64,000 nt of DNA. Source: Leptospiraceae bacterium. Its GTDB lineage: Bacteria > Spirochaetota > Leptospiria > Leptospirales > Leptonemataceae. The DNA is taken from contig JAOACE010000008.1 in assembly GCA_026418015.1 (NCBI GenBank), positions 1 through 64,000 on the forward strand. The letters run 5' to 3'. A model generated the notes under the pieces. That model made no database searches. It worked only from the letters and a program-made list of their open reading frames with translations, and had not been told where the DNA came from. Below are positions 1-64,000 of this stretch, piece by piece (position 1 is the stretch's first letter; every line of letters begins with the position of its first letter). The translations under genes and the position numbers were made by a program.

Positions 1-899
1 ATTAATAAACTTTGGTTAGTTAATAAACTTTTGTAAAATATATTTATTTCCCATATATATTTATACATTATACTGTAATTTTCCCATCCTAAATAGACAT
101 TCCAAGAATCTAATGGTGTAGTTCGAATCCTATATCCTAACAAAAACTTAGGAGTGAAATAAGGTAAATAAAAGTCATCAAACTTAGAATTAACATAAGA
201 AAAAAACATACCTTCCCAATAATTAAAATGAGAAAAACTGAGATTTGTAAGCCCAACAGTAGGAATTTCCACTTCCCATAAAAAATTATTTTTACTGCCC
301 CCTAACGTCATATTAAATAATCGTAAAATATTATAATTCCAGCGATTTGTTGTAGTTAGAGGAAGAGATTTAGATCCCGATGCATTTAGGTTTTCCAAAA
401 TTATCGGCAAAAACATCTCCATAGGAGCAACATTATAATAACTCGAAGATAAAACACTTTGTTTTATGTTAAATTTATCTAAAGATAGATCTAAATAATT
501 TTTATTATCTTTAATAAATGGATATTTATTTTTTAGCAATTCTTCCTGTTTTCGCCGTTCTTCTACTATTCTACGTTGCTCTTCTTGTTTTCGTCGCTCT
601 TCTTCTATTCTACGTTGCTCTTCTTGTTTTTGACGTTCTTCTTCCAATCTACGTTGCTCTTCTTGTTTTCGTCGCTCTTCTTCTATCTTTCGTATATCAA
701 ACTTATAATCGATTTTTCTTATATCGTCTTTTTGGATTGTTAGAATCTCCCCTTTATAGGTCTTTACTTGAATGGCTGTCATCGTCTGTTGGATAATCTC
801 TCCATCGATCACCGATCCATTCTTTAAATATACCCTCTCCCCGTATAGAGATACAACAAAACATAAATAAAGTAAAATAAAAAACTTTATTTTAATCAT
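1..899 (-). CDS. Exported coiled-coil repeat protein, possibly outer-membrane associated (3' end cut by window edge)
   Basis: The minus strand stays open from an ATG at 899 to the window edge, about 299 codons, so the C-terminus is missing. The first ~19 residues form a signal peptide (MIKIKFFILL then a hydrophobic stretch). A small beta-rich segment follows (KNGSVIDGEI ... GEILTIQKDDI), of the SH3- or Sm-like kind common at the N-terminus of spirochaete envelope proteins. Next comes a highly charged coiled coil built from 13-residue repeats (EEERRKQEEQRRI). The remainder is rich in aromatic and polar residues with alternating patterns that could form beta strands. I do not recognise the family. 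A hydrophobic plus-strand reading of the repeat is only its shadow. Export is well supported; outer-membrane placement is a guess. Confidence 0.7.
   Translation of the reverse strand, partial: MIKIKFFILLYLCFVVSLYGERVYLKNGSVIDGEIIQQTMTAIQVKTYKGEILTIQKDDIRKIDYKFDIRKIEEERRKQEEQRRLEEERQKQEEQRRIEEERRKQEEQRRIVEERRKQEELLKNKYPFIKDNKNYLDLSLDKFNIKQSVLSSSYYNVAPMEMFLPIILENLNASGSKSLPLTTTNRWNYNILRLFNMTLGGSKNNFLWEVEIPTVGLTNLSFSHFNYWEGMFFSYVNSKFDDFYLPYFTPKFLLGYRIRTTPLDSWNVYLGWENYSIMYKYIWEINIFYKSLLTNQSLL
532..687 (-). repeat. 39-bp in-frame tandem repeat encoding the coiled coil
   Basis: About four copies of a 39-bp unit lie head to tail (full units at 571-609, 610-648 and 649-687, with a diverged copy at 532-570). 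The unit is a multiple of three, so copy-number change would lengthen or shorten the coiled coil by 13 residues without a frameshift. Copies differ by a few substitutions only. Confidence 0.85.
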
Positions 900-1103
900 A
901 ATTTAATAGTATTTAATTCATTTTAATTTTCAAGTATTTTTTTATTCTTAAAGAAATTTTTTTTACATTGTGTTAATTAATTTATGTATCATTTAAATTT
1001 ACGATAAATGTAAGATGATTCATAGTATCATTAATTTTTATCAAGATATAATTTAAAATATCATTTGATTTTATTTTATTTGATTTTTTTTTGTTTCTTA
1101 ACA

Positions 1104-2357
1104 ATGAATTCGTTAAAACCTATTGAAGAAGGTATTTTAAAAGTTGGTATTGGTAAATATGGTAGTGAACCAATTCCAAATGAACTTGCAGACTTAATCA
1201 TTCAAGAAATAGAAAATCCTATTGTGTCTTCTATCCAAAAAGGGGCTTTAATTGGAGCTCTCTATCTAAAAGGATTCGAAAACGATGGCGAAAAAAAAAT
1301 TCAAAAATATTTTCATTTGTATAATCCACAAAATATAATTGACCAATTCTGTTTGTACGTAAAAAAACAACAAAAACATATATTGGACATTCTAGAAAAA
1401 CTATTATCCCAAAAAACCCTATCCATCGAAGAGAGTTATTTGGTTGGCAAATTTTTATTTGATCCAGATATACCCGAAGATCAAGAATTCGAAATTGGAT
1501 TGATTACGACAATTTTTCGTTTTCGATACGAAACCATCGATGAGTATGTAGGATTGTTAAAATCCATCGAAGAGCAATTTGGAAAGCAATGGTATCCTTT
1601 CGATAAAAAAGCTGTCATTATAACAGAACCTTTTGATGGTGTAGAACGTAGTTTTTTGTTTACGCCCCTTATCGGAAATTTACTCATAAAAAATCATTTT
1701 ATACCCATTTATATAGTAAGTGATAATCCTGGTCCTAAATTTCATTATAATTTAAAAGACTTAGCAATAAAGTTAAACGCTCCTTTTGTTAAATCTACCG
1801 AAGAATTAAAAGAAAAAATAAAAGAGCCAAATCCATATGGTTTTTTTATCGATGTAAAGGATCTTTCTCCTATTCTTATTCGATGGATTCAACGTCGAAA
1901 ATTGCTAAAAAAAAGACCGTTCTTAGCAACATTAGAAAGAATTTATAATCCCATTAATGCTTCGATACAAATTTTTTCTGCCTTCCATCCACCTTATTTA
2001 GAAAAAACCACAGACGTTTTAAAACACAAAAATGTACCCGTAATATTTGGCATACGTCGCGGCGAAGAAGGTGGATTAACATTTTCTTTTAACAAAAGAA
2101 ACGAAACCCTTCTTTCAATTCGTAAAAATCAAGAATATGAACAGAAAAGTAATTTTTATTTTATGGCTTCTACATCAAAGTTTGATTTTACTCCATCTAT
2201 CGAAGACAATAAAAGAATCATCGAATCTTATTTGAATTATCAAAACCTAAAAGAAATAGAGAATTTAGACGAAGAACAAAAACAATATTTCACGTTACAA
2301 ATTCAAAAAACATTAGAGATTTATCAAAACCTAATCAAAGAAATAGATAATGCCTAA
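1104..2357 (+). CDS. TrpD2/YbiB-like anthranilate phosphoribosyltransferase-family protein
   Basis: The 417-residue protein resembles the glycosyltransferase family 3 fold of anthranilate phosphoribosyltransferase, but in the TrpD2 (YbiB) branch. A helical N-terminal domain contains QKGALIGALYLKGF. Near residue 180 the segment EPFDGVERSFLFTPL sits where TrpD2 proteins have a YNGAR...NLTPL motif, and no canonical TrpD GTGGD phosphoribosyl loop is visible. TrpD2 proteins are known to bind nucleic acid rather than make tryptophan, so catalysis here is doubtful. An upstream TTG at 1065 would add 13 hydrophobic residues; the ATG at 1104 begins directly at the conserved KPIEEGILK. nirB follows on the same strand after a 116-nt gap. 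Family level fairly sure, function unknown. Confidence 0.72.
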   Translation: MNSLKPIEEGILKVGIGKYGSEPIPNELADLIIQEIENPIVSSIQKGALIGALYLKGFENDGEKKIQKYFHLYNPQNIIDQFCLYVKKQQKHILDILEKLLSQKTLSIEESYLVGKFLFDPDIPEDQEFEIGLITTIFRFRYETIDEYVGLLKSIEEQFGKQWYPFDKKAVIITEPFDGVERSFLFTPLIGNLLIKNHFIPIYIVSDNPGPKFHYNLKDLAIKLNAPFVKSTEELKEKIKEPNPYGFFIDVKDLSPILIRWIQRRKLLKKRPFLATLERIYNPINASIQIFSAFHPPYLEKTTDVLKHKNVPVIFGIRRGEEGGLTFSFNKRNETLLSIRKNQEYEQKSNFYFMASTSKFDFTPSIEDNKRIIESYLNYQNLKEIENLDEEQKQYFTLQIQKTLEIYQNLIKEIDNA

Positions 2358-2473
2358 AAAATATCCAAAATGATTAAAATACAATATTGAATATATTTTT
2401 ATTCATTAAAAATGCTTTTTGTTTATACACTTATATTCTCTTTAATAGGTATTTTTTTTGCAATAAACTTTGC

Positions 2474-4996
2474 ATGAAGGTTATTGTCATTGGCAGTGGA
2501 ATGGTAGGAATCCGTTTCTGCGAAAATATCCGAAAATTTGATAAAAATAATCAAATTGATTTAATAGTTTTCGCAGAAGAAAAAGAAGTACCATACAACA
2601 GAGTGCAACTATCTAATTATTTAAAAACATTTAATAAAGAACAACTTTATCTAAAAAACGAAAACTGGTACGAAAAAAATAATATTAATATAATTTATAA
2701 AAAAATTTATAAAATTTTACCATTAGAAAAAGCAGTTATAACAGAAGATAATCAAAAATATCATTATGATAAACTAATTCTATCAACAGGTTCTTACCCA
2801 TTTGTTCCTCCAGTTGATGGCATTTCTAATGTAGACATTGCATTTTCCTGTTTTAAAGAAAATTATCATCAACCAATTTTTGTGTATAGAACAATCAAAG
2901 ATTTAGAACGAATTACAAAATTTGCAACAAAATCTCAAAGCAGTATTGTTGTAGGTGGTGGATTGTTAGGATTAGAAGCTGCCAAAGGATGTTTAGAACT
3001 TGGATTATCTACCAGCATCATTGAATTACAAAAATGGCTTATGCCATCCCAATTAGACGAAGAAGGAGGTTTATTATTTTCTAAACAAATCAGTCAAATA
3101 GGAATCAATCTATATTTGGGAACATCACTTTCTAAAATAGAAATGAATGATAATCAAATTTTTGTACACACAAACAATAACGAAATTCTAAAAACAGATT
3201 TGCTTATATTTTCTGTTGGTATTAGACCAAGAGATGAATTAGCAAGAGACTGTGGATTGGTATTAGGACCTAGAGGTGGAGTTCAAGTTAATGAATATCT
3301 TCAAACATCTGACCCAAATATATATGCAATAGGCGAAGTTGCTTGTTTTAAGAATAAAATCTATGGACTAGTGGAACCAGGTTATAAAATGGCGGAAATT
3401 GCAGCAAAACATATCATGAACTCAATTGAACCAAATATTCCCACTGGTTCTTTTTACGATTCGATCATTTCGACAAAATTAAAGCTCATTGGTGTAGATG
3501 TTGCAAGTTTTGGTAATGTTCATAATTCAAATGACTATGTTATTAAATATAAAAACGAAGAGAAAAATATTTATAAAAAAATTTTCATCAATCGCGAAAC
3601 AAAAGAGATTGAAGGAGGTATATTTATTGGAGATTTATCAAACTACGATGTTCTAGTCAATGCTGTTATAAACAAAAATATAAAAAATATTGATGAAATC
3701 GAATCCTATATCCTTCCACAAGTTAAATCAAACAAAACTCATTTTAGCTTTTCCGATGATGTAATCATTTGTAAATGTAATAATGTCTCTAAAAAAGAAA
3801 TCGTAGATAAAATTCATGAGTTTGATATTAGTGATTTATCCATATTAAAAAAAGAATCCAATGCTGGTACAAGCTGTGGTGGATGTATCGGATTAGTTCA
3901 AGCTATCCTTGACGAAGAATTAAAGCGAAATGGAAAGCAACAAAAAAAGATCTTATGCGAACATTTTCCCTATACAAGACAAGAATTATTTGATATTATA
4001 AAAATCAAAGGTTATAAAACTTTTAAAGAAGTTCTACATAGTTATGGTAAAGGATTAGGTTGTGAAATTTGTAAACCAACCATAGCATCTATCCTTGCTT
4101 CCTTATGGAATGAGCATATTTTAAAAGAAGATACGATTCAAGACACAAATGATCGTTTCTTAGCAAATATTCAAATCGGTGGGACATATTCCATTGTTCC
4201 GCGAATACCTGGAGGTGAAATAACACCCGATAAATTAATTGCATTAGGTAAAATTGCTAAAGAACATAACCTATATTGTAAAATAACTGGTGGCCAAAGA
4301 ATCGATTTATTTGGTGCAAGATTAGATGATCTACCAATAATTTGGGAAAAGTTGATACAAGCGGGTTTTGAAAGTGGACATGCCTATGCAAAAGGACTTC
4401 GAACTGTTAAAAGTTGTGTAGGTTCAACCTGGTGTAGATATGGTGTCCAAGATTCAACTTCATTAGCTATAGAAATTGAAAATCGCTATAAAGGTTTAAG
4501 AGCACCACATAAGATCAAAGCTGCGGTATCTGGATGTATTCGCGAATGTGCAGAAGCTCAAAGTAAAGATTTTGGGATTATAGCAACAGAAAAAGGATGG
4601 AATCTTTATGTATGTGGAAATGGTGGTGCGAAACCTCAACATGCAGTATTATTAGCACAAGATTTAGATAAAGAGACATTAATAAAATATATCGATAGAT
4701 TTTTAATGTTTTACATAAAAACAGCAGATAAATTAACCCGAACTTCTACTTGGTTTAATCAATTAGAAGGTGGAATTGATTATCTACGTTCTGTTATAAT
4801 TGACGATTCACTTGGATTGTGTGAAGATTTAGAAAAACAAATTCAAGAATCATTAAAAAATTACCAATGTGAATGGAAAGTTGCTATTCAAAATCAATCA
4901 ATAAGAAAAAAATTCAAAACTTTTATAAATACATCAGAACCTGATCCAGAAATTCAATTCAAAATTGTAAGAAATCAAAAAATTCCAATAAAATAA
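2474..4996 (+). CDS. nirB: Assimilatory nitrite reductase [NAD(P)H], large subunit
   Basis: NirB reduces nitrite to ammonium in the cytoplasm using NAD(P)H, siroheme and iron-sulfur centres. The 840-residue length matches the family. The order is: N-terminal FAD/NAD domain (VIVIGSGMVG, then VVGGGLLGLEAAKG), a BFD-like [2Fe-2S] domain (CKCN ... CGGC), a second BFD-like segment (GCEIC), and the C-terminal siroheme/[4Fe-4S] part with CVGSTWCRYGVQDS and VSGCIRECAEAQSKDFG, which supply the four cluster cysteines. The ATG at 2474 starts right at the flavin fold; an in-frame TTG at 2387 would add an unlikely 29-residue leader. nirD follows after 12 nt. No nitrate reductase or transporter is in the window, so the nitrite source is not shown. 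Confidence 0.96.
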   Translation: MKVIVIGSGMVGIRFCENIRKFDKNNQIDLIVFAEEKEVPYNRVQLSNYLKTFNKEQLYLKNENWYEKNNINIIYKKIYKILPLEKAVITEDNQKYHYDKLILSTGSYPFVPPVDGISNVDIAFSCFKENYHQPIFVYRTIKDLERITKFATKSQSSIVVGGGLLGLEAAKGCLELGLSTSIIELQKWLMPSQLDEEGGLLFSKQISQIGINLYLGTSLSKIEMNDNQIFVHTNNNEILKTDLLIFSVGIRPRDELARDCGLVLGPRGGVQVNEYLQTSDPNIYAIGEVACFKNKIYGLVEPGYKMAEIAAKHIMNSIEPNIPTGSFYDSIISTKLKLIGVDVASFGNVHNSNDYVIKYKNEEKNIYKKIFINRETKEIEGGIFIGDLSNYDVLVNAVINKNIKNIDEIESYILPQVKSNKTHFSFSDDVIICKCNNVSKKEIVDKIHEFDISDLSILKKESNAGTSCGGCIGLVQAILDEELKRNGKQQKKILCEHFPYTRQELFDIIKIKGYKTFKEVLHSYGKGLGCEICKPTIASILASLWNEHILKEDTIQDTNDRFLANIQIGGTYSIVPRIPGGEITPDKLIALGKIAKEHNLYCKITGGQRIDLFGARLDDLPIIWEKLIQAGFESGHAYAKGLRTVKSCVGSTWCRYGVQDSTSLAIEIENRYKGLRAPHKIKAAVSGCIRECAEAQSKDFGIIATEKGWNLYVCGNGGAKPQHAVLLAQDLDKETLIKYIDRFLMFYIKTADKLTRTSTWFNQLEGGIDYLRSVIIDDSLGLCEDLEKQIQESLKNYQCEWKVAIQNQSIRKKFKTFINTSEPDPEIQFKIVRNQKIPIK

Positions 4997-5008
4997 TAGG
5001 AGAATGTT

Positions 5009-5347
5009 ATGAGTTTAAAAACAAAAACATTGATAAAAATTGCTCATATTGAAGAAATTCCCGAAGATGGAGGAATTGCATATTTATTACCAAATAAAGA
5101 ACAAATTGCTTTATTTAAAATCAACCATCACATTTATGCAGTTCAAAACAAATGTCCCCATAAAAAAGAAAATGTATTAGCAAGAGGAATTGTAGGTAAT
5201 AAGGGAGAAAAAATTACAGTAGCTTGTCCAATGCATAAAAAACTCTTTTCGTTAGAAACAGGAGAAGCCTTCGATAATGATTGTGAACATCTAAAAGTAT
5301 ATCATGTAATTGTAGAGAATAACATAGTTTATATGGAATGGGATTAG
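5009..5347 (+). CDS. nirD: Nitrite reductase small subunit, Rieske protein
   Basis: NirD is the partner of NirB and carries a Rieske [2Fe-2S] fold. In this 112-residue protein the ligands are C49 and H51 (CPHK) and C73 and H76 (CPMHK), so both Cys-His pairs are intact. The spacing and the ARGIVG...ACPMHKK context match assimilatory NirD rather than dioxygenase ferredoxins. A good ribosome-binding site (taggag, 4996-5002) lies 6 nt before the ATG. It is 12 nt downstream of nirB, so the two are almost certainly one transcript. Confidence 0.95.
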   Translation: MSLKTKTLIKIAHIEEIPEDGGIAYLLPNKEQIALFKINHHIYAVQNKCPHKKENVLARGIVGNKGEKITVACPMHKKLFSLETGEAFDNDCEHLKVYHVIVENNIVYMEWD

Positions 5348-5377
5348 AAAAAATCGTTCTTTTTAAGCATTTTTTGC

Positions 5378-5409
5378 TTGACAGGATATAATTATGGATA
5401 TCATAGTAT
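5378..5409 (+). promoter_or_regulatory. Possible sigma70-type promoter of the cytochrome c gene
   Basis: A perfect TTGACA lies at 5378-5383, with TATCAT at 5399-5404 (15-nt spacer) or CATAGT at 5402-5407 (18-nt spacer) as possible -10 boxes. A perfect TATAAT also sits at 5387-5392 but has no clear -35 box upstream. An AGGAG ribosome-binding site precedes the ATG at 5436. This would let the cytochrome be expressed apart from nirBD. Confidence 0.45.
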
Positions 5410-5435
5410 TAAATATTATAAAATAGGAGTTCGAT

Positions 5436-5780
5436 ATGAATAAAATGCTGATTAAAATTACAGGGATTTTTTTGATTTTATCCATTTCGGGTATTTATGC
5501 TAACCCCAATGGAAAAAATATTTTCAATTCTAAAGGATGTACTGCATGCCACCAACCCAATGCAGATGCTGTAGGTCCTGCATTAAAACAAATCGCTTCT
5601 ACTTATAAAGGAAATATAGGAGAATTAATTAAATTTCTTAAAGGAGAAGGAGCACCTAAATTAGCAACAGGAAAATTCGCAGGACAGTACGACAGTGTAA
5701 TGAAGTTGCAACTCAACCAAACAAAATCATTGTCTCCAAAAGAATTAAAAGATTTAGCAGAATTTATTTTATCAAACTAA
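5436..5780 (+). CDS. Periplasmic class I c-type cytochrome
   Basis: A 114-residue precursor starts with a cleavable signal peptide (likely cut after A22, IYA). A single heme attachment motif CTACH lies at residues 35-39. The distal methionine is probably M89 in the SVMKLQL segment, as in small cytochrome c-551/552-like electron carriers. Mature size is about 92 residues, so this is a soluble mono-heme carrier. It sits 88 nt after nirD, with its own possible promoter and followed by a terminator. Because NirBD is cytoplasmic and takes electrons from NAD(P)H, a direct partnership is unlikely despite the proximity. Confidence 0.92.
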   Translation: MNKMLIKITGIFLILSISGIYANPNGKNIFNSKGCTACHQPNADAVGPALKQIASTYKGNIGELIKFLKGEGAPKLATGKFAGQYDSVMKLQLNQTKSLSPKELKDLAEFILSN

Positions 5781-5786
5781 TATAAG

Positions 5787-5810
5787 ACCAGCCATTGGCT
5801 GGTTATTTTT
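5787..5810 (+). terminator. Rho-independent terminator after the cytochrome c gene
   Basis: A perfect 7-bp stem (ACCAGCC / GGCTGGT, 3-nt loop) at 5787-5803 is followed by TATTTTT. It sits 7 nt after the cytochrome stop codon and abuts the end of the convergent coaX gene. There is no T-run on the minus strand, so it serves only the plus strand. Confidence 0.85.
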
Positions 5811-6579
5811 GATAATCATAAATAATTTTTAGTCCTTTAAGGGTTAATTCTTTGTCTACGATATCAAACAATTCTGGAACCTCTTTATGAATAACCCCAG
5901 CTAAGCCACCCGTTGCAATCACTTGAAAATGAACCGAAGGATATTGATTTTTTAATTGATGAATGATTTCTTTTAAAAGTCCCACCCAACCATAAAAAAA
6001 CCCCGCTTGTATAGAATGAACAGTACTATCGGCCAATATACCACAAGGAGGTTTTGAAAATTCTACTAATGGTAGGAGTGCTGTTCGGTTGTGCAAAACC
6101 TCCATAGACATTTTAAGTCCAGGTGCAATCACACCGCCTTCGTAATAATTTTCGCGGATCAAACAAAAAGTTGTTGCTGTTCCTAAATCTACGATAATTA
6201 AATCTTTGCCGTAAATTGTTATACCACCTACTGCATTGACGATGCGATCAGCTCCTAATTCAAAAGGTCGAGGATAGAGAAAGTTTAGGGGCAACTTCAT
6301 ATCATAGGTAACTTTTATTGGCTTACAATGATAATATTCTTCTATCATTCTATCTAATATAGGGTTAAAAGCTGGAACAACAGAAGAATAGATCACTGCT
6401 TGAACGTCTTTTAAATCAAACCCTGAAGATGTAATAAAGTTATTCAAATAAACCCCCAATTCGTCGGAAGTTCTATCCCTTTTTGTTACAATCCTCCAAG
6501 AACGCTTTAATTCCTCTTGATAAAATAAACCAAAAACTGTATTGGTATTTCCTACATCTATGGTTAGTAAATAATTCAT
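5803..6579 (-). CDS. coaX: Type III pantothenate kinase
   Basis: CoaX phosphorylates pantothenate in the first step of coenzyme A synthesis. The 258-residue length is typical. Family signatures are all present: the N-terminal phosphate loop DVGNTNTVFG, the pantothenate-binding GADRIVNAVGG, the second ATPase motif DLGTATTF, and GGVIAPGL. The start overlaps the end of birA by 4 nt (ATGA), indicating translational coupling within an htrA-birA-coaX operon. Pairing of birA with coaX is common in bacteria. Confidence 0.95.
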   Translation of the reverse strand: MNYLLTIDVGNTNTVFGLFYQEELKRSWRIVTKRDRTSDELGVYLNNFITSSGFDLKDVQAVIYSSVVPAFNPILDRMIEEYYHCKPIKVTYDMKLPLNFLYPRPFELGADRIVNAVGGITIYGKDLIIVDLGTATTFCLIRENYYEGGVIAPGLKMSMEVLHNRTALLPLVEFSKPPCGILADSTVHSIQAGFFYGWVGLLKEIIHQLKNQYPSVHFQVIATGGLAGVIHKEVPELFDIVDKELTLKGLKIIYDYQK

Positions 6580-7325
6580 AATATTTCGAACTCCTCATTC
6601 CAATCATTGATAACAATCATTTTATTATCTTCGTCTTTTAATCTTAAAAATCCTTTATCATCAATATTTTCTACAAGATATTTTTTGTTCCCAAATTTGA
6701 TGATTTTATTGTGCAAAAAATGATATTGGTGAATTAAACTTTTATAAGATACAAAATCATAAGGATTTTCGATGGAAAATTCATTAAATTTGTTGAGCAA
6801 ATAATCGATAAAAAGCGATGGTGATTTTTCAAAATCAACGTTAAACAATGCAACTGGTGGGAATTTTATCTTATCATCTTCGATTGAGGGTACACCTTTC
6901 CAATTTAATCCAATGCCTATTACAACTTTGTATTGTTCTGTGTTATAAATGGTTTCGATCAATATACCAGCCAATTTACCAATAGTATTATTTTGTAACA
7001 TCAACACATCATTAGGCCATTTTATAAAAAGATTTTTTTCTGGTAAATTTAAATCTCTAAACAATTGATGAATTGCTTCTATAACACATAGAGCAGTTAT
7101 TAGAGATAGATAACTTAATTGCTCTAAATGATTTTTATAATACAAAACAACAGAAAATAAAAACGTACTCTGTGGAATATCATACCATTTTCTATTATGT
7201 CTTCCTCTACCGTGGGTTTGAGAATCTGCAATTATAAATGTCCCATGGGGTAATTGATTATCTAATAAATATTGATTGGTAGAAGAAATCGTTTTAAAAT
7301 GAATGCCATTTTCTTTTGTTAACAT
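6576..7325 (-). CDS. birA: Biotin--[acetyl-CoA-carboxylase] ligase, no DNA-binding domain
   Basis: BirA makes biotinyl-AMP and attaches biotin to carboxylase carrier domains. The catalytic motifs are visible: STNQYL near the start, GRGRHNRKW (the biotinyl-AMP loop), KWPNDVL, KLAGILIE and GIGLNW. At 249 residues it has the catalytic and small C-terminal domains only; the winged-helix repressor domain of E. coli BirA is absent, so it is unlikely to be a repressor. The ATG at 7325 follows the htrA stop by 1 nt; a TTG at 7349 would overlap htrA and is less likely. Confidence 0.93.
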   Translation of the reverse strand: MLTKENGIHFKTISSTNQYLLDNQLPHGTFIIADSQTHGRGRHNRKWYDIPQSTFLFSVVLYYKNHLEQLSYLSLITALCVIEAIHQLFRDLNLPEKNLFIKWPNDVLMLQNNTIGKLAGILIETIYNTEQYKVVIGIGLNWKGVPSIEDDKIKFPPVALFNVDFEKSPSLFIDYLLNKFNEFSIENPYDFVSYKSLIHQYHFLHNKIIKFGNKKYLVENIDDKGFLRLKDEDNKMIVINDWNEEFEIL

Positions 7326-7326
7326 A

Positions 7327-8451
7327 TTATTCTGATGTATCTTCGCCAATTTTCGCTTTTAGTTTTATTTTATTACCTTTACGAATAACATAAATTTCTA
7401 CTTCTGCACCAACCCCTGCTTTTTGAACTGCTTTTACTAAATCTTCTTGGGATTCGATATTTTGATCGTTAAATTTATAGATAAAATCGTTTTCTTGTAT
7501 GCCAGCTTTTTCTGCCGCAGAACCCGGCACAACAAAGCGAACAATCACTCCATTTTGATTTTTTGGAATTCCCAAATATTCTTTTAGACTTTCGTTAACA
7601 TCAGAAACACTTACTCCTAAGGCTGCTTTACCAATAATCCTTTTTTCTTTTTTTAATAATTGTATCGTTTCTTTGATTTCGTTAATAGGAATAGCAAAAC
7701 CAATGCCTACACTTCCTCCTCGTCCATCGGGCGAAATGATGGATTGATTGATTCCCACTACTTCTCCGTAAAGATTGATTAATGGTCCACCAGAATTACC
7801 TGGGTTAATCGAAGCATCGGTTTGTATACGCGAATATTTAGAATTATCAATATACCGCGTAACAGCAGAAACAATTCCCATGGTAAAAGTACTAGCAAGT
7901 CCATAAGGAGAACCTAATGCAAAAACAATTTGTCCTGGCTGAACTTTATCAGAATCTCCTAATACCGCAGGCTGTAATTTTTCTGAAGGTGGAACTTTGA
8001 TTAATGCAATGTCGGAATTTTCGTCTCTTCCAACTAATTTGGCTATTGCTCTTGTATTATTGCTAAAATAAACTTCTATATTGGTTGCTCCTTTTACCAC
8101 ATGACTATTGGTTACTATATATCCTTCTTTATCTATTATAACTCCAGAGCCAGCACCTTCCACTTGTTGATAAAAATCAATCCATGCATGAGGTCTTACA
8201 AGCATATTGGTTTTAATGTATACAACAGATGGTTGAACTTTTTTATAAACATTTATAAATGCTTTTTGTAATTCGATAGCAGAAATTTGTTCCGATTCTG
8301 ATAAGGGATCTGCATCTGTCTGGATACTTTTTAAAGTAATATGTTTTTTTATTCCCGAATAGATTAAAGGACTAATAAATGTACCAATCAGAAATGCACT
8401 AAACAATAAATTCATCAATGCGAACTGAGAAATCTTAATCTTTTTATTCAT
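7327..8451 (-). CDS. HtrA/Deg family periplasmic serine protease, membrane anchored, single PDZ
   Basis: This 374-residue protease handles misfolded envelope proteins or acts in regulated proteolysis. Residues ~10-32 form a membrane anchor or uncleaved signal. The trypsin-like domain has the full triad: H117 (TNSHVV), D147 (DIAL) and S220 (GNSGGPL). One PDZ domain follows at about 275-365. A single PDZ plus an N-terminal anchor resembles DegS more than DegP/DegQ, which have two PDZ domains. A ribosome-binding site (agagg) lies 6-7 nt upstream of the ATG. It is first in the minus-strand operon with birA and coaX. Confidence 0.93.
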   Translation of the reverse strand: MNKKIKISQFALMNLLFSAFLIGTFISPLIYSGIKKHITLKSIQTDADPLSESEQISAIELQKAFINVYKKVQPSVVYIKTNMLVRPHAWIDFYQQVEGAGSGVIIDKEGYIVTNSHVVKGATNIEVYFSNNTRAIAKLVGRDENSDIALIKVPPSEKLQPAVLGDSDKVQPGQIVFALGSPYGLASTFTMGIVSAVTRYIDNSKYSRIQTDASINPGNSGGPLINLYGEVVGINQSIISPDGRGGSVGIGFAIPINEIKETIQLLKKEKRIIGKAALGVSVSDVNESLKEYLGIPKNQNGVIVRFVVPGSAAEKAGIQENDFIYKFNDQNIESQEDLVKAVQKAGVGAEVEIYVIRKGNKIKLKAKIGEDTSE

Positions 8452-8571
8452 AGAAATCCTCTATGTGTCCTTTTCTAAAAATATCATAAAATATCAATAT
8501 TTTTTTAGGTTTCTTTTTATTTCGTGAAATTTTTATTTACAACAAAGATATAGTTTGTTTTTAAAACTAAG

Positions 8572-9486
8572 ATGATGAAGTTCAATATGGTAATTTTTAG
8601 CGTTTTTTTTTCGATTAGTTTAATTGCAAAAGAATTCAGTTGGCCAATCGATATCTACAAAGAAAATCATCTTATAACTTCTACTTTTGGGGAATCTCGA
8701 AACGATCATTTCCATGCAGGGATTGATATTAGCGGAGAAGATTTACCCATATTTCCTATACAAGATAGCAAAATACTCTATTTAGATTTTCATACCATGT
8801 TTTCGTCTGTAAATCGATTACCTAACGGTTCTGGAAATCAACTATGGTTGGATCATGGCAATGGTTATTGGAGTGGATATTATCATTTAAAAAAATTTTA
8901 TATACCTGATAATAAATTCACTATCTCTTTAAACGAAAGTTTTGCATTAACTGGTAATACAGGTAGATCTATGGGAGCACACCTACATTTTTTTATGTTA
9001 CAAGATTACGGAAAAAAAATCATCAATCCTTTTATGGTTTTATCGAAAGAAATCGATGATATACCACCTGTAATCGAGTCTTTAAATATCATTATTTTAG
9101 ACAAAGAAAAAGAAAGCATAACTACGATAATTCCCGATAAAGAAAACCATATTCGCTTAACACAACAAAGACCTCTATATGTCAAAGTATATGATCCTGG
9201 AAGAATTAAAAATACCCGAAGAATGCCTTATAAAATCGAATATCACTTTCAGAATAACAAAACCATCGATAAAGGAACTATTACTTTTGATTACATAGAA
9301 AATACCAATGTTGGTTTAAAATTAAATGGAATCTATAAATTTAATCATATTTATCATAAAAATTTCTTAAAATTAAAAGCTTTCGATTACGAAGAAGGAA
9401 TCAATACAATAACCATTACAGCTTATGATAACAATAATAATCAAACAACTCAAAATTTTATTCTTAATATAAAAAAAGAATACTAA
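8572..9486 (+). CDS. Exported M23 (LytM-type) metallopeptidase-like protein
   Basis: The 304-residue protein has a short signal peptide (cut near residue 19, SLIAKEF) and an M23 zinc-peptidase domain at about residues 25-150. The zinc ligands are visible as HAGID and HLHF, so the H-x3-D and H-x-H motifs are intact. Members cut peptidoglycan cross-links or activate amidases. The C-terminal half, about 150 residues, looks like beta-sandwich modules (DDIPPVIESLNII ... LNIKKEY) and may position the enzyme. It is divergent from htrA and its last 4 nt overlap the convergent DCC gene. Confidence 0.87.
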   Translation: MMKFNMVIFSVFFSISLIAKEFSWPIDIYKENHLITSTFGESRNDHFHAGIDISGEDLPIFPIQDSKILYLDFHTMFSSVNRLPNGSGNQLWLDHGNGYWSGYYHLKKFYIPDNKFTISLNESFALTGNTGRSMGAHLHFFMLQDYGKKIINPFMVLSKEIDDIPPVIESLNIIILDKEKESITTIIPDKENHIRLTQQRPLYVKVYDPGRIKNTRRMPYKIEYHFQNNKTIDKGTITFDYIENTNVGLKLNGIYKFNHIYHKNFLKLKAFDYEEGINTITITAYDNNNNQTTQNFILNIKKEY

Positions 9487-9881
9487 TATAAAAAACGATT
9501 TTCGTAAATACTTCCTTGTACCAACATACATTTGGGTTTAAATATTTTTTTTCGGTATTTTGCAATGATTCGATAAAAAAAGTTCCCAATTAGAATTAAT
9601 GGAGAAATTTTTAAAATTTTCTTTAATCTATTTAACCAAGGATACATCAAAGATAATATTTCCAAAACTGCTTCGTATTCAAAATAAATTTTATCTTCTT
9701 TATAAAAAACGATGGAATCCGGAACCAAGTGTTTATCAATCCTAGAAAAAATAAAATCTTTTGCGAAATTGCTATTCAAAGAAGAAAAGAAAAAAAGTTT
9801 TTTTTTATCGTTTTTTAAAATCCATTGAACGATATTATTACATAATCCACAATCACCATCGAAAAATATTATAAATTGCAT
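9483..9881 (-). CDS. DCC-family (DUF393) thiol-disulfide oxidoreductase-like protein
   Basis: This 132-residue protein begins with the family signature FFDGDCGLCNN at residues 5-15, a thioredoxin-like CxxC variant (C11, C14) preceded by the Asp of the DxDC motif. The C-terminal part has basic patches typical of the family. The biological role of DUF393 proteins is largely unknown. It is the last gene of the pheA-to-hisG operon, 8 nt after hisG, and meets the M23 gene tail to tail with a 4-nt overlap. Confidence 0.85.
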   Translation of the reverse strand: MQFIIFFDGDCGLCNNIVQWILKNDKKKLFFFSSLNSNFAKDFIFSRIDKHLVPDSIVFYKEDKIYFEYEAVLEILSLMYPWLNRLKKILKISPLILIGNFFYRIIAKYRKKIFKPKCMLVQGSIYENRFLY

Positions 9882-9889
9882 TTATAAAA

Positions 9890-10534
9890 TCAATTTATAT
9901 TTTTTTGTATGATTTTAATCAACTCTTGGATTCTTTGATGAAAAATATAATAAGAAGCTCTGTTGATAATTAGAGTAGCAGAAGACTCCAAAAGAACTTC
10001 GATTTCTTTTAAGTTGTTTTCTTTTAGCGTTCTTCCAGTGCTTACTAAATCCACAATACAATCCGCGATACCTAATATTGGTCCAAGTTCGATTGAACCA
10101 TGTAATTTAACAATTTCTGCGTTTATCCCTTTTTCAAAAAAATATTTTTTTGTCAAGTTCGGATATTTAGTTACGACTCTTATATGAGATTTAGAAAAAA
10201 ATTGATTTGTATCCATTTTTTCTGATATTGCAAGCGATAACCGACAAAAACCAAATGGTAAAGAAATGGGAAACGTTAAATCATAGCTATTTTCGTATAA
10301 AATATCTCTACCACAAATACCTACGTTAGCACCACCATGCAATACAACTAATGGTATATCTTGATTTCTGACTAATAAAAAACGAACATTGCTTTTTTCT
10401 TCGTAAAAGGTTAATTCTCTTGTATTAGGCAATTGGACGTTTAGATATTTAGTACGATTCAGAAATTCGATGGCTTCTTCGGACATTCTACCAGCTGGTA
10501 GAGCAATTGTTAATGTATCGTTATTATTTGACAT
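9890..10534 (-). CDS. hisG: ATP phosphoribosyltransferase catalytic subunit, short form
   Basis: HisG couples ATP and PRPP in the first step of histidine synthesis. The 214-residue length and the motifs TIALPAGR, GGANVGICGRDIL and ADCIVDLVSTGRTLKENNL identify the short form (HisGS), which lacks the C-terminal regulatory domain. Short HisG works as a complex with HisZ, a HisRS-like regulatory subunit, so a hisZ gene is expected elsewhere; none is in this window. The start overlaps the preceding TPR gene by 11 nt. Confidence 0.94.
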   Translation of the reverse strand: MSNNNDTLTIALPAGRMSEEAIEFLNRTKYLNVQLPNTRELTFYEEKSNVRFLLVRNQDIPLVVLHGGANVGICGRDILYENSYDLTFPISLPFGFCRLSLAISEKMDTNQFFSKSHIRVVTKYPNLTKKYFFEKGINAEIVKLHGSIELGPILGIADCIVDLVSTGRTLKENNLKEIEVLLESSATLIINRASYYIFHQRIQELIKIIQKNIN

Positions 10535-11276
10535 TATTTACTAAAAGAAATGCTAATATTCTTAATTGTATATTTTTTATCTCTGGATTATTATTACTAT
10601 CAATTTCTAAGGATTTTTCTGCTAATCGTTTTGCATCTTCTTTTTTTCCAAGAGAATATAAATTTCGAACTTGTGCATATAATATATTCGATAAAATCAA
10701 TGAATCTGATGTGTTATATTTCGAAATCTCTTCTAAGTTAGATAATGCTCTACTGTATTTTTTTGCATTTTCGAAATAGATAGCTGATCTATAAAGAAAT
10801 GCTATTTTTAATTCTGGATATTTTACTAGTTTTGCCAGCTCTTCGTACTGAATTGCTACATTTTCGTAATCTTTGTTGAATTCATACAATTCAATTTTTT
10901 TTATGATAGCTCTTTTTTTCGCAGAACTCAAATTATATTCTTTTGCATATTCATCTAATTTCGCGATTGCAGCATTTAAATCTGCGTTGCCTGGTTTTAA
11001 GATAGGATTTTTTTCTAATTCTTCGAATTTTAATAATGCTTTTTTTTCTAAGTTTTCTGTATAGATATGATAAAATAATAAAGATATAATCACTAAAACG
11101 ATAATTGAAAATATCGTTAAAAAAGTTTTTAAATTGCTTCTGATATAATAAAATGTTTTTGCAACAAAGAGTTCGTATTTATTGCCTTCGAAATTTGCAA
11201 ATGGATCGTAAATTTCTTCGGAGATCTTTTTCGACTTTTCTACAGTTTTCTTTCGTAGAATCCTTCTCTGAGACAT
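10524..11276 (-). CDS. Membrane-anchored TPR protein of YfgM-like architecture
   Basis: The 250-residue protein has a basic, cytoplasmic N-terminus of about 50 residues, one transmembrane helix (roughly residues 52-74, TFLTIFSIIVLVIISLLFYH), then helical TPR-like repeats with paired helices (YENVAIQYEELAKL, ALSNLEEISKY, KKEDAKRLAEKSLEI). This resembles YfgM and related ancillary proteins of the periplasm. Its ATG shares its A with the rpsA stop (TAATG) and its own stop overlaps hisG, so it is translationally coupled on both sides. The job in a ribosomal/biosynthetic operon is not apparent. Confidence 0.75.
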   Translation of the reverse strand: MSQRRILRKKTVEKSKKISEEIYDPFANFEGNKYELFVAKTFYYIRSNLKTFLTIFSIIVLVIISLLFYHIYTENLEKKALLKFEELEKNPILKPGNADLNAAIAKLDEYAKEYNLSSAKKRAIIKKIELYEFNKDYENVAIQYEELAKLVKYPELKIAFLYRSAIYFENAKKYSRALSNLEEISKYNTSDSLILSNILYAQVRNLYSLGKKEDAKRLAEKSLEIDSNNNPEIKNIQLRILAFLLVNNVK

Positions 11277-12997
11277 TATTCATCCTCTAAATTTTCTTTT
11301 AAAATAGAACCCAATGTATAGGATCCTACATCTTCCTTTAGATATTGTTTTACGATTTCTTTTTCTTTTCTTTTTTCGTAATCCTTGATGGATAAAGATA
11401 TTTTTTCTTTTTCGGGATCTATTTTTAGTAGAACTGTTTTTACTTCGTCGCCAACCTTATATTTATCTTCTAACTTTTCATCTTTCTTTAAAGGTATCTT
11501 AGATTTATGAACTAAACCTTCGAATCCATCACCAATATCTACAAAAATTCCAAAATCCGATATGCCTGTTATTTTACCAGTTAGAATTTCACCCTTTTTG
11601 TATTTTTGTGCTAATTTTTCGTAAGGACTTAACTCTAATTGTTTTATACCACAAGATATTTTTCTATTGTCTACATCAATAGCTAAGATTTTAAACTTAA
11701 CGACATCACCTTTTTTTAACATGTCTTTATTAGGCTTTTCGTCCCAACTATAATCTTTTACATGAATTAATCCTTCTACTTCATCAAAAATCTCTACAAA
11801 TGCACCATATTGAACAACGCCTGTAATTCTACCTTCGCGCACTTCTCCTACTTTAAGAATTTCTTTCGCTTTTTGCCATGGATTTTCTCTTGCTTGTTTG
11901 TAGCTTAAAGAAATTCTTTTCTTTTCGGGATCAATACTTAATATTTTTACATCTATTTCTTGACCTTTCTTTAATACACTTTTGGGATGAACTTGTTTAT
12001 TAGACCAACTGATTTCTGAATTATGGATCAACCCTTCTAATCCTTCGCGTATTTCTAAGAAAGCTCCATAATCTTTAATATCTGTCACAGTTCCTGTAAT
12101 GATATCCCCTGCATGTAGCTCTCGCTTAGCCCATTCCCAGGGATCTTCTGTAAGTTGCTTAATACCTAAGGAAATGCGATTTTCTTCTGGGTTTATGGAT
12201 AATATTTTTACACTTACTTTATCCCCTTTGTTATAATATTTTTTAAAAGGGAAATTATTTTTCCAACTTATATCGTTTTGGTGAACAAGACCATCTAAGT
12301 CATCGACTCGAACAAAAATTCCATAAGAAACAATTTTTGTTATTACACCATCAACCACATCACCTTCTTTGTATTTGGAAAGGAATTTGTCCCATTTTTC
12401 TTGGTTGATATCTTCCTGTATTTTCTTTCTGGAAATAATCGCGGATTTTCTTTTCTCGTCAATACTCAATACTTTAAAATCGATTACATCTCCAACTTTT
12501 AAGTTTGGTAAGCGATTTCTTATTTTAACACCTACTTGGGATTTTGGCAAAAACAATTGTAAGCCATAAAAATCAACTAAATATCCTTTGTTATTATCTA
12601 TAATAATACTTACTTTTCCACTTAATGGTAGCTGATTGTTATATGCTTCTTGAATTTTTTCCCACCCTTCTCTTCTAGAAGCTTCTTTTCTAGATACAAG
12701 AGAATTCCCTTCGATTCCACCACCTCTAATAACCACTACTTTTACCACATTCCCTATTACTGGTCTTTCGTCGAATTCACTTAGTTGACAAATTCCTTCT
12801 TGTTTTTGACCTAAATCTAAATAGACTTCGTTATCTGTTACATCCAAAACCGTTGCTTCTACTATATCGCCTTTGCTAAATTTGTTTAGTTCAAATTGTT
12901 CAGTAATGGATTCTTGTAAGATCTTTTCGAAGTCTTCTTGTTCTTGTTGAATTTCATCGAAAGGTGTGGGTGTCGTCATACTTATTCCTTGAACCAT
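11276..12997 (-). CDS. rpsA: Small-subunit ribosomal protein S1
   Basis: S1 binds mRNA leaders and helps the 30S subunit start translation. Six S1 RNA-binding repeats can be followed through the 573 residues (for example KFSKGDIVEATVLDV, YKEGDVVDGVITKI, LHAGDIITGTVTDI, LKVGEVREGRITGV, YKKGEILTGKITGI), the usual full-length proteobacterial/spirochaetal arrangement. A ribosome-binding site (AGGA) lies about 7 nt before the ATG at 12997; a second ATG lies seven codons in. It is 43 nt downstream of cmk, the common cmk-rpsA pairing. Confidence 0.96.
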   Translation of the reverse strand: MVQGISMTTPTPFDEIQQEQEDFEKILQESITEQFELNKFSKGDIVEATVLDVTDNEVYLDLGQKQEGICQLSEFDERPVIGNVVKVVVIRGGGIEGNSLVSRKEASRREGWEKIQEAYNNQLPLSGKVSIIIDNNKGYLVDFYGLQLFLPKSQVGVKIRNRLPNLKVGDVIDFKVLSIDEKRKSAIISRKKIQEDINQEKWDKFLSKYKEGDVVDGVITKIVSYGIFVRVDDLDGLVHQNDISWKNNFPFKKYYNKGDKVSVKILSINPEENRISLGIKQLTEDPWEWAKRELHAGDIITGTVTDIKDYGAFLEIREGLEGLIHNSEISWSNKQVHPKSVLKKGQEIDVKILSIDPEKKRISLSYKQARENPWQKAKEILKVGEVREGRITGVVQYGAFVEIFDEVEGLIHVKDYSWDEKPNKDMLKKGDVVKFKILAIDVDNRKISCGIKQLELSPYEKLAQKYKKGEILTGKITGISDFGIFVDIGDGFEGLVHKSKIPLKKDEKLEDKYKVGDEVKTVLLKIDPEKEKISLSIKDYEKRKEKEIVKQYLKEDVGSYTLGSILKENLEDE

Positions 12998-13040
12998 ATT
13001 TTATCCTAATACTTTTAAATTTTAAGATTATAAAATAATC

Positions 13041-13757
13041 CTAAAATTTCTTTTGCAAATATGCTAATATTAAATTTAATACCATATTTCTTGTCAAGTT
13101 AGAAGTGTCAATAATTATTGCATCACTTGGAATTTTTAAAGCACCAATTTTTCTGTTTTTATCGTATTCATCTCTTTGTTGTATTTCTTTTTTAATCTCT
13201 TCTAAAAGAATTCCATGACTGTTTTTACTTTGTAGATATTCTTCTAACCTGCGTTGAGCACGCACTTCTATACTTGCATCAAGATAGAATTTATAGGATG
13301 ATTCTGGAAATACTTCGGTTCCCATATCTCTTCCATCAACAACTAAGGGGTATTGATTTGCTAAATTCCTTAAAATATGATTTACTTTTTTTCTCACGTT
13401 TATGTTATCTGCAATGTATTTGATTCGCTCTGTTAATTCTCTGGTTCTTAAATAATCGTTAATGACTTGTTTATTATATTCGATTATTTGGGTTTTATCT
13501 TTAAAGTATACACCAATAGGATATTTTTCTATATCTATATTACTTTTTAAAAATACATCTCCAAAAATTTCTGGACTTTCTAATAGTCCTATTTCCTGAA
13601 TTACAGCAAAAGTATAGGCACGATAGATTGCACCAGAATCTGCATGGTAATATCCCATTTCTTCTGCTAACATCTTTGCAATAGTACTTTTACCAGAACC
13701 TGCTGGTCCATCTAAGGTAATTACTTTTTGTAAATGATTACTCTTTTGGATTTCCAT
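13041..13757 (-). CDS. cmk: Cytidylate kinase
   Basis: Cmk phosphorylates CMP and dCMP. The 238-residue protein has the P-loop GPAGSGKS at residues 17-24, the CMP-contacting DGRDMGTEVFP and the lid-region DASIEVRAQRRLEE. The ATG at 13757 gives the usual short leader before the P-loop; a further upstream in-frame start at 13799 would add 14 residues. It overlaps the end of tyrA by 20 nt. In many bacteria aroA lies between tyrA and cmk; it is missing here. Confidence 0.95.
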   Translation of the reverse strand: MEIQKSNHLQKVITLDGPAGSGKSTIAKMLAEEMGYYHADSGAIYRAYTFAVIQEIGLLESPEIFGDVFLKSNIDIEKYPIGVYFKDKTQIIEYNKQVINDYLRTRELTERIKYIADNINVRKKVNHILRNLANQYPLVVDGRDMGTEVFPESSYKFYLDASIEVRAQRRLEEYLQSKNSHGILLEEIKKEIQQRDEYDKNRKIGALKIPSDAIIIDTSNLTRNMVLNLILAYLQKKF

Positions 13758-14667
13758 AAATACTATCTCTGTATTTTTTAGATTGATTTTGCCAATCAAA
13801 CCAAAATGCTTTTATATCATTGTTGTTGCTTAATACATCGATGATATGATTGAGTTCTTCTTGATAATCTTTTAACGCAGAAAGGATATTTTTTTTGTTC
13901 GTTTCGATGATATCGTACCACATTTTTGGGTTAGAACCTGCTATTCTTATCATATCTTTTAAACCACCACCTAAAATTGGAACTGTTGACTCTAAATTTT
14001 TTTTAATAATAACATCTTTTCTTCCAATGATTGTAGCTAATATACTCGATAATATATGTGGTGCATGACTTAAATAAGATACAATGTAATCATGCATTTG
14101 AGCATCTAACAGAAAAATATGCATTCCAATTTCTTTCCAAAATGCAATCACTTTTTCTAAATCGTTCTTGTTTCTATCTTGCAAATCTTCTTCTTTTAAA
14201 CGATCGATGATAATACAGAGTTTATTCTCATATAAGTCTTTTACAAAACCTTCAGGACCAGAGACCTCTGAACCACACATGGGATGTGCACCAATAAACC
14301 TTAAAGGATAAATTTTTTCAAGACTTCTAATTTGCTCTTCTAAAACATAACGCGTAGAACACATATCTGTAACTAAGCCATCATACTTCCAATCTACTAG
14401 TTGGTGGATTAAATCAATCGTGTCTAAAACAGGTAAACCAATAATCAATAAATCAGAATCCATTACGTTAGGTTTTACTAAACTATCTGTCGATAAATAT
14501 ACTTCATCTGCTAAATGGTAATCTTTGATCCATTTTTGGCTTTTTTCTGATCGTACAATTCCAGAAATTTTTCCTTTAAACTTTGCATGATTTTTTAGAC
14601 TATATGCCAATGAAGTTCCCATCAATCCCATGCCATAAATACAAACATGTTTAAGGTTTTCTATCAT
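13738..14667 (-). CDS. tyrA: Prephenate dehydrogenase
   Basis: TyrA oxidises and decarboxylates prephenate to 4-hydroxyphenylpyruvate for tyrosine. The NAD-binding Rossmann motif YGMGLMGTSLAYSL is at residues 11-24 and the substrate-binding HPMCGSEVSGPEG lies near residue 132. The 309 residues have no C-terminal ACT domain. Its start overlaps the pheA stop by 4 nt (ATGA), so tyrosine and phenylalanine branches are co-translated from one mRNA. Confidence 0.94.
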   Translation of the reverse strand: MIENLKHVCIYGMGLMGTSLAYSLKNHAKFKGKISGIVRSEKSQKWIKDYHLADEVYLSTDSLVKPNVMDSDLLIIGLPVLDTIDLIHQLVDWKYDGLVTDMCSTRYVLEEQIRSLEKIYPLRFIGAHPMCGSEVSGPEGFVKDLYENKLCIIIDRLKEEDLQDRNKNDLEKVIAFWKEIGMHIFLLDAQMHDYIVSYLSHAPHILSSILATIIGRKDVIIKKNLESTVPILGGGLKDMIRIAGSNPKMWYDIIETNKKNILSALKDYQEELNHIIDVLSNNNDIKAFWFDWQNQSKKYRDSIYGNPKE

Positions 14668-15782
14668 AGATCTTTGATTCCTTTGGGATATGAACCTAAT
14701 ACTCTTAAAAATGAGGACCTTTTTTCGATGGTTTTTAGGATCTTTTCGATTTTAGAATCTTTTTGGTGTCCTTCAAAATCAATAAAAAAATTGTATTCTC
14801 CATAAATTCTTTTTGTTCTTCGCGATTCTATCTTGGTTAAATTGATTTTCGCCTTGTAGAATGGTTCAAGGATTGAATATAAACTACCTGGTTTATCATG
14901 CACACCTACTACAATAGATGTTTTATCGTTTCCTGTTATCTCTGTTGTCGCTTGATTCGATAATACCCAAAATCGCGTTATGTTATTCGATGTATCTTGA
15001 ATATTTCTATAGAGAATTTTTAAGTTATAGAGTTCTGCTGAAAGCTCACTTCCGATTGCAACGCCATCTCCTTTTTCTGCTACTAATTTTGCAGCTGCTG
15101 CTGTGCTTGTGGTTTCAATAAATTCAATCTTTTTTATATCTAAATTGGAAGAAAGCCAATTCATGCATTGTTCTTTTGCAATATTGATTGTATAAATACG
15201 CTTGATTTTCTCTAAAGGAATTTCTTTTTTCGCAAGTAAATTCTGAGAAACCTTTACATAAATCTCTGCATATATAGATAAGGTAGAAGTAATAATTTCG
15301 TCTAAGGTATTACCTACTGTACCACCAATTGTATTTTCTACTGGAACAACTCCATAGCGAATCTTTTCGCCTAATTCAACTTCTCTAAAAATATCTCTGA
15401 TGCTATTATAGGGAATTGCTTCGATGGTTTTACCAAATCGCTGTTGAACCGCAGAGTGAGAAAAAGAACCGGGAGGTCCTAAATATCCTACTTTTATCCC
15501 TCCTTCCATCTGAATTGTACCAGACATCAATTCCCTGTAAATATAAATCAAAGACTTTAAGGGGAATTTATTTTCTATTTTTTTATCCTTGTAAAATTCT
15601 TGATACAATTTTTTTATGTTTTCGTATATTTTTACTTCTCTTTCTGGCTTATAAATAGGCAAATTATTTTGTTTTTTGATTTTACCAATTTCGGAGGCTA
15701 ATTCCGAACGTTTTAAGATTAGTTCAACAATTTGTTGATCGATATGATCAATTTCTTCTCTATATTTTGATAATGAATTCAT
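14664..15782 (-). CDS. pheA: Bifunctional chorismate mutase / prephenate dehydratase (P-protein)
   Basis: Three domains in order: AroQ chorismate mutase (residues ~1-90, REEIDHIDQQIVELILKRSELA), prephenate dehydratase (~95-275, VGYLGPPGSFSHSA, VPVENTIGGTVG and the catalytic TTST), and a C-terminal ACT domain (~285-365) with GSLYSIL and ESRR in place of the usual ESRP, the site of phenylalanine feedback. It makes phenylpyruvate from chorismate. In-frame ATGs at 15821 and 15809 would add a hydrophobic leader; the start at 15782 matches the family better but no clear ribosome-binding site distinguishes them. First gene of the seven-gene operon. Confidence 0.93.
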   Translation of the reverse strand: MNSLSKYREEIDHIDQQIVELILKRSELASEIGKIKKQNNLPIYKPEREVKIYENIKKLYQEFYKDKKIENKFPLKSLIYIYRELMSGTIQMEGGIKVGYLGPPGSFSHSAVQQRFGKTIEAIPYNSIRDIFREVELGEKIRYGVVPVENTIGGTVGNTLDEIITSTLSIYAEIYVKVSQNLLAKKEIPLEKIKRIYTINIAKEQCMNWLSSNLDIKKIEFIETTSTAAAAKLVAEKGDGVAIGSELSAELYNLKILYRNIQDTSNNITRFWVLSNQATTEITGNDKTSIVVGVHDKPGSLYSILEPFYKAKINLTKIESRRTKRIYGEYNFFIDFEGHQKDSKIEKILKTIEKRSSFLRVLGSYPKGIKDL

Positions 15783-15849
15783 TAATAAAAGCAACAAATC
15801 TATATGCATTTTATCATTCAATAATTTTTTGAATTTTTAATTTACTATA

Positions 15850-16551
15850 ATGTTGGTAAGATACTTTTTTGACATGCTTTTTAGAATATTAATTTTTTAT
15901 TTTATTTTAATCAGCTCAATTTATAGCGAATGTATTCTATCTTCTTTTTATGATTTTAACACAAAACAATGGTTAGATAATTTTTCTTGTCCCGAAGAAG
16001 TACTAAAAACAAAACAATCATCTGGTTCTCACTTTAAAATCTTTCTTGTAATGAGCGGTTATCATTATAAGATTCTCGATAAAAAAGATATTCATACTAT
16101 TCAAGAGAAAATGCTCGTTTCCGATAATGAATATTTTGTCGATTTAATAAAAAAAATAAATAAAAATAGATTTATTTTATTTAGCAATCAATACCTTAAA
16201 AACTATTTGTATCCAATTAGCGAAAACAATTTTCCAAACGATTTTAGTTATCTTTATGGAGGAAATTTAAAATTTTTTCCCAAAGAAATTCTTGATTGGT
16301 TTAAAAAACTATCATTAGATGAACGCGAATTTTCTAGGTTTGCATTAGAAACAATCAAAAGAAATGAATTAAAAATAACATATTATGGTAAAAGTGGAAC
16401 ATGGGGGGGCTCTGCTTGGTTTTGTGGTATTATAAAAACAAATTCGATAAATGTCTTATGTGTTTTGAATCGTTATATAATCCCAAATTGGAAAGATGCA
16501 AAAAACAAATCTTACGAAACTTTTAAAAAAATAACGATGGCAGGTAATTAA
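15850..16551 (+). CDS. Secreted protein of unknown function
   Basis: A 233-residue protein with an N-terminal signal (hydrophobic to about residue 25, ending SSIYSEC). If translation begins at the internal ATG nine codons in, the signal is more typical, and the SEC could also act as a weak lipobox. The mature part has three cysteines and a Gly-rich stretch near residue 182 (YGKSGTWGGSAWFCGI). I do not recognise the family. It is divergent from pheA and followed at once by a terminator whose stem begins inside its last codons. Confidence 0.6.
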   Translation: MLVRYFFDMLFRILIFYFILISSIYSECILSSFYDFNTKQWLDNFSCPEEVLKTKQSSGSHFKIFLVMSGYHYKILDKKDIHTIQEKMLVSDNEYFVDLIKKINKNRFILFSNQYLKNYLYPISENNFPNDFSYLYGGNLKFFPKEILDWFKKLSLDEREFSRFALETIKRNELKITYYGKSGTWGGSAWFCGIIKTNSINVLCVLNRYIIPNWKDAKNKSYETFKKITMAGN

Positions 16552-16570
16552 ACCTGCCTAAAGCTTTTTT
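16539..16570 (+). terminator. Rho-independent terminator
   Basis: A perfect 7-bp stem GGCAGGT / ACCTGCC (16539-16545 with 16552-16558, 6-nt loop) is followed by a T-run at 16565-16570. The 5' arm overlaps the last codons and the loop contains the stop of the secreted-protein gene. It ends where the convergent TPR-OB gene ends; no T-run serves the minus strand. Confidence 0.85.
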
Positions 16571-18212
16571 AAGTTGATGGTGATAGTTTTTTAATTACTT
16601 TTAGCGCTCTAAAAGAACGATTTTTTTTCTTTCTATCGAATCCTTCGTAAACTTCGAATTCAAATTCGTATCCTTCCATTGCATCCTGATTCATCACCTG
16701 ACCAGGAATAAAAACTTGTTCTTGATTTTCGGTTTCTGCAATGTAATATTTTTTTTCTGGATCTACATACTTGATTTTTGCTTTTGTAGTGGTAATAATT
16801 TCTGATTCTTTTTCCTTCATCACTTTGGGATTAAAGTAAAGTTCTTTGTTTTTCCATCTTCTTCTTTCGAAAGAACGATAGGTAAACAACCTTACTCCAA
16901 TAACAATATCATTTATATCGTCTTTAAGACCTTCTACTTCTTTTGCAGGGATAGGAATTCTTTTATAGTTTGCAGAGTAGAAGAAACCGCGCTCTTTGTT
17001 TTGTTGATCTCTTGTCCATACACCAATAATCAATGGAAATTCTTCTATGTTAAGAGGATGAATTTTTTCTAATTTCTTTACTATACCAAAATAGTTTTTT
17101 CTTTTAAGAACTCGAATATCTACCTTTTGACCTTTTTGAACATTTTGTAATTCTGGAAAATGATTCCAGTCAGCTAAATAAATTATTCCATTTTCCACAA
17201 AGGCTGTTTTTTTCTTTTCTGGGTTTACATCTACTACAACACCATGAACTAAATCTAAATGACTATAATCTGGCTGTACAATTTTCGCATGCTCTTCGTA
17301 AAAAGATTGTGGAAGCTCTTCTGGTGCATCTGGTTTAAAATTAGGATCTTTTTTTAATTCTTCTAATTCTTCTTTTGGAGGAAGTTTTCTTATTTCTAAA
17401 AGCTTAGAGACATATTTAATTTCGCTAGATCCTTCTTGATATTTTCCCAAATGAAATAATGTTTTTGCTAAGGATATTCTAAATCTTATTGTTAAATAAG
17501 GATCTTTCGGGGTAATCACAGCTTTACATAAATATGCCAATGCTTTTTGTGGTTCAATTTTTTCGTAAGCAACCCCTAAATATCCCCATAAATGCCAATC
17601 ATTTTTAATTGCAGTCAATTTTTGTAAAATAGGAATTGCTTTATCTGGTTGATTTAACTCTATAAGGATCCTTGCTCTATAATAAGGTAAGTTTAAATTA
17701 TCGGGAAATTTTATCTCGATTTGTTCCAACCAATTCAAGGTAAATTCTAATGCCTCTACATCCTTCATGTTTAGAGCATGATGAGCCAGTGCACTTGCAA
17801 CGGATTCTACCAGAGAATTTGCTTGAATTCTGCCTTTTTTTCTTCTTAGAAAATCTTCCGCTTTAAATATACTTTCTATGGTGAAATTTTTTACAAAATT
17901 GTAAATTTGGAATAAAGCAGAATTATCCCCTTTTTTGTAGAATCGAATCAATACTTTTAGAATATTTGTATATAATATATCTGGTGTAGGAATATTCAAT
18001 TTTAAAAATTCTCTAATAGAAAATTTATTCCACTTATTTAAGCGACGTTGTTTTTTTAATGCATTTTTCAATTTTTCGAAAATTACCCAACCTAACGCCT
18101 TTTTATTCCATTCATTATCTGGTTCTTTTTCTAGGTATTCTCTTGCTACCTTTTCTGCTTCTTTAAGTTTTCCTTCTTTTCTTAATTTAAACGCTGGATT
18201 TGGATTTGCCAT
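16569..18212 (-). CDS. TPR protein with three C-terminal OB/cold-shock-like domains
   Basis: Of the 547 residues, about 1-290 are TPR-like helical repeats (KLKEAEKVAREYLEKEPDNEW, LNQPDKAIPILQKLTAI, WHLWGYLGVAYEKIEPQKALAYL). The C-terminal half holds three beta-rich modules at about 322-388, 390-470 and 473-543. The first and third share a pattern like cold-shock or S1 domains (VVVDVNPEKKKTAFV; AKIKYVDPEKKYYIAE...EQVFIPGQV). This suggests a nucleic-acid-binding scaffold. Such TPR-OB proteins occur in other phyla, in some cases near conflict-system genes, but no such partners are visible here. It stands alone between a convergent gene and aconitase. Function unknown. Confidence 0.72.
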   Translation of the reverse strand: MANPNPAFKLRKEGKLKEAEKVAREYLEKEPDNEWNKKALGWVIFEKLKNALKKQRRLNKWNKFSIREFLKLNIPTPDILYTNILKVLIRFYKKGDNSALFQIYNFVKNFTIESIFKAEDFLRRKKGRIQANSLVESVASALAHHALNMKDVEALEFTLNWLEQIEIKFPDNLNLPYYRARILIELNQPDKAIPILQKLTAIKNDWHLWGYLGVAYEKIEPQKALAYLCKAVITPKDPYLTIRFRISLAKTLFHLGKYQEGSSEIKYVSKLLEIRKLPPKEELEELKKDPNFKPDAPEELPQSFYEEHAKIVQPDYSHLDLVHGVVVDVNPEKKKTAFVENGIIYLADWNHFPELQNVQKGQKVDIRVLKRKNYFGIVKKLEKIHPLNIEEFPLIIGVWTRDQQNKERGFFYSANYKRIPIPAKEVEGLKDDINDIVIGVRLFTYRSFERRRWKNKELYFNPKVMKEKESEIITTTKAKIKYVDPEKKYYIAETENQEQVFIPGQVMNQDAMEGYEFEFEVYEGFDRKKKNRSFRALKVIKKLSPST

Positions 18213-18330
18213 TTTCTACCTCTTTTTTCTAGAATTTTTTCATTTTAATTTTAGATGATATGTAAAAAAATTTATTTATTATGTTTACGTAAACTATTTT
18301 ATGAATTTATAAAAAAAAATTATTCATTTA

Positions 18331-18361
18331 AAAATTAAGAGCTGATATACAGCCCTTAATT
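18331..18361 (-). terminator. Probable terminator after acnA
   Basis: An interrupted inverted repeat (AATTAAG-AGCTG / CAGC-CCTTAATT, loop ATATA) at 18333-18361 directly follows the acnA stop on the minus strand. It runs into T-rich sequence there (TTAATTTTT, then an 8-T run about 12 nt later). One bulge makes the stem imperfect. Confidence 0.6.
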
Positions 18362-18369
18362 TAAAAGAT

Positions 18370-21045
18370 TTATGCTTCGCCCTTAATAAATTTTCTTAAT
18401 ACAGTATGTAAGATTCCTCCATTTTTGTAATAATCAATTTCTACTTGGTTATCCAACCTACAAATAACTTTAAATTCTTTATTATCTGCTTTCACAGTTA
18501 AGATTTCGTTAGGTTTCATGTGATCATGAATTCCATGTATACTATAAACCTCTTTACCAGTTAATCCTAATGTTTCGTGAGATTCTCCTTCCAAGAATTG
18601 TAATGGTAATACACCCATTCCTACTAAATTCGAACGATGGATTCTCTCGTAGCTTTGCGCAATTACTGCTTTTATTCCTAAAAGATAGGTTCCTTTTGCA
18701 GCCCAGTCTCGTGATGAACCAGTTCCATACTCTTTACCAGCTAATACAATTAAGGGGATATTTTCTTTCATGTATCTTACGCTTGCATCGTAGATTGTCA
18801 TCAACTCTCCGGATGGTAGATATATGGTATATCCACCTTCTTTGTCTACTAATTGATTTCTTAAACGAATGTTCGCGAATGTTCCCCTTGTCATTACTTG
18901 ATCGTTTCCACGACGTGCTCCATAAGAATTAAAATCCTCTGGTTTTACACCTTTAGAAATTAAATACTGACCTGCTGGGGAATTTATAGGTATTGAACCA
19001 GCTGGACTGATATGATCTGTTGTAATTGAATCTCCTACTTTTACTAAACAACGTGCATTTACAATGTCTTTTAACGGTGGAACATCTAAGGACATATTTT
19101 TAAAAAATGGTGGTTCTTGTATGTAAGTAGAGTTTTCGTCCCATTGGTACAATAAACCAGTTGGTGCTGGAATTTGATTCCACATTTCATTGATATTATG
19201 AATATTACTGTATTTCTCCTTAAACATTTCTGGTGTTATGACCTTAGACATAATATCATAGATTTCTTTAGAAGAGGGCCATATATCTTTTAAGAAAACG
19301 TCGTTTCCGTTTTTATCTTTTCCAATAGGATCATGATATGGATCAAGATTGATGGTTCCAGCTATTGCATAAGCTACAACTAGTGGTGGACTTGCAAGGA
19401 AGTTTGCTTTTGCTTGGGGAGAAATTCTTCCTTCGAAATTTCTGTTACCCGAAAGAATTGCAGAAACAATTAAATTACCTTCGTTTATAGCTTTAATGAC
19501 ATTTTCTGGAAGCGGACCAGAATTTCCAATACAAGTTGTACAACCATAACCTACGATGTGGAACCCTAATTGTTTTAGAGCATCCATTAAACCAGCTTTT
19601 TCTAAGTATTCTGTCACTACGCGAGAACCTGGTGCTAAACTGGTTTTTACATAAGGTTTTGTTTTTAGACCTTTTTCTACTGCTTTTTTTGCTAGTAAAC
19701 CAGCCCCAATCAAAACTGCTGGATTAGACGTATTTGTACAAGAAGTGATTGCTGCGATAACTATATCTCCATGACGTAATTCTGCTTCGTATCCGTTTTT
19801 TATGTGTACTTTATCGTTTAATCGTTCTGGCTTTAATTCATACCCACCTTGTTTTATTGGTGCAGTAATTAGTGTATTCCATTTTTGCTTTAAGTTCGAC
19901 AAAGGAATTCTATCCTGAGGTCTTTTAGGACCAGCAACAGAGGGTTCAATAGTAGAAAGATCCAATTCTAATACATCTGTATATTCTGGTTCGATGGAAT
20001 CTTTTGTCCTAAACATTCCTTGTTCTTTATAATATTGTTCTACTAAATCAATCTGATCTTCGGATCGGCCTGTTTTTCTTAAATAATTCAAAGTTTCGTT
20101 ATCTACGGGGAAAAATCCTGTCGTTGCACCATATTCCGGAGCCATGTTTGCAATCGTTGCTCTATCTGCTAATGTTAAGTAGTCTAATCCTGGACCAAAA
20201 AATTCCACAAATTTTCCTACTACACCTTTTTTTCTTAATAATTCTGTAACTGTTAAAACTAAATCTGTTGCATTTACACCTTCGCGTAATTCTCCTTTAA
20301 TTCTTACTCCAATAACTTCTGGGATTAGCATATATAATGGCTGACCCAACATTACCGCTTCTGCTTCGATTCCACCAACTCCCCAACCTAATACACCCAA
20401 TCCATTAATCATAGTTGTATGAGAATCTGTTCCTACAAGACTATCAGGATAAGCCTCTCCATCCTTTGTTAATACAACACCAGCTAAATATTCAAGATTT
20501 ACTTGATGCACAATACCTGCGCCTGGAGGGACAATTCCAAAATTATTGAATGCTTGCTGTCCCCATTTTAAAAATTCATAACGTTCTTTGTTTCTTTCGA
20601 ATTCTAATTCCATATTTTTCCTTAGAGCATCATCACTCCCAAAATAATCTACTTGAACACTATGGTCGATTACTAAGTCTACGCGAACTAGTGGATTAAT
20701 TCTGGAAGGATCTCCCTTCATTCTGATCATAGCACTACGTAGTGCAGCCAAATCTACAACACAAGGAACACCAGTAAAATCTTGTAGGATAACTCTACCG
20801 GGTTTAAAAGGAAATTCAACTGCTGGAGGTTGTTTAGGATTATAATTTACCAATTGTATAACATCATCATCTTTTAAAACATAGTTATCGATATTTCTTA
20901 ATGCTGCTTCCAACAAAATTCGTATGGAATAAGGGATTTTGGATATTTCTTTTTTTAATTCTGTGCCTATTTTAGGCAAACTATAATAAGTAAATGTACC
21001 TTTTTTTGATTTTAATTGGGATTTCGTTAGTTCTTTGAATGACAT
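18370..21045 (-). CDS. acnA: Aconitate hydratase (AcnA/IRP1 type)
   Basis: Aconitase interconverts citrate and isocitrate through a [4Fe-4S] cluster. The 891-residue protein has the cluster cysteines in SCTNTSNP and [13 protein letters not shown], and the swivelling C-terminal domain with [13 protein letters not shown]. Length and motifs fit the AcnA/IRP1 class rather than AcnB. The ATG at 21045 has a good ribosome-binding site (aagaggt, 6 nt away); an ATG at 21099 would add 18 atypical residues. A terminator follows. Confidence 0.96.
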
Positions 21046-21178
21046 ATTAAACCTCTTTACAGGATGATGATGTTTTAAAAAATTTATTACATTATGCACG
21101 TCAAGGAATATTTGAGAGTGTTTTAAAAATTTAAAAAAATTGATAAATTTATTGAATTATATTTATTTATAAAGAGAA

Positions 21179-21202
21179 AGCAGATTGCATAAGCAACCTG
21201 CT
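21179..21202 (-). terminator. Terminator after the 67-residue gene
   Basis: A 10-bp stem with one G-T wobble (GC-rich base, 4-nt loop) at 21179-21202 sits just beyond the minus-strand stop at 21209 and is followed on that strand by TTCTCTTTATAAAT. It separates this gene from acnA. Confidence 0.75.
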
Positions 21203-21208
21203 ATTAAG

Positions 21209-21412
21209 TTATGCTAAGATATCGATGTTTTGAGCAATCCCTTCTTTTTTTAGATCGTCTAATTTTTGCTCTACGTTGACACGAATCATTTTGTTATCTA
21301 CTTCTTGATTTTTATCCACAATCATCTGATTGATTTGATTAACAGTTTCTGCTGATTTAATGGTTAAATCTATACCAGCAGAAGCTGTATTGTTAATTCT
21401 TGATACATCCAT
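21209..21412 (-). CDS. Small conserved-looking protein, 67 residues
   Basis: A short, polar, helical protein (MDVSRINNTASAGIDL ... LDDLKKEGIAQNIDILA) with no cysteine, signal or membrane segment. Its N-terminal MDVSRI and amphipathic helices faintly recall the small YjfB-type putative motility proteins, but this is not a firm match. Its own terminator and its codon use, like that of its neighbours, argue that it is real. It follows ppdK by 50 nt on the same strand and may be co-transcribed with it. No clear ribosome-binding site. Confidence 0.6.
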   Translation of the reverse strand: MDVSRINNTASAGIDLTIKSAETVNQINQMIVDKNQEVDNKMIRVNVEQKLDDLKKEGIAQNIDILA

Positions 21413-21462
21413 ACTATTATTATCGAAAAAAAATAAATAAAATTAAGTTTTTACAAAATTTT

Positions 21463-24153
21463 TTAATTCTTAACAGAGGCAATTGCACCAGCCAAACGAG
21501 AAATCGGTATTCTATAAGGAGATGCACTTACATAATCCAATCCAATCTTAGTAAAGAAATATACACTTTCTGCATCTCCTCCATGCTCACCACAAACACC
21601 ACACTTTAAATGACTTTTTTTACTCTTGCCTTTTTTTACAGCCTCTTGAACCAACAAACCCACTCCCTCTTGATCGATACTTTGGAAAGGATTTCTTTCG
21701 TAAATTCCTAATCTTAAATAGTCTTGTAAGAAGCTTTCTGCATCATCTCGAGAAAATCCCAATGTCATCTGGGTTAAGTCATTTGTTCCAAAACTAAAGA
21801 ACTCTGCTTCTTCCGCAATGTCGTCTGCTCTAATTGCTGCTCTAGGTACTTCTATCATCGTTCCAACAGAATATTCAATGGTTTGATTAAATTGATTCAT
21901 AATTCGATTTGCTGTGTTGATAATTACTTCTTTTTGTAAAGCCAGCTCTTTCTTATGGCCTACTAAGGGCACCATAATTTCTAGATGAACATCTATACCT
22001 TTTTGTTTGCAATGGATAGCAGCTTCCACCATTGCTTCTACTTGCATCTCGGTAATTTCTGGATAGGTAATTCCTAACCGACAACCTCTATGACCTAACA
22101 TAGGATTGGCTTCTTTTAACTCTTCTGATCTTTGTAGAATTTCCTCTTTGGGCAATCCAATTTGTTTTGATAAACGTTCTGCGTCTTCTTCTGTATGGGG
22201 CAAAAATTCATGTAGGGGAGGATCTAATAAACGAATCGTTACAGGATAACCATTCATTTCTGTAAAAATAGCAATAAAATCTTCTATTTGGAATTTCTTT
22301 AATTCTTTTAAGATTTCTTTTCTTTCAATAGTTGTTTTAGATAGAATCATTTTTTGCATTAAGGGAAGTCTTTTTTCCCCGAAAAACATGTGCTCTGTTC
22401 TACATAAACCAATTCCTTTTGCTCCAAAAATACGCGCCATTCTTGCATCTTCTGGTGTATCGGCATTTGCTCTAATGCCAATCTTTCTGTACTTATCAGC
22501 CCATTCCATAATTCGAATAAAATTTTTTGCAATTTCAGAATTATCTGGTTTGATTTCGCCTTTCATAGCACGAATTACTTCGGACGGAATTGTTTTTAAT
22601 CTGCCTAATATAACTTCTCCAGTAGTTCCATCAATAGAGAGCTCCATACCTTCTTTTATACAGAGTCTTCTTCCATCGTTTGTTAAAATCTCGATATGAT
22701 TTTCGTATACATTCATGTTATGGCAACCAACAACACATGGTTTGTTCATTGCTCTTGCAACCACAGCAGCATGAGAGGTCATTCCTCCTCTTGCTGTTAG
22801 AATCCCTTTAGAAAATTGCATACCTTTTATATCATCTGGACTTGTTTCTAATCGAACTAATAAAACGTCTTCACCTTTTTTTGCTAATTCAACTGCATTT
22901 TCGCTTGTTAATACAATCTTTCCACTTGCTGCACCTGGTCCTGCATTCAAACCTTTTGTTAGAAAATTTCCATTTTCTTTTGCTTTAAGCAAATCATCTG
23001 GATCAAAAACAGGAGCCATTACGAACGGTAAAGATTCTGGATCAACTCTGGTGATTGCAATATCTGGGGTAATTAGTCCTTCATCTACCATATCACAAGC
23101 AATCTTTAAAGCAGCACGAATAGTTCTTTTTCCACTTCGGGTTTGTAATAAGTAAAGTTTTTTTCTTTCTATGGTAAATTCAATATCTTGCATGTCTTGG
23201 AAATGTTGTTCTAATTTTTCTGTGATTTTGACTAATTCTTCGAAAACTTCTGGCATAATTTGTCTTAAATTATATATATCTTCGGGCGTTCTGATTCCCG
23301 CCACTACATCTTCTCCTTGTGCATTTAACAAAAACTCTCCGTAAAACCTTTTTTCTCCTGTGGAAGGATTTCTTGTAAAACAAACCCCAGTTCCAGAATC
23401 ATTTCCCATATTACCAAAAACCATGGATTGAATGTTTACGGCAGTACCATAGTGTTCTGGTATATTATGAATTTTTCTGTAAATAATGGCTCTTTCGTTA
23501 TTCCAAGATCGAAAAACAGATTCTATTGCCATCTTTAATTGAATGTGAGGATCTTCGGGAAAATCTTTTCCTGTTTCGTCTTTGATAATTTTTTTATAAG
23601 ATGTGATAATTTCTCTTAGTGTTTGAGGTTTTAGGTCTGTATCACTTGCAGCGTTAGAAATTTTTTTATAATATTCAATTGTTTTTTCGAATTTTTCGTG
23701 TTTAACCTCCATTACTACATCGCCAAACATTTGTATCAACCTTCTGTAAGAATCGTATACAAAACGTTCATCTTGTGTCTCACGAATTAAACCAATAGCT
23801 GTTTCTTCGTTTAAGCCCAAATTCAAGATTGTATCCATCATACCAGGCATACTTACTGGTGCACCAGAGCGTACAGAAACAAGAAGAGGTCTATTCTTAT
23901 CTCCAAATTTTCTTCCCGTTGCTTGTTCTACTAACTTAAGTTTTTCGTATACACTTTCCATAAAATCGTCGGGCAATTTTCCCAATTTAAGATATTCAAA
24001 ACAATACTCTGTTGGTATATTGATTCCTGGTGGTACTGGAATACCCAGCTGAGTCATTTTTAAAAGGTTTGCTCCCTTCCCCCCTTGAATCATTTTATCG
24101 ATTTTGGGTGCATCTGTGTAGCCATTTCCAAAAAAATAAATGTTGTATTTCAT
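21463..24153 (-). CDS. ppdK: Pyruvate, phosphate dikinase
   Basis: PPDK interconverts pyruvate, ATP and phosphate with PEP, AMP and pyrophosphate, so it can serve glycolysis or gluconeogenesis. The 896-residue protein shows the N-terminal ATP-grasp part (QGGKGANLLKM), the central swivelling domain with the phosphorylated His in GGMTSHAAVVARAM, and the PEP/pyruvate barrel ending in CGVCGEHGGD. A ribosome-binding site (ggagagag) precedes the ATG. Spirochaetes often use PPDK in central metabolism. Confidence 0.96.
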   Translation of the reverse strand: MKYNIYFFGNGYTDAPKIDKMIQGGKGANLLKMTQLGIPVPPGINIPTEYCFEYLKLGKLPDDFMESVYEKLKLVEQATGRKFGDKNRPLLVSVRSGAPVSMPGMMDTILNLGLNEETAIGLIRETQDERFVYDSYRRLIQMFGDVVMEVKHEKFEKTIEYYKKISNAASDTDLKPQTLREIITSYKKIIKDETGKDFPEDPHIQLKMAIESVFRSWNNERAIIYRKIHNIPEHYGTAVNIQSMVFGNMGNDSGTGVCFTRNPSTGEKRFYGEFLLNAQGEDVVAGIRTPEDIYNLRQIMPEVFEELVKITEKLEQHFQDMQDIEFTIERKKLYLLQTRSGKRTIRAALKIACDMVDEGLITPDIAITRVDPESLPFVMAPVFDPDDLLKAKENGNFLTKGLNAGPGAASGKIVLTSENAVELAKKGEDVLLVRLETSPDDIKGMQFSKGILTARGGMTSHAAVVARAMNKPCVVGCHNMNVYENHIEILTNDGRRLCIKEGMELSIDGTTGEVILGRLKTIPSEVIRAMKGEIKPDNSEIAKNFIRIMEWADKYRKIGIRANADTPEDARMARIFGAKGIGLCRTEHMFFGEKRLPLMQKMILSKTTIERKEILKELKKFQIEDFIAIFTEMNGYPVTIRLLDPPLHEFLPHTEEDAERLSKQIGLPKEEILQRSEELKEANPMLGHRGCRLGITYPEITEMQVEAMVEAAIHCKQKGIDVHLEIMVPLVGHKKELALQKEVIINTANRIMNQFNQTIEYSVGTMIEVPRAAIRADDIAEEAEFFSFGTNDLTQMTLGFSRDDAESFLQDYLRLGIYERNPFQSIDQEGVGLLVQEAVKKGKSKKSHLKCGVCGEHGGDAESVYFFTKIGLDYVSASPYRIPISRLAGAIASVKN

Positions 24154-24391
24154 ATACTCTCTCCGTTTACGGTCTTTCTAATTTATTTTTTTTAATTTTT
24201 ACCCACCCACCCAGTCCTTATAATAAGTTTTTAGCCTAACTATAAAATCATCATATATTTACTAATTTACAAAATCCTTTAATACCTTATTTTGTGTTTT
24301 GATTTTTTTGCAATACTTTTTATTTAAAAATATAGATTTTTATAATTAAATTTTATTTATAAACATGTTATAGATAATTTTTTAATTCTAT
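24154..24391. other. Divergent intergenic region, no gene seen
   Basis: Very AT-rich DNA between the divergent ppdK and STAS genes. A short C-rich run (cccacccaccca, about 24202-24213) is the only departure from AT-rich sequence. I saw no tRNA, hairpin with a T-run, or open frame with a plausible start. It presumably holds the ppdK promoter. Confidence 0.5.
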
Positions 24392-24422
24392 TTGACAAAA
24401 ATATTTATTCATTAAATATGAT
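24392..24422 (+). promoter_or_regulatory. Promoter of the STAS gene, close to the start codon
   Basis: TTGACA at 24392-24397 and TATGAT at 24417-24422 (19-nt spacer). Transcription would begin about 7 nt after the -10 box, at or next to the ATG at 24429. No Shine-Dalgarno sequence is present, which fits a leaderless or near-leaderless mRNA. Confidence 0.55.
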
Positions 24423-24428
24423 TCTTAA

Positions 24429-24779
24429 ATGTTTACAACAAGACAAGAAAATGATATATTAATAATAGAAACAACTGAGCAACGTCTTGATATGGTAATT
24501 GCAAGAAAATTCAAAGATCAACTTTCGGAGGCAATAAGTAATAAACCTAAAAAAATTATTATGAATTTGGCAAAAACCAATTATTTTGATAGCTCTGTGT
24601 TAGGGGCATTGGTCTCTTTTTTAAGAGATGTAAAGGCTTATGGAGGACATTTAGTATTATGCAACCTATCGCGATCTTTATTCGCATTGTTAAAATTATC
24701 CAAATTGGATATACTTTTCGACATACGCCCCAATGTACAAGATGCAATTGAATATTTAAACCAAACACCAAAAAAATAG
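24429..24779 (+). CDS. STAS-domain anti-sigma factor antagonist-like protein
   Basis: A single STAS domain of 116 residues. The signature FDSSVLGAL at residues 53-61 contains the serine (S55/S56) that is phosphorylated by anti-sigma kinases in the SpoIIAA/RsbV family, so partner switching is likely to be possible. No anti-sigma kinase or sigma factor is adjacent; the next gene 44 nt downstream is the PilZ-GAF protein, suggesting a shared signalling role. Partner unknown. Confidence 0.88.
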   Translation: MFTTRQENDILIIETTEQRLDMVIARKFKDQLSEAISNKPKKIIMNLAKTNYFDSSVLGALVSFLRDVKAYGGHLVLCNLSRSLFALLKLSKLDILFDIRPNVQDAIEYLNQTPKK

Positions 24780-24822
24780 TTGAAAATTTTATTTTAAACC
24801 TACAATACTCGAAAATTAGTAT

Positions 24823-26154
24823 GTGGATGTATCGGTCCTTGCACAAAAAATAGAAGATGATTTAAAAAAAGAAATTTTAAGAGTTCTAAACAAAGAGAAT
24901 GAACCACCAGAGAAACATACAATATTAGGTTCGAACATAAACGAAATAAGACATATTTTTTATTATTTAAAGTCAAACAAAGTCCCCATCACTATTAATT
25001 ATTTGATAGATACTTATACTGGTTTTGTTGCAGATGTATTGGATCTTTATTGTAAAATCCACGTTGTAGGGTTCGAAGAAACCTCTTTTCGAAGGTGTAG
25101 AATTTCTTTTAATTTTTTGAATACCTATTACGAATTCGAAGTAAATCTGTATAAAGTAGAAAAGGATTATTTATACCTATATTTACCTTTGAATATCCAA
25201 TACACATCGAAAAGGAAGTATCCAAGGTTTTTCCCCGAAAATTTATATGCAAACTTAAATGTTTTGTTTAATAATCTATTTTCCGAGAAAGAATATGAAC
25301 AAATTTTTTTACAAAACTATCCAAAAATTATTCAAGAATTTCAGTCGGACTTACCAAACCTAGGAATTATTCTAAGAATTATTTTAGGAGAAATCCAAAA
25401 AATATCTCCGGATTATTATATTCACATTTTCGATAAGAGCAAAAAACAAGAAAGTTGGCACATTAAACAGATGCTTGCAATAAAAAAAACTATTTTTATC
25501 GATAATACTGATGATTTAACATCTTATTATTATCCCATCAATTCTTCTATTCTTACAAATTATGAACGATTCCATAAAAATATGTTAAAAACTCATAGCA
25601 ACGACGATGTGATTAAATTCTTCGAGAATATTCAAAATCAAGATATAAGAGAACAAAAAAATAGTTATATAATTTCTCCCATCTTTTGTTTTGATAATAT
25701 CATAGGATATATATATCTTGAAACAAGTTACATAGAAAGAAAAAGAATCTTTTTAGACGATGCAATAAAAGTAGCAATTCTTTCGAGGATTTTGAGCTAT
25801 ACTTTGAATCGAATCATCTTCTACCAATCCTATTACAAAGAATCAAAAGCACTAGTTAAAAACATCAGCCTTTCGGGAATATTGATAAAAATCAGTTCCA
25901 AAACCATTTATGATTTTTTAATCGATAATGATTTATTAAAAATAGAATTAGAAATTATGAATCAGTTACTACATTTTGAAGGAATTATTACAAGAATGTT
26001 TACTGTATCGGAAAAAGATTTTAACATAGCAATAGAATTCTATGATTATATCGATGATTCTTTTAAATTATTAGAAAATTATGTTTATTACTTACAAACA
26101 AAACAAACAAAAAAAGGGGCAGTAGCCCCAATAGCGACGGAGTTTCGCGAATGA
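24823..26154 (+). CDS. Split PilZ domain with an inserted GAF-like domain (DUF1577-like)
   Basis: The 443-residue protein starts with GTG at 24823 (an ATG two bases earlier is out of frame and soon stops). Residues ~55-125 form a YcgR-N-like beta barrel. The first c-di-GMP motif R131-KYP-R135 follows it. About 210 residues later the second PilZ motif N347-x-S349-x-x-G352 (NISLSG) appears. Between them residues ~180-335 look like a GAF domain (IISPIFCFDNIIGYIYLE, then a long helix). The whole resembles the Leptospira DUF1577 family. c-di-GMP binding is inferred from the motifs; the GAF ligand is unknown. Its last codons contain a GC-rich hairpin acting as a terminator on the other strand. Confidence 0.78.
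   Translation: MDVSVLAQKIEDDLKKEILRVLNKENEPPEKHTILGSNINEIRHIFYYLKSNKVPITINYLIDTYTGFVADVLDLYCKIHVVGFEETSFRRCRISFNFLNTYYEFEVNLYKVEKDYLYLYLPLNIQYTSKRKYPRFFPENLYANLNVLFNNLFSEKEYEQIFLQNYPKIIQEFQSDLPNLGIILRIILGEIQKISPDYYIHIFDKSKKQESWHIKQMLAIKKTIFIDNTDDLTSYYYPINSSILTNYERFHKNMLKTHSNDDVIKFFENIQNQDIREQKNSYIISPIFCFDNIIGYIYLETSYIERKRIFLDDAIKVAILSRILSYTLNRIIFYQSYYKESKALVKNISLSGILIKISSKTIYDFLIDNDLLKIELEIMNQLLHFEGIITRMFTVSEKDFNIAIEFYDYIDDSFKLLENYVYYLQTKQTKKGAVAPIATEFRE
26109..26129 (-). terminator. Terminator on the minus strand, inside the 3' end of the PilZ-GAF gene
   Basis: Read on the minus strand, a perfect 5-bp GC stem (GGGGC / GCCCC, 4-nt loop, 26116-26129) is followed by seven Ts. It lies about 90 nt past the cheX stop and is preceded by a second small inverted repeat (GCGA...TTCGC, 26134-26149). 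It would end cheX transcription after crossing the convergent gene's last codons. Confidence 0.75.
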
Positions 26155-26217
26155 TACTTATAATATCGTAGTATTCGAAAAATTCATATACAATTTTTTT
26201 TAAAATTGCTAAAATTT

Positions 26218-26700
26218 TTAGAACTTAGTATCCTTTTCTTTTAAAGTAACATCAATTTCCATCATTCCTAATTTAGAGTACATATTTAATCGAACTGTTA
26301 GACTATCAAAAGATGGGAAGGACTTTTCTTTTAAATCAATTACTTCTGGTACAGAAACCTCGATAAATTGTTGTTTATTTAAAAAAATGTTCATCGCATT
26401 ACCAGTGATCATATTCCCTACTTCGCCTAATACATCCTTGAACTCTCTTCTAAACATCTCTTCGTCGTAAGTTCCCATCAATTGTTCAAAAATCTTTTTT
26501 GCAGTATATTCTGGAAAAGCATAGAGGACTTTTCCGATTACAGAACCGTCTAATCCAATCAAAATAGCAATGTCAAACGTGCTACTGGGCGAAAATTTTG
26601 GAGTAATCTGAGTTTTGCCTCGAATCAATTTTTCTTTTAATAAATCGGTAAAAACGAGGTTAGCTGCTTCTAAAAAACAATTTATGTATTCTGCCTTCAA
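26218..26700 (-). CDS. cheX: CheX-like CheY-P phosphatase
   Basis: CheX removes the phosphoryl group from CheY in spirochaete chemotaxis. The 160-residue protein has the characteristic phosphatase helix with E93 and N96 in DVLGEVGNMITGNA, the two residues needed for catalysis in the CheC/CheX/FliY family. A single such motif and the length fit CheX. No other chemotaxis gene is adjacent. The ppiD-like gene lies 43 nt upstream on the same strand. A similar domain also occurs in other phosphatases, so the exact substrate is inferred. Confidence 0.85.
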   Translation of the reverse strand: MKAEYINCFLEAANLVFTDLLKEKLIRGKTQITPKFSPSSTFDIAILIGLDGSVIGKVLYAFPEYTAKKIFEQLMGTYDEEMFRREFKDVLGEVGNMITGNAMNIFLNKQQFIEVSVPEVIDLKEKSFPSFDSLTVRLNMYSKLGMMEIDVTLKEKDTKF

Positions 26701-26743
26701 AAACTCCCTCTCCTTTTATTTTCGACACTGTAGGAATAGAAAT

Positions 26744-27931
26744 TTACTTTCCCTTTTTTGTTAGGTCTTTAACCTGAAAATTTCCTCTTTTTCTGTATTG
26801 CTCGAGGATATGATTATAAAAAACAAAAGCCAATCTTTCTTCGAAAGATTCTTTTTTAACCTGAATTTCCTTATTATTTTCTTTTAATTTGATATTCATT
26901 AATCTTACATAGATGGTGTTTTCTTTATCTTGGATAGGACCAACAATATTTTGATTGTTTGTTAGAATGGATTTTAAAAATTCATTCTGTAAAAGGTTGA
27001 TTTTTTTATTTCCCACAACAAGAGAATCTAACTCTTTTAAATTAATAGTTTTATTAACAGCTTTTATTTTAACAAGATCTTCGATTTCTTTTAGAGTAAT
27101 GTTTGGTTTTTGGTTTATTTTCGATAACTGTTCTTTTACGTTCGAAAGAATAGCTCTTTTTTTTTCGTTTTGTAAGCTTTCTTTAATAAACTTATATCTT
27201 TCCTGATAACTGGGATATTCAGAAGTTTTATTTTCTTTATTTATGTTGGATAATTTATCTTCTTCGTATTTTTTTTGTATTTCCTCTTCGGATACATTAA
27301 CTTGAATTTGATCTAATAAATCTTGATTTGTAAAAGCAATTAATTCCAAGTTTAGTTCTATGCTATCTTTTGCAATGGATTGTAAGATGTTCCAGTCATC
27401 GTTGGAAATAGGAATTGGCCTTAACAAAAATTGATCTACCATATTGGCTTTAATAAAAGCAATTCGTTTAGAGATTGGTAAACTACTCAATTCTCTTTGG
27501 TATAATTCTTCGATAGGGATAACATCATCTTCTAGTTTACTATTTTTTTGGATTTGATAGATTTGTTGAACATAATCAGCAATTTGTTTTTCTATAGACT
27601 CCTTAGAAACATTTAAACCCAAATCATCTGCTATATCAGGTTTTACATATAAGCTTTGGACGTTTTCGAAAATGCAATTTTGTAAAAGAAAAGGAGGTAT
27701 TTCTGTCAGTCCATATCTTTGAAATTGATTTTCGCATTCATTATAGATAAACATATAATCTTTTATAAGAATTGGTTCATTGTTATAAGAACCCGCTTTT
27801 GATGATCCAGAAATCAAAGAAATAATTTCATCGATTGGTTGACTAGAAAATGTAATTGCTAACATAATCACCAACAATATAACAATCAGACCAGAACCAA
27901 TTTTTGTTAATAAATTCCAAATATTGTTCAT
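26744..27931 (-). CDS. PpiD/SurA-like membrane-anchored periplasmic chaperone without a clear parvulin domain
   Basis: The 395-residue protein has one N-terminal transmembrane helix (residues ~13-30) and then a long helical region of SurA N-terminal type (residues ~45-180), the architecture of PpiD. The region after ~200 lacks the usual parvulin peptidyl-prolyl isomerase signature, so it is probably a chaperone rather than an isomerase. AAGGT precedes the ATG. The divergent unknown membrane gene starts 54 nt away, so their promoters overlap. Confidence 0.7.
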   Translation of the reverse strand: MNNIWNLLTKIGSGLIVILLVIMLAITFSSQPIDEIISLISGSSKAGSYNNEPILIKDYMFIYNECENQFQRYGLTEIPPFLLQNCIFENVQSLYVKPDIADDLGLNVSKESIEKQIADYVQQIYQIQKNSKLEDDVIPIEELYQRELSSLPISKRIAFIKANMVDQFLLRPIPISNDDWNILQSIAKDSIELNLELIAFTNQDLLDQIQVNVSEEEIQKKYEEDKLSNINKENKTSEYPSYQERYKFIKESLQNEKKRAILSNVKEQLSKINQKPNITLKEIEDLVKIKAVNKTINLKELDSLVVGNKKINLLQNEFLKSILTNNQNIVGPIQDKENTIYVRLMNIKLKENNKEIQVKKESFEERLAFVFYNHILEQYRKRGNFQVKDLTKKGK

Positions 27932-27985
27932 TAAGTACCTTTTTTTTTGTTGTTTTTAAAATTTCAAACCGAAAATAAGAAAGAT

Positions 27986-28681
27986 ATGTATATTTTAGGT
28001 TTTCTTTTTTTATTCATCGGACTTTCTTTATTACTATATACGATATTATTATTAATCAATCCAAAACCAGAAAAAGAATCTTTTAAAGAATCAATAAATA
28101 TAGAAACTCAAAATCAAGAACTCAAACCAAAAAAAGAAATCGATGTAATAAACATTCCAACAAATCAAAATATAGAAATTCAACCAGCAACTGAAGAATC
28201 AACAAAACCAGAAAACATAGAATTAACAAAACAAAAAACATCAACATTACAATCAAAAAAAATACAAGCATCAAACTTTTCCAAACCAACTCAGCCATCA
28301 CCATCTAAACAACAAGGGGACAACAACGTAAAGAAAATTCAAGAACCAAACCTAGATTTATTTCTTACAGGATATTTATATTACGATCCCACTAGAAGTA
28401 CTTATATCCTTATAGAAAAAAGAGATAGAACTTCCAGCGAATATTTAAGCAACCTGATACGATTAGGGAATGCTACTATAGAATGGAAAGTAAATACTTT
28501 TATTATAAATTACGACGAAAACAAAATCTATTTAAATTACGAAAATTTGCAGGAAATACGTTTTAGTGATGAATGCGCAATTTTTATTCCCAAAAAAAAT
28601 AACGAACCCTATTATTATTTTTTCTCTAACCAAACCGAAGAACTAAAACAATTTCTTAAAGAATTAAGCCAATTTGTGTAA
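27986..28681 (+). CDS. Membrane-anchored protein of unknown function, upstream of the mre cluster
   Basis: The 231-residue protein has an N-terminal transmembrane helix (residues 2-22), then a long Pro/Thr/Lys/Gln-rich low-complexity linker to about residue 110, and a compact C-terminal domain of about 110 residues (FLTGYLYYDPTRSTYILIEK ... LKQFLKELSQFV). A start at 27947 would add 13 residues; the ATG at 27986 has an AAGAAAG upstream and places the helix at the N-terminus. A single-span anchor with a flexible linker is a common design for divisome or elongasome accessory proteins. No family recognised. Confidence 0.65.
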   Translation: MYILGFLFLFIGLSLLLYTILLLINPKPEKESFKESINIETQNQELKPKKEIDVINIPTNQNIEIQPATEESTKPENIELTKQKTSTLQSKKIQASNFSKPTQPSPSKQQGDNNVKKIQEPNLDLFLTGYLYYDPTRSTYILIEKRDRTSSEYLSNLIRLGNATIEWKVNTFIINYDENKIYLNYENLQEIRFSDECAIFIPKKNNEPYYYFFSNQTEELKQFLKELSQFV

Positions 28682-28724
28682 TTTTTCATTTGCATTCTAA
28701 TTTTCCTATTAATTTTTGAACTTA

Positions 28725-29741
28725 ATGCTAATTCATGTAGAAGTTTTAAAAACAAAAAAGCAAAACAAAAAAAATAAATACTTAAAATTTTTTTTTATTA
28801 TTTTAATTATTTTGGCAGCAAGTTATTTTATTTATAAAGAAAAACACAACATTTATTTATTTTTTAGATCTTTGTTTTTATCCGAAGATATAAAATTTAT
28901 ACAAACAAAAAACCAAAAAATTGAATCAGAATTAAGACGAATCCATGAACTCAACGAAGAACAATTAAAACAATTAAACAATCAAATCAACGATAATATT
29001 AATGTATTAAAATATTTAGAAAATACTTCCAACAATTTAAACAATATTTACTATTATCTCTCATTATCTTATTTTTATCGAATTTTAATCAATTTAGAAT
29101 TTTCCAAAGAACATCTAATCAAACAAATCTTAATAGGAGAACTTCCTCCAATTAGAAAAGATAAAGCACAATACGAAAAAGATATAAAAAATTTACAAAT
29201 TTATACAAAAAAATTTCTTGCAATAGACAGAGAAAATAACCAAGAAATTCAGCTTATTAATATAATTTCGGATATTTTGAATAACAAAATACTAACGAAA
29301 GCATATTACAAAAAAATCAATTCTATTAATTTTCATTCGAAAGATTTTTTAAATTTGTACTATGAATGGTTTTATTTAGTGTTAAATTCCAATTTTGGAG
29401 ATATTCAAAAAATTCAAACTTATTTTAACAATCAACCATCTTGGGAATTTCATCCCTCAGAAAAATTATTGATAGAAGCAAATACTTATTATTATAAAAA
29501 AGATTATTTTAACTTAATCCAAACATTCCAAAATTACAATACCCAAATCGACAAAAATAAAGATAAATGGGTTTATTTAGAATTTCTTCGATTGTTAACA
29601 GAAACCTATTTTTTACAAAAAAATTATCTTTTTACTCAATATTACATAAACGAAACAGAAAAAATGCTTCAAGATTATTCTGATGACTTTGTAAAAGAAA
29701 GGATTAAAAAAATTAAAGAAAAATTAAAAGCACCATATTAA
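28725..29741 (+). CDS. Membrane-anchored helical-repeat protein of unknown function
   Basis: A 338-residue protein with a basic N-terminal tail, one transmembrane helix (about residues 21-40, FFFIILIILAASYFIY) and an entirely helical remainder whose C-terminal third looks like TPR repeats (LLIEANTYYYKKDYFNLIQTF, LRLLTETYFLQKNYLFTQYY). The ATG at 28725 is preferred to a TTG three codons upstream. It is 43 nt after the previous unknown gene and 99 nt before mreB, all on one strand, so a role in envelope growth is plausible but unproven. Confidence 0.68.
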   Translation: MLIHVEVLKTKKQNKKNKYLKFFFIILIILAASYFIYKEKHNIYLFFRSLFLSEDIKFIQTKNQKIESELRRIHELNEEQLKQLNNQINDNINVLKYLENTSNNLNNIYYYLSLSYFYRILINLEFSKEHLIKQILIGELPPIRKDKAQYEKDIKNLQIYTKKFLAIDRENNQEIQLINIISDILNNKILTKAYYKKINSINFHSKDFLNLYYEWFYLVLNSNFGDIQKIQTYFNNQPSWEFHPSEKLLIEANTYYYKKDYFNLIQTFQNYNTQIDKNKDKWVYLEFLRLLTETYFLQKNYLFTQYYINETEKMLQDYSDDFVKERIKKIKEKLKAPY

Positions 29742-29840
29742 ATTTGAATAATTTTAAAAAATTCTTTCAATTTAGATTGTCTTTTTACTATGATAATTTT
29801 TTTTATCCATTTGAAAATATTTTTATAAGTCGGGTGTAAT

Positions 29841-30878
29841 ATGTTTTTCGATAAATTTTATAGTTTATTTTCCAATGATATGGGGATTGACTTAGGTACT
29901 GCAAATACCCTCGTCTATGTTAAAGGGCAAGGCATCGTTTTAAATGAACCTTCAGTAGTAGCTGTACAATCATCGACAGGAAAAGTACTCGCTGTTGGAC
30001 ACGAAGCAAAACGAATGTTAGGAAGAACTCCAGGGGACATAATGGCAATTCGTCCTATGAAAGATGGAGTTATAGCAGATTTCGAAACAGTAGAAAAAAT
30101 GATCCGTTATTTTATCCAAAAAGTACATAAAAGAACTACATTAGTAAAACCTCGATTAGTGATTGGTGTGCCATCAGGAATTACAGAAGTAGAAAAAAGA
30201 GCTGTTAGGGAATCAGCAGAGCAAGCTGGTGCCCGGGAAATTTATCTAATAGAAGAAGCTCTTGCAGCAGCTATCGGTGCAAATATTCCTATTGATGAAC
30301 CAGCTGGTACGATGATTGTAGATATCGGGGGAGGAACCACAGAAATTGCTGTTATTTCCTTAGGAGGAATGGTTATTTCTGATTCTATACGTATCGGTGG
30401 AGACGAATTGGACGAAGCGATTATTCGTTATTTAAGAACTCAATACAACTTAATTATTGGAGAAAGAACCGCAGAAGAATTAAAGTTCAAATTAGGAAAT
30501 GCTTATCCAGAAAAACACGTAGAAACGATGGAAATTAAAGGTAGAGATGCCATCAGTGGTCTTCCTAGAACATTAGAAGTAGATTCCAACGAAATACGCG
30601 AAGCTTTAAAAGAAACTGTGGATATGATCTTAGAAGCAATCAAAAATACCTTAGAAAAAACTCCGCCTGAACTTGCAGCAGATATTGTAGAAAGAGGAAT
30701 TGTTTTAAGTGGTGGTGGTTGTTTACTTAAAGGATTAGATAAATATCTAAGTAAAGAAACAGGTGTTCCTGTTTTTCGAGCAGAAAACCCACTGATTTGT
30801 GTTGCATTAGGTACAGGAAGATACTTAGAAGAAATGCATCGTATTAAAGGTTTAGATCTAATCAACAAAAGATATTAA
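29841..30878 (+). CDS. mreB: Rod-shape-determining actin homologue MreB
   Basis: MreB polymerises on the inner membrane and directs lateral wall synthesis. The 345-residue length is standard. Actin-fold nucleotide motifs are complete: phosphate-1 [11 protein letters not shown], phosphate-2 [16 protein letters not shown] and the adenosine motif [15 protein letters not shown]. It opens the cluster mreB-mreC-mreD-mrdA-rodA and is followed by mreC after 3 nt. Confidence 0.97.
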
Positions 30879-30881
30879 TCT

Positions 30882-32000
30882 ATGTTCTGGGAATATATAA
30901 GTAAATACAAAGTCCCATTTAGTTTAACTTTTTGCGTTGTTTTTTCTCTTGTCAGTATTATTTGGCAAAAAAATCCTTTTTCTCAGAGTACGATTTATTT
31001 TAACAGAATTGCAGAACAGACAAACTATTTATTTAAAAACATTTTTCAATTTCCTTTTGTAGTAATCGAAAGAATTTCTGAATATTCAGAACTAAAAGAA
31101 AAATACCAAAAATCCTTAGAAGAAATCGAAAAATATAAATTACAAAAAGAACAATACGAAATTCTTTTAAAAGAAAACCAAAAGTTAAGACAGATATTAG
31201 AATTCCCACCACTTACAAATTATCCAGAAATCAAAGCAGAAGTATTAGGAATTCGATTAAATTCTATTACACCCAGAATTATAATCAACAAAGGAAAAAA
31301 AGACGGAATTCAACCTTTTATGCCTGTAATTGCATTTACAACAGACGAAAACAATCAACCTATACGTTCAGTGGTAGGAATTACTGCTATTGTCCAGGAT
31401 TCCCATAGCATTATACAACCCATTCAACATCCACAAATGGAATTAGGGGTAAAAATCAATGTAACCAATCAATGGGCAATTTTGCAAGGAAATTCCTATT
31501 CTTTAAAAAAACTTAGACTTAAATATATTACTTATGCATCAAACAAAGACAATAAATTTTTTAGTGATCCTTACATAGAAATTAAGAATTCAAGGGTAGT
31601 TACAAGCGGCAATGATGGAATATTTCCCGAAAATATTCCCGTAGGTGTAATTGTAGAAAAAGGAAATATTGACGACAATGGTTTTGGGTATGCATATGTT
31701 ACACCCTATATCGAATTAGACAAATTAGAATTTGTTATTGTAATATTAAAAAAACCATCAAGTTGGTCTAATTTAGTTTCTGATAATGTTAAAAACGATC
31801 TTCCCTTACCTATTACTACAGAATATATTCCAGAAGAATTTCTAAATCAATACAAAAACGAAAAATCGAAAAATGAAAAACAATATATAACCCAACATCA
31901 ACAAAAACCAGACAAGACATCAGAAATAGAAAATAAAACAATAGAACAACCAAAAAAAACAAAAGAAAGAATATTTAATCCCAATGATCCTTTACAATAG
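30882..32000 (+). CDS. mreC: Rod-shape-determining protein MreC
   Basis: The 372-residue protein has one N-terminal membrane helix, a coiled coil (about residues 60-105, ELKEKYQKSLEEIEKYKLQK) and the periplasmic beta-barrel region of MreC (AEVLGIRLNSITPRIIINKGKKDGI, VTSGNDGIFPENIPVGVI). A charged, low-complexity tail of about 70 residues rich in Glu, Lys and Gln follows, longer than in many MreC proteins. MreC links MreB to the penicillin-binding protein. Confidence 0.92.
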   Translation: MFWEYISKYKVPFSLTFCVVFSLVSIIWQKNPFSQSTIYFNRIAEQTNYLFKNIFQFPFVVIERISEYSELKEKYQKSLEEIEKYKLQKEQYEILLKENQKLRQILEFPPLTNYPEIKAEVLGIRLNSITPRIIINKGKKDGIQPFMPVIAFTTDENNQPIRSVVGITAIVQDSHSIIQPIQHPQMELGVKINVTNQWAILQGNSYSLKKLRLKYITYASNKDNKFFSDPYIEIKNSRVVTSGNDGIFPENIPVGVIVEKGNIDDNGFGYAYVTPYIELDKLEFVIVILKKPSSWSNLVSDNVKNDLPLPITTEYIPEEFLNQYKNEKSKNEKQYITQHQQKPDKTSEIENKTIEQPKKTKERIFNPNDPLQ

Positions 32001-32016
32001 ATATTAAGGAACTATT

Positions 32017-32538
32017 ATGCTAATTGAAATTTTAGTTATCTTTATAGGCTTAATTTTCTCTTATTTCTTAAAAGATATCAACTTTCTAAGTCTGCAGTTT
32101 GACTTTCTTAAAACTGGAAGTATTTATCCAGATTTTTTATTAATATTTTTGATTTATTTTTCATTAAGAACGAATGAAATGTGGGGAATATGGTTAGGAT
32201 TTTTTGGCGGTCTACTAGAGGATACAACTATATTAAATTTCCATTCCAACAATTCAGAATACATACAATTGATTGGAATACATACGCTTATCTACCCAAT
32301 TATGGGATTTATTCTTGGCAAGATCAATCGTTATTTAGACATTGATAACATTAGGACTATAATTTTTGTAACATTTGTAACAAGTTTATTAACACGATTT
32401 ATGATTTGGTTCATAATGGGCATAATCGAAGAATTTTATCAGTCTTATGCATTCATTGGTCCATCGATATATACAAGCATATTGGCACCTGTTTGGTTTT
32501 TTTTGTTAAAATGGATTTATCATAAAAACGAGTTATAA
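32017..32538 (+). CDS. mreD: Rod-shape-determining protein MreD
   Basis: A 173-residue integral membrane protein with about five predicted helices, the size and hydrophobicity of MreD. Sequence conservation in MreD is low; position between mreC (16-nt gap) and mrdA (3-nt gap) is the main evidence. A weak ribosome-binding site (aaggaac) precedes the ATG. Confidence 0.85.
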   Translation: MLIEILVIFIGLIFSYFLKDINFLSLQFDFLKTGSIYPDFLLIFLIYFSLRTNEMWGIWLGFFGGLLEDTTILNFHSNNSEYIQLIGIHTLIYPIMGFILGKINRYLDIDNIRTIIFVTFVTSLLTRFMIWFIMGIIEEFYQSYAFIGPSIYTSILAPVWFFLLKWIYHKNEL

Positions 32539-32541
32539 ATT

Positions 32542-34428
32542 ATGAAGACATCTTCGACCGAATTCAAGTTAGAACAACGCTTTAAAAATCGCTTATATTT
32601 TGTAAATATAATTTTTTTTATAATTTTATTTATATTTTTTATCCAACTATTTAGATTACAAATTATCAACGGTGCAGAAAATAAAATCTTATCCAAAAGA
32701 TTTGTAAGTAGAGAAGAGTTTAAAGTCGCACCAAGAGGATTTATTTTTGATAGAAAATTTAACATAAACGATCCATTAGTCTATAACATAAATTATTTAA
32801 ATTTTGTTATATATCCATCACGTTTTAGCTCTTACGAAAATGGTTTAAAATATTTACTAAATTTTTGTAAAATTATGGGAAGGGATTGTAGTGATTATTC
32901 GCGATACATGGATGCAGCTACGTGGAAATCTCTTGCTAAAAAGAACGAAAAAATCATTCTTATCGAAAAGGTTTCTCGCCAAGAACACGAAAGAATCGCT
33001 ATTTTCCAGTTAGATAAAACATATGGCAATTTCGAAAGTAATCACATAAGATATTATCCACTAGGACCTTCTTTTGCGCATGTTAGTGGGTATATAGGTC
33101 CACCAAGTAAAAAAGAAATTTCGGAAAAAGAGTTAAAATTGTATCAAACCTTAGGAAAGAATGGATTAGAAGCTTTTTACGACAAAGATATTCGTGGTAA
33201 AGATGGCATCATTATTCAGAATAAAATCTTTGATAAAACAGAACAATTGTTAAATTCTCAACAAGGAAATCATCTAGTCCTTAACATTGATAAAAATTTA
33301 CAATTAATTGCTTATAAAGCTCTGATCGAAACCCAAAAAAGAGGAACTGTTATAGTAATGAAGGCAAATACAGGAGAAATATTAGCTTTGGCTTCCTACC
33401 CTTCTTTCGATCCAAATCTTTTATCCGATATTTCTAATCCTAAAAGAATCGAACACATTAAAATTGTCTCCAAGTTCAATGGATTTCTAAATTTAGCTAT
33501 ACAAGCAAAATTCCCTCCAGCATCAACATTTAAACCAATTACAGCCATTGCTGCATTAGAATTTTCTAATCCCTTAGAAATAAACGAAAATACAACCTAT
33601 TATTGTCCAGGTAGTTGGAAGTTAGAATCTTCTTTAAAAGGTGTTCCAGACAGCGTTTATTATTGTCATAAAAAAGAAGGTCATGGAAAGTTAGATTTGA
33701 TCCACGGAATTGCTCAAAGCTGTAATGTATATTTTTATAACTTAGGTCACAAGATTGGACCATCTCCTATCATCAATACTGCAAAAAACTTTGGGTTAGA
33801 TTCTAAAACAAACATTGATTTACCCGGAGAAACCGTTGGTTTTGTTCCCGACCAGCTCTGGAAACAAATTCGTTGGTCAAGTAAATGGTATGATGGAGAT
33901 ACCATCAATTTATCCATTGGACAAGGATTTATTGAAGTAACCCCTATCGCTATGGCTGTGGCATATAGTGCAATCGCTAATGATGGTAAAATTGTAAAAC
34001 CTTTTATAGTTAGAGAAATCAGAGAATCACAAACGGGAAGATTAATCAAAAAATATGAGCCTACAATCATAAAAAAATTAAATTTATCCAAAGATACATT
34101 AAATACTGTAAGAAAAGGTTTACGCGAAGTAGTATTAAGTGGAACAGGAAAATTTTTAAATCAACCGAATCTTGTTCCGATAGCAGGAAAAACAGGAACC
34201 GTTCAAACACATTCTAAAATTAAAGGAACAGACCATGCTTGGTTTATTGGTTTTGCACCTTACGACGAAGAAAATCTATACATAAACGATAGGATTGTTG
34301 TTGTTGTTTTCGTAGAGCATGGATTAGCAGGTTCTTATAGCGGTGTTCCCATAGCGTATAAAATTTTTAAAGAAGCATTTCCCGAATGGAAAAACAATCA
34401 ATTACTTAGAGGACCAAATGAAAATTAA
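32542..34428 (+). CDS. mrdA: Penicillin-binding protein 2 (elongasome transpeptidase)
   Basis: A class B PBP of 628 residues: one transmembrane helix (~20-40), a dimerisation/pedestal region, and the transpeptidase domain. The active-site motifs are S328-TFK, S393-CN and K550-TG, all intact. It cross-links peptidoglycan during elongation together with RodA. Its last 11 nt overlap rodA, indicating coupled synthesis of the two partners. Confidence 0.95.
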   Translation: MKTSSTEFKLEQRFKNRLYFVNIIFFIILFIFFIQLFRLQIINGAENKILSKRFVSREEFKVAPRGFIFDRKFNINDPLVYNINYLNFVIYPSRFSSYENGLKYLLNFCKIMGRDCSDYSRYMDAATWKSLAKKNEKIILIEKVSRQEHERIAIFQLDKTYGNFESNHIRYYPLGPSFAHVSGYIGPPSKKEISEKELKLYQTLGKNGLEAFYDKDIRGKDGIIIQNKIFDKTEQLLNSQQGNHLVLNIDKNLQLIAYKALIETQKRGTVIVMKANTGEILALASYPSFDPNLLSDISNPKRIEHIKIVSKFNGFLNLAIQAKFPPASTFKPITAIAALEFSNPLEINENTTYYCPGSWKLESSLKGVPDSVYYCHKKEGHGKLDLIHGIAQSCNVYFYNLGHKIGPSPIINTAKNFGLDSKTNIDLPGETVGFVPDQLWKQIRWSSKWYDGDTINLSIGQGFIEVTPIAMAVAYSAIANDGKIVKPFIVREIRESQTGRLIKKYEPTIIKKLNLSKDTLNTVRKGLREVVLSGTGKFLNQPNLVPIAGKTGTVQTHSKIKGTDHAWFIGFAPYDEENLYINDRIVVVVFVEHGLAGSYSGVPIAYKIFKEAFPEWKNNQLLRGPNEN

Positions 34429-35944
34429 ATTTGATTGGATATTATTTTTTTCGGTTTTAACAGCAACATTAATAGGCATCATTACACTCTATACACAAGA
34501 TTATTATGTGGATGAACCATCCAATCGATGGTTAAAACAAAGTCTATTTTTAATTCCAGCATTATTGATGTTTTATTTTTTTTATCGAATCAATTATAAT
34601 ACACTAGGCGTTTATTCCTTACCTTTATATGGAATTGCGATTTTACTTTTAATTATTACATTGATTCCTTTTATTGGTTCAGAGATTAAAGGTGCACGTT
34701 CTTGGATACGAATTGGTCCGATTGGGTTTCAAACATCAGAATTTGCAAAATTTGCCTGTGTGATAATTTTAGCAAAGTATTTGGAACTAAAAGAAAGAGA
34801 AATGAATCAACTTAATTCCTTATTTCTACCATCCATCTTGTTTTTAATCCCTATGCTTTTAATCGTAGTACAGCCAGATTTAGGTGGTTCAATCATCTTT
34901 GCTCCAATTCTTCTCTCTATGCTATTTATTGGTGGTGCAGATATTCTCCATATTACTTCTATCATTATGTTTTTTTCTATTTCTTTGTTAATCCCATTGT
35001 ACATAGAATATCACAACATCATTTTGATTGATAATGTTATCGAACGTTTATCTTCCTTAGATAAAGTAGACTTGATTCCAGCTATTAATATACTCAAATC
35101 CCAAATATGGGTATTCTTAGAAAAAATGAAAATTCCTCACAATGTTTATCAAACTGATGCTGAATATCTAAAAAACCTATTACAAAATTCTGCTCTTTTT
35201 ACAGAATTAAAACAAATTGCCTTTTCTGTTAGGTACGAAGAGGGAGGTTTTTTACTAAAAATTCTTGATAACGATCTATTTTTATTAACAACAAGTATTC
35301 TATTGTTAGTAATCGCTTCTGTTCTTTTTATCATTAGGTTTACCCAAGGAACGATTTATAAAAACTTGAGGAAATATTATATTCCTCTTGGCGTTTTAGG
35401 AATTTCTATTTTATCAGCATATTTAATCCACAATACATTTTCTTTTAAATATCACCAAGTTGTTCGCGTAACAGCATTTATCAATCCAGAAAGATTTCCT
35501 AGAGATCTTGCATATCAGATTCGAGCCTCGAAGGCAGCAATTGGTTCGGGGGAATTTATCGGTAAAGGTTTATACAATGCAGAAATGACAACTGGAATCA
35601 ACCCCATATTACCAGAAGCATTTACAGATTTTATTTTTGCATCTTGGGCAGAAAGGACGGGATTTTTAGGTTCAAGCTTATTAATTATCGTATTATCTTT
35701 GATAATTATTCGAGGTTTTTATATTTCCTATACTGCAAAAGATCGGTTTGGTTCTCTTCTTGCAGCGGGAATTTCTTTTTTATTTTTATATCATATTTTG
35801 TTCAACATTGGAATCGAATTAGGCTTACTTCCTGTAACTGGTTTGCCATTAAGTTTTGTAAGTTATGGTGGTTCTCATTTATTATTGTGTTTTAGTTTAG
35901 CTGGAATTCTAGAAAGTATTTACAGTAGAAAGTATACTAACTAA
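34418..35944 (+). CDS. rodA: RodA-type SEDS peptidoglycan glycosyltransferase with an extended central segment
   Basis: RodA polymerises lipid II. The SEDS hallmarks are present: GARSWIRIGPIGFQTSEFAKF (residues 92-112), QPDLGGSIIF and the large periplasmic loop with SKAAIGSGEFIGKG and LPEAFTDFIFASWAERTGF. At 508 residues it is about 100-130 longer than common RodA proteins (~370-400). The excess lies between about residues 195 and 320 and includes a soluble stretch (IERLSSLDKVDLI ... VRYEEGGFLLKI) followed by an additional or displaced membrane helix. The catalytic loop region itself is normal. Confidence 0.93.
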   Translation: MKIKFDWILFFSVLTATLIGIITLYTQDYYVDEPSNRWLKQSLFLIPALLMFYFFYRINYNTLGVYSLPLYGIAILLLIITLIPFIGSEIKGARSWIRIGPIGFQTSEFAKFACVIILAKYLELKEREMNQLNSLFLPSILFLIPMLLIVVQPDLGGSIIFAPILLSMLFIGGADILHITSIIMFFSISLLIPLYIEYHNIILIDNVIERLSSLDKVDLIPAINILKSQIWVFLEKMKIPHNVYQTDAEYLKNLLQNSALFTELKQIAFSVRYEEGGFLLKILDNDLFLLTTSILLLVIASVLFIIRFTQGTIYKNLRKYYIPLGVLGISILSAYLIHNTFSFKYHQVVRVTAFINPERFPRDLAYQIRASKAAIGSGEFIGKGLYNAEMTTGINPILPEAFTDFIFASWAERTGFLGSSLLIIVLSLIIIRGFYISYTAKDRFGSLLAAGISFLFLYHILFNIGIELGLLPVTGLPLSFVSYGGSHLLLCFSLAGILESIYSRKYTN

Positions 35945-35968
35945 ATTCGATTTCCGATAATAATTAAA

Positions 35969-36721
35969 GTGAAGAAAACCCAATCGGATCTAGAATTTTT
36001 TAAAAGTGATTTAAATTTAATTGAAAATCATTTAATCGAATTAGAAAAGTTTTATGTATTATCATCAAAAGAAATTCAAAACACTAAAAGTAATCTTAGG
36101 AATTTAAACAATGCACAGTTAAAAGAATATAATAAAATTATTATAAAAAACCTAACACAATATATAAAAAAAATCGAAGAAATTCACAATAAAAACTACA
36201 AAAACATCTTAAAAGTATTTCGAAAAATTGAACAACTCAAAAATACAAGTATTCTCGATCATTTTTCTAATAGCGTTGACTCCCATATAATAAAAAAAAT
36301 CAAAAAAGAATACGATTTAAAACCCAAAAGCATTAAAGAAAAATCGTATTATATTATTTTTCACTTAAAATCAACGTATTATTGTATCTATGGAAAAATT
36401 CAAAAAATTTTATTATTTTCTTCGATAGAATCATTAAAAAAATATTTAAATTCTATAAAAGAAAACGAGAAACAAACGATTTTCCCCCATTTAGAAACAT
36501 TAAATATCTTTTTACCCGAAAATACAAAAAAAATCTATTTAGCAATCATTTATAACGATAAAAACCAGAAAACCTATTACATTATTTTTTATAATAAACT
36601 GTTGTGTAAAAAAAAGATAGAAAACCTTCGCTTTTATCCATCAAAAAACAAATACGTAGATGAATCTATCATCAATCAGTATTTTCTTTACAAAGCAAAA
36701 AAAATTTATTATATATATTAA
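35969..36721 (+). CDS. Coiled-coil protein of unknown function at the end of the mre cluster
   Basis: A GTG at 35969 opens a 250-residue, lysine-rich protein. Residues ~1-95 form a coiled coil (LNLIENHLIELEKFYVLSSK, LTQYIKKIEEIHNKNYKN). Residues ~125-250 are beta-rich with repeated aromatic pairs (YYIIFHLKSTYYCIYGKI, TYYIIFYNKLLCKKK). No signal or membrane segment is visible. It starts 24 nt after rodA and is followed by a terminator, so it belongs to that transcript. No family recognised. Confidence 0.62.
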   Translation: MKKTQSDLEFFKSDLNLIENHLIELEKFYVLSSKEIQNTKSNLRNLNNAQLKEYNKIIIKNLTQYIKKIEEIHNKNYKNILKVFRKIEQLKNTSILDHFSNSVDSHIIKKIKKEYDLKPKSIKEKSYYIIFHLKSTYYCIYGKIQKILLFSSIESLKKYLNSIKENEKQTIFPHLETLNIFLPENTKKIYLAIIYNDKNQKTYYIIFYNKLLCKKKIENLRFYPSKNKYVDESIINQYFLYKAKKIYYIY

Positions 36722-36733
36722 GAAAGGAAGAGT

Positions 36734-36758
36734 GGGTTTCCACTTGGTTAGGAAACCC
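36734..36758. terminator. Terminator shared by the mre cluster and marR
   Basis: A perfect 8-bp stem GGGTTTCC / GGAAACCC (loop of 9 nt) lies between the convergent ends of the coiled-coil gene and marR. Both flanks are fairly T-rich on their respective strands, so it can work in both directions. Confidence 0.75.
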
Positions 36759-36764
36759 TTATTA

Positions 36765-37205
36765 CTATTTATGTTCTCTTAGGAACTCATTATATTCAGC
36801 AATACTTTTTGCTAAATCTAATACTTTTTGTTTGCCCCATTTTTTTATTAAGGCATCAATCAACTTTTTTTCGCTATTCCTCAGGTTTTCTGCAACTTGT
36901 TTTCCCTTTTTGGTAATTCTTAGACGTTTAATTCTTCTGTCTTCTTTGTCTTGAATACTATCTACTAATTCTGCTTGTTGCAGTGCCCTTACAGCTTGAC
37001 TCATGGTCATTGGATCTCTTTTGAGCATTTTTCCTAACTGCCCCTGAGAAATATCTGGATTTTCGTCTATGTGAATTAAAATAGATAAAGCTAATGTAGA
37101 TATTTTTTCTTCCAATTGCATATCTGCTTTAATAATATCCATTGATCCACGAAAAGCTGTACCCATGTTCAATATTAAATTTTGTTCTGTTACTTTTACT
37201 GCCAT
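36765..37205 (-). CDS. MarR-family transcriptional regulator
   Basis: The 146-residue protein has the MarR winged helix: helix-turn-helix around SQGQLGKMLKRDPMTMSQAVRAL and the wing DKEDRRIKRLRITKKGKQ. MarR dimers usually repress nearby genes and respond to small ligands or oxidants. The likely target is unclear because both neighbours are separated by terminators or a 233-nt gap. It has a TTGACA promoter very close to its start. Confidence 0.9.
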   Translation of the reverse strand: MAVKVTEQNLILNMGTAFRGSMDIIKADMQLEEKISTLALSILIHIDENPDISQGQLGKMLKRDPMTMSQAVRALQQAELVDSIQDKEDRRIKRLRITKKGKQVAENLRNSEKKLIDALIKKWGKQKVLDLAKSIAEYNEFLREHK

Positions 37206-37210
37206 ACTTT

Positions 37211-37240
37211 ACATTAAAATAAAATTATATTTTTTGTCAA
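37211..37240 (-). promoter_or_regulatory. Promoter of marR, close to the start codon
   Basis: On the minus strand TTGACA occupies 37240-37235 and TAATGT 37216-37211 (18-nt spacer). Only five bases separate the -10 box from the ATG at 37205, so the mRNA would begin at or after the annotated ATG. Either the transcript is leaderless or the true start is an internal codon. Confidence 0.5.
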
Positions 37241-37438
37241 GTAATTATGAAGAATATTTTATAATTTCTTTTAATTTTATAATTTAATTAGATTTTTTTT
37301 AAATTTCATTTATAATTAACTATACATATATTTATGGATATTTAAGAATGAAAATAATAATTATTATTAAAATAAAATATTGATTTTTTAAGGATTATTT
37401 TTTAATACCTACGATATAATACAAAAAAATATTTATTT

Positions 37439-38440
37439 TTATTTAAATTTAGAATTTAATACCTGCCAAAAACAATCAAATTTTTGATTACATTCTAATA
37501 AAACTTTTCTAAGTTGAGACTGAATTTCGGGATCTATGTATAAATTCATCAAAACAAAATCTGCATTATTAAATTCTTTTTTTATTAGATGATTTATGTC
37601 GTAATAACTAAAACTTTTTTTTAAATTCAATAATTCATTTTTTAAACTAAATAGAATTTCTCTTTTTTTGTTGAACTTTTCTTCGATACTAAGCGTCTGA
37701 TCTTCATAAACTTCTTTTAACTTTAATTTATAAATATACAGAAGCTTTTCTAACTGTTCTTCTTCGGATATTTTTTTTCGAAAAATTTTAATTTTAGGTT
37801 CGTCATAATATTTTTGTAAATACAAAGTTGTTCCTTCTAACTCGACAAAAGATGCTAAATTTTCATTAAATTTATTGTTATCTTTAAGCCAAAAAGTACT
37901 ATGGGTTAATTCGTGAATCATATATCGTGCTAATTCTTCTTCGGAATAACTTAAATGATACGAAAACAGTGGATCCGAAAACCAACCTAACATGGAATAT
38001 CCTTGAACACCAGAAATTTTAACGTCATAATCTTGATTTTTTAAATAATCAGCATATCGTTTTGCTCTATCAATATCGAAAAAACCTATGTAATAAATTC
38101 TTCCAACAAAGGGAAACCAATAACTTTTCGCATTAAAACTTAATTTATCCGAAGCAATTACTATATAACTTACCGAATTTCTATTGATTTCTACGATAGA
38201 ACTATAATGATCTTTTACGTTTAATTTTAAAAAATTTTTCGAAAACTCTTTTATACGTTCGATTTCTTGAAATTTTTCTTTATATTTATCGTAGAAAGTG
38301 TAATCTTTAAAAGGTTGTCTATTAAACAATATATAGAACTGTTCTTTTCCCTCTGTAATTAAATAAAATGGTTCAGTTACTATGCAATGATTTAAAAAAA
38401 TTAATAATAAAAAACTAATAATAATTTTTAAAAACTTCAT
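37439..38440 (-). CDS. Putative lipoprotein aminopeptidase/zinc peptidase (Aminopep-like)
   Basis: From the ATG at 38440 the protein has 333 residues with a lipoprotein signal: hydrophobic core and C19 in LNHC, a relaxed lipobox of the spirochaetal kind. The zinc-peptidase motif HELTHSTFW is followed by NENLASFVE, as in the PF10023 family of putative aminopeptidases. A good ribosome-binding site (cggag) precedes this ATG; an upstream start at 38479 would spoil the signal peptide. It overlaps the DUF2752 gene by 26 nt and is probably cotranslated. Confidence 0.82.
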   Translation of the reverse strand: MKFLKIIISFLLLIFLNHCIVTEPFYLITEGKEQFYILFNRQPFKDYTFYDKYKEKFQEIERIKEFSKNFLKLNVKDHYSSIVEINRNSVSYIVIASDKLSFNAKSYWFPFVGRIYYIGFFDIDRAKRYADYLKNQDYDVKISGVQGYSMLGWFSDPLFSYHLSYSEEELARYMIHELTHSTFWLKDNNKFNENLASFVELEGTTLYLQKYYDEPKIKIFRKKISEEEQLEKLLYIYKLKLKEVYEDQTLSIEEKFNKKREILFSLKNELLNLKKSFSYYDINHLIKKEFNNADFVLMNLYIDPEIQSQLRKVLLECNQKFDCFWQVLNSKFK

Positions 38441-38879
38441 AGATGAATTCTCCGATGGTTTTTTGTTCAAATTTTTCAAAAAAATGTTCGTATAAATCTG
38501 GCATAAATATCAAAATAAAAATTCTTACAATTCCATAAAAAAAAATTAAAAATAAAAATAAATAGATTATTTTATGTTTCTTTAAAAAATTATCTAAAAT
38601 TTTATATATTTTTTTGCTTATAAATGTTAATAATGTAATAAGAATTATCAAAAAAACAACAAAAGAAAATAAATGATTTTTTAAAGCTATATCAAACCTA
38701 CCTAAGAGTAGGTTTTGAATTGCTTTAGTCATTCCACAACCCGGGCAAGGCAAATGAGTAAAATTATAAAAAGGGCAAAAACTTACGGTGGAATCAAACG
38801 TAATAAAAATGATGATTATATAAACAACAACAATTGATCGTAGTTCGTGGATTTTCATCGAGATTATTGATAAATTCAT
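38415..38879 (-). CDS. DUF2752 membrane protein
   Basis: A 154-residue protein with about three to four membrane helices and the family signature CPGCGMTKA (canonical CPGCGxTRA) near residues 45-53. The role of DUF2752 is unknown; the two close cysteines suggest metal or redox chemistry at the membrane face. It shares an operon with the lipoprotein peptidase and is divergent from the BaeRF-like gene, 45 nt away. Confidence 0.82.
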   Translation of the reverse strand: MNLSIISMKIHELRSIVVVYIIIIFITFDSTVSFCPFYNFTHLPCPGCGMTKAIQNLLLGRFDIALKNHLFSFVVFLIILITLLTFISKKIYKILDNFLKKHKIIYLFLFLIFFYGIVRIFILIFMPDLYEHFFEKFEQKTIGEFIYEVFKNYY

Positions 38880-38890
38880 GATTTAGAAAG

Positions 38891-38918
38891 TTGACAAGAG
38901 AATTTCTATTATTATAAG
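38891..38918 (+). promoter_or_regulatory. Promoter of the BaeRF-like gene
   Basis: TTGACA at 38891-38896 and TATAAG at 38913-38918 (16-nt spacer). The expected transcription start falls on the ATG at 38925. An AAGGA that could be a ribosome-binding site (38916-38920) overlaps this -10 box, so either the -10 lies elsewhere or the AAGGA is not transcribed. Confidence 0.5.
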
Positions 38919-38924
38919 GATCAT

Positions 38925-39368
38925 ATGAATAAAAAATGGATTGTAGTAGCGGATAGCTCAAAAGCAAGAATTTTTGAATATCAAGGACCTGGTAAGCCAT
39001 TCAAATTAATAAATAAATTAGAACATCCAGAAGGACGTTTAAAGCCAGGCGAATTAGGAGAAAATCAAACAGGAGAAACCTTTGATCGATTTGGACATGG
39101 TAGACATAAGACAGAACCAGTAGTAGACGTCAAAGAAGAAGAGAATAAACGTTTTGCTATCGAAATTGCAGATTATTTAAAACAAGCAAAATTAAACAAT
39201 CAATTTGATAGTTTATACATTGCAAGTGGTCCATCATTATTAGGATATTTAAAAGATAAAATTGATTCCAACACCAATAAAGTAGTTCAAGCTTGGATTT
39301 CTAAAAATTTAGCCAATATAGAAGATAGAGAAATTCACGAACATTTTAAAGATTATTTGAATGTATAA
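38925..39368 (+). CDS. Host-attachment/BaeRF-like protein
   Basis: A 147-residue protein beginning KKWIVVADSSKARIFEY, the signature of the PF10116 family (named host attachment protein, structurally related to the archaeo-eukaryotic release factor domain). The mid-protein GRHKTEPVVDVKEEENKRFA and SLYIASGPSLLGYLK are also typical. The family name comes from plant-associated bacteria; computational work links the fold to ribosome-associated functions. A role in attachment should not be assumed. Confidence 0.85.
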   Translation: MNKKWIVVADSSKARIFEYQGPGKPFKLINKLEHPEGRLKPGELGENQTGETFDRFGHGRHKTEPVVDVKEEENKRFAIEIADYLKQAKLNNQFDSLYIASGPSLLGYLKDKIDSNTNKVVQAWISKNLANIEDREIHEHFKDYLNV

Positions 39369-39378
39369 AGATTTTTTT

Positions 39379-39410
39379 AAACCACAGAGATGATCATTTC
39401 TCTGTGGTTT
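39379..39410. terminator. Strong hairpin between convergent genes
   Basis: A perfect 12-bp stem (AAACCACAGAGA / TCTCTGTGGTTT, 8-nt loop) lies 11 nt after the BaeRF-like stop and 5 nt beyond the end of the convergent carbonic-anhydrase gene. The plus-strand flank is moderately T-rich (GTTGATTATTTTATT). Confidence 0.75.
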
Positions 39411-39415
39411 GTTGA

Positions 39416-39931
39416 TTATTTTATTATATTTATATATTCTTGTGCCAATCGATGATAATTCTCCTGTGTTCGAAGAATCATTTCTTTTTCTTCTTCTGTG
39501 ATAGGTCGAATTATCTTTGCGGGTACTCCCATTGCAAGCATACCATCTGGAATTTCTTTACCAGGTGGAAGCAAACTTCCTGCTGCTAAAATAGAAAAGC
39601 TTCCCACAACGCAATTATCTAATACAGTTGCACCAATACCAATAAATGCATAATCTTTTAAGGTTGCTCCATGTATTGTAACCCTATGTCCTAATGTACA
39701 ATGATTACCTATGATTGTTGGATACTTACCACCAGTCACATGTATAATAGAATGATCTTGAATGTTTGTATATTCTCCAATTTCTATTCTATCGACATCA
39801 CCTCGAACTAAACATCCAAACCAAATACTACTACCTTTACCAATTTTTACATTTCCAATCACATCTGCACTAGGAGCAATAAAAACATCTTCTGCAATTT
39901 GTGGATAATATTCTTTATATGGATAAATCAT
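39416..39931 (-). CDS. Gamma-class carbonic anhydrase-like hexapeptide protein
   Basis: The 171-residue left-handed beta helix has many hexapeptide turns (VIGNVKIGKGSSIWFG, IIGNHCTLGHRVTIHG). The three zinc-binding histidines of gamma carbonic anhydrases are present at H64, H82 and H87. Similar YrdA/PaaY proteins often lack measurable carbonic anhydrase activity, so the reaction is uncertain. It is a single gene with its own TTGACA promoter. Confidence 0.88.
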   Translation of the reverse strand: MIYPYKEYYPQIAEDVFIAPSADVIGNVKIGKGSSIWFGCLVRGDVDRIEIGEYTNIQDHSIIHVTGGKYPTIIGNHCTLGHRVTIHGATLKDYAFIGIGATVLDNCVVGSFSILAAGSLLPPGKEIPDGMLAMGVPAKIIRPITEEEKEMILRTQENYHRLAQEYINIIK

Positions 39932-39936
39932 AAGTA

Positions 39937-39965
39937 TTTTTAAAATAAATTTTTTACATTGTCAA
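39937..39965 (-). promoter_or_regulatory. Promoter of the carbonic anhydrase-like gene
   Basis: On the minus strand TTGACA is at 39965-39960 and TAAAAA at 39942-39937 (17-nt spacer), with five bases to the ATG at 39931. The geometry predicts a leaderless mRNA. No Shine-Dalgarno sequence is seen. Confidence 0.5.
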
Positions 39966-39999
39966 TAAATTTTTATTATTAAAAGTAAATAAATTAAAA

Positions 40000-41100
40000 T
40001 CAAACATTAAAACGAAAATAGCAGATATCTCCATCTTGAACTATATAATCCTTACCTTCTAATCGCATTCTCCCAGCTTCTTTCGCCTTTTGTAATGAGC
40101 CATATTTTTCAAAATCTTCGTAAGATATCACCTCTGCCCGAATAAAGCCTTTGGAAATATCCGAATGAATTTCGCCTGCTGCATCTTTTGCATTTGTTCC
40201 TTTTTTTATGGTCCATGCTCTAACTTCTGGTTCTCCCGCAGTAAAAAATGTAATTAAGTCCAACATTCTATAAGATGCTAAAATCATTTTTTCTAAACCA
40301 GATTGCTCTACTCCCAAACTTGCTAAATATTCTTTTTGTTCTTCGCGGGATAAAACAGATAATTCTTCTTCGATTTTTCCACATAAAATAATGTATTCTG
40401 TATTTTCTTTTTGTGCATGTTCAATGACCATTTTCGTCCATTCATTGCCTTGGTAGATAGAAGCTTCGTCTACATTCAAAATATATATCTCTGGCTTTAA
40501 TGTGATTAAATAAAACTCTTTTGCGATCTTCACTTCTTCCACAGAAAGTTCTGGTAGTATTTCTCTCGCCATTTTTTCTTGTTCCAATAAAGAAAAAATC
40601 CTTTGACCAATTTCGTAGCGTTTCTTTGCTTCTTTATCGTTTCCTTTGGCTTTTTTTTCTAACTTTTGTAATTGCTTATCGAGAGATTCCAAATCTGCTA
40701 ACAACAATTCTAGATGTATTACTTTAATATCTGATAACGGATCCACCTTGCCTTTAACATGAATGATGTTTGGATCGTCGAAACAACGAACTATGTGCGC
40801 TATCGCATGAGTCTCTCGAATATGCGATAAAAATTTATTACCAAGCCCTTCTCCTTTATGAGCTCCTTCTACTAATCCAGCAATGTCTACAAATTCCATG
40901 TAGGTTGGAACAATATTTTTGGGTTTTATTGCTTCTGCTAATTTCCACAAACGAACATCGGGTACTTCTACAACTCCTACATTAGGATCGATTGTACAAA
41001 AAGGGTAATTTGCAGAAGCTGCATTTGCTCTTGTTAAAGCATTAAAAATTGTAGATTTTCCTACATTCGGTAGCCCAACTATACCACACTTTAGAGACAT
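40000..41100 (-). CDS. ychF: Redox-regulated ATPase YchF (Obg family)
   Basis: YchF/OLA1 is a ribosome-associated P-loop NTPase that prefers ATP. The 366-residue length is standard. GLPNVGKST is the P-loop near residue 8; FVDIAGLVEGAHKGEGLGNKFL is the switch region; the NVDEASIY segment replaces the guanine-specific NKxD motif as expected for an ATPase; and the C-terminal TGS domain follows (WTIKKGTNAKDAAGEIHSDI). The ATG at 41100 begins MSLKCGIVG as in homologues; an in-frame start at 41133 is less likely. Confidence 0.96.
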   Translation of the reverse strand: MSLKCGIVGLPNVGKSTIFNALTRANAASANYPFCTIDPNVGVVEVPDVRLWKLAEAIKPKNIVPTYMEFVDIAGLVEGAHKGEGLGNKFLSHIRETHAIAHIVRCFDDPNIIHVKGKVDPLSDIKVIHLELLLADLESLDKQLQKLEKKAKGNDKEAKKRYEIGQRIFSLLEQEKMAREILPELSVEEVKIAKEFYLITLKPEIYILNVDEASIYQGNEWTKMVIEHAQKENTEYIILCGKIEEELSVLSREEQKEYLASLGVEQSGLEKMILASYRMLDLITFFTAGEPEVRAWTIKKGTNAKDAAGEIHSDISKGFIRAEVISYEDFEKYGSLQKAKEAGRMRLEGKDYIVQDGDICYFRFNV

Positions 41101-41244
41101 AGGTTCTTTTTTTTTAGATCTCTTACAAGTCAAACGAATTTAAAAAGAGAATTTGTTGATCTGTACACAACAGAAAAATTTATCTCTTAAAAAAATGACT
41201 TTTTTTATCTTGTTTTTATGTTTAACTAAAAAAAGGAGTAAAAA

Positions 41245-41637
41245 ATGCAAGATAAAATTATTATGAGTGTGGGACAATGTGTGCCCGATCATTATTCTAT
41301 TGCAAGGCTAATGAACGAATTAGGTTTCGATGTCGAAAAAGTAGATTATCCAGAACAAGCATTAGAATTACTGATAAAAAATAAAAATCAATATGCCTTA
41401 GTTTTAGTAAATCGCAAAATCGACATAGATTATTCCGATGGTTTAGAATTAATAAAAAAAATCAAATCCCACCCAGAGATAAAAGATATACCAGTAATGC
41501 TGGTTTCCAATTTTCCCGAAGCACAAGAAGAAGCTGTAAAGAATGGAGCATTGTATGGTTTTGGAAAAGCAGAGCTCAATAAAACAGAAACCAAAGAAAA
41601 AATATTGAATGCATTGAATATAAAAACACTTTATTGA
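41245..41637 (+). CDS. Degenerate receiver-domain protein (pseudo-receiver)
   Basis: A stand-alone 130-residue protein with the CheY-like fold pattern (SDGLELIKKIKSHPEIKDIPVMLVS). The phosphoacceptor Asp is replaced: N56 sits at the end of strand 3 (YALVLVN). The acidic pair after strand 1 is missing (SVGQC), and the conserved Lys-Pro near the C-terminus is K108-Ala. It therefore probably cannot be phosphorylated. A strong ribosome-binding site (aaaggag) suggests good expression. It ends tail to tail with the hybrid kinase, overlapping by 7 nt. Confidence 0.85.
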   Translation: MQDKIIMSVGQCVPDHYSIARLMNELGFDVEKVDYPEQALELLIKNKNQYALVLVNRKIDIDYSDGLELIKKIKSHPEIKDIPVMLVSNFPEAQEEAVKNGALYGFGKAELNKTETKEKILNALNIKTLY

Positions 41638-43601
41638 TTTTTTTGTAAAAAAATTTTTATAATATTTATTAATAATTCTTTTCTTTTGATGGGTTTACTA
41701 ATATGAGCAACAAAACCTAGTTCTTTTGTTTTATTGATATCATCTTCCATAGCATAGGCTGTTAATGCAGCTATGGGAGTTTTTTTCTTTACTTTTTCGT
41801 CGATTTGTAAAAAGGTATTGATTCCATCCATTACAGGCATTCTTATGTCTAATAAGATTAAATCGAATTCTTTTTTCTTTAAAGTTTCTAATACTTCTAA
41901 TCCATTCGAAACTACTTCTACTATAAGTCCTGTATCTGATAAATATTTTTTGATTAACATTTGTATTTCAAGGGTATCCTCTGCAACTAATACCTTTTTG
42001 TTTTCTAACAATGGTTTATGCTTTTCCAAGATTTCTTCGATAGACATTTCCTGCATTCTATCGATTGAGATTGTTTGTGCTTTTGATAGGTTTAACCAAA
42101 TTTTAAACAAGGTTCCTTTTCCCACCTCAGAAAAAACTTCGATTTTCCCGTTCATCAATCGAACAAATTCTTTAACTAATGATAATCCAACACCAATACC
42201 CGTTGGATTGATGTTAAATTCATCGAATTTTGTAAATCGATCAAAAATAAAATTAATTTTATCTTCTGGAATTCCAATACCAGTATCTTCTACTTCTATT
42301 CTTAAATCGATAGAATTTTCTTCTTCTTTTTCTTTTAGAATTCTTAAAACAATATAACCTGTACTAGTAAATTTTAAAGCATTCGATAGCAAATTATTAA
42401 TAATCTGATAGATTCGCTTTTCGTCTCCAACAACAGGAAAATTCGTTAAATTTGTTTCGTAGTAAAAATCAATTCTTTTATTGCTACAATGGATTTTATA
42501 TGTGTTTACTAATAAATCAATTGGTTTATTTAACAAAAAAGGTTTATTTTCTATTCTAATGTTTTGGAGTTCAATAGCAGATAAATCCAGCAAATCTTCT
42601 ATAAGATTTTTTAAAATGTTCGATGAATCTTGAATCATATAGATAAATTTTAATAAATCTTCGGAAACCTGATTTTGTAATAGTTCAGTTATGCCAATTA
42701 TAGTGGTTAAAGGAGTTCGTAATTCATGACTGATGTTAACCAAAAATTCGGTTTTAGACTTATTTGCTATTTCTGCTTTTTTTAAAGCTTGTTTTAATTG
42801 CTTTTCTTGTATAATATCTTTTGTTCTATCAACGTAAATTCCGATGGTGCCTTGAAAATTTTTTTGTTCATCAATCAAAGGAAAAATTTCCATTCGGATG
42901 TATCGTTTTTCTAATTGTAAAAATTTTATAACTCCTCTTTTGTGGTTTCTAACAATTTCCATAATTTTTGGATAAACATTTTTTCTGTTTTTAATCTGTC
43001 TTAAAACTTTTAAAAAAATTAATTTATCGTCTTTAATATCTTCTTTTTTTAAATTCCACATTTTTAAGAACATTTCGTTGTAAAAAATAATGTGATATTG
43101 TTGATTGGTAATTGCTATTCCAACTGGTAAAGTATTGACCAATTTATCTAATAGCTTATTATAATTCTTAACTTGAATTTCTAATTCTTTTCGCGTACTT
43201 ATATCGATAGACATTCCAATTACAAATTGGACTTTATCGTTTTTTAAAACAGGAACAAGTTTTGTAAACCAATAGGTTTTCTGATTTTTGATTACAATTT
43301 CTTCTTCGTAGTCGATAGTAGCTTTTTGCATTACACATCGATCATATCGTTTTTTTATTTCTTTTAAATATTCTTCGGGAACAATGGTATTCAATTCCCA
43401 CAAAAATTTATTCTGAATTTCTTTTAATGAAATATTTGTTAACTTTTGGTGCGTAGAATTTGTAACGATAAACTTATATTGATATTTTTCTTCTTCTGAT
43501 TGAGCATCTGGATTTTCTATTACTTCGAATATAAAGATTGCTAATTCAGAAGAATCAAAAACATATTTATAAAGATTTTCTAGTAATAGATCGCTATCCA
43601 T
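41631..43601 (-). CDS. Hybrid sensor histidine kinase (PAS-PAS-HisKA-HATPase-REC)
   Basis: A soluble 656-residue kinase. Two PAS domains lie at about residues 10-130 and 135-260. The H-box FLVNISHELRTPLTTIIG is near residue 300, followed by the HATPase (NNLLSNALKFTSTG, VEDTGIGIPEDKI, GVGLSLVKE). A C-terminal receiver has its acceptor Asp in LILLDIRMPVMDG. No membrane helix, so it senses a cytoplasmic signal. No output domain is adjacent. A TTG at 43637 would extend it by 12 residues; the ATG at 43601 is preferred. Confidence 0.93.
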   Translation of the reverse strand: MDSDLLLENLYKYVFDSSELAIFIFEVIENPDAQSEEEKYQYKFIVTNSTHQKLTNISLKEIQNKFLWELNTIVPEEYLKEIKKRYDRCVMQKATIDYEEEIVIKNQKTYWFTKLVPVLKNDKVQFVIGMSIDISTRKELEIQVKNYNKLLDKLVNTLPVGIAITNQQYHIIFYNEMFLKMWNLKKEDIKDDKLIFLKVLRQIKNRKNVYPKIMEIVRNHKRGVIKFLQLEKRYIRMEIFPLIDEQKNFQGTIGIYVDRTKDIIQEKQLKQALKKAEIANKSKTEFLVNISHELRTPLTTIIGITELLQNQVSEDLLKFIYMIQDSSNILKNLIEDLLDLSAIELQNIRIENKPFLLNKPIDLLVNTYKIHCSNKRIDFYYETNLTNFPVVGDEKRIYQIINNLLSNALKFTSTGYIVLRILKEKEEENSIDLRIEVEDTGIGIPEDKINFIFDRFTKFDEFNINPTGIGVGLSLVKEFVRLMNGKIEVFSEVGKGTLFKIWLNLSKAQTISIDRMQEMSIEEILEKHKPLLENKKVLVAEDTLEIQMLIKKYLSDTGLIVEVVSNGLEVLETLKKKEFDLILLDIRMPVMDGINTFLQIDEKVKKKTPIAALTAYAMEDDINKTKELGFVAHISKPIKRKELLINIIKIFLQKNQ

Positions 43602-43652
43602 CCAATCATAGATTTTATATTTAAAGAATCTTTGCAATTCTTTTTTATTTTA

Positions 43653-43680
43653 TTGACAATTTTGATTTTAAAAATAATTC
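43653..43680 (+). promoter_or_regulatory. Promoter of the metallo-hydrolase gene
   Basis: TTGACA at 43653-43658 with a weak -10 (TAATTC, 43675-43680, 16-nt spacer). The ATG is at 43694. It lies between the divergent hybrid-kinase and hydrolase starts. Confidence 0.4.
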
Positions 43681-43693
43681 TTTTAATAAAACT

Positions 43694-44653
43694 ATGAAAG
43701 TAAAATTTTGGGGTGTAAGAGGATCAGTACCCTCTGCAATTAAAGGAATATCCATTAGAAATAAAATTAAAAAAATTTTAACACTTGCAAAACCTTCGGA
43801 TTTACTAGACGAAAATTCTATAGAAAATTTTATCAATTCTTTACCATTTTCTTTAACTCACACGTTTGGTGGTAACACAACCTGTTTAGAAATTCGAACC
43901 GAAAAGAATGAACTTATCATCATCGATGCTGGTACGGGTATTCGCGAATTAGGAAATGTATTGCTAAAAGAAGGATACAAAGAAGGGAAAGGAGAATGCC
44001 ATATTTTATTTACTCATACACATTGGGATCATATTCAAGGGTTGCCATTTTTCGCTCCTTTTTACATTAAAGGAAATGTTTTTCATATCCATGGCATTTC
44101 CGAAAACATAGAAAATCGTTTAAGATATCAACACAACTTCGAGCATTTTCCCGTTCCTTTTGACAAAATGGAAGCGACAAAGATTTTCCATCAACACAAA
44201 GAAGGAGAAATCTTTCGAATTTACGATTTAACGATAACATCAAAAGGGATGAAGCATCCAGGAGGTTCCTACTCCTACAAAATCAAAGAAAACGAAAAAA
44301 CCATCATCTTTGGAAGCGATGCAGAATTTCGTTTAGATAGCATGAATAATCTGGAACCTTTTATCGATTATTTTAGAGATGCTGATATTTTAATCTTCGA
44401 CACTCAATACACCTTCGAAGAACAATTAACTAAAATTGACTGGGGACATAGCTCTGCTGCTGTTGCAACAGATCTATCCTTAAAAGCAAACGTTAAAAAT
44501 CTGGTAATGTTCCACCACGATCCAGCATACTCAGACGAAATCTTGGACGAAGTCTATTTACGCGCAATTCGATATAAAGACATGCTTGATCCAGAGAATC
44601 AAAGCAACTTAAAAATTCACATTGCTTACGAAGGAATGGAACTATTCGTTTAA
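43694..44653 (+). CDS. Metallo-beta-lactamase-fold hydrolase
   Basis: The 319-residue protein begins MKVKFWGVRGSVPS and contains FGGNTTCLEI, the zinc-binding THTHWDHIQG, and later Asp/His ligands (GSDAEF, FHHDPAYSD). This pattern is seen in PhnP/RNase Z-like and phosphodiesterase-like MBL proteins, often next to signalling kinases. The substrate is unknown; a phosphodiester is likely. It lies divergent from the hybrid kinase, with 92 nt between the starts, and its last 12 nt overlap the convergent hemE. Confidence 0.88.
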   Translation: MKVKFWGVRGSVPSAIKGISIRNKIKKILTLAKPSDLLDENSIENFINSLPFSLTHTFGGNTTCLEIRTEKNELIIIDAGTGIRELGNVLLKEGYKEGKGECHILFTHTHWDHIQGLPFFAPFYIKGNVFHIHGISENIENRLRYQHNFEHFPVPFDKMEATKIFHQHKEGEIFRIYDLTITSKGMKHPGGSYSYKIKENEKTIIFGSDAEFRLDSMNNLEPFIDYFRDADILIFDTQYTFEEQLTKIDWGHSSAAVATDLSLKANVKNLVMFHHDPAYSDEILDEVYLRAIRYKDMLDPENQSNLKIHIAYEGMELFV

Positions 44654-45667
44654 TCGATACTCTTTTATTGTTTGAACCATCACTTCTACATTATGTAAGG
44701 GGGTATTGGGATAAATACCATGCCCCAAGTTAAAAATAAAATTTTTTCTTTTAGAAAATTTATTTAAAATATTTAATGTTTCTTTTTTTACTCTTTCGGA
44801 ACTTCCAAACAAAACAAGTGGATCCATATTACCTTGGATAGCAATATTTTCTGGAATCATAGTAATGTCTTCTACTCTCCAATCCAAACTAATACAATCA
44901 GGTTCTAAAAGCGATAACAATTTTACAAGATGAGCATTGTTCCCAACGAAAAGAATAACTGGCACATATTGTTTAATATTTTTTATAATTTTTTTTAAAT
45001 AAGGAAAACAGAATTCTTCGTAATGATGATAAGATAATATTCCACCCCAACTATCAAAAATTTGTACAAGATCTACCCCGGATTGTATCTGAAATTTTAA
45101 ATATTCAATGGTTAGGTTTGTTATATCCTCCATTAGATGATGAAAATCTTTCTCGAAATTAAACATGAATTCTTTTGTCTTTTCGAATTTTTTTGCAGTC
45201 CCTCCTTCTACTAAATAACTTAATAAAGTAAAAGGTGCACCAGAAAATCCTATTAAAGCGACATTGTCGTCATTTATATTTTTTATATAATTTTTTATAC
45301 CTTGAATGATTTCGCGAACATAAAAAACTTGTTTTTCTGGTTCAAAATTTTTGATTTTTTTTAAATCATCTTTGTTAAAAACATCATATTTTAGAGTTGG
45401 ACCAATCTTTTCGTGAAATTCTATGGGAATACCAACTGCTTGTAGTGGTGTTAGAATATCTGCGAATAGAATGATTGCATCCATCCGAAACCTTTTATAA
45501 GGCTGAATAGAAATTTCGATTGCTTTTTTTGGATTCATCGCAAGTTCTAAAAAGCTATCACTGCCTTTTAATTGTAGGTACTCTGGCAGGTATCTTCCTG
45601 CTTGCCTCATATACCAAAAGGGAATTCTATCAATTGGTTCTTTTTTTAATGCTTTTAAAATTCTCAT
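44642..45667 (-). CDS. hemE: Uroporphyrinogen decarboxylase
   Basis: HemE removes four carboxyl groups from uroporphyrinogen III to give coproporphyrinogen III. The 341-residue protein has the N-terminal signature PFWYMRQAGRYLPEY and GFSGAPFTLLSYLVEGG, both family hallmarks. It is the last gene of the eight-gene minus-strand unit and overlaps the response-regulator stop by 4 nt. Confidence 0.96.
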   Translation of the reverse strand: MRILKALKKEPIDRIPFWYMRQAGRYLPEYLQLKGSDSFLELAMNPKKAIEISIQPYKRFRMDAIILFADILTPLQAVGIPIEFHEKIGPTLKYDVFNKDDLKKIKNFEPEKQVFYVREIIQGIKNYIKNINDDNVALIGFSGAPFTLLSYLVEGGTAKKFEKTKEFMFNFEKDFHHLMEDITNLTIEYLKFQIQSGVDLVQIFDSWGGILSYHHYEEFCFPYLKKIIKNIKQYVPVILFVGNNAHLVKLLSLLEPDCISLDWRVEDITMIPENIAIQGNMDPLVLFGSSERVKKETLNILNKFSKRKNFIFNLGHGIYPNTPLHNVEVMVQTIKEYRLNE

Positions 45668-46392
45668 AACAATTCGTCCTTAACAACTTCTATGCTATCG
45701 ATTAATTCGTAACCTTTACTATGTCGCGTAATTATATATTTTGGGTTCGAAGGATCTTCTTCTAAGAATTTTCTTAAACGCAAGATAAAATTATCGATGG
45801 TTCTATTTGTAGGATATTCACCATACCATAATTTATCAAGAATCTGATCGCGACTAACGGGTTTTCCTTTATTTTCGTACAATAAATACAATATACCAGA
45901 TTCTTTGTTGGTTAATTTAATAATTTCGTTTGTGTTCAATTTTAGGATTTCTTGTTTATGAAAGTCCACAACACTATTTCCAATTTTAATCCGATGGAAT
46001 TTCTTTTTTTTTAGTTTGACTTTAATTCTTGCAATTAGTTCTTCTAATTCGAAAGGTTTAGTAATATAGTCATCTACGCCAATTTCGAAAGCCTCTAACT
46101 TGTTTTCTAGACGATTCCGCGCTGTTAGTATAATAACAGGAATATCCCACCTTGCCTTGATCTGTTTCGTAATTTTTAGACCGTCAATTTTGCCTGGAAG
46201 CATCACATCAATAATAGCTAAATCGTAAGGAAAATTTTCTAAAAAATGAACTTCTTCGTTAAAAAAATCTTCTGCGCTTTTATAATCTTTTACATCAAAT
46301 CCTTCATCTTTTAAATTGAGTTTTAATCCATTACGAATATTATCTTCGTCTTCTATCAATAACAATTTATACTTATAGTTATTTTTATTCAT
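45664..46392 (-). CDS. OmpR-family response regulator in the heme operon (HemR-like)
   Basis: A 242-residue regulator: receiver domain (acidic residues E14/D15, acceptor D62 in LAIIDVMLPG) and a C-terminal winged helix (NRTIDNFILRLRKFLEED, RHSKGYEL). It is encoded between the histidine kinase and hemE. In Leptospira the HemKR pair lies in the heme locus and controls heme synthesis and use, so this is probably the counterpart. The published HemR box (two TGACA elements six bases apart, as I recall it) was not found upstream of trpE, so the target site may be outside the window. Confidence 0.88.
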   Translation of the reverse strand: MNKNNYKYKLLLIEDEDNIRNGLKLNLKDEGFDVKDYKSAEDFFNEEVHFLENFPYDLAIIDVMLPGKIDGLKITKQIKARWDIPVIILTARNRLENKLEAFEIGVDDYITKPFELEELIARIKVKLKKKKFHRIKIGNSVVDFHKQEILKLNTNEIIKLTNKESGILYLLYENKGKPVSRDQILDKLWYGEYPTNRTIDNFILRLRKFLEEDPSNPKYIITRHSKGYELIDSIEVVKDELL

Positions 46393-47458
46393 AAATTTTA
46401 TTATACTTTTTTAAATAAATATCTACTCTTAATCCTTTTTGTTGGTTTTTAATCGTTAATTTCCCTTTACTTTTTTTAATAATTTCTTTTACATAATAAA
46501 GTCCTAATCCAGTCCCTTCTATGTATCCTTTATCTGTGTGATATCGTTTATAAGGTTTTATAATCTCTTTGATATTTTCATCGGGAACTCCCCAACCATT
46601 ATCTATAACAGAAATCTTTAAAAATTCTGTAAACCATAAATCGATTATACTTACTTCGATTTGAATTATTACTTGATTGTTCGAATATTTGAGAGAATTT
46701 AAGATAATTTCGTTAAGAACGAAACCTAACCATTGCGAAGGAATGCTTAGATAAACGACTTGGATTGGTAATGGATTTTTTACTAAAACTTTTGCTTGTT
46801 TTTTTTGAATTTCTTTTTCGAGTCCTTTTATAACGTCGTTCATTAATTCTTCTATGTTGATTCGAGAAATCTTTTGAATAGGCTGTAAACGAATCTCTTT
46901 ATCGTACAAGATTTTGTTGATTTTTTGGTTTAATAACTCGATTTCCTCTAAACTCGACTGTATTAAGTTTTTAAAAATCTGGTTATTATTTTGCATTTTT
47001 CTCTGGATCGTTTGCAAATTGAGCTTAATTGCAGTAATGGGAGTTTTTAATTCGTGTGTAAAGCTATTTAAAAAAATCGTTTTTTCTTGTAGGAGTAATT
47101 GTTGTTTATAATAAAACCTATGAATCAAAAAAGACAATGCAATAAGAACTAGAACAAAAAAAGAAGCTTCCCATATCAACATATTTTTATTTTTTCTTAT
47201 CAATTCTTCTGTTTCTAATAGAACATCTTTTTTTATCTTGTAGAGATTTTCTTGTGAATCGAAAAAAACAATATCGGGAAACCTGTCCAACTTTTGGTTG
47301 TTTAGCATCATTAACAAGATGTGATTATAATCATCCTTTAAAGAGATATATTTTTGCTGGAAATCGAAAAAAAAGATCAACCACCAAACCATCTGTACAC
47401 TAACCAAAAGTACTAGTAAAAAAATATAAAAATCCAATCTTCTAAAAAATTTAACCAT
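46385..47458 (-). CDS. Membrane sensor histidine kinase in the heme operon (HemK-like)
   Basis: The 357-residue kinase has two transmembrane helices (residues ~11-31 and ~94-112) enclosing a small periplasmic sensor of about 60 residues, no HAMP domain, then the phosphoacceptor H135 in FTHELKTPITAIK and a HATPase domain (NEIILNSLKYS, DNGWGVPDE, GTGLGLYYVKE). It overlaps hemL and the response regulator by 8 nt each, so kinase, regulator and enzymes should be made together. The signal is presumably related to heme or iron by analogy with Leptospira HemK. Confidence 0.88.
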   Translation of the reverse strand: MVKFFRRLDFYIFLLVLLVSVQMVWWLIFFFDFQQKYISLKDDYNHILLMMLNNQKLDRFPDIVFFDSQENLYKIKKDVLLETEELIRKNKNMLIWEASFFVLVLIALSFLIHRFYYKQQLLLQEKTIFLNSFTHELKTPITAIKLNLQTIQRKMQNNNQIFKNLIQSSLEEIELLNQKINKILYDKEIRLQPIQKISRINIEELMNDVIKGLEKEIQKKQAKVLVKNPLPIQVVYLSIPSQWLGFVLNEIILNSLKYSNNQVIIQIEVSIIDLWFTEFLKISVIDNGWGVPDENIKEIIKPYKRYHTDKGYIEGTGLGLYYVKEIIKKSKGKLTIKNQQKGLRVDIYLKKYNKIYE

Positions 47459-48740
47459 TAAATTTTCTTACAGCATCTAAAAATTTATCTAAATCGTTTT
47501 TTTCCATCGGAGAGCTTATAAATCCTACTTCGTATCCAGAAGGTGCTAAATAAATTCCATAGTTTAAGCAATGATGAAAGAACTTCGCATAAATTTTCAT
47601 ACTTTCTGATGAAATTTCGTCTGCTCTTCGCGGTGGATGATCTAAATCTATGTATATCCAAAAGATCGATGCAATACGAATTACGCGAAAGTTCATAGAT
47701 TTTTCTTGAAAAATTTTGTTTAATTCATTTTCTAAATATTGACCTTTTTCTTCGAGAGACTTGTATAAATCATCTGTTAATAAATCCAGCTGAGCTATAC
47801 CTGCTGCCATGGCAATAGGATTTCCGCTTAACGTTCCCGCTTGATATACAGGCCCATCTGGAGATAACATATTAAAGATTTCTTCTCTTCCAGCAAAAGC
47901 TCCAACAGGAAGACCACCACCAATAATTTTACCATAAGTAACGATGTCGGGATAAATATTATAGTATCCAGCAGCACCATAATAACCTACGCGAAAGCCA
48001 GAAATAACTTCGTCAAAAATTAAAAGGCTTTGATGTTCTAATGTGACTTTTCTTAAAAATTCTAGAAACTCTTTTCTTTGCAACAGTAAACCATTATTTG
48101 CTGGTATTGGTTCAACAACAATACAAGCAATATCGTTAGGATATTTTTTGTATGCTTCTAGAATTGCTTCTTCGTTGTCTAATGGCACAACAATCGTATG
48201 TTCGGAAAAGCTTTTGGGTATTCCTGCTGAACTTGGTTGTCCAAAAGTAGCAAGACCAGAACCTGCTTTAACCAACAAAGAATCAACATGTCCATGATAG
48301 CATCCTTCGAATTTTATTACTTTATTTCTGTTTGTAAATCCTCTTGCTAAACGAATTGCACTCATCACAGCTTCGGTTCCAGAATTTACAAAGCGAATTT
48401 TTTGGATGGTGGGTATTTTTTGTTTGATCTTATCAATCACTCGTTTTGCTAATTCTACTTCTAATTCGTTTGGTATACCTAAAGTTAACGAATGTTTGAT
48501 TTGTTTTTCTATTGCACTGATGATTTTGGGATGTCTATGCCCCGTTATTAAAGGTCCCCATGAGTTACAAAAATCCAAATAAGAGTTGTTATCGACGTCA
48601 TATATATAACAACCCTCTGCATGTTTGATAAAAATGGGATGTCCACCTACTTGTCGAAATGCTCTAACTGGACTATTTACACCAGCTGGCAAATATTTTA
48701 CTGCTTCTTCGTACATTGTCTTACTATTTTTAAAATTCAT
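47451..48740 (-). CDS. hemL: Glutamate-1-semialdehyde 2,1-aminomutase
   Basis: HemL makes 5-aminolevulinate from glutamate-1-semialdehyde using PLP. The 429-residue length fits. Signatures: LPAGVNSPVRAFRQVGG near the start, NSGTEAVMSAIRLARG, and the PLP lysine in TYGKIIGGGLPVGAFAG. Its presence implies the C5 (glutamyl-tRNA) route to heme, so hemA should be elsewhere. It overlaps the GGDEF-EAL gene by 11 nt and the kinase by 8 nt. Confidence 0.97.
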   Translation of the reverse strand: MNFKNSKTMYEEAVKYLPAGVNSPVRAFRQVGGHPIFIKHAEGCYIYDVDNNSYLDFCNSWGPLITGHRHPKIISAIEKQIKHSLTLGIPNELEVELAKRVIDKIKQKIPTIQKIRFVNSGTEAVMSAIRLARGFTNRNKVIKFEGCYHGHVDSLLVKAGSGLATFGQPSSAGIPKSFSEHTIVVPLDNEEAILEAYKKYPNDIACIVVEPIPANNGLLLQRKEFLEFLRKVTLEHQSLLIFDEVISGFRVGYYGAAGYYNIYPDIVTYGKIIGGGLPVGAFAGREEIFNMLSPDGPVYQAGTLSGNPIAMAAGIAQLDLLTDDLYKSLEEKGQYLENELNKIFQEKSMNFRVIRIASIFWIYIDLDHPPRRADEISSESMKIYAKFFHHCLNYGIYLAPSGYEVGFISSPMEKNDLDKFLDAVRKFNG

Positions 48741-50361
48741 ACAACCACCCTTTATCCAAGTATGTGATGATTTCTTTCGTGTTTAAAACCTTAGAAAAAT
48801 GAAAGCCTTGGAAATAACTTATACGCTTGGAATCCATCAATTTTTTAAAAATATTCTGATCTTCGATTTTATTCGCGATAATCTTTGTTTTAAAAACAAA
48901 ATACAATGAATCGATAATCTCTAACAAAACTTTTAGTTCATCCTCTTTTACGTTAAAATTAATTTTTAAATAATCTGGTTTTATTCGATAAAGTAATGAT
49001 AAATTTGTTGTGCCAGATGCAAATTCATCGATACAAATACTAAATTTGAGCTCTTTTAGATGTTGTAAAATTTCTGCACTACTCGCTAAATTTTTGTTTA
49101 TCGTTGATTCTTGAATTTCTAATACAAACATTTTAGGAGAAAGATTATATTCTTCGATAAGATTCGTTAAATAAGGAATAAAACTTATATCATAAAACAT
49201 CCTAGAAGAAATGTTTAAATGCATTGGCACCTTTAAATATAAATTGTTTTTATAAAATTCTGCTACTTTAAGTAGAACATACTTTTCTATATCAAAAATA
49301 ATTGCTTTATTTTTTGCAATATCTAATATTAAATTTGTATCAATATAATTGTTTGCTTCTAATTTCCAACGTAAAAGAACTTCTAAAGCCTCGATAGAAA
49401 ATTTATTCTGTTGGAGGTTGCCAAAAATCGGTTGAAATACTATTTCGAAATCTTTAAAATTATTTTTATAATCTTGTAAGAGCTTTTTTTCTATTTTATG
49501 CTTAAATTTTAAATCATTTTCGATTTCCTGAGAATAAAACGTATAAGAATTACGATTATTTTTTTTCGATTTATACATTACATAATCCGCCTTTTGGATC
49601 AAATCCTTAACAGTATCTCCATCATCTGGGAAAATACTTATGCCAATGCTTAATGTTAGAGGAATCTTTTGATTTTCTATTTCTATAGGTTTTTCGAAAT
49701 GCTCGATGATCTTATCTAATACATAATTGATGTCTTCTTTTCTTGCTAAATCATTCAACAAAATAATAAATTCATCCCCACCTTTTCGCGTAATAAAATC
49801 GTCGATACGTAATGTTGATTCTAAGATTTTCGAAACCATCTGAATGATCTTATCTCCAATTAAATGTCCATAAGTATCGTTAATAAACTTAAAATTATCT
49901 ACATCAATGAAAAGTATTGCTAATATTTTATTACGTCTTTTGGCAGATGCAATTGCTTTCTCTACATTGAACTCAAATATAGGAACATTGGGTAAACCTG
50001 TTAAGCTATCATAATATCCGTCATGTATAGTACCTAAATACAGAATTTGATTGTTGTATTCAAAAGGAGATATGTTTAAAGGAATTTCTAATTCTTGTTT
50101 TGTTTCAGGATGAATGATTTTAACATTAAGGCTGAAAAAAAACAATTCTTCTTTTAAGCGGGAAGAATTGATATCGATTTTTTGGTTTAAAAGACTTTCA
50201 GGAGTTGTTTTAACATAGCGATAAAAACGCTCATTTACATAGATAATTCTTGCATTTTGATCGAATAAAACAATGGGAATATCAATCGATTGTAATATAC
50301 GATCTAATAATTCTTTCGTAAAAGTTATTAACGAATACTCTTCTTTATGATAATTCGTCAT
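48730..50361 (-). CDS. PAS-GGDEF-EAL protein; cyclase motif intact, EAL site degraded
   Basis: The 543 residues contain a PAS domain (~20-110), GGDEF (~115-280) and EAL (~300-540). The active site GGDEF (194-198) is exact and an RxxD inhibitory site (R185-D188) is present, so c-di-GMP synthesis with product inhibition is expected. The EAL domain keeps the first Glu (EVLLRW) and NIS, but DDF is DEF, KID is KIN and the AEGVE loop is ANKIE. It may be a poor phosphodiesterase or only a binding module. Soluble. Encoded between the NeuB-like gene (17-nt overlap) and hemL (11-nt overlap). Confidence 0.93.
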   Translation of the reverse strand: MTNYHKEEYSLITFTKELLDRILQSIDIPIVLFDQNARIIYVNERFYRYVKTTPESLLNQKIDINSSRLKEELFFFSLNVKIIHPETKQELEIPLNISPFEYNNQILYLGTIHDGYYDSLTGLPNVPIFEFNVEKAIASAKRRNKILAILFIDVDNFKFINDTYGHLIGDKIIQMVSKILESTLRIDDFITRKGGDEFIILLNDLARKEDINYVLDKIIEHFEKPIEIENQKIPLTLSIGISIFPDDGDTVKDLIQKADYVMYKSKKNNRNSYTFYSQEIENDLKFKHKIEKKLLQDYKNNFKDFEIVFQPIFGNLQQNKFSIEALEVLLRWKLEANNYIDTNLILDIAKNKAIIFDIEKYVLLKVAEFYKNNLYLKVPMHLNISSRMFYDISFIPYLTNLIEEYNLSPKMFVLEIQESTINKNLASSAEILQHLKELKFSICIDEFASGTTNLSLLYRIKPDYLKINFNVKEDELKVLLEIIDSLYFVFKTKIIANKIEDQNIFKKLMDSKRISYFQGFHFSKVLNTKEIITYLDKGWLYEF

Positions 50362-51361
50362 ATTTAATTCTTTCTCCTTTTATTACATCTCTTGTTAAAA
50401 TTTTATTTAGCACATTTTCGTATTCATTGGGTGGTATACCTCCCCCAGGTCTTAACGCTATAATATCGTCTTTTTGTAGTTTGTGTCCTTTGGGTAAATC
50501 TTTGTTATAAAAAAGAGAACGTCTTCCAAACATACGAACATTTTCTTCCGAATCCAAAGAGATCTTGTTAGGACTACCAATTGAAGAATAGATGAATTCT
50601 AAATCCTTTTTTAACTTCTGCAATTCTTTTGGTGTAATCGACATCTTTTGATCTGGACCGGGTAAGTTTCTATCAATGGTAAAATGTTTTTCTATTGCAC
50701 TAGCTTCAAAAAACATCGAAGCAATTGCAACATGATTTTCTATACAATGATCCGAAATACCCACGTAACATTGATATTTTTTCTTCCAATAGGGTAATAG
50801 ACTTAAATTATATTCCATTGGTAAAGCGGGATAATTCGATACACATTGCATTAACATAAATGGACTACCATATCTTTGAAAGTAAGCCTCGATTTCCTTT
50901 TCTTCGGATGCTCCTGTTGACAAAAATACATTATATTGATATTTTTTGATTTCATCTAATAGTAAATAGTTGTTCAAATCTGTGGAAGCAACTTTGATAA
51001 AATCAGGGTTTAATTTTGTTTTGTAGAAGATCAAAGATTCGTGATCAAATACAGAACAAAAAAAGTCTACTTGAAGTTTATCTGCCAATGTTTTGATTTT
51101 TATCCAAGAATCTTCTGGTAGTTCAAACTGTTGAAAAAAATCTAGTAATGATCCTTCTATAGATGAAGGCAAAGATGCCTTTTTTTCGATAAAATTTTCT
51201 GTTTTATAAAGTTGGAACTTTACTGCATTGGCACCAGAACGAGCTGCTGCTTCCACCATTTTTAGAGCTAATTCTTCGTTGCCATTATGGTTTAATCCTA
51301 TTTCTGCAATGATATAAGGAATGGTAAAATTGCTAAAATCAAAATATTTGGTTTTGGTCAT
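50345..51361 (-). CDS. NeuB/PseI-family nonulosonate (sialic acid-like) synthase
   Basis: These enzymes condense PEP with an N-acetyl sugar. The 338-residue protein has the catalytic barrel (IIAEIGLNHNGNEELALKM, ANAVKFQLYKTENF, EKHFTIDRNLPGPDQKMS) and a C-terminal SAF antifreeze-like domain (~285-338, RRSLFYNKDLPKG, LRPGGGIPP). It could act on an N-acetylmannosamine, legionaminic or pseudaminic precursor; sequence alone does not tell. None of the usual partners (epimerase, aminotransferase, CMP transferase) is nearby, which is unusual. It is 17 nt downstream of trpG. Confidence 0.9.
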   Translation of the reverse strand: MTKTKYFDFSNFTIPYIIAEIGLNHNGNEELALKMVEAAARSGANAVKFQLYKTENFIEKKASLPSSIEGSLLDFFQQFELPEDSWIKIKTLADKLQVDFFCSVFDHESLIFYKTKLNPDFIKVASTDLNNYLLLDEIKKYQYNVFLSTGASEEKEIEAYFQRYGSPFMLMQCVSNYPALPMEYNLSLLPYWKKKYQCYVGISDHCIENHVAIASMFFEASAIEKHFTIDRNLPGPDQKMSITPKELQKLKKDLEFIYSSIGSPNKISLDSEENVRMFGRRSLFYNKDLPKGHKLQKDDIIALRPGGGIPPNEYENVLNKILTRDVIKGERIKYDELS

Positions 51362-51378
51362 AATGAAATACTCTTTTT

Positions 51379-51987
51379 TTATTTTCCAAATGTAAATAAA
51401 AAATTTGCTATCATTTGCATTCCACCTTCTGTTGCAAACGATTCGGGATGAAATTGTATCCCTTCTAACGGAACTTTGGGATATTCTTTATGCCTTAGCC
51501 CCATAATTTCGAAGGTATCTAAACTTTCTGCTGTGATTTCTAAATTCTCTGGCAATGATTCTTTATCTACAATTAAAGAATGGTACCTCATAACAGAAAT
51601 ATTTTGTGGTAAACCTTTAAAAACTCCTTTGGAATCGTGATTTATAATAGAAGTTTTACCATGCATAGGTACTTTTGCAGGTATGACTTTTCCACCAAAG
51701 ACTGTTGCCATTCCCTGCATTCCTAAACAAACCCCCAGGGTAGGTATTTCTTTTGAGACATGAACAAGTACATCTGCACAAATTCCAAAATATTCTGGAT
51801 CTGCTGGATGACCTGGACCTGGCGAAATAATGATTCTATCATAATGATTATGAACAATTTTCGAAAGAGAAATTTCGTCATTTCTGTATACATCAACCTT
51901 CGAGTTGCTTTCTTCTAATAGTTCTGCTACATATTGATATAGATTATAAGTAAAAGAATCGTAGTTATCTATTATTAATACCTTCAT
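51379..51987 (-). CDS. trpG: Anthranilate synthase component II (glutamine amidotransferase)
   Basis: TrpG supplies ammonia from glutamine to TrpE. The 202-residue protein starts IDNYDSFTYNLYQYV and has the nucleophile Cys in GVCLGMQ and the His-Glu of HPESFATEGG. Such subunits can also serve para-aminobenzoate synthase (PabA), so a dual role is possible. It is 5 nt downstream of trpE. Confidence 0.94.
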   Translation of the reverse strand: MKVLIIDNYDSFTYNLYQYVAELLEESNSKVDVYRNDEISLSKIVHNHYDRIIISPGPGHPADPEYFGICADVLVHVSKEIPTLGVCLGMQGMATVFGGKVIPAKVPMHGKTSIINHDSKGVFKGLPQNISVMRYHSLIVDKESLPENLEITAESLDTFEIMGLRHKEYPKVPLEGIQFHPESFATEGGMQMIANFLFTFGK

Positions 51988-51992
51988 GTTTT

Positions 51993-53384
51993 TTACCCAT
52001 CTTTAAAACGTTCTATACATTTGTCGATTGCGCCCAACTTTCTTATCACTTCCATATATTCGTTTTCTGGAATAGAATCGTATACAATACCACCCGAAGC
52101 TCTCGCGAAAGCTTTTTCTTCCGAAACAAAAAATGTTCGTATAGGTATTGCAAAAGTACAATTTCCATCGAAACCAAAATGTCCCACTGCTCCCCCATAG
52201 GGACCTCTGGGAGAATTTTCGATTCTTTCGATAATCTTCATCGATTCGATTTTAGGTGCACCAGATAACGTACCTGCGGGAAAGACACTCGCTAGACCAT
52301 CAAACATTGTATAATTCTTTTTTATTAAACCAGTAACTTCGCTCGAAATATGTTGAACATGACTAAACTTTTTTATATCCATTAAATGGCGTATCTTAAC
52401 AGTACCAGGTTTTGCAACACGTCCTAAATCGTTTCTGTGTAAATCTACCAACATGTTGTGTTCTGCAATTTCTTTTGGGTCGTTTAAAAGTTTTCTTGCT
52501 AAAGCTATATCTTCTTCTGGAGTTTGTCCCCTTTGTATGGTTCCAGCTAAAGGAAATGTTTCCATTTCGCCATTTCTTAAACGAAATACCAATTCGGGAC
52601 TAGCACCTATTAAATATTTATTATAATTAAATTTTATAAAAAACATATGAGGAGATGGGTTAATCATTCTTAATTCTTTGTAGAATAAAAATAAACTATT
52701 AGGATTGATAATTTCGTAATTCTTCTGGAATCCTATTTGACATTGAAATGTATTTCCTTTTATGATTTCTTCTTTTACAGATTCCACCATTTCTTTGTGT
52801 TGCTCTTTTGTTGCGGACTGATTGATATACTTTATTTTTAACTGTGATTTTTGTTTTATGTTATCGTCCTTTAAATAATTTTCTAATAATTTTATTCTAT
52901 TTTCTTTATAAAAAAAATAGAATGTTTCTCCGGTCATCGTATCATAAACCAATCCATCTAAATAAAGACCAAACATAAACTGTGGAAAATCCGGATGCAA
53001 AGATAACTTTAAAACTGGTTCAAAATAAGTCATTGCATCATAACCTAAATATCCCACTAGGCCACCAGAATAAATTTTGGAAAGAATATTCTTGGGAAAC
53101 CAATTTGCAAGATAATAATAGGGATTTTTTGTTTCTATGGTAATTTGGTTTTTTTTATCGAACCATGTTAACTGATTCTTATGTGCGACAATGATAGCTT
53201 CTGGTTCAAATCCAATAACAGAATATCGAGAATTAATACTTTGTTCTCCTAAGGATTCTAAAAAAAAGCACGTTCCAAAATCTTGTTCTAATTTTTCGAA
53301 CAAAGTTAAAAAATTTATATCATTCCTAAGTCGAATGATTTCTGGCTTTCTTGGAATATCAATTTCTGGAAACTTCATTACCAT
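51993..53384 (-). CDS. trpE: Anthranilate synthase component I
   Basis: TrpE converts chorismate to anthranilate, the first step to tryptophan. The ~463-residue protein has the chorismate-binding core (FPLAGTIQRG, HNMLVDLHRNDLGRV, FPAGTLSGAPKI, PYGGAVGHFGFDG) and an N-terminal FFLESLGE resembling the LLES element of tryptophan feedback sites, which favours TrpE over PabB. Two ATGs (53384 and 53378) are possible; AAGG spacing slightly favours the second. It is the first gene of the trp/c-di-GMP/heme unit. No leader peptide with Trp codons was seen in the 108-nt divergent gap to proC. Confidence 0.92.
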   Translation of the reverse strand: MVMKFPEIDIPRKPEIIRLRNDINFLTLFEKLEQDFGTCFFLESLGEQSINSRYSVIGFEPEAIIVAHKNQLTWFDKKNQITIETKNPYYYLANWFPKNILSKIYSGGLVGYLGYDAMTYFEPVLKLSLHPDFPQFMFGLYLDGLVYDTMTGETFYFFYKENRIKLLENYLKDDNIKQKSQLKIKYINQSATKEQHKEMVESVKEEIIKGNTFQCQIGFQKNYEIINPNSLFLFYKELRMINPSPHMFFIKFNYNKYLIGASPELVFRLRNGEMETFPLAGTIQRGQTPEEDIALARKLLNDPKEIAEHNMLVDLHRNDLGRVAKPGTVKIRHLMDIKKFSHVQHISSEVTGLIKKNYTMFDGLASVFPAGTLSGAPKIESMKIIERIENSPRGPYGGAVGHFGFDGNCTFAIPIRTFFVSEEKAFARASGGIVYDSIPENEYMEVIRKLGAIDKCIERFKDG

Positions 53385-53492
53385 TAACCTTTTTTTTATA
53401 AATAATACTTTAAACAACCAAAAATCAAAGAGAATTTATGCAAATCTTAAAAAAGGTTTGAAGCTATATTAATAAAAAAAAATTTGATTTTG

Positions 53493-54293
53493 ATGAAAAT
53501 TGGTTTTCTTGGTTTTGGTAAAATGGCAAAAGCGATTGCCTATGGACTTCTCCAATCGAATTCTTCTTATCAGTTATATTGTTATGATATTCATCCTAAT
53601 ACATTTTCTGATTTTGAACAAAAAAACCTTATCAAGATTATACCAAATCTTCAAGCAATCGAAGAAGAATGTGATATTCTGATCTTTTCTGTAAAACCAA
53701 AAGATCTTAAAGATGTTGTTACAAGCTGTAAAGGTTATGATACAAAACACTACATAAGTATTGCAGCAGGAATTTCTACAAAAAAAATCCATGAATGGAA
53801 CTCCCATATTAAAAATTTATCTCGCGTAATGCCCAATTTAGGTGCCTTCGCAAAGCACTCTGTTAGCGCAATATTTTCTTCGAATCAAGAAACTTTAAAC
53901 TTAACAAAATCTATCTTCGATAACCTTGGTATTACCATCCTAATCGATAACGAAGAGCTTATGCACGCCATTACAGGATTATCGGGTTCTGGCCCTGCTT
54001 ATGTATTTTTGTTTCTTCAAGCTATGATAGAAGCAGGAATACGAGAAGGATTATCTTACGAATTGTCTTACCAAGCATCACTCCATACGATTTTGGGATC
54101 AGTTAAAGCATTATGGGAAAACAACCAAAAGAATCAAACCTTAACACATCCAGCAGATTGGATTAAAAATGTTACATCCCCCGGTGGAACAACCATAGAA
54201 GGATTAGTAGAACTCGAAAAAAATCATTTTAAATATGCAATATACAATGCTATCCACCAAGCTACCAATAAAAGTAAAGAATTAGGAAAATAA
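53493..54293 (+). CDS. proC: Pyrroline-5-carboxylate reductase
   Basis: ProC performs the last step of proline synthesis. The 266-residue protein has the Rossmann motif GFLGFGKMAKAIA, VMPNLGAF (usual RxMPNxP region) and the C-terminal signature GLSGSGPAYVFLFLQAMIEAG and VTSPGGTTIEGL. The ATG at 53493 lies three codons into a slightly longer TTG reading. It starts a plus-strand unit with DUF4254 (1-nt gap) and GT9. Confidence 0.95.
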   Translation: MKIGFLGFGKMAKAIAYGLLQSNSSYQLYCYDIHPNTFSDFEQKNLIKIIPNLQAIEEECDILIFSVKPKDLKDVVTSCKGYDTKHYISIAAGISTKKIHEWNSHIKNLSRVMPNLGAFAKHSVSAIFSSNQETLNLTKSIFDNLGITILIDNEELMHAITGLSGSGPAYVFLFLQAMIEAGIREGLSYELSYQASLHTILGSVKALWENNQKNQTLTHPADWIKNVTSPGGTTIEGLVELEKNHFKYAIYNAIHQATNKSKELGK

Positions 54294-54294
54294 A

Positions 54295-54927
54295 ATGAAC
54301 TACATCCAACATCCATCAGAATTAAGTGCAAAACGTGCAATAGAAATTTTTAATCAATCCATCATAGATTATCATAAAACAGACAATATTTACGAAAAAG
54401 AAAAAAATCCCTTCCCAGAAAATACAATCGAATGGTTACTTTATCATAAAAATTGGATCGATACAGTTCAATGGCACTTGGAAGATGAAATTCGCTCTCC
54501 CAACATAGAAGATAAGCAAGTCGTATTTTTAAAACGATGGATTGATCGATCCAACCAAGAAAGAAACGATACTGTTGAAAAAATTGATGACTGGTTTTTA
54601 TTGCAGTTTAAAAAAATTGTTCCTAAACCAAATGCAAAGATGAATTCCGAATCTCCAGCTTGGATATTAGATAGAATGTCCATCTTATGTTTAAAAATAT
54701 ATCACATGGAACAAGAAGTTCGAAGAGAAGATGCCAGTTTAGAACATATCGAAAAATGCAAAAATAAACTAAATATCTTGCTAGAACAACAGAAGGATCT
54801 TTCGATTTGCTATGATGAATACATCAGCGACATTTTAAACGGTGAAAAAATTATGAAGGTTTACAGACAAATGAAAATGTATAATGATGAAGAATTAAAC
54901 CCTGTCCTTCGCAAAAATAAACAATAA
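54295..54927 (+). CDS. DUF4254 protein, partner of the adjacent glycosyltransferase
   Basis: A 210-residue, all-helical soluble protein with the pattern of the DUF4254 family (NTIEWLLYHKNWIDTVQWHLEDEIRSP, RSNQERNDTVEKIDDW, LSILCLKIYHMEQEVRRED equivalents). Family members are usually encoded next to LPS glycosyltransferases, as here, where the stop codon shares bases with the GT9 start (TAATG). The conserved His, Glu and Asp residues suggest metal binding, but no activity is established. Confidence 0.85.
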   Translation: MNYIQHPSELSAKRAIEIFNQSIIDYHKTDNIYEKEKNPFPENTIEWLLYHKNWIDTVQWHLEDEIRSPNIEDKQVVFLKRWIDRSNQERNDTVEKIDDWFLLQFKKIVPKPNAKMNSESPAWILDRMSILCLKIYHMEQEVRREDASLEHIEKCKNKLNILLEQQKDLSICYDEYISDILNGEKIMKVYRQMKMYNDEELNPVLRKNKQ

Positions 54928-56090
54928 TGCATTTACTAGTTATAAGATTTTCTGCTATGGGGGATGTTGCATTGACAATCCCCGTAATTTCTTCGTTAGT
55001 GAGTTCCTATCCAGATGTACGTATCACTTATGTTACAAAAAAAGAACACGAAGCTTTTTTTTACAATATTCCTGGCGTAGAGGTTATTGGCATAGACTTA
55101 AAAGATAAACATTATCAAGGATTATGGGGAATCTATCGTTTATACAAAGAATTAAAACGCTTGGGACCTTATGATTATGGCATCGATTTACATGGAAGTC
55201 TAAGAAGTAAGTTATTAAAATTCTTTTTTGGAAAAGAACTAAAATTTGCAACAATCGTTAAAGGAAGAAAAGAAAAAAGACAACAAACAAGAAGAAAAAA
55301 TAAAATTCTTAAACCATTACCTCATACCGTAGAAAGATATTTGCATGTCTTCGAAAGAGCGGGATTTTATCCTAAGTTGTTAAAAGGTCCTTATATAACC
55401 TTAGATATTCAAGCAAAAAAATTGGCCAAAGATTTTCTAATAAAAAATCAAATTACAAAAAAAGAAGAATTATGGATTGGAATTGCACCATTTGCAGGAC
55501 ATATACCTAAAACATGGCCACTTTTTAAAGTCAAAAAACTGATAGAAATCATCAAAAATCAACTAAAATGTAAAATCTTTTTATTCGGAGGAGGTAAAAA
55601 AGAAATCGAATTATTGAACGAAATACATCAAGAATTTAAGGATACAACCATTGTTGTTGCAGGAAAATTAAGTTTAGATGGCGAAATGACATTGATGGAA
55701 CGATTAGATTTAATGATAGCGATGGATTCTTTTAATATGCACATTGCAAGTTTGATCGGTATACCCGTAATATCTATCTGGGGAGCAACTCATCCCTATT
55801 CTGGGTTCGGTCCTTTTGGACAAAACGAAAAAAACATTGTTCAAATTCCAACAGAGATATTACCATGTAGACCATGCGCAATTTTTGGTAATAAAAAATG
55901 TTATAGAAAAGATTTGGCATGCATGTATTGGATAGAACCAGAAGATGTATTCGAAAAAATCTGCGAAGTGTTAAAAATACCTTGTCCCGATTTTATTGCC
56001 ATCAGAAATACAATAATAAATAATTATTATAAAAAAAATAAATTATCTTCTATGGCGCAAAACCAAGTAAAGAGCGATTCCCACAAATAA
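54927..56090 (+). CDS. Glycosyltransferase family 9 (heptosyltransferase-like)
   Basis: The 387-residue GT-B enzyme has the ADP-heptose transferase pattern: N-terminal VIRFSAMGDVALTIPVI, the acceptor-side YDYGIDLHGSLRSK and the nucleotide-sugar half with APFAGHIPKTWP, AMDSFNMHIASLIGIPVISIWGATHP and a Cys-rich end (LPCRPCAIFGNKKC). It probably builds lipopolysaccharide core or another surface glycan. Its last 48 nt overlap the convergent LptF/G-like gene. Confidence 0.9.
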   Translation: MHLLVIRFSAMGDVALTIPVISSLVSSYPDVRITYVTKKEHEAFFYNIPGVEVIGIDLKDKHYQGLWGIYRLYKELKRLGPYDYGIDLHGSLRSKLLKFFFGKELKFATIVKGRKEKRQQTRRKNKILKPLPHTVERYLHVFERAGFYPKLLKGPYITLDIQAKKLAKDFLIKNQITKKEELWIGIAPFAGHIPKTWPLFKVKKLIEIIKNQLKCKIFLFGGGKKEIELLNEIHQEFKDTTIVVAGKLSLDGEMTLMERLDLMIAMDSFNMHIASLIGIPVISIWGATHPYSGFGPFGQNEKNIVQIPTEILPCRPCAIFGNKKCYRKDLACMYWIEPEDVFEKICEVLKIPCPDFIAIRNTIINNYYKKNKLSSMAQNQVKSDSHK

Positions 56091-57158
56091 AAACAAAGGT
56101 CCCCATCCAGCAACAATAGAAGGAAGTATACCACTTTCGCCTAAATTTAACCCTAAACGAAACAGAATTTGATATAAAAAGATTGTTAGCGTAGAAAATA
56201 ATAAAGATTTTATAAATGGATTTCCTTCTCGTAAACCTCCCATATTTCCAGTTATTGCACCAATGATGGTAATAACGATGCAAAAGAAAGGAAAAGACAG
56301 CATGGAATGATAATGAACTTCGTAAGAACTTGAGTCTAATGAATATTTTTTTCGAAATTCAATCTCTTGTTTTAATTCCTCTAAGCTTAATTCCGTAGGA
56401 TTTTTGGTGGGGTTTTCGAAAAAATCTAGGTTTTCTAAAAATTCATACTCTTTTTCGAGGTAAAAATTAACTTTAATAATGTTTAAATTTTCGTCGAAGT
56501 AAATTTCGCGAACCTTTTTTAATATCCATTTTTTGGATTGCTGATCGTATTTTGCACTTTCTGACTCGATAATTATTTCAGGTAATTCTAAATGATCGAT
56601 TTTTTTGAATTTATAAACATGAAACCCACCCACAATTTCTTTGGTTTGAGAATCATAATACTGAATAAAATAATAACTATCTTTCCCTTTTAGGTTTATC
56701 TGAAAAATCACATCTTTCGGAGCCTTCATTTTTTTTATATTTTTTTTGTATTCATTCAAATATCTTTGAGAAATCTTATTATAAGGTACAACAATCCTAT
56801 CTTGTAAAAATAAAACAATTAAACTTAGAAAAACAGAAATTATCATAATTCCTAAAATTGCGCGATAAAAAGATATTCCAGAAGAAAATATTGCTATAAA
56901 TTCTTTATCATTAGTCATATGAGAAATTACAAATGTTATAGAGAACATTATAGCAGCAGGTATTACAAAAACAGAAATCTGTGGAATTGAATAAAACAAC
57001 GACAAATACAATAATTTTTTACTTTGAGTTGTTTCGATCTTCATTGCATCTAAGAGATTGATCATGATAAAAACAAAAACCAATCCAATTAAAGAAAATA
57101 AAAAAGCTTTAATAAATTGAATGGTAATATATCGATCTAATATTTTGATATAAAACAT
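56043..57158 (-). CDS. LptF/LptG-family LPS export permease
   Basis: A 371-residue YjgP/YjgQ-type permease: membrane helices at the N-terminus (about three, from FIKAFLFSLIGLVFVFIMI), a periplasmic jellyroll-like region (~130-260) and about three C-terminal helices. The short element IAIFSSGISFYRAILG after the second helix (usually LRAxGxS) is typical. Such subunits pair in the LptB2FG transporter that extracts lipopolysaccharide. F and G cannot be told apart from sequence alone; only one is in the window. Confidence 0.9.
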   Translation of the reverse strand: MFYIKILDRYITIQFIKAFLFSLIGLVFVFIMINLLDAMKIETTQSKKLLYLSLFYSIPQISVFVIPAAIMFSITFVISHMTNDKEFIAIFSSGISFYRAILGIMIISVFLSLIVLFLQDRIVVPYNKISQRYLNEYKKNIKKMKAPKDVIFQINLKGKDSYYFIQYYDSQTKEIVGGFHVYKFKKIDHLELPEIIIESESAKYDQQSKKWILKKVREIYFDENLNIIKVNFYLEKEYEFLENLDFFENPTKNPTELSLEELKQEIEFRKKYSLDSSSYEVHYHSMLSFPFFCIVITIIGAITGNMGGLREGNPFIKSLLFSTLTIFLYQILFRLGLNLGESGILPSIVAGWGPLFLFVGIALYLVLRHRR

Positions 57159-57893
57159 CTAAATTAACGGAGAAAAAATACTATTAATAGGAAATCCCAG
57201 TATATATCCGAAAAAACTAATCGTAATAGCGGCAGTTAAAGGTATGGTTAAATTATCATCAATTAACCCCATCAAAGCAGTAAAAGAAAAAAATTCGATT
57301 AAAGTTGTAAAAAACGACGTTAAAGTTAATAGAATAAGAATTCGTAAAATATTTTGATTCGACAAAAATAAAGCACTATTGCTGTTGTTAATAAAAGAAA
57401 TCAACATTAAAAATAACAAAGATACAACAAAAGAAGAAATAAAAAAAGCAACTGCACCTTCCAACGTTTTTCCGTTTTTAAACTTAATTTTACCGTAATA
57501 AATACCAAAATATGCTGCAATGGGATCGCTTATCATCAAGATTAAGCAAGAGATTGCTATCACTTCTTTGGTAAAAAAAAGAAATAATAAAAAATTCGCC
57601 AAAATATAAGAAATCGAACCATGAATCTGATGATACTCTGACTTTTTTAATAGTGGTCCAGTTACGCGAATAAAAAACTGATTAAATGGTTCATGATTTA
57701 AACGAATTAGTTCTACAATTAATAAAAAAATCAAAAAAATCAAAATTAAGTACATTCCTATAAACCGAGTTATATGGGGATTTTCTGGTTCAACAAAACG
57801 AAATACATCTAAATATAATAATAAAGGAATAATTAATCCCAATAGATGCCATAACTTTCTTTTTAGGTTAAATTTAGAATCTTTATTTTCCAT
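57159..57893 (-). CDS. Dolichol/phytol/diacylglycerol kinase-type (CTP-dependent) membrane protein
   Basis: A 244-residue protein with about seven membrane helices. It begins with FNLKRKLWHLLGLIIP and contains SDPIAAYFGIYYGKIKFKNGKTLEGA, the signature shared by SEC59 dolichol kinase, plant phytol kinase (VTE5) and yeast Dgk1, a relative of CDP-diglyceride synthases. The lipid substrate is not known; in bacteria an isoprenoid or diacylglycerol is plausible. No gap to LptF/G and 3 nt from the hydrolase gene. Confidence 0.85.
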   Translation of the reverse strand: MENKDSKFNLKRKLWHLLGLIIPLLLYLDVFRFVEPENPHITRFIGMYLILIFLIFLLIVELIRLNHEPFNQFFIRVTGPLLKKSEYHQIHGSISYILANFLLFLFFTKEVIAISCLILMISDPIAAYFGIYYGKIKFKNGKTLEGAVAFFISSFVVSLLFLMLISFINNSNSALFLSNQNILRILILLTLTSFFTTLIEFFSFTALMGLIDDNLTIPLTAAITISFFGYILGFPINSIFSPLI

Positions 57894-57896
57894 TCG

Positions 57897-58985
57897 TTAA
57901 TCCCTTAATATAAAGTCTTCTGTTGATTGATTACTTTTTGTAACAAACAACCGATTTTTTGCTTCTAAACCTAAAAACAATTGATATAAATCTGTCAAGA
58001 TCGATCTACTAGAATAATATCCGTGTCCCAAGCCACCTATGCCCATGATAGGAGAATCAACCCGTTGTACATTTATTACATCGATGCCTGGAACTTTATA
58101 ACATTGTCCAATTCTTCTTGTTCCATTTACTTTTTCTGATGCTTTTAAAGCATTATCATTCGGCGAACAATAAATCGTAATGCGATTCGAGCATGCTTTT
58201 AAATCATTCGCAACATTTCGAAAAGTATCTACGGGAAAATCTGGCGCGTTAAAAATAATTTCTCTAAACTTAATTTTCTCTTGTTTTGATTGGCGTAGTT
58301 CTACCAAAGCAGGAATCACAATTTGATGTCCCATAGAATGAACAATCAAATATAATTTTGTATCTTTATCGATAGAATTACTTAGCTCTTGGAGAAATTC
58401 TTTAAATATGGGAATAGAAATCTTTGCATTTTCTTGATTTTTTTTATAAGTTTCGTTTATAAAAAGATTTGATAAAAATCCTTCTTGAGAAGAACCGGCA
58501 GGCCATGTAAAGACTATACTTAATCCTTGAAATTTTAGGTCATAATGGATTTGAGCTATTCGATAGATGGCTTCTTCGAATTCTACATTAAACCCATGAA
58601 CAAAAATCAAAATTTCTTTATGTTTTTTTAAATTGTTATAAAAATTTTCTTTGTTTAAAGAATGAAAGTTTGTACTAAAAAAAAATTTGTTTTTGTCTAA
58701 TATCACGTTGTTCGAAGTGTCTAAGGCACCGATACTATGCTCACGAGGAACGTTTACCGTACAAGAAAGATATTTTACCGAAGAAGGTGCATTTCGAAAA
58801 TATTTATTGTTACAGTCTTCGGTTGCATTCGTGGTATTTCTGTTGGTTATTATAGATATAGTTAATTCTTTTGTATCTACAAATGGTTCGATAATTCGTT
58901 CGTTTAAAATCTTATCTAATTCTATTTTTTCTGTTGTCTTACAAAAAGAAAAAAACAAAAAAACTAAGAGAATTTTTCTTTTCAT
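57897..58985 (-). CDS. Alpha/beta-hydrolase lipoprotein (DUF900-like)
   Basis: The 362-residue protein starts with a lipoprotein signal (MKRKILLVFLFFSFC, C15). The hydrolase core has the oxyanion-side IFVHGFNVEFEEAIYR, FTWPAGSS and the nucleophile Ser in LIVHSMGHQIV, then the DUF900-like end with IDVINVQRVDSPIMGIGGLGHGYYSS holding the catalytic His. Lipid or peptide ester cleavage at the envelope is likely. It lies 2 nt after lysS, so it depends on that promoter. Confidence 0.85.
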   Translation of the reverse strand: MKRKILLVFLFFSFCKTTEKIELDKILNERIIEPFVDTKELTISIITNRNTTNATEDCNNKYFRNAPSSVKYLSCTVNVPREHSIGALDTSNNVILDKNKFFFSTNFHSLNKENFYNNLKKHKEILIFVHGFNVEFEEAIYRIAQIHYDLKFQGLSIVFTWPAGSSQEGFLSNLFINETYKKNQENAKISIPIFKEFLQELSNSIDKDTKLYLIVHSMGHQIVIPALVELRQSKQEKIKFREIIFNAPDFPVDTFRNVANDLKACSNRITIYCSPNDNALKASEKVNGTRRIGQCYKVPGIDVINVQRVDSPIMGIGGLGHGYYSSRSILTDLYQLFLGLEAKNRLFVTKSNQSTEDFILRD

Positions 58986-58987
58986 TT

Positions 58988-60496
58988 TTAGACCTTTTCT
59001 ATTTCTTCTGGTTTTTCTGGTCTTAACAGAGGAAACAAAATTGTATCTCTAATCGAATGTTTGTTGGTAAGTAGCATTACCAATCGATCAATTCCAATAC
59101 CTAAACCACCGGCAGGAGGCATTCCATATTCCAATGCTCTAATATAATCATAATCCATGTATTGTGCTTCTTCGTCACCTGCTTCCCTTTTTTTGACTTG
59201 TTCTAAAAATCGTTCTTTTTGATCGAAGGGATCGTTTAATTCGCTAAATGCATTGCCAACCTCTCTACCAGCAATATAAGGTTCGAACCTATCTACAAAA
59301 CGTGGATCTTCTTTGTTAGCTTTTGCTAATGGAGAGATTTCCTTAGGATACTTTACTACAAAAATTGGTTGAATTAAGTTTTTTTCTACCGCTTCGTCGA
59401 ATAGGATTTCTGCAACTTCCCAAATACTCTTTACATGTTGAAACAATTCTTTCGAAAATCCCCTCGAAATTGCTTGTTGTATAACATTCTCTAATGTGGA
59501 TTCTGGTTGAATTTCTACACCAGAATATTGTTTTATCGCCTCTAAATAACTAATTTGTTTCCAAGGTGGAGTTAAATCGATTTCGTGATCTTCGTAATGG
59601 ATTTTAAGTGTTCCAAGAATTTCTTTTGCAACAGATGTAATCAGACGTTCACATAAATCCATCATAGTATACATATTCCCATATGCCATGTAGACTTCTA
59701 ACATCGTAAATTCTGGATTATGTTTATAGCTAATACCTTCGTTTCTAAAATTTCTGTTTAATTCAAATACTTTTGTAAAACCACCTACAAGAAGTCGCTT
59801 TAAATAGAGTTCTGGTGCTATTCTTAAATATAAATCGATATCCAAAGCATTATGATGAGTAATAAAAGGTCTTGCACTTGCACCACCAGGAATAGGTTGC
59901 ATCATTGGAGTTTCTACTTCTAAGTATCCTTCATTGGTTAAAAAATTTCTTATAAAAGAAATGATTTTTGAACGAATTACGAAAGTTTCTCTTACTTCTG
60001 GATTAACAATTAAATCTACATAACGAAGTCTATAACGTTGCTCTTTATCAGAAAAAGCATCATAAACCTTTCCATCTGCTTCTTTTACTACGGGCAGTGG
60101 TCTAAGACATTTTGCTAAAAGCTCTAATTTTTCTACATGTAAAGTTTTCTCTCCGACCTTGGTTAAAAACAAATAGCCAGAAATACCAAGAATATCTCCT
60201 AAATCCAAGTTCTTTACTATATCGAAATCCACCTCTTTTTCGTCTTGTCTTACATAAAACTGAATTTTTCCCGTATCGTCTTCGATGGTAAAAAAACCGG
60301 CTTTCCCCATCATTCTTTTCGAACGAACCCTGCCAGCAATGGAATACTTGATGGATTCGTTATAAAGAGATGGATCAATTTCTAATAATTCTTTAATTGT
60401 ATGTTTTCTGTCGAATTCCTTTTGGTATGGATCGTAGTTTTTTTCTCTAAGTTTTTTAAGTTTTTCTAACCTTACTTCGTATTGATCATTCATCAA
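58988..60496 (-). CDS. lysS: Lysyl-tRNA synthetase, class II
   Basis: The 502-residue enzyme has an N-terminal OB anticodon-binding domain ([23 protein letters not shown]) and the class II motifs: motif 2 [18 protein letters not shown] and motif 3 [15 protein letters not shown]. It is therefore bacterial class II LysRS rather than the class I enzyme of Borrelia and Treponema. It heads a minus-strand operon with three envelope genes. Confidence 0.97.
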
Positions 60497-60576
60497 AGAC
60501 CATTTTTTTTAAGTGTTTTACTAAAAAAGCATAAATTTCAAAATATAATTTACTGACTTAAAGAAAATTAAAAGGA

Positions 60577-60606
60577 TTGACAAAAAATTTAATTTTTTTT
60601 TATAGT
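60577..60606 (+). promoter_or_regulatory. Promoter of the second M23 peptidase gene
   Basis: TTGACA at 60577-60582 and TATAGT at 60601-60606 (18-nt spacer), 17 nt before the ATG at 60623. No clear Shine-Dalgarno sequence. This is the best-formed promoter in the window. Confidence 0.6.
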
Positions 60607-60622
60607 TTAAATAATTTACATT

Positions 60623-61708
60623 ATGATAAATTTACAAAGCAAATTGCAATCATGGTTATTATCCTTAAAAGAAAAGCTATTATTTTATAAAAATGATTTA
60701 ATCAATTATTTACAAAAAAAATCGGTTGAACGACTAACCATCATGTTTATTCCCCATGGGAATGAAAAGATTTATAGCTTTCATTTAAGTTTTTTGATGA
60801 TTTTATTTTTAGTAGTTCTTTTTTCTTCTCTTTTAGCGGTAAGTTTGTCTGGTTATTTTAAATACAAAGAAATCTCTTCAAAAATAGAAGAATTAAAAAA
60901 ACTCTATGGTAAGAATTATCAAAATACCTATATCGTCCAAACAAAGTTAATGGATATCCAAAAAGAAATCAAAAATCAATCCAACAAAAACTTAAAGATT
61001 TTTTATAAAACAATTTTTAATTTAAACCAACTCCCCATTGATTATGATCAATCATTTGAAATTTCTTCTTCGATCTTAGAAGCAGAACTAAAAAACAACA
61101 AAGAAATTGCACCAAATTCAAAATATTTAAAAGCAACCTATATTTCTTCTGGAATAAAACAATATTTAAGCAGCCATCATAAGATTATATTTCAAAACAA
61201 AGAAAATATCATCAATAAATACAAGCTCATCTATGAATTACCCAATGGAAGACCAGTTGCATATTCTCGTTTTCGCGATACATCGGGTTATGGTTTAAGG
61301 TTAGATCCTGTCTCGAAAAGTTTTTTTGAATTCCATTCTGGGACAGATATGGCTGGCGCTTATAAAGAACCCATTTATTCTACTGCGGATGGTGTTGTAC
61401 ATAAAATCTTCTACGACGAAGGTTATGGAAATGCTATAATGATAAAACATTCTTATGGTTATTATACCCTTTATGCACATTTGGCTTTTCCCGCGGTAAG
61501 AGTTCAGCAAAAAATAAAAAAAGGTGATTTAGTAGGTTTTATGGGAGCAACAGGTCGTGTAACTGGTGTTCACTTACACTACGAAGTTTTGTTAAACGAA
61601 CAAATTCGAGTCAACCCATTGCATTTTATTTGCACCACAGATATCTATACATCACGTTGTAAATATTTTAATCAAGGTTATAGCGAAAAAGAAATAGAAG
61701 AAAATTAA
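60623..61708 (+). CDS. Membrane-anchored M23 (LytM) metallopeptidase
   Basis: The 361-residue protein has a ~50-residue cytoplasmic N-terminus, one transmembrane helix (~53-77, FLMILFLVVLFSSLLAVSL), a coiled-coil stretch, then the peptidase domain (~205-340). Zinc ligands lie in FHSGTD and VHLHYE. Features such as GYGLRLDP and GNAIMIKHSYGYYTLYAHL mark an intact LytM domain able to cut peptidoglycan cross-links. It probably acts in growth or division. It ends with a 4-nt overlap into convergent uvrA. Confidence 0.9.
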   Translation: MINLQSKLQSWLLSLKEKLLFYKNDLINYLQKKSVERLTIMFIPHGNEKIYSFHLSFLMILFLVVLFSSLLAVSLSGYFKYKEISSKIEELKKLYGKNYQNTYIVQTKLMDIQKEIKNQSNKNLKIFYKTIFNLNQLPIDYDQSFEISSSILEAELKNNKEIAPNSKYLKATYISSGIKQYLSSHHKIIFQNKENIINKYKLIYELPNGRPVAYSRFRDTSGYGLRLDPVSKSFFEFHSGTDMAGAYKEPIYSTADGVVHKIFYDEGYGNAIMIKHSYGYYTLYAHLAFPAVRVQQKIKKGDLVGFMGATGRVTGVHLHYEVLLNEQIRVNPLHFICTTDIYTSRCKYFNQGYSEKEIEEN

Positions 61709-64000
61709 ACCAGATATTTTTTTAAAAACTGGCCTGTATAACTATTTTTTACTTTGACTATATCTTCCGGTGTACCCTCTACAATAATTTTTCCTCCTTT
61801 GTCGCCACCATCTGGTCCTAAATCAATGATCCAATCGGCTGTTTTAATCACATCCAAATTGTGTTCTATTACGATTACAGTATTACCACGATCTACCAGT
61901 TCATGCAAAACTTCTAACAATTTTTTAATATCATGGAAATGTAATCCTGTTGTAGGTTCATCTAAAATATATACTGTTTTACCTGTACTTCTTTTTGACA
62001 ACTCTGTTGCCAATTTTATCCTTTGTGCTTCTCCTCCGGATAAGGTTGTAGCTGGCTGACCCAATTTTATATAATCTAATCCAACACGAATTAGCGTTTC
62101 AAGTTTATTTTTTATCTGAGGAATATTTTCGAAGAAATGATAAGCATCTTCAACAGTCATTTCTAACACATCATAAATATTTTTATCTTTGTATTTGATC
62201 TGCAATGTTTCTTTGTTGAATCGTTTTCCATTACAAACATCACAGGTTATATATACATCGGGTAAAAAATGCATTTCTATTTTTAGAATCCCCGCTCCTT
62301 GACAATTTTCGCATCTTCCTCCTTTTACGTTAAAACTAAAACGCCCTGGTTTATATCCATGAAGTTTAGAATCAGGTAAATTGGCAAACAACTCTCTTAT
62401 GGGCGTAAAGACTCCTGTATAAGTGGCTGGATTGGAACGCGGAGTTCTTCCGATAGGTTCTTGATCGATTGCAATCACTTTATCGATATGTTCCAAACCT
62501 TCGATTTTGTCGTATTTACCTGCTAGTATATGAGGGTTTGATTCTCTTAATATTCCTTTGTACAAAATATCATACACAAGAGTTGATTTTCCCGATCCAG
62601 AAACACCTGTAATGCAAATAAATTTACCTAAGGGAAATCGAACATCAAGATTTTTTAGGTTATTTTCTTTTGCTCCTCGTATGATCAAATATTTACCATT
62701 TCCTTCGCGACGCTTTTCTGGGACGGGTATAACAAGTCGTTTTGATAAATATTTGCCCGTTAAACTATCAGGATGTTTTTTTATCTCTTCCGGTGAGCCT
62801 TCTGCAACAATAAAACCACCATGGATACCAGCACCAGGTCCCAAATCAATGATGTGATCACATTCTAACATTGTTTCTTCGTCATGTTCAACAACTAATA
62901 CAGTATTCCCTGTGTCGCGTAAGTTTTTTAACGTTTCGATTAATTTTGCATTATCTCGCTGGTGTAATCCAATAGATGGTTCATCTAAAATATAAATAAC
63001 CCCCATGAGGGAAGAACCAATTTGTGTTGCTAAACGAATTCTTTGTGCTTCTCCTCCCGACAATGTACCTGCTGATCGCGATAAAGTTAAATATCCCACC
63101 CCAACGTTGTTAAGAAACTCTAATCGTTTTTTTATTTCTTGTATGACTCTTCCCACTACTTTGATTTCGTAATCACTCAAAGTTATATGATTAAAAAAAG
63201 TTAGTAAGTTTTCTATGGTCATATCGACAATTTCCGAAATGTTTTTCCCATGGAACTTTACAGCTAAGGATTCTGGTTTTAAACGTTTCCCCAAACAGAG
63301 GGGGCACGTTTTTTCTATCATAAATTTACTGTACCATTCCCTTATCTCTTCGGATTTGGTTTCGTTAAAACGTCTTTGTAAACCTGGAATAATCCCTTCG
63401 AAAATCATAAATCCTTTTTCGTAATACCCATACAAGATGGCTTTTTGGATCTCTGGTTTTAAGGTTTGCCAAGGTTTTTTTAGATCAAACTTTAATATCT
63501 TTGCTAACTTTTCGAATTTTGGGAAAATATATTTTGACTCATCAATCTCGCCAAAAACTTCAATTGCTCCTTCTAAAATTGATTTATAGGGATTGCGAAT
63601 GATTAAGTTTTCGTCGAACTCTAAGAGAACACCAAGTCCACTACAATTAGGACATGCTCCTAAGGGAGAGTTAAAGGAAAAGCTTACTGGTTTTGGCTCT
63701 GGGATAGAAATTTCGCAGTGATGACAATATAACTTCGTTGAAAAAAAATGTTCTTTGGGTTGATTATCAGATTGTTCAAGTATGATGACAGTATTATTTC
63801 CTTCGCGTAAAGCTAATTCTACGCTATCTACCAAGCGGCTTCTGTTATCTTCGCGTAAAACGAGTCTATCAATCACTAAATCGATGTTGTGCTTTTTGTT
63901 TTTATCGATTTTGACCTTTTTTTGATCTAAAATTTCGTCAATTTCGTAGATTTGATTATCTACACGAACGCGTAAAAAACCACTTTTTTTAGCAGATTCA
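61705..64000 (-). CDS. uvrA: Excinuclease ABC subunit A (5' end cut by window edge)
   Basis: UvrA recognises DNA damage in nucleotide excision repair. The frame is open to the right edge, giving about 765 C-terminal residues of the usual ~940; the first Walker A and start are outside. Visible parts: the insertion-domain cysteines (CHHC, CPNC), the first LSGGEAQRI and Walker B ILDEPSIGLHQRD, the second P-loop GVSGSGKSTL, the C-terminal zinc finger (CENC ... CDVC) and the second LSGGEAQRI with ILDEPTTGLHFHD. All functional motifs in the portion seen are intact. Confidence 0.97.
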   Translation of the reverse strand, partial: ESAKKSGFLRVRVDNQIYEIDEILDQKKVKIDKNKKHNIDLVIDRLVLREDNRSRLVDSVELALREGNNTVIILEQSDNQPKEHFFSTKLYCHHCEISIPEPKPVSFSFNSPLGACPNCSGLGVLLEFDENLIIRNPYKSILEGAIEVFGEIDESKYIFPKFEKLAKILKFDLKKPWQTLKPEIQKAILYGYYEKGFMIFEGIIPGLQRRFNETKSEEIREWYSKFMIEKTCPLCLGKRLKPESLAVKFHGKNISEIVDMTIENLLTFFNHITLSDYEIKVVGRVIQEIKKRLEFLNNVGVGYLTLSRSAGTLSGGEAQRIRLATQIGSSLMGVIYILDEPSIGLHQRDNAKLIETLKNLRDTGNTVLVVEHDEETMLECDHIIDLGPGAGIHGGFIVAEGSPEEIKKHPDSLTGKYLSKRLVIPVPEKRREGNGKYLIIRGAKENNLKNLDVRFPLGKFICITGVSGSGKSTLVYDILYKGILRESNPHILAGKYDKIEGLEHIDKVIAIDQEPIGRTPRSNPATYTGVFTPIRELFANLPDSKLHGYKPGRFSFNVKGGRCENCQGAGILKIEMHFLPDVYITCDVCNGKRFNKETLQIKYKDKNIYDVLEMTVEDAYHFFENIPQIKNKLETLIRVGLDYIKLGQPATTLSGGEAQRIKLATELSKRSTGKTVYILDEPTTGLHFHDIKKLLEVLHELVDRGNTVIVIEHNLDVIKTADWIIDLGPDGGDKGGKIIVEGTPEDIVKVKNSYTGQFLKKYLV

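Follow-up and report, generated by a model that had tools for sequence, protein, structure and literature searches.

The window analysed here, a 64,000-nucleotide stretch of the genome of a Leptospiraceae bacterium, contains at its positions 24823 to 26154 an open reading frame whose GTG start is the first start codon past the preceding in-frame stop. The product is a 443-residue protein in which the two halves of a c-di-GMP binding motif of the PilZ type are separated by what resembles a GAF domain. A gene for a STAS protein lies immediately upstream, and a short conserved element overlaps the 3′ end of the reading frame on the other strand. The features of the locus are as follows, in window coordinates.

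24429 to 24779, forward strand: STAS protein gene, SpoIIAA/RsbV-like and a probable operon partner (PF01740, 2.1e-17), 43 bp upstream of the GTG
24823 to 26154, forward strand: gene for the YcgR-GAZ (DUF1577) protein, PF07614, with 30 aligned orthologues
24913 to 25215, forward strand: PilZN (YcgR_N) domain, residues 31–131; the E. coli YcgR N-terminal domain (5y6h) aligns over 100 residues at 2.9 Å, Z 11.6
25201 to 25272, forward strand: first segment of the split PilZ domain, residues 127–150, with the RxxxR motif and strand 1, from the structural model and the splice test
25213 to 25227, forward strand: RxxxR motif, R131-KYP-R135, both arginines invariant in the 30 orthologues
25288 to 25839, forward strand: GAF-like (GAZ) insert, residues 156–339, from the model
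25846 to 26118, forward strand: second segment of the split PilZ domain, residues 342–432, from PF07238 (on residues 342–422), the model and the fold search
25861 to 25878, forward strand: NxSxxG motif, N347-ISLS-G352, S349 and G352 invariant in the 30 orthologues
26109 to 26155, reverse strand: conserved short element that overlaps the YcgR-GAZ gene at its 3′ end, TCATTCGYGNAACTCC unpaired, then a hairpin and a T-run

A search of 61 related genomes gave a match to this protein in 44, and the best 30 of the 44 orthologues, with 24–72% identity, were aligned. The residues named by an earlier sequence-only reading as the two motif halves (R131 and R135; N347, S349 and G352) are found exactly at those positions of the translated frame, and the separation of more than 200 residues that it had noted measures 216. 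Both motifs are present in all 30 of these best-matching sequences, and R131, R135, S349 and G352 are invariant columns, which argues that the pair is not a coincidence. The suspicion that it might be one, in a protein unrelated to PilZ, arises from the Pfam PilZ model (PF07238), which scores only 17.6 bits on the intact protein against a cut-off of 22.5 and covers only the second half (profile positions 24–101). When residues 122–152 were spliced directly to residues 338–432, the score rose above the cut-off to 26.5 bits and the match extended over profile positions 2–101. The second half alone scored 20.8 bits, a control with residues 160–190 spliced in instead gave 20.6 bits, and two other family members behaved in the same way. 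Together with the invariance of the motif residues and the structural alignments described below, these results leave a chance match as a very improbable explanation.

An AlphaFold2 model built on the 30-sequence alignment (mean pLDDT 86, pTM 0.69) places both motif halves in a single PilZ barrel, in agreement with the splice test. In the model, strands of an N-terminal barrel occupy residues 55–130, PilZ strand 1 lies at 142–147, and the helices and strands of the GAF-like unit follow at 156–339; the barrel then resumes with strands at 343–348, 352–357, 371–378, 381–396 and 399–409 and closes with a helix at 413–432. The GAF-like unit is entered from PilZ strand 1 and left through a long helix (311–339) that runs into the NxSxxG strand. 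The best matches in a fold search of the PDB were the two-domain proteins YcgR with c-di-GMP, MotI, and MrkH with c-di-GMP, aligned over about residues 30–432. Isolated PilZ barrels also span the insert (5y6g, 118 residues at 2.9 Å over 129–435; 4xrn, 104 of 108 residues at 2.3 Å over 128–427), and since a single solved barrel aligns across both halves, the model has the two motifs in the same barrel. When the PDB was searched by sequence profile with the 30-sequence alignment, no relative was found, and the link to YcgR, MotI and MrkH comes from the fold search only. YcgR of E. coli, MotI/DgrA of Bacillus subtilis and MrkH of Klebsiella pneumoniae share the PilZN-PilZ order and fold with the predicted structure, but their PilZ barrels, unlike that of the window protein, contain no inserted domain. 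For the insert itself, Pfam GAF models gave no match, whereas the predicted fold is that of a GAF domain and GAF domains align to residues 154–337 with Z scores of 10–11, as expected from the earlier proposal of a GAF-like domain.

This architecture is real, yet already known. The protein matches PF07614 (DUF1577) with 61.1 bits against a curated cut-off of 25, and its relatives score 57–162 bits; DUF1577 was not listed in the first hmmscan of the protein despite the 61-bit score in the separate PF07614 search, probably because of a speed filter in HMMER. Visnardi et al. (2025) described the family as YcgR-GAZ, with GAZ as their name for the insert, which they located between PilZ strands 1 and 2 and found in Spirochaetota only (PMC11800159). 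The window protein has the marks of this family: the PF07614 match, a GAF-like insert between PilZ strands 1 and 2, a PilZN domain, both motifs and several paralogues. The proposal made from the sequence had therefore been published before; its GAF-like insert and its single rebuilt PilZ barrel are borne out by the model and by the splice test, but it had overlooked both the PilZN domain and the published YcgR-GAZ/DUF1577 family. The closest described counterpart, LIC_11920 of Leptospira interrogans, likewise has a PilZN domain and a PilZ barrel split by a GAF-like domain after strand 1 and its RxxxR motif, retains both c-di-GMP motifs and belongs to a genome with several paralogues. It is a monomer that binds c-di-GMP with a Kd of 60–300 nM and a 2:1 stoichiometry, and binding is lost once both arginines of its RxxxR motif, R112 and R116, are replaced (PMC11800159). 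The atypical tetrameric PilZ protein XCC6012 (3RQA) also carries an insertion between barrel strands 1 and 2 (PMC11800159), but there the insert consists of long helices, and the protein is a tetramer that does not bind c-di-GMP, whereas the window protein has a GAF-like insert and keeps both motifs intact.

The genome of this bacterium encodes three DUF1577 proteins, and the copy number among 32 genomes of the class, with a completeness floor of 90%, ranges from one to six. The two paralogues are as follows, in coordinates of their own loci.

L031, 1141 to 2292, reverse strand: DUF1577 paralogue with the RxxxR and NxSxxG motifs
L033, 1384 to 2448, forward strand: DUF1577 paralogue with the RxxxR and NxSxxG motifs, at a much shorter spacing of 151 residues

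A tree of 45 sequences, rooted at its midpoint for drawing only, divides into two deep clades with support of 100/100. The window protein belongs to a clade found in families f1 to f5 of its class, and both paralogues from its own genome fall in the other; profile-profile comparison joins sequences of the two types over residues 56–419. The motifs are about 215–224 residues apart in the clade of the window protein, against mostly 182–186 (210 in one) in L031-type sequences, which makes the insert about 33 residues longer than most inserts of the other clade. The additional helices precede the GAF core: PilZ strand 1 and the first GAF strand are separated by three helices in the window protein, against one in a model of L031 (pLDDT 89). 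This longer insert is a new observation. The size and N-terminal arginines of LIC_11920 make it a probable member of the short-insert (L031-type) clade, and its monomeric state and affinity therefore need not hold for the window protein. A narrower profile scan of genome contigs matched only members of the bacterial family, such as Leptospiraceae bacterium KatS3mg129. KatS3mg is a series of hot-spring-type metagenome-assembled genomes, and as a close relative of the present homologue comes from this series, the homologue may have the stability that structural work requires.

In one alternative reading, the GAF-like insert serves for structure or docking and binds no small molecule, which leaves c-di-GMP as the sole signal; to this we give slightly less than an even chance. 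The GAZ pocket of LIC_11920 is open to solvent and has lost several pocket elements (PMC11800159), and GAZ domains have no known ligand. Against this, the insert is conserved to about the same degree as PilZN (mean 2.32 bits against 2.35, with 2.52 and 2.68 for the two PilZ pieces), and five of its residues, E172, Y235, Y282, G295 and Y326, are invariant.

The main addition made here concerns the genomic context, namely the constant pairing of YcgR-GAZ with a STAS gene within one bacterial family. Throughout family f1, every genome with an orthologue of the window gene (17 of 17, a count that includes G003 and G010, where the locus is cut by a contig end) has the STAS gene directly upstream on the same strand, and this adjacency distinguishes the f1 genes from that of LIC_11920. 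The position of this neighbour beside the receptor gene had been noted from the sequence, and its PF01740 match confirms its identity. The protein combines a STAS fold with a serine in a D-S-S/T motif, features by which it may be classed as SpoIIAA/RsbV-like, and the form DSS is present in 12 of 12 sequences; this site is the phosphoserine position in SpoIIAA and RsbV. The five f1 genomes without a YcgR-GAZ orthologue (G001, G011, G012, G013 and G020) have no strong STAS orthologue either, a joint absence for which, in draft assemblies, one missing stretch could account. We considered whether the pair is merely part of a frozen gene cluster and rejected this, as loci L054 and L056–L058 retain the pair and ppdK, CheX and mreB are absent from the 18 kb read. 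In family f3, STAS homologues with 44–47% identity are placed elsewhere in the genome. STAS is not mentioned in the main text of the paper describing YcgR-GAZ (PMC11800159), and a literature search combining STAS with PilZ, c-di-GMP and ‘anti-sigma factor antagonist’ found no paper.

The STAS protein is, we infer, the best candidate for an additional partner of YcgR-GAZ. The two could form a partner-switching module in which YcgR-GAZ reads c-di-GMP jointly with the phosphorylation state of its STAS partner, which would dock on the GAF-like domain. We put this forward tentatively, as a possibility that is rather unlikely at present and that would extend, not exclude, the explanation favoured below. 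The pairing in f1, including the loci with none of ppdK, CheX and mreB nearby, and the uniform DSS motif speak for it, and HsbA, a STAS-type antagonist in Pseudomonas, is reported to be tied to c-di-GMP through the cyclase HsbD (PMC5085249). However, pairing of genes is not contact of proteins, and no STAS gene adjoins the YcgR-GAZ orthologue at the loci read in families f2 to f5, where the receptor can evidently work without a linked STAS gene.

The region 3′ of the gene yielded a further, incidental observation, a conserved, short, terminated RNA-like element antisense to its 3′ end. The TCATTCGYGNAACTCC element with its hairpin occurs once each in 18 of the 22 f1 genomes, with a second match in G004 and G008 that has one mismatch and no hairpin; there is no match in any f2 genome, and the three matches in f3 genomes lack the hairpin. 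Matches that lack the hairpin are at most scattered and carry one mismatch. The stem sequences vary among genomes while the hairpin is kept in the eight that were folded, and upstream a CCGA box is conserved at a fixed spacing. No Rfam family matches the element, which looks like a candidate small RNA gene of about 45 nt or a constrained terminator. In most genomes it follows CheX on its 3′ side, in the same orientation, and a first reading took it for the CheX terminator; this was abandoned because in G007 it is not near CheX. In the window, the interval 26218 to 32000 holds a CheX gene in convergent orientation, followed by a SurA-like gene and by mreB/mreC, and about half of the f1 loci read keep this order alongside YcgR-GAZ.

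In the explanation we favour, and consider highly probable as a whole, the protein joins an N-terminal PilZN domain to a PilZ barrel that a GAF-like domain interrupts after strand 1, and the halves of the barrel would form one c-di-GMP site through which binding would shift PilZN against PilZ, so that the protein acts on a partner. The two motif halves would most likely come together in one site, and c-di-GMP binding is likely because the published family member binds through the same arginines (PMC11800159). Bound c-di-GMP would change the arrangement of PilZN and PilZ, as in YcgR and MotI, and the rearranged protein would then act on a partner protein. The GAF-like insert, held by the barrel at both ends, could modulate this switch or offer a docking surface; as it runs from strand 1 through helix 311–339 into the NxSxxG strand, the site could be altered by a ligand or protein that the insert binds.

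The output might be the flagellar motor or a STAS-linked pathway, and any input through the GAF-like domain is likewise putative. The flagellar brakes YcgR and MotI bind MotA or FliG and slow the motor. The host genome encodes 16 GGDEF domains and FliG, so that c-di-GMP and a flagellar motor are both available. A brake role for the window protein is an unproven suggestion from homology, and flagellar genes are rare around YcgR-GAZ genes (PMC11800159).

A sensor domain placed within a second-messenger barrel is an unusual way of combining two inputs, and with the constant STAS partner there is now a concrete candidate for what the second input to YcgR-GAZ might be. It is conceivable, if still doubtful, that within this Leptospirales family the two proteins constitute a switch with two inputs: the STAS protein, as a partner-switching phosphoprotein, would act on a c-di-GMP receptor through the receptor's GAF-like domain, and the extra helices of this clade would serve as a docking or dimer surface.
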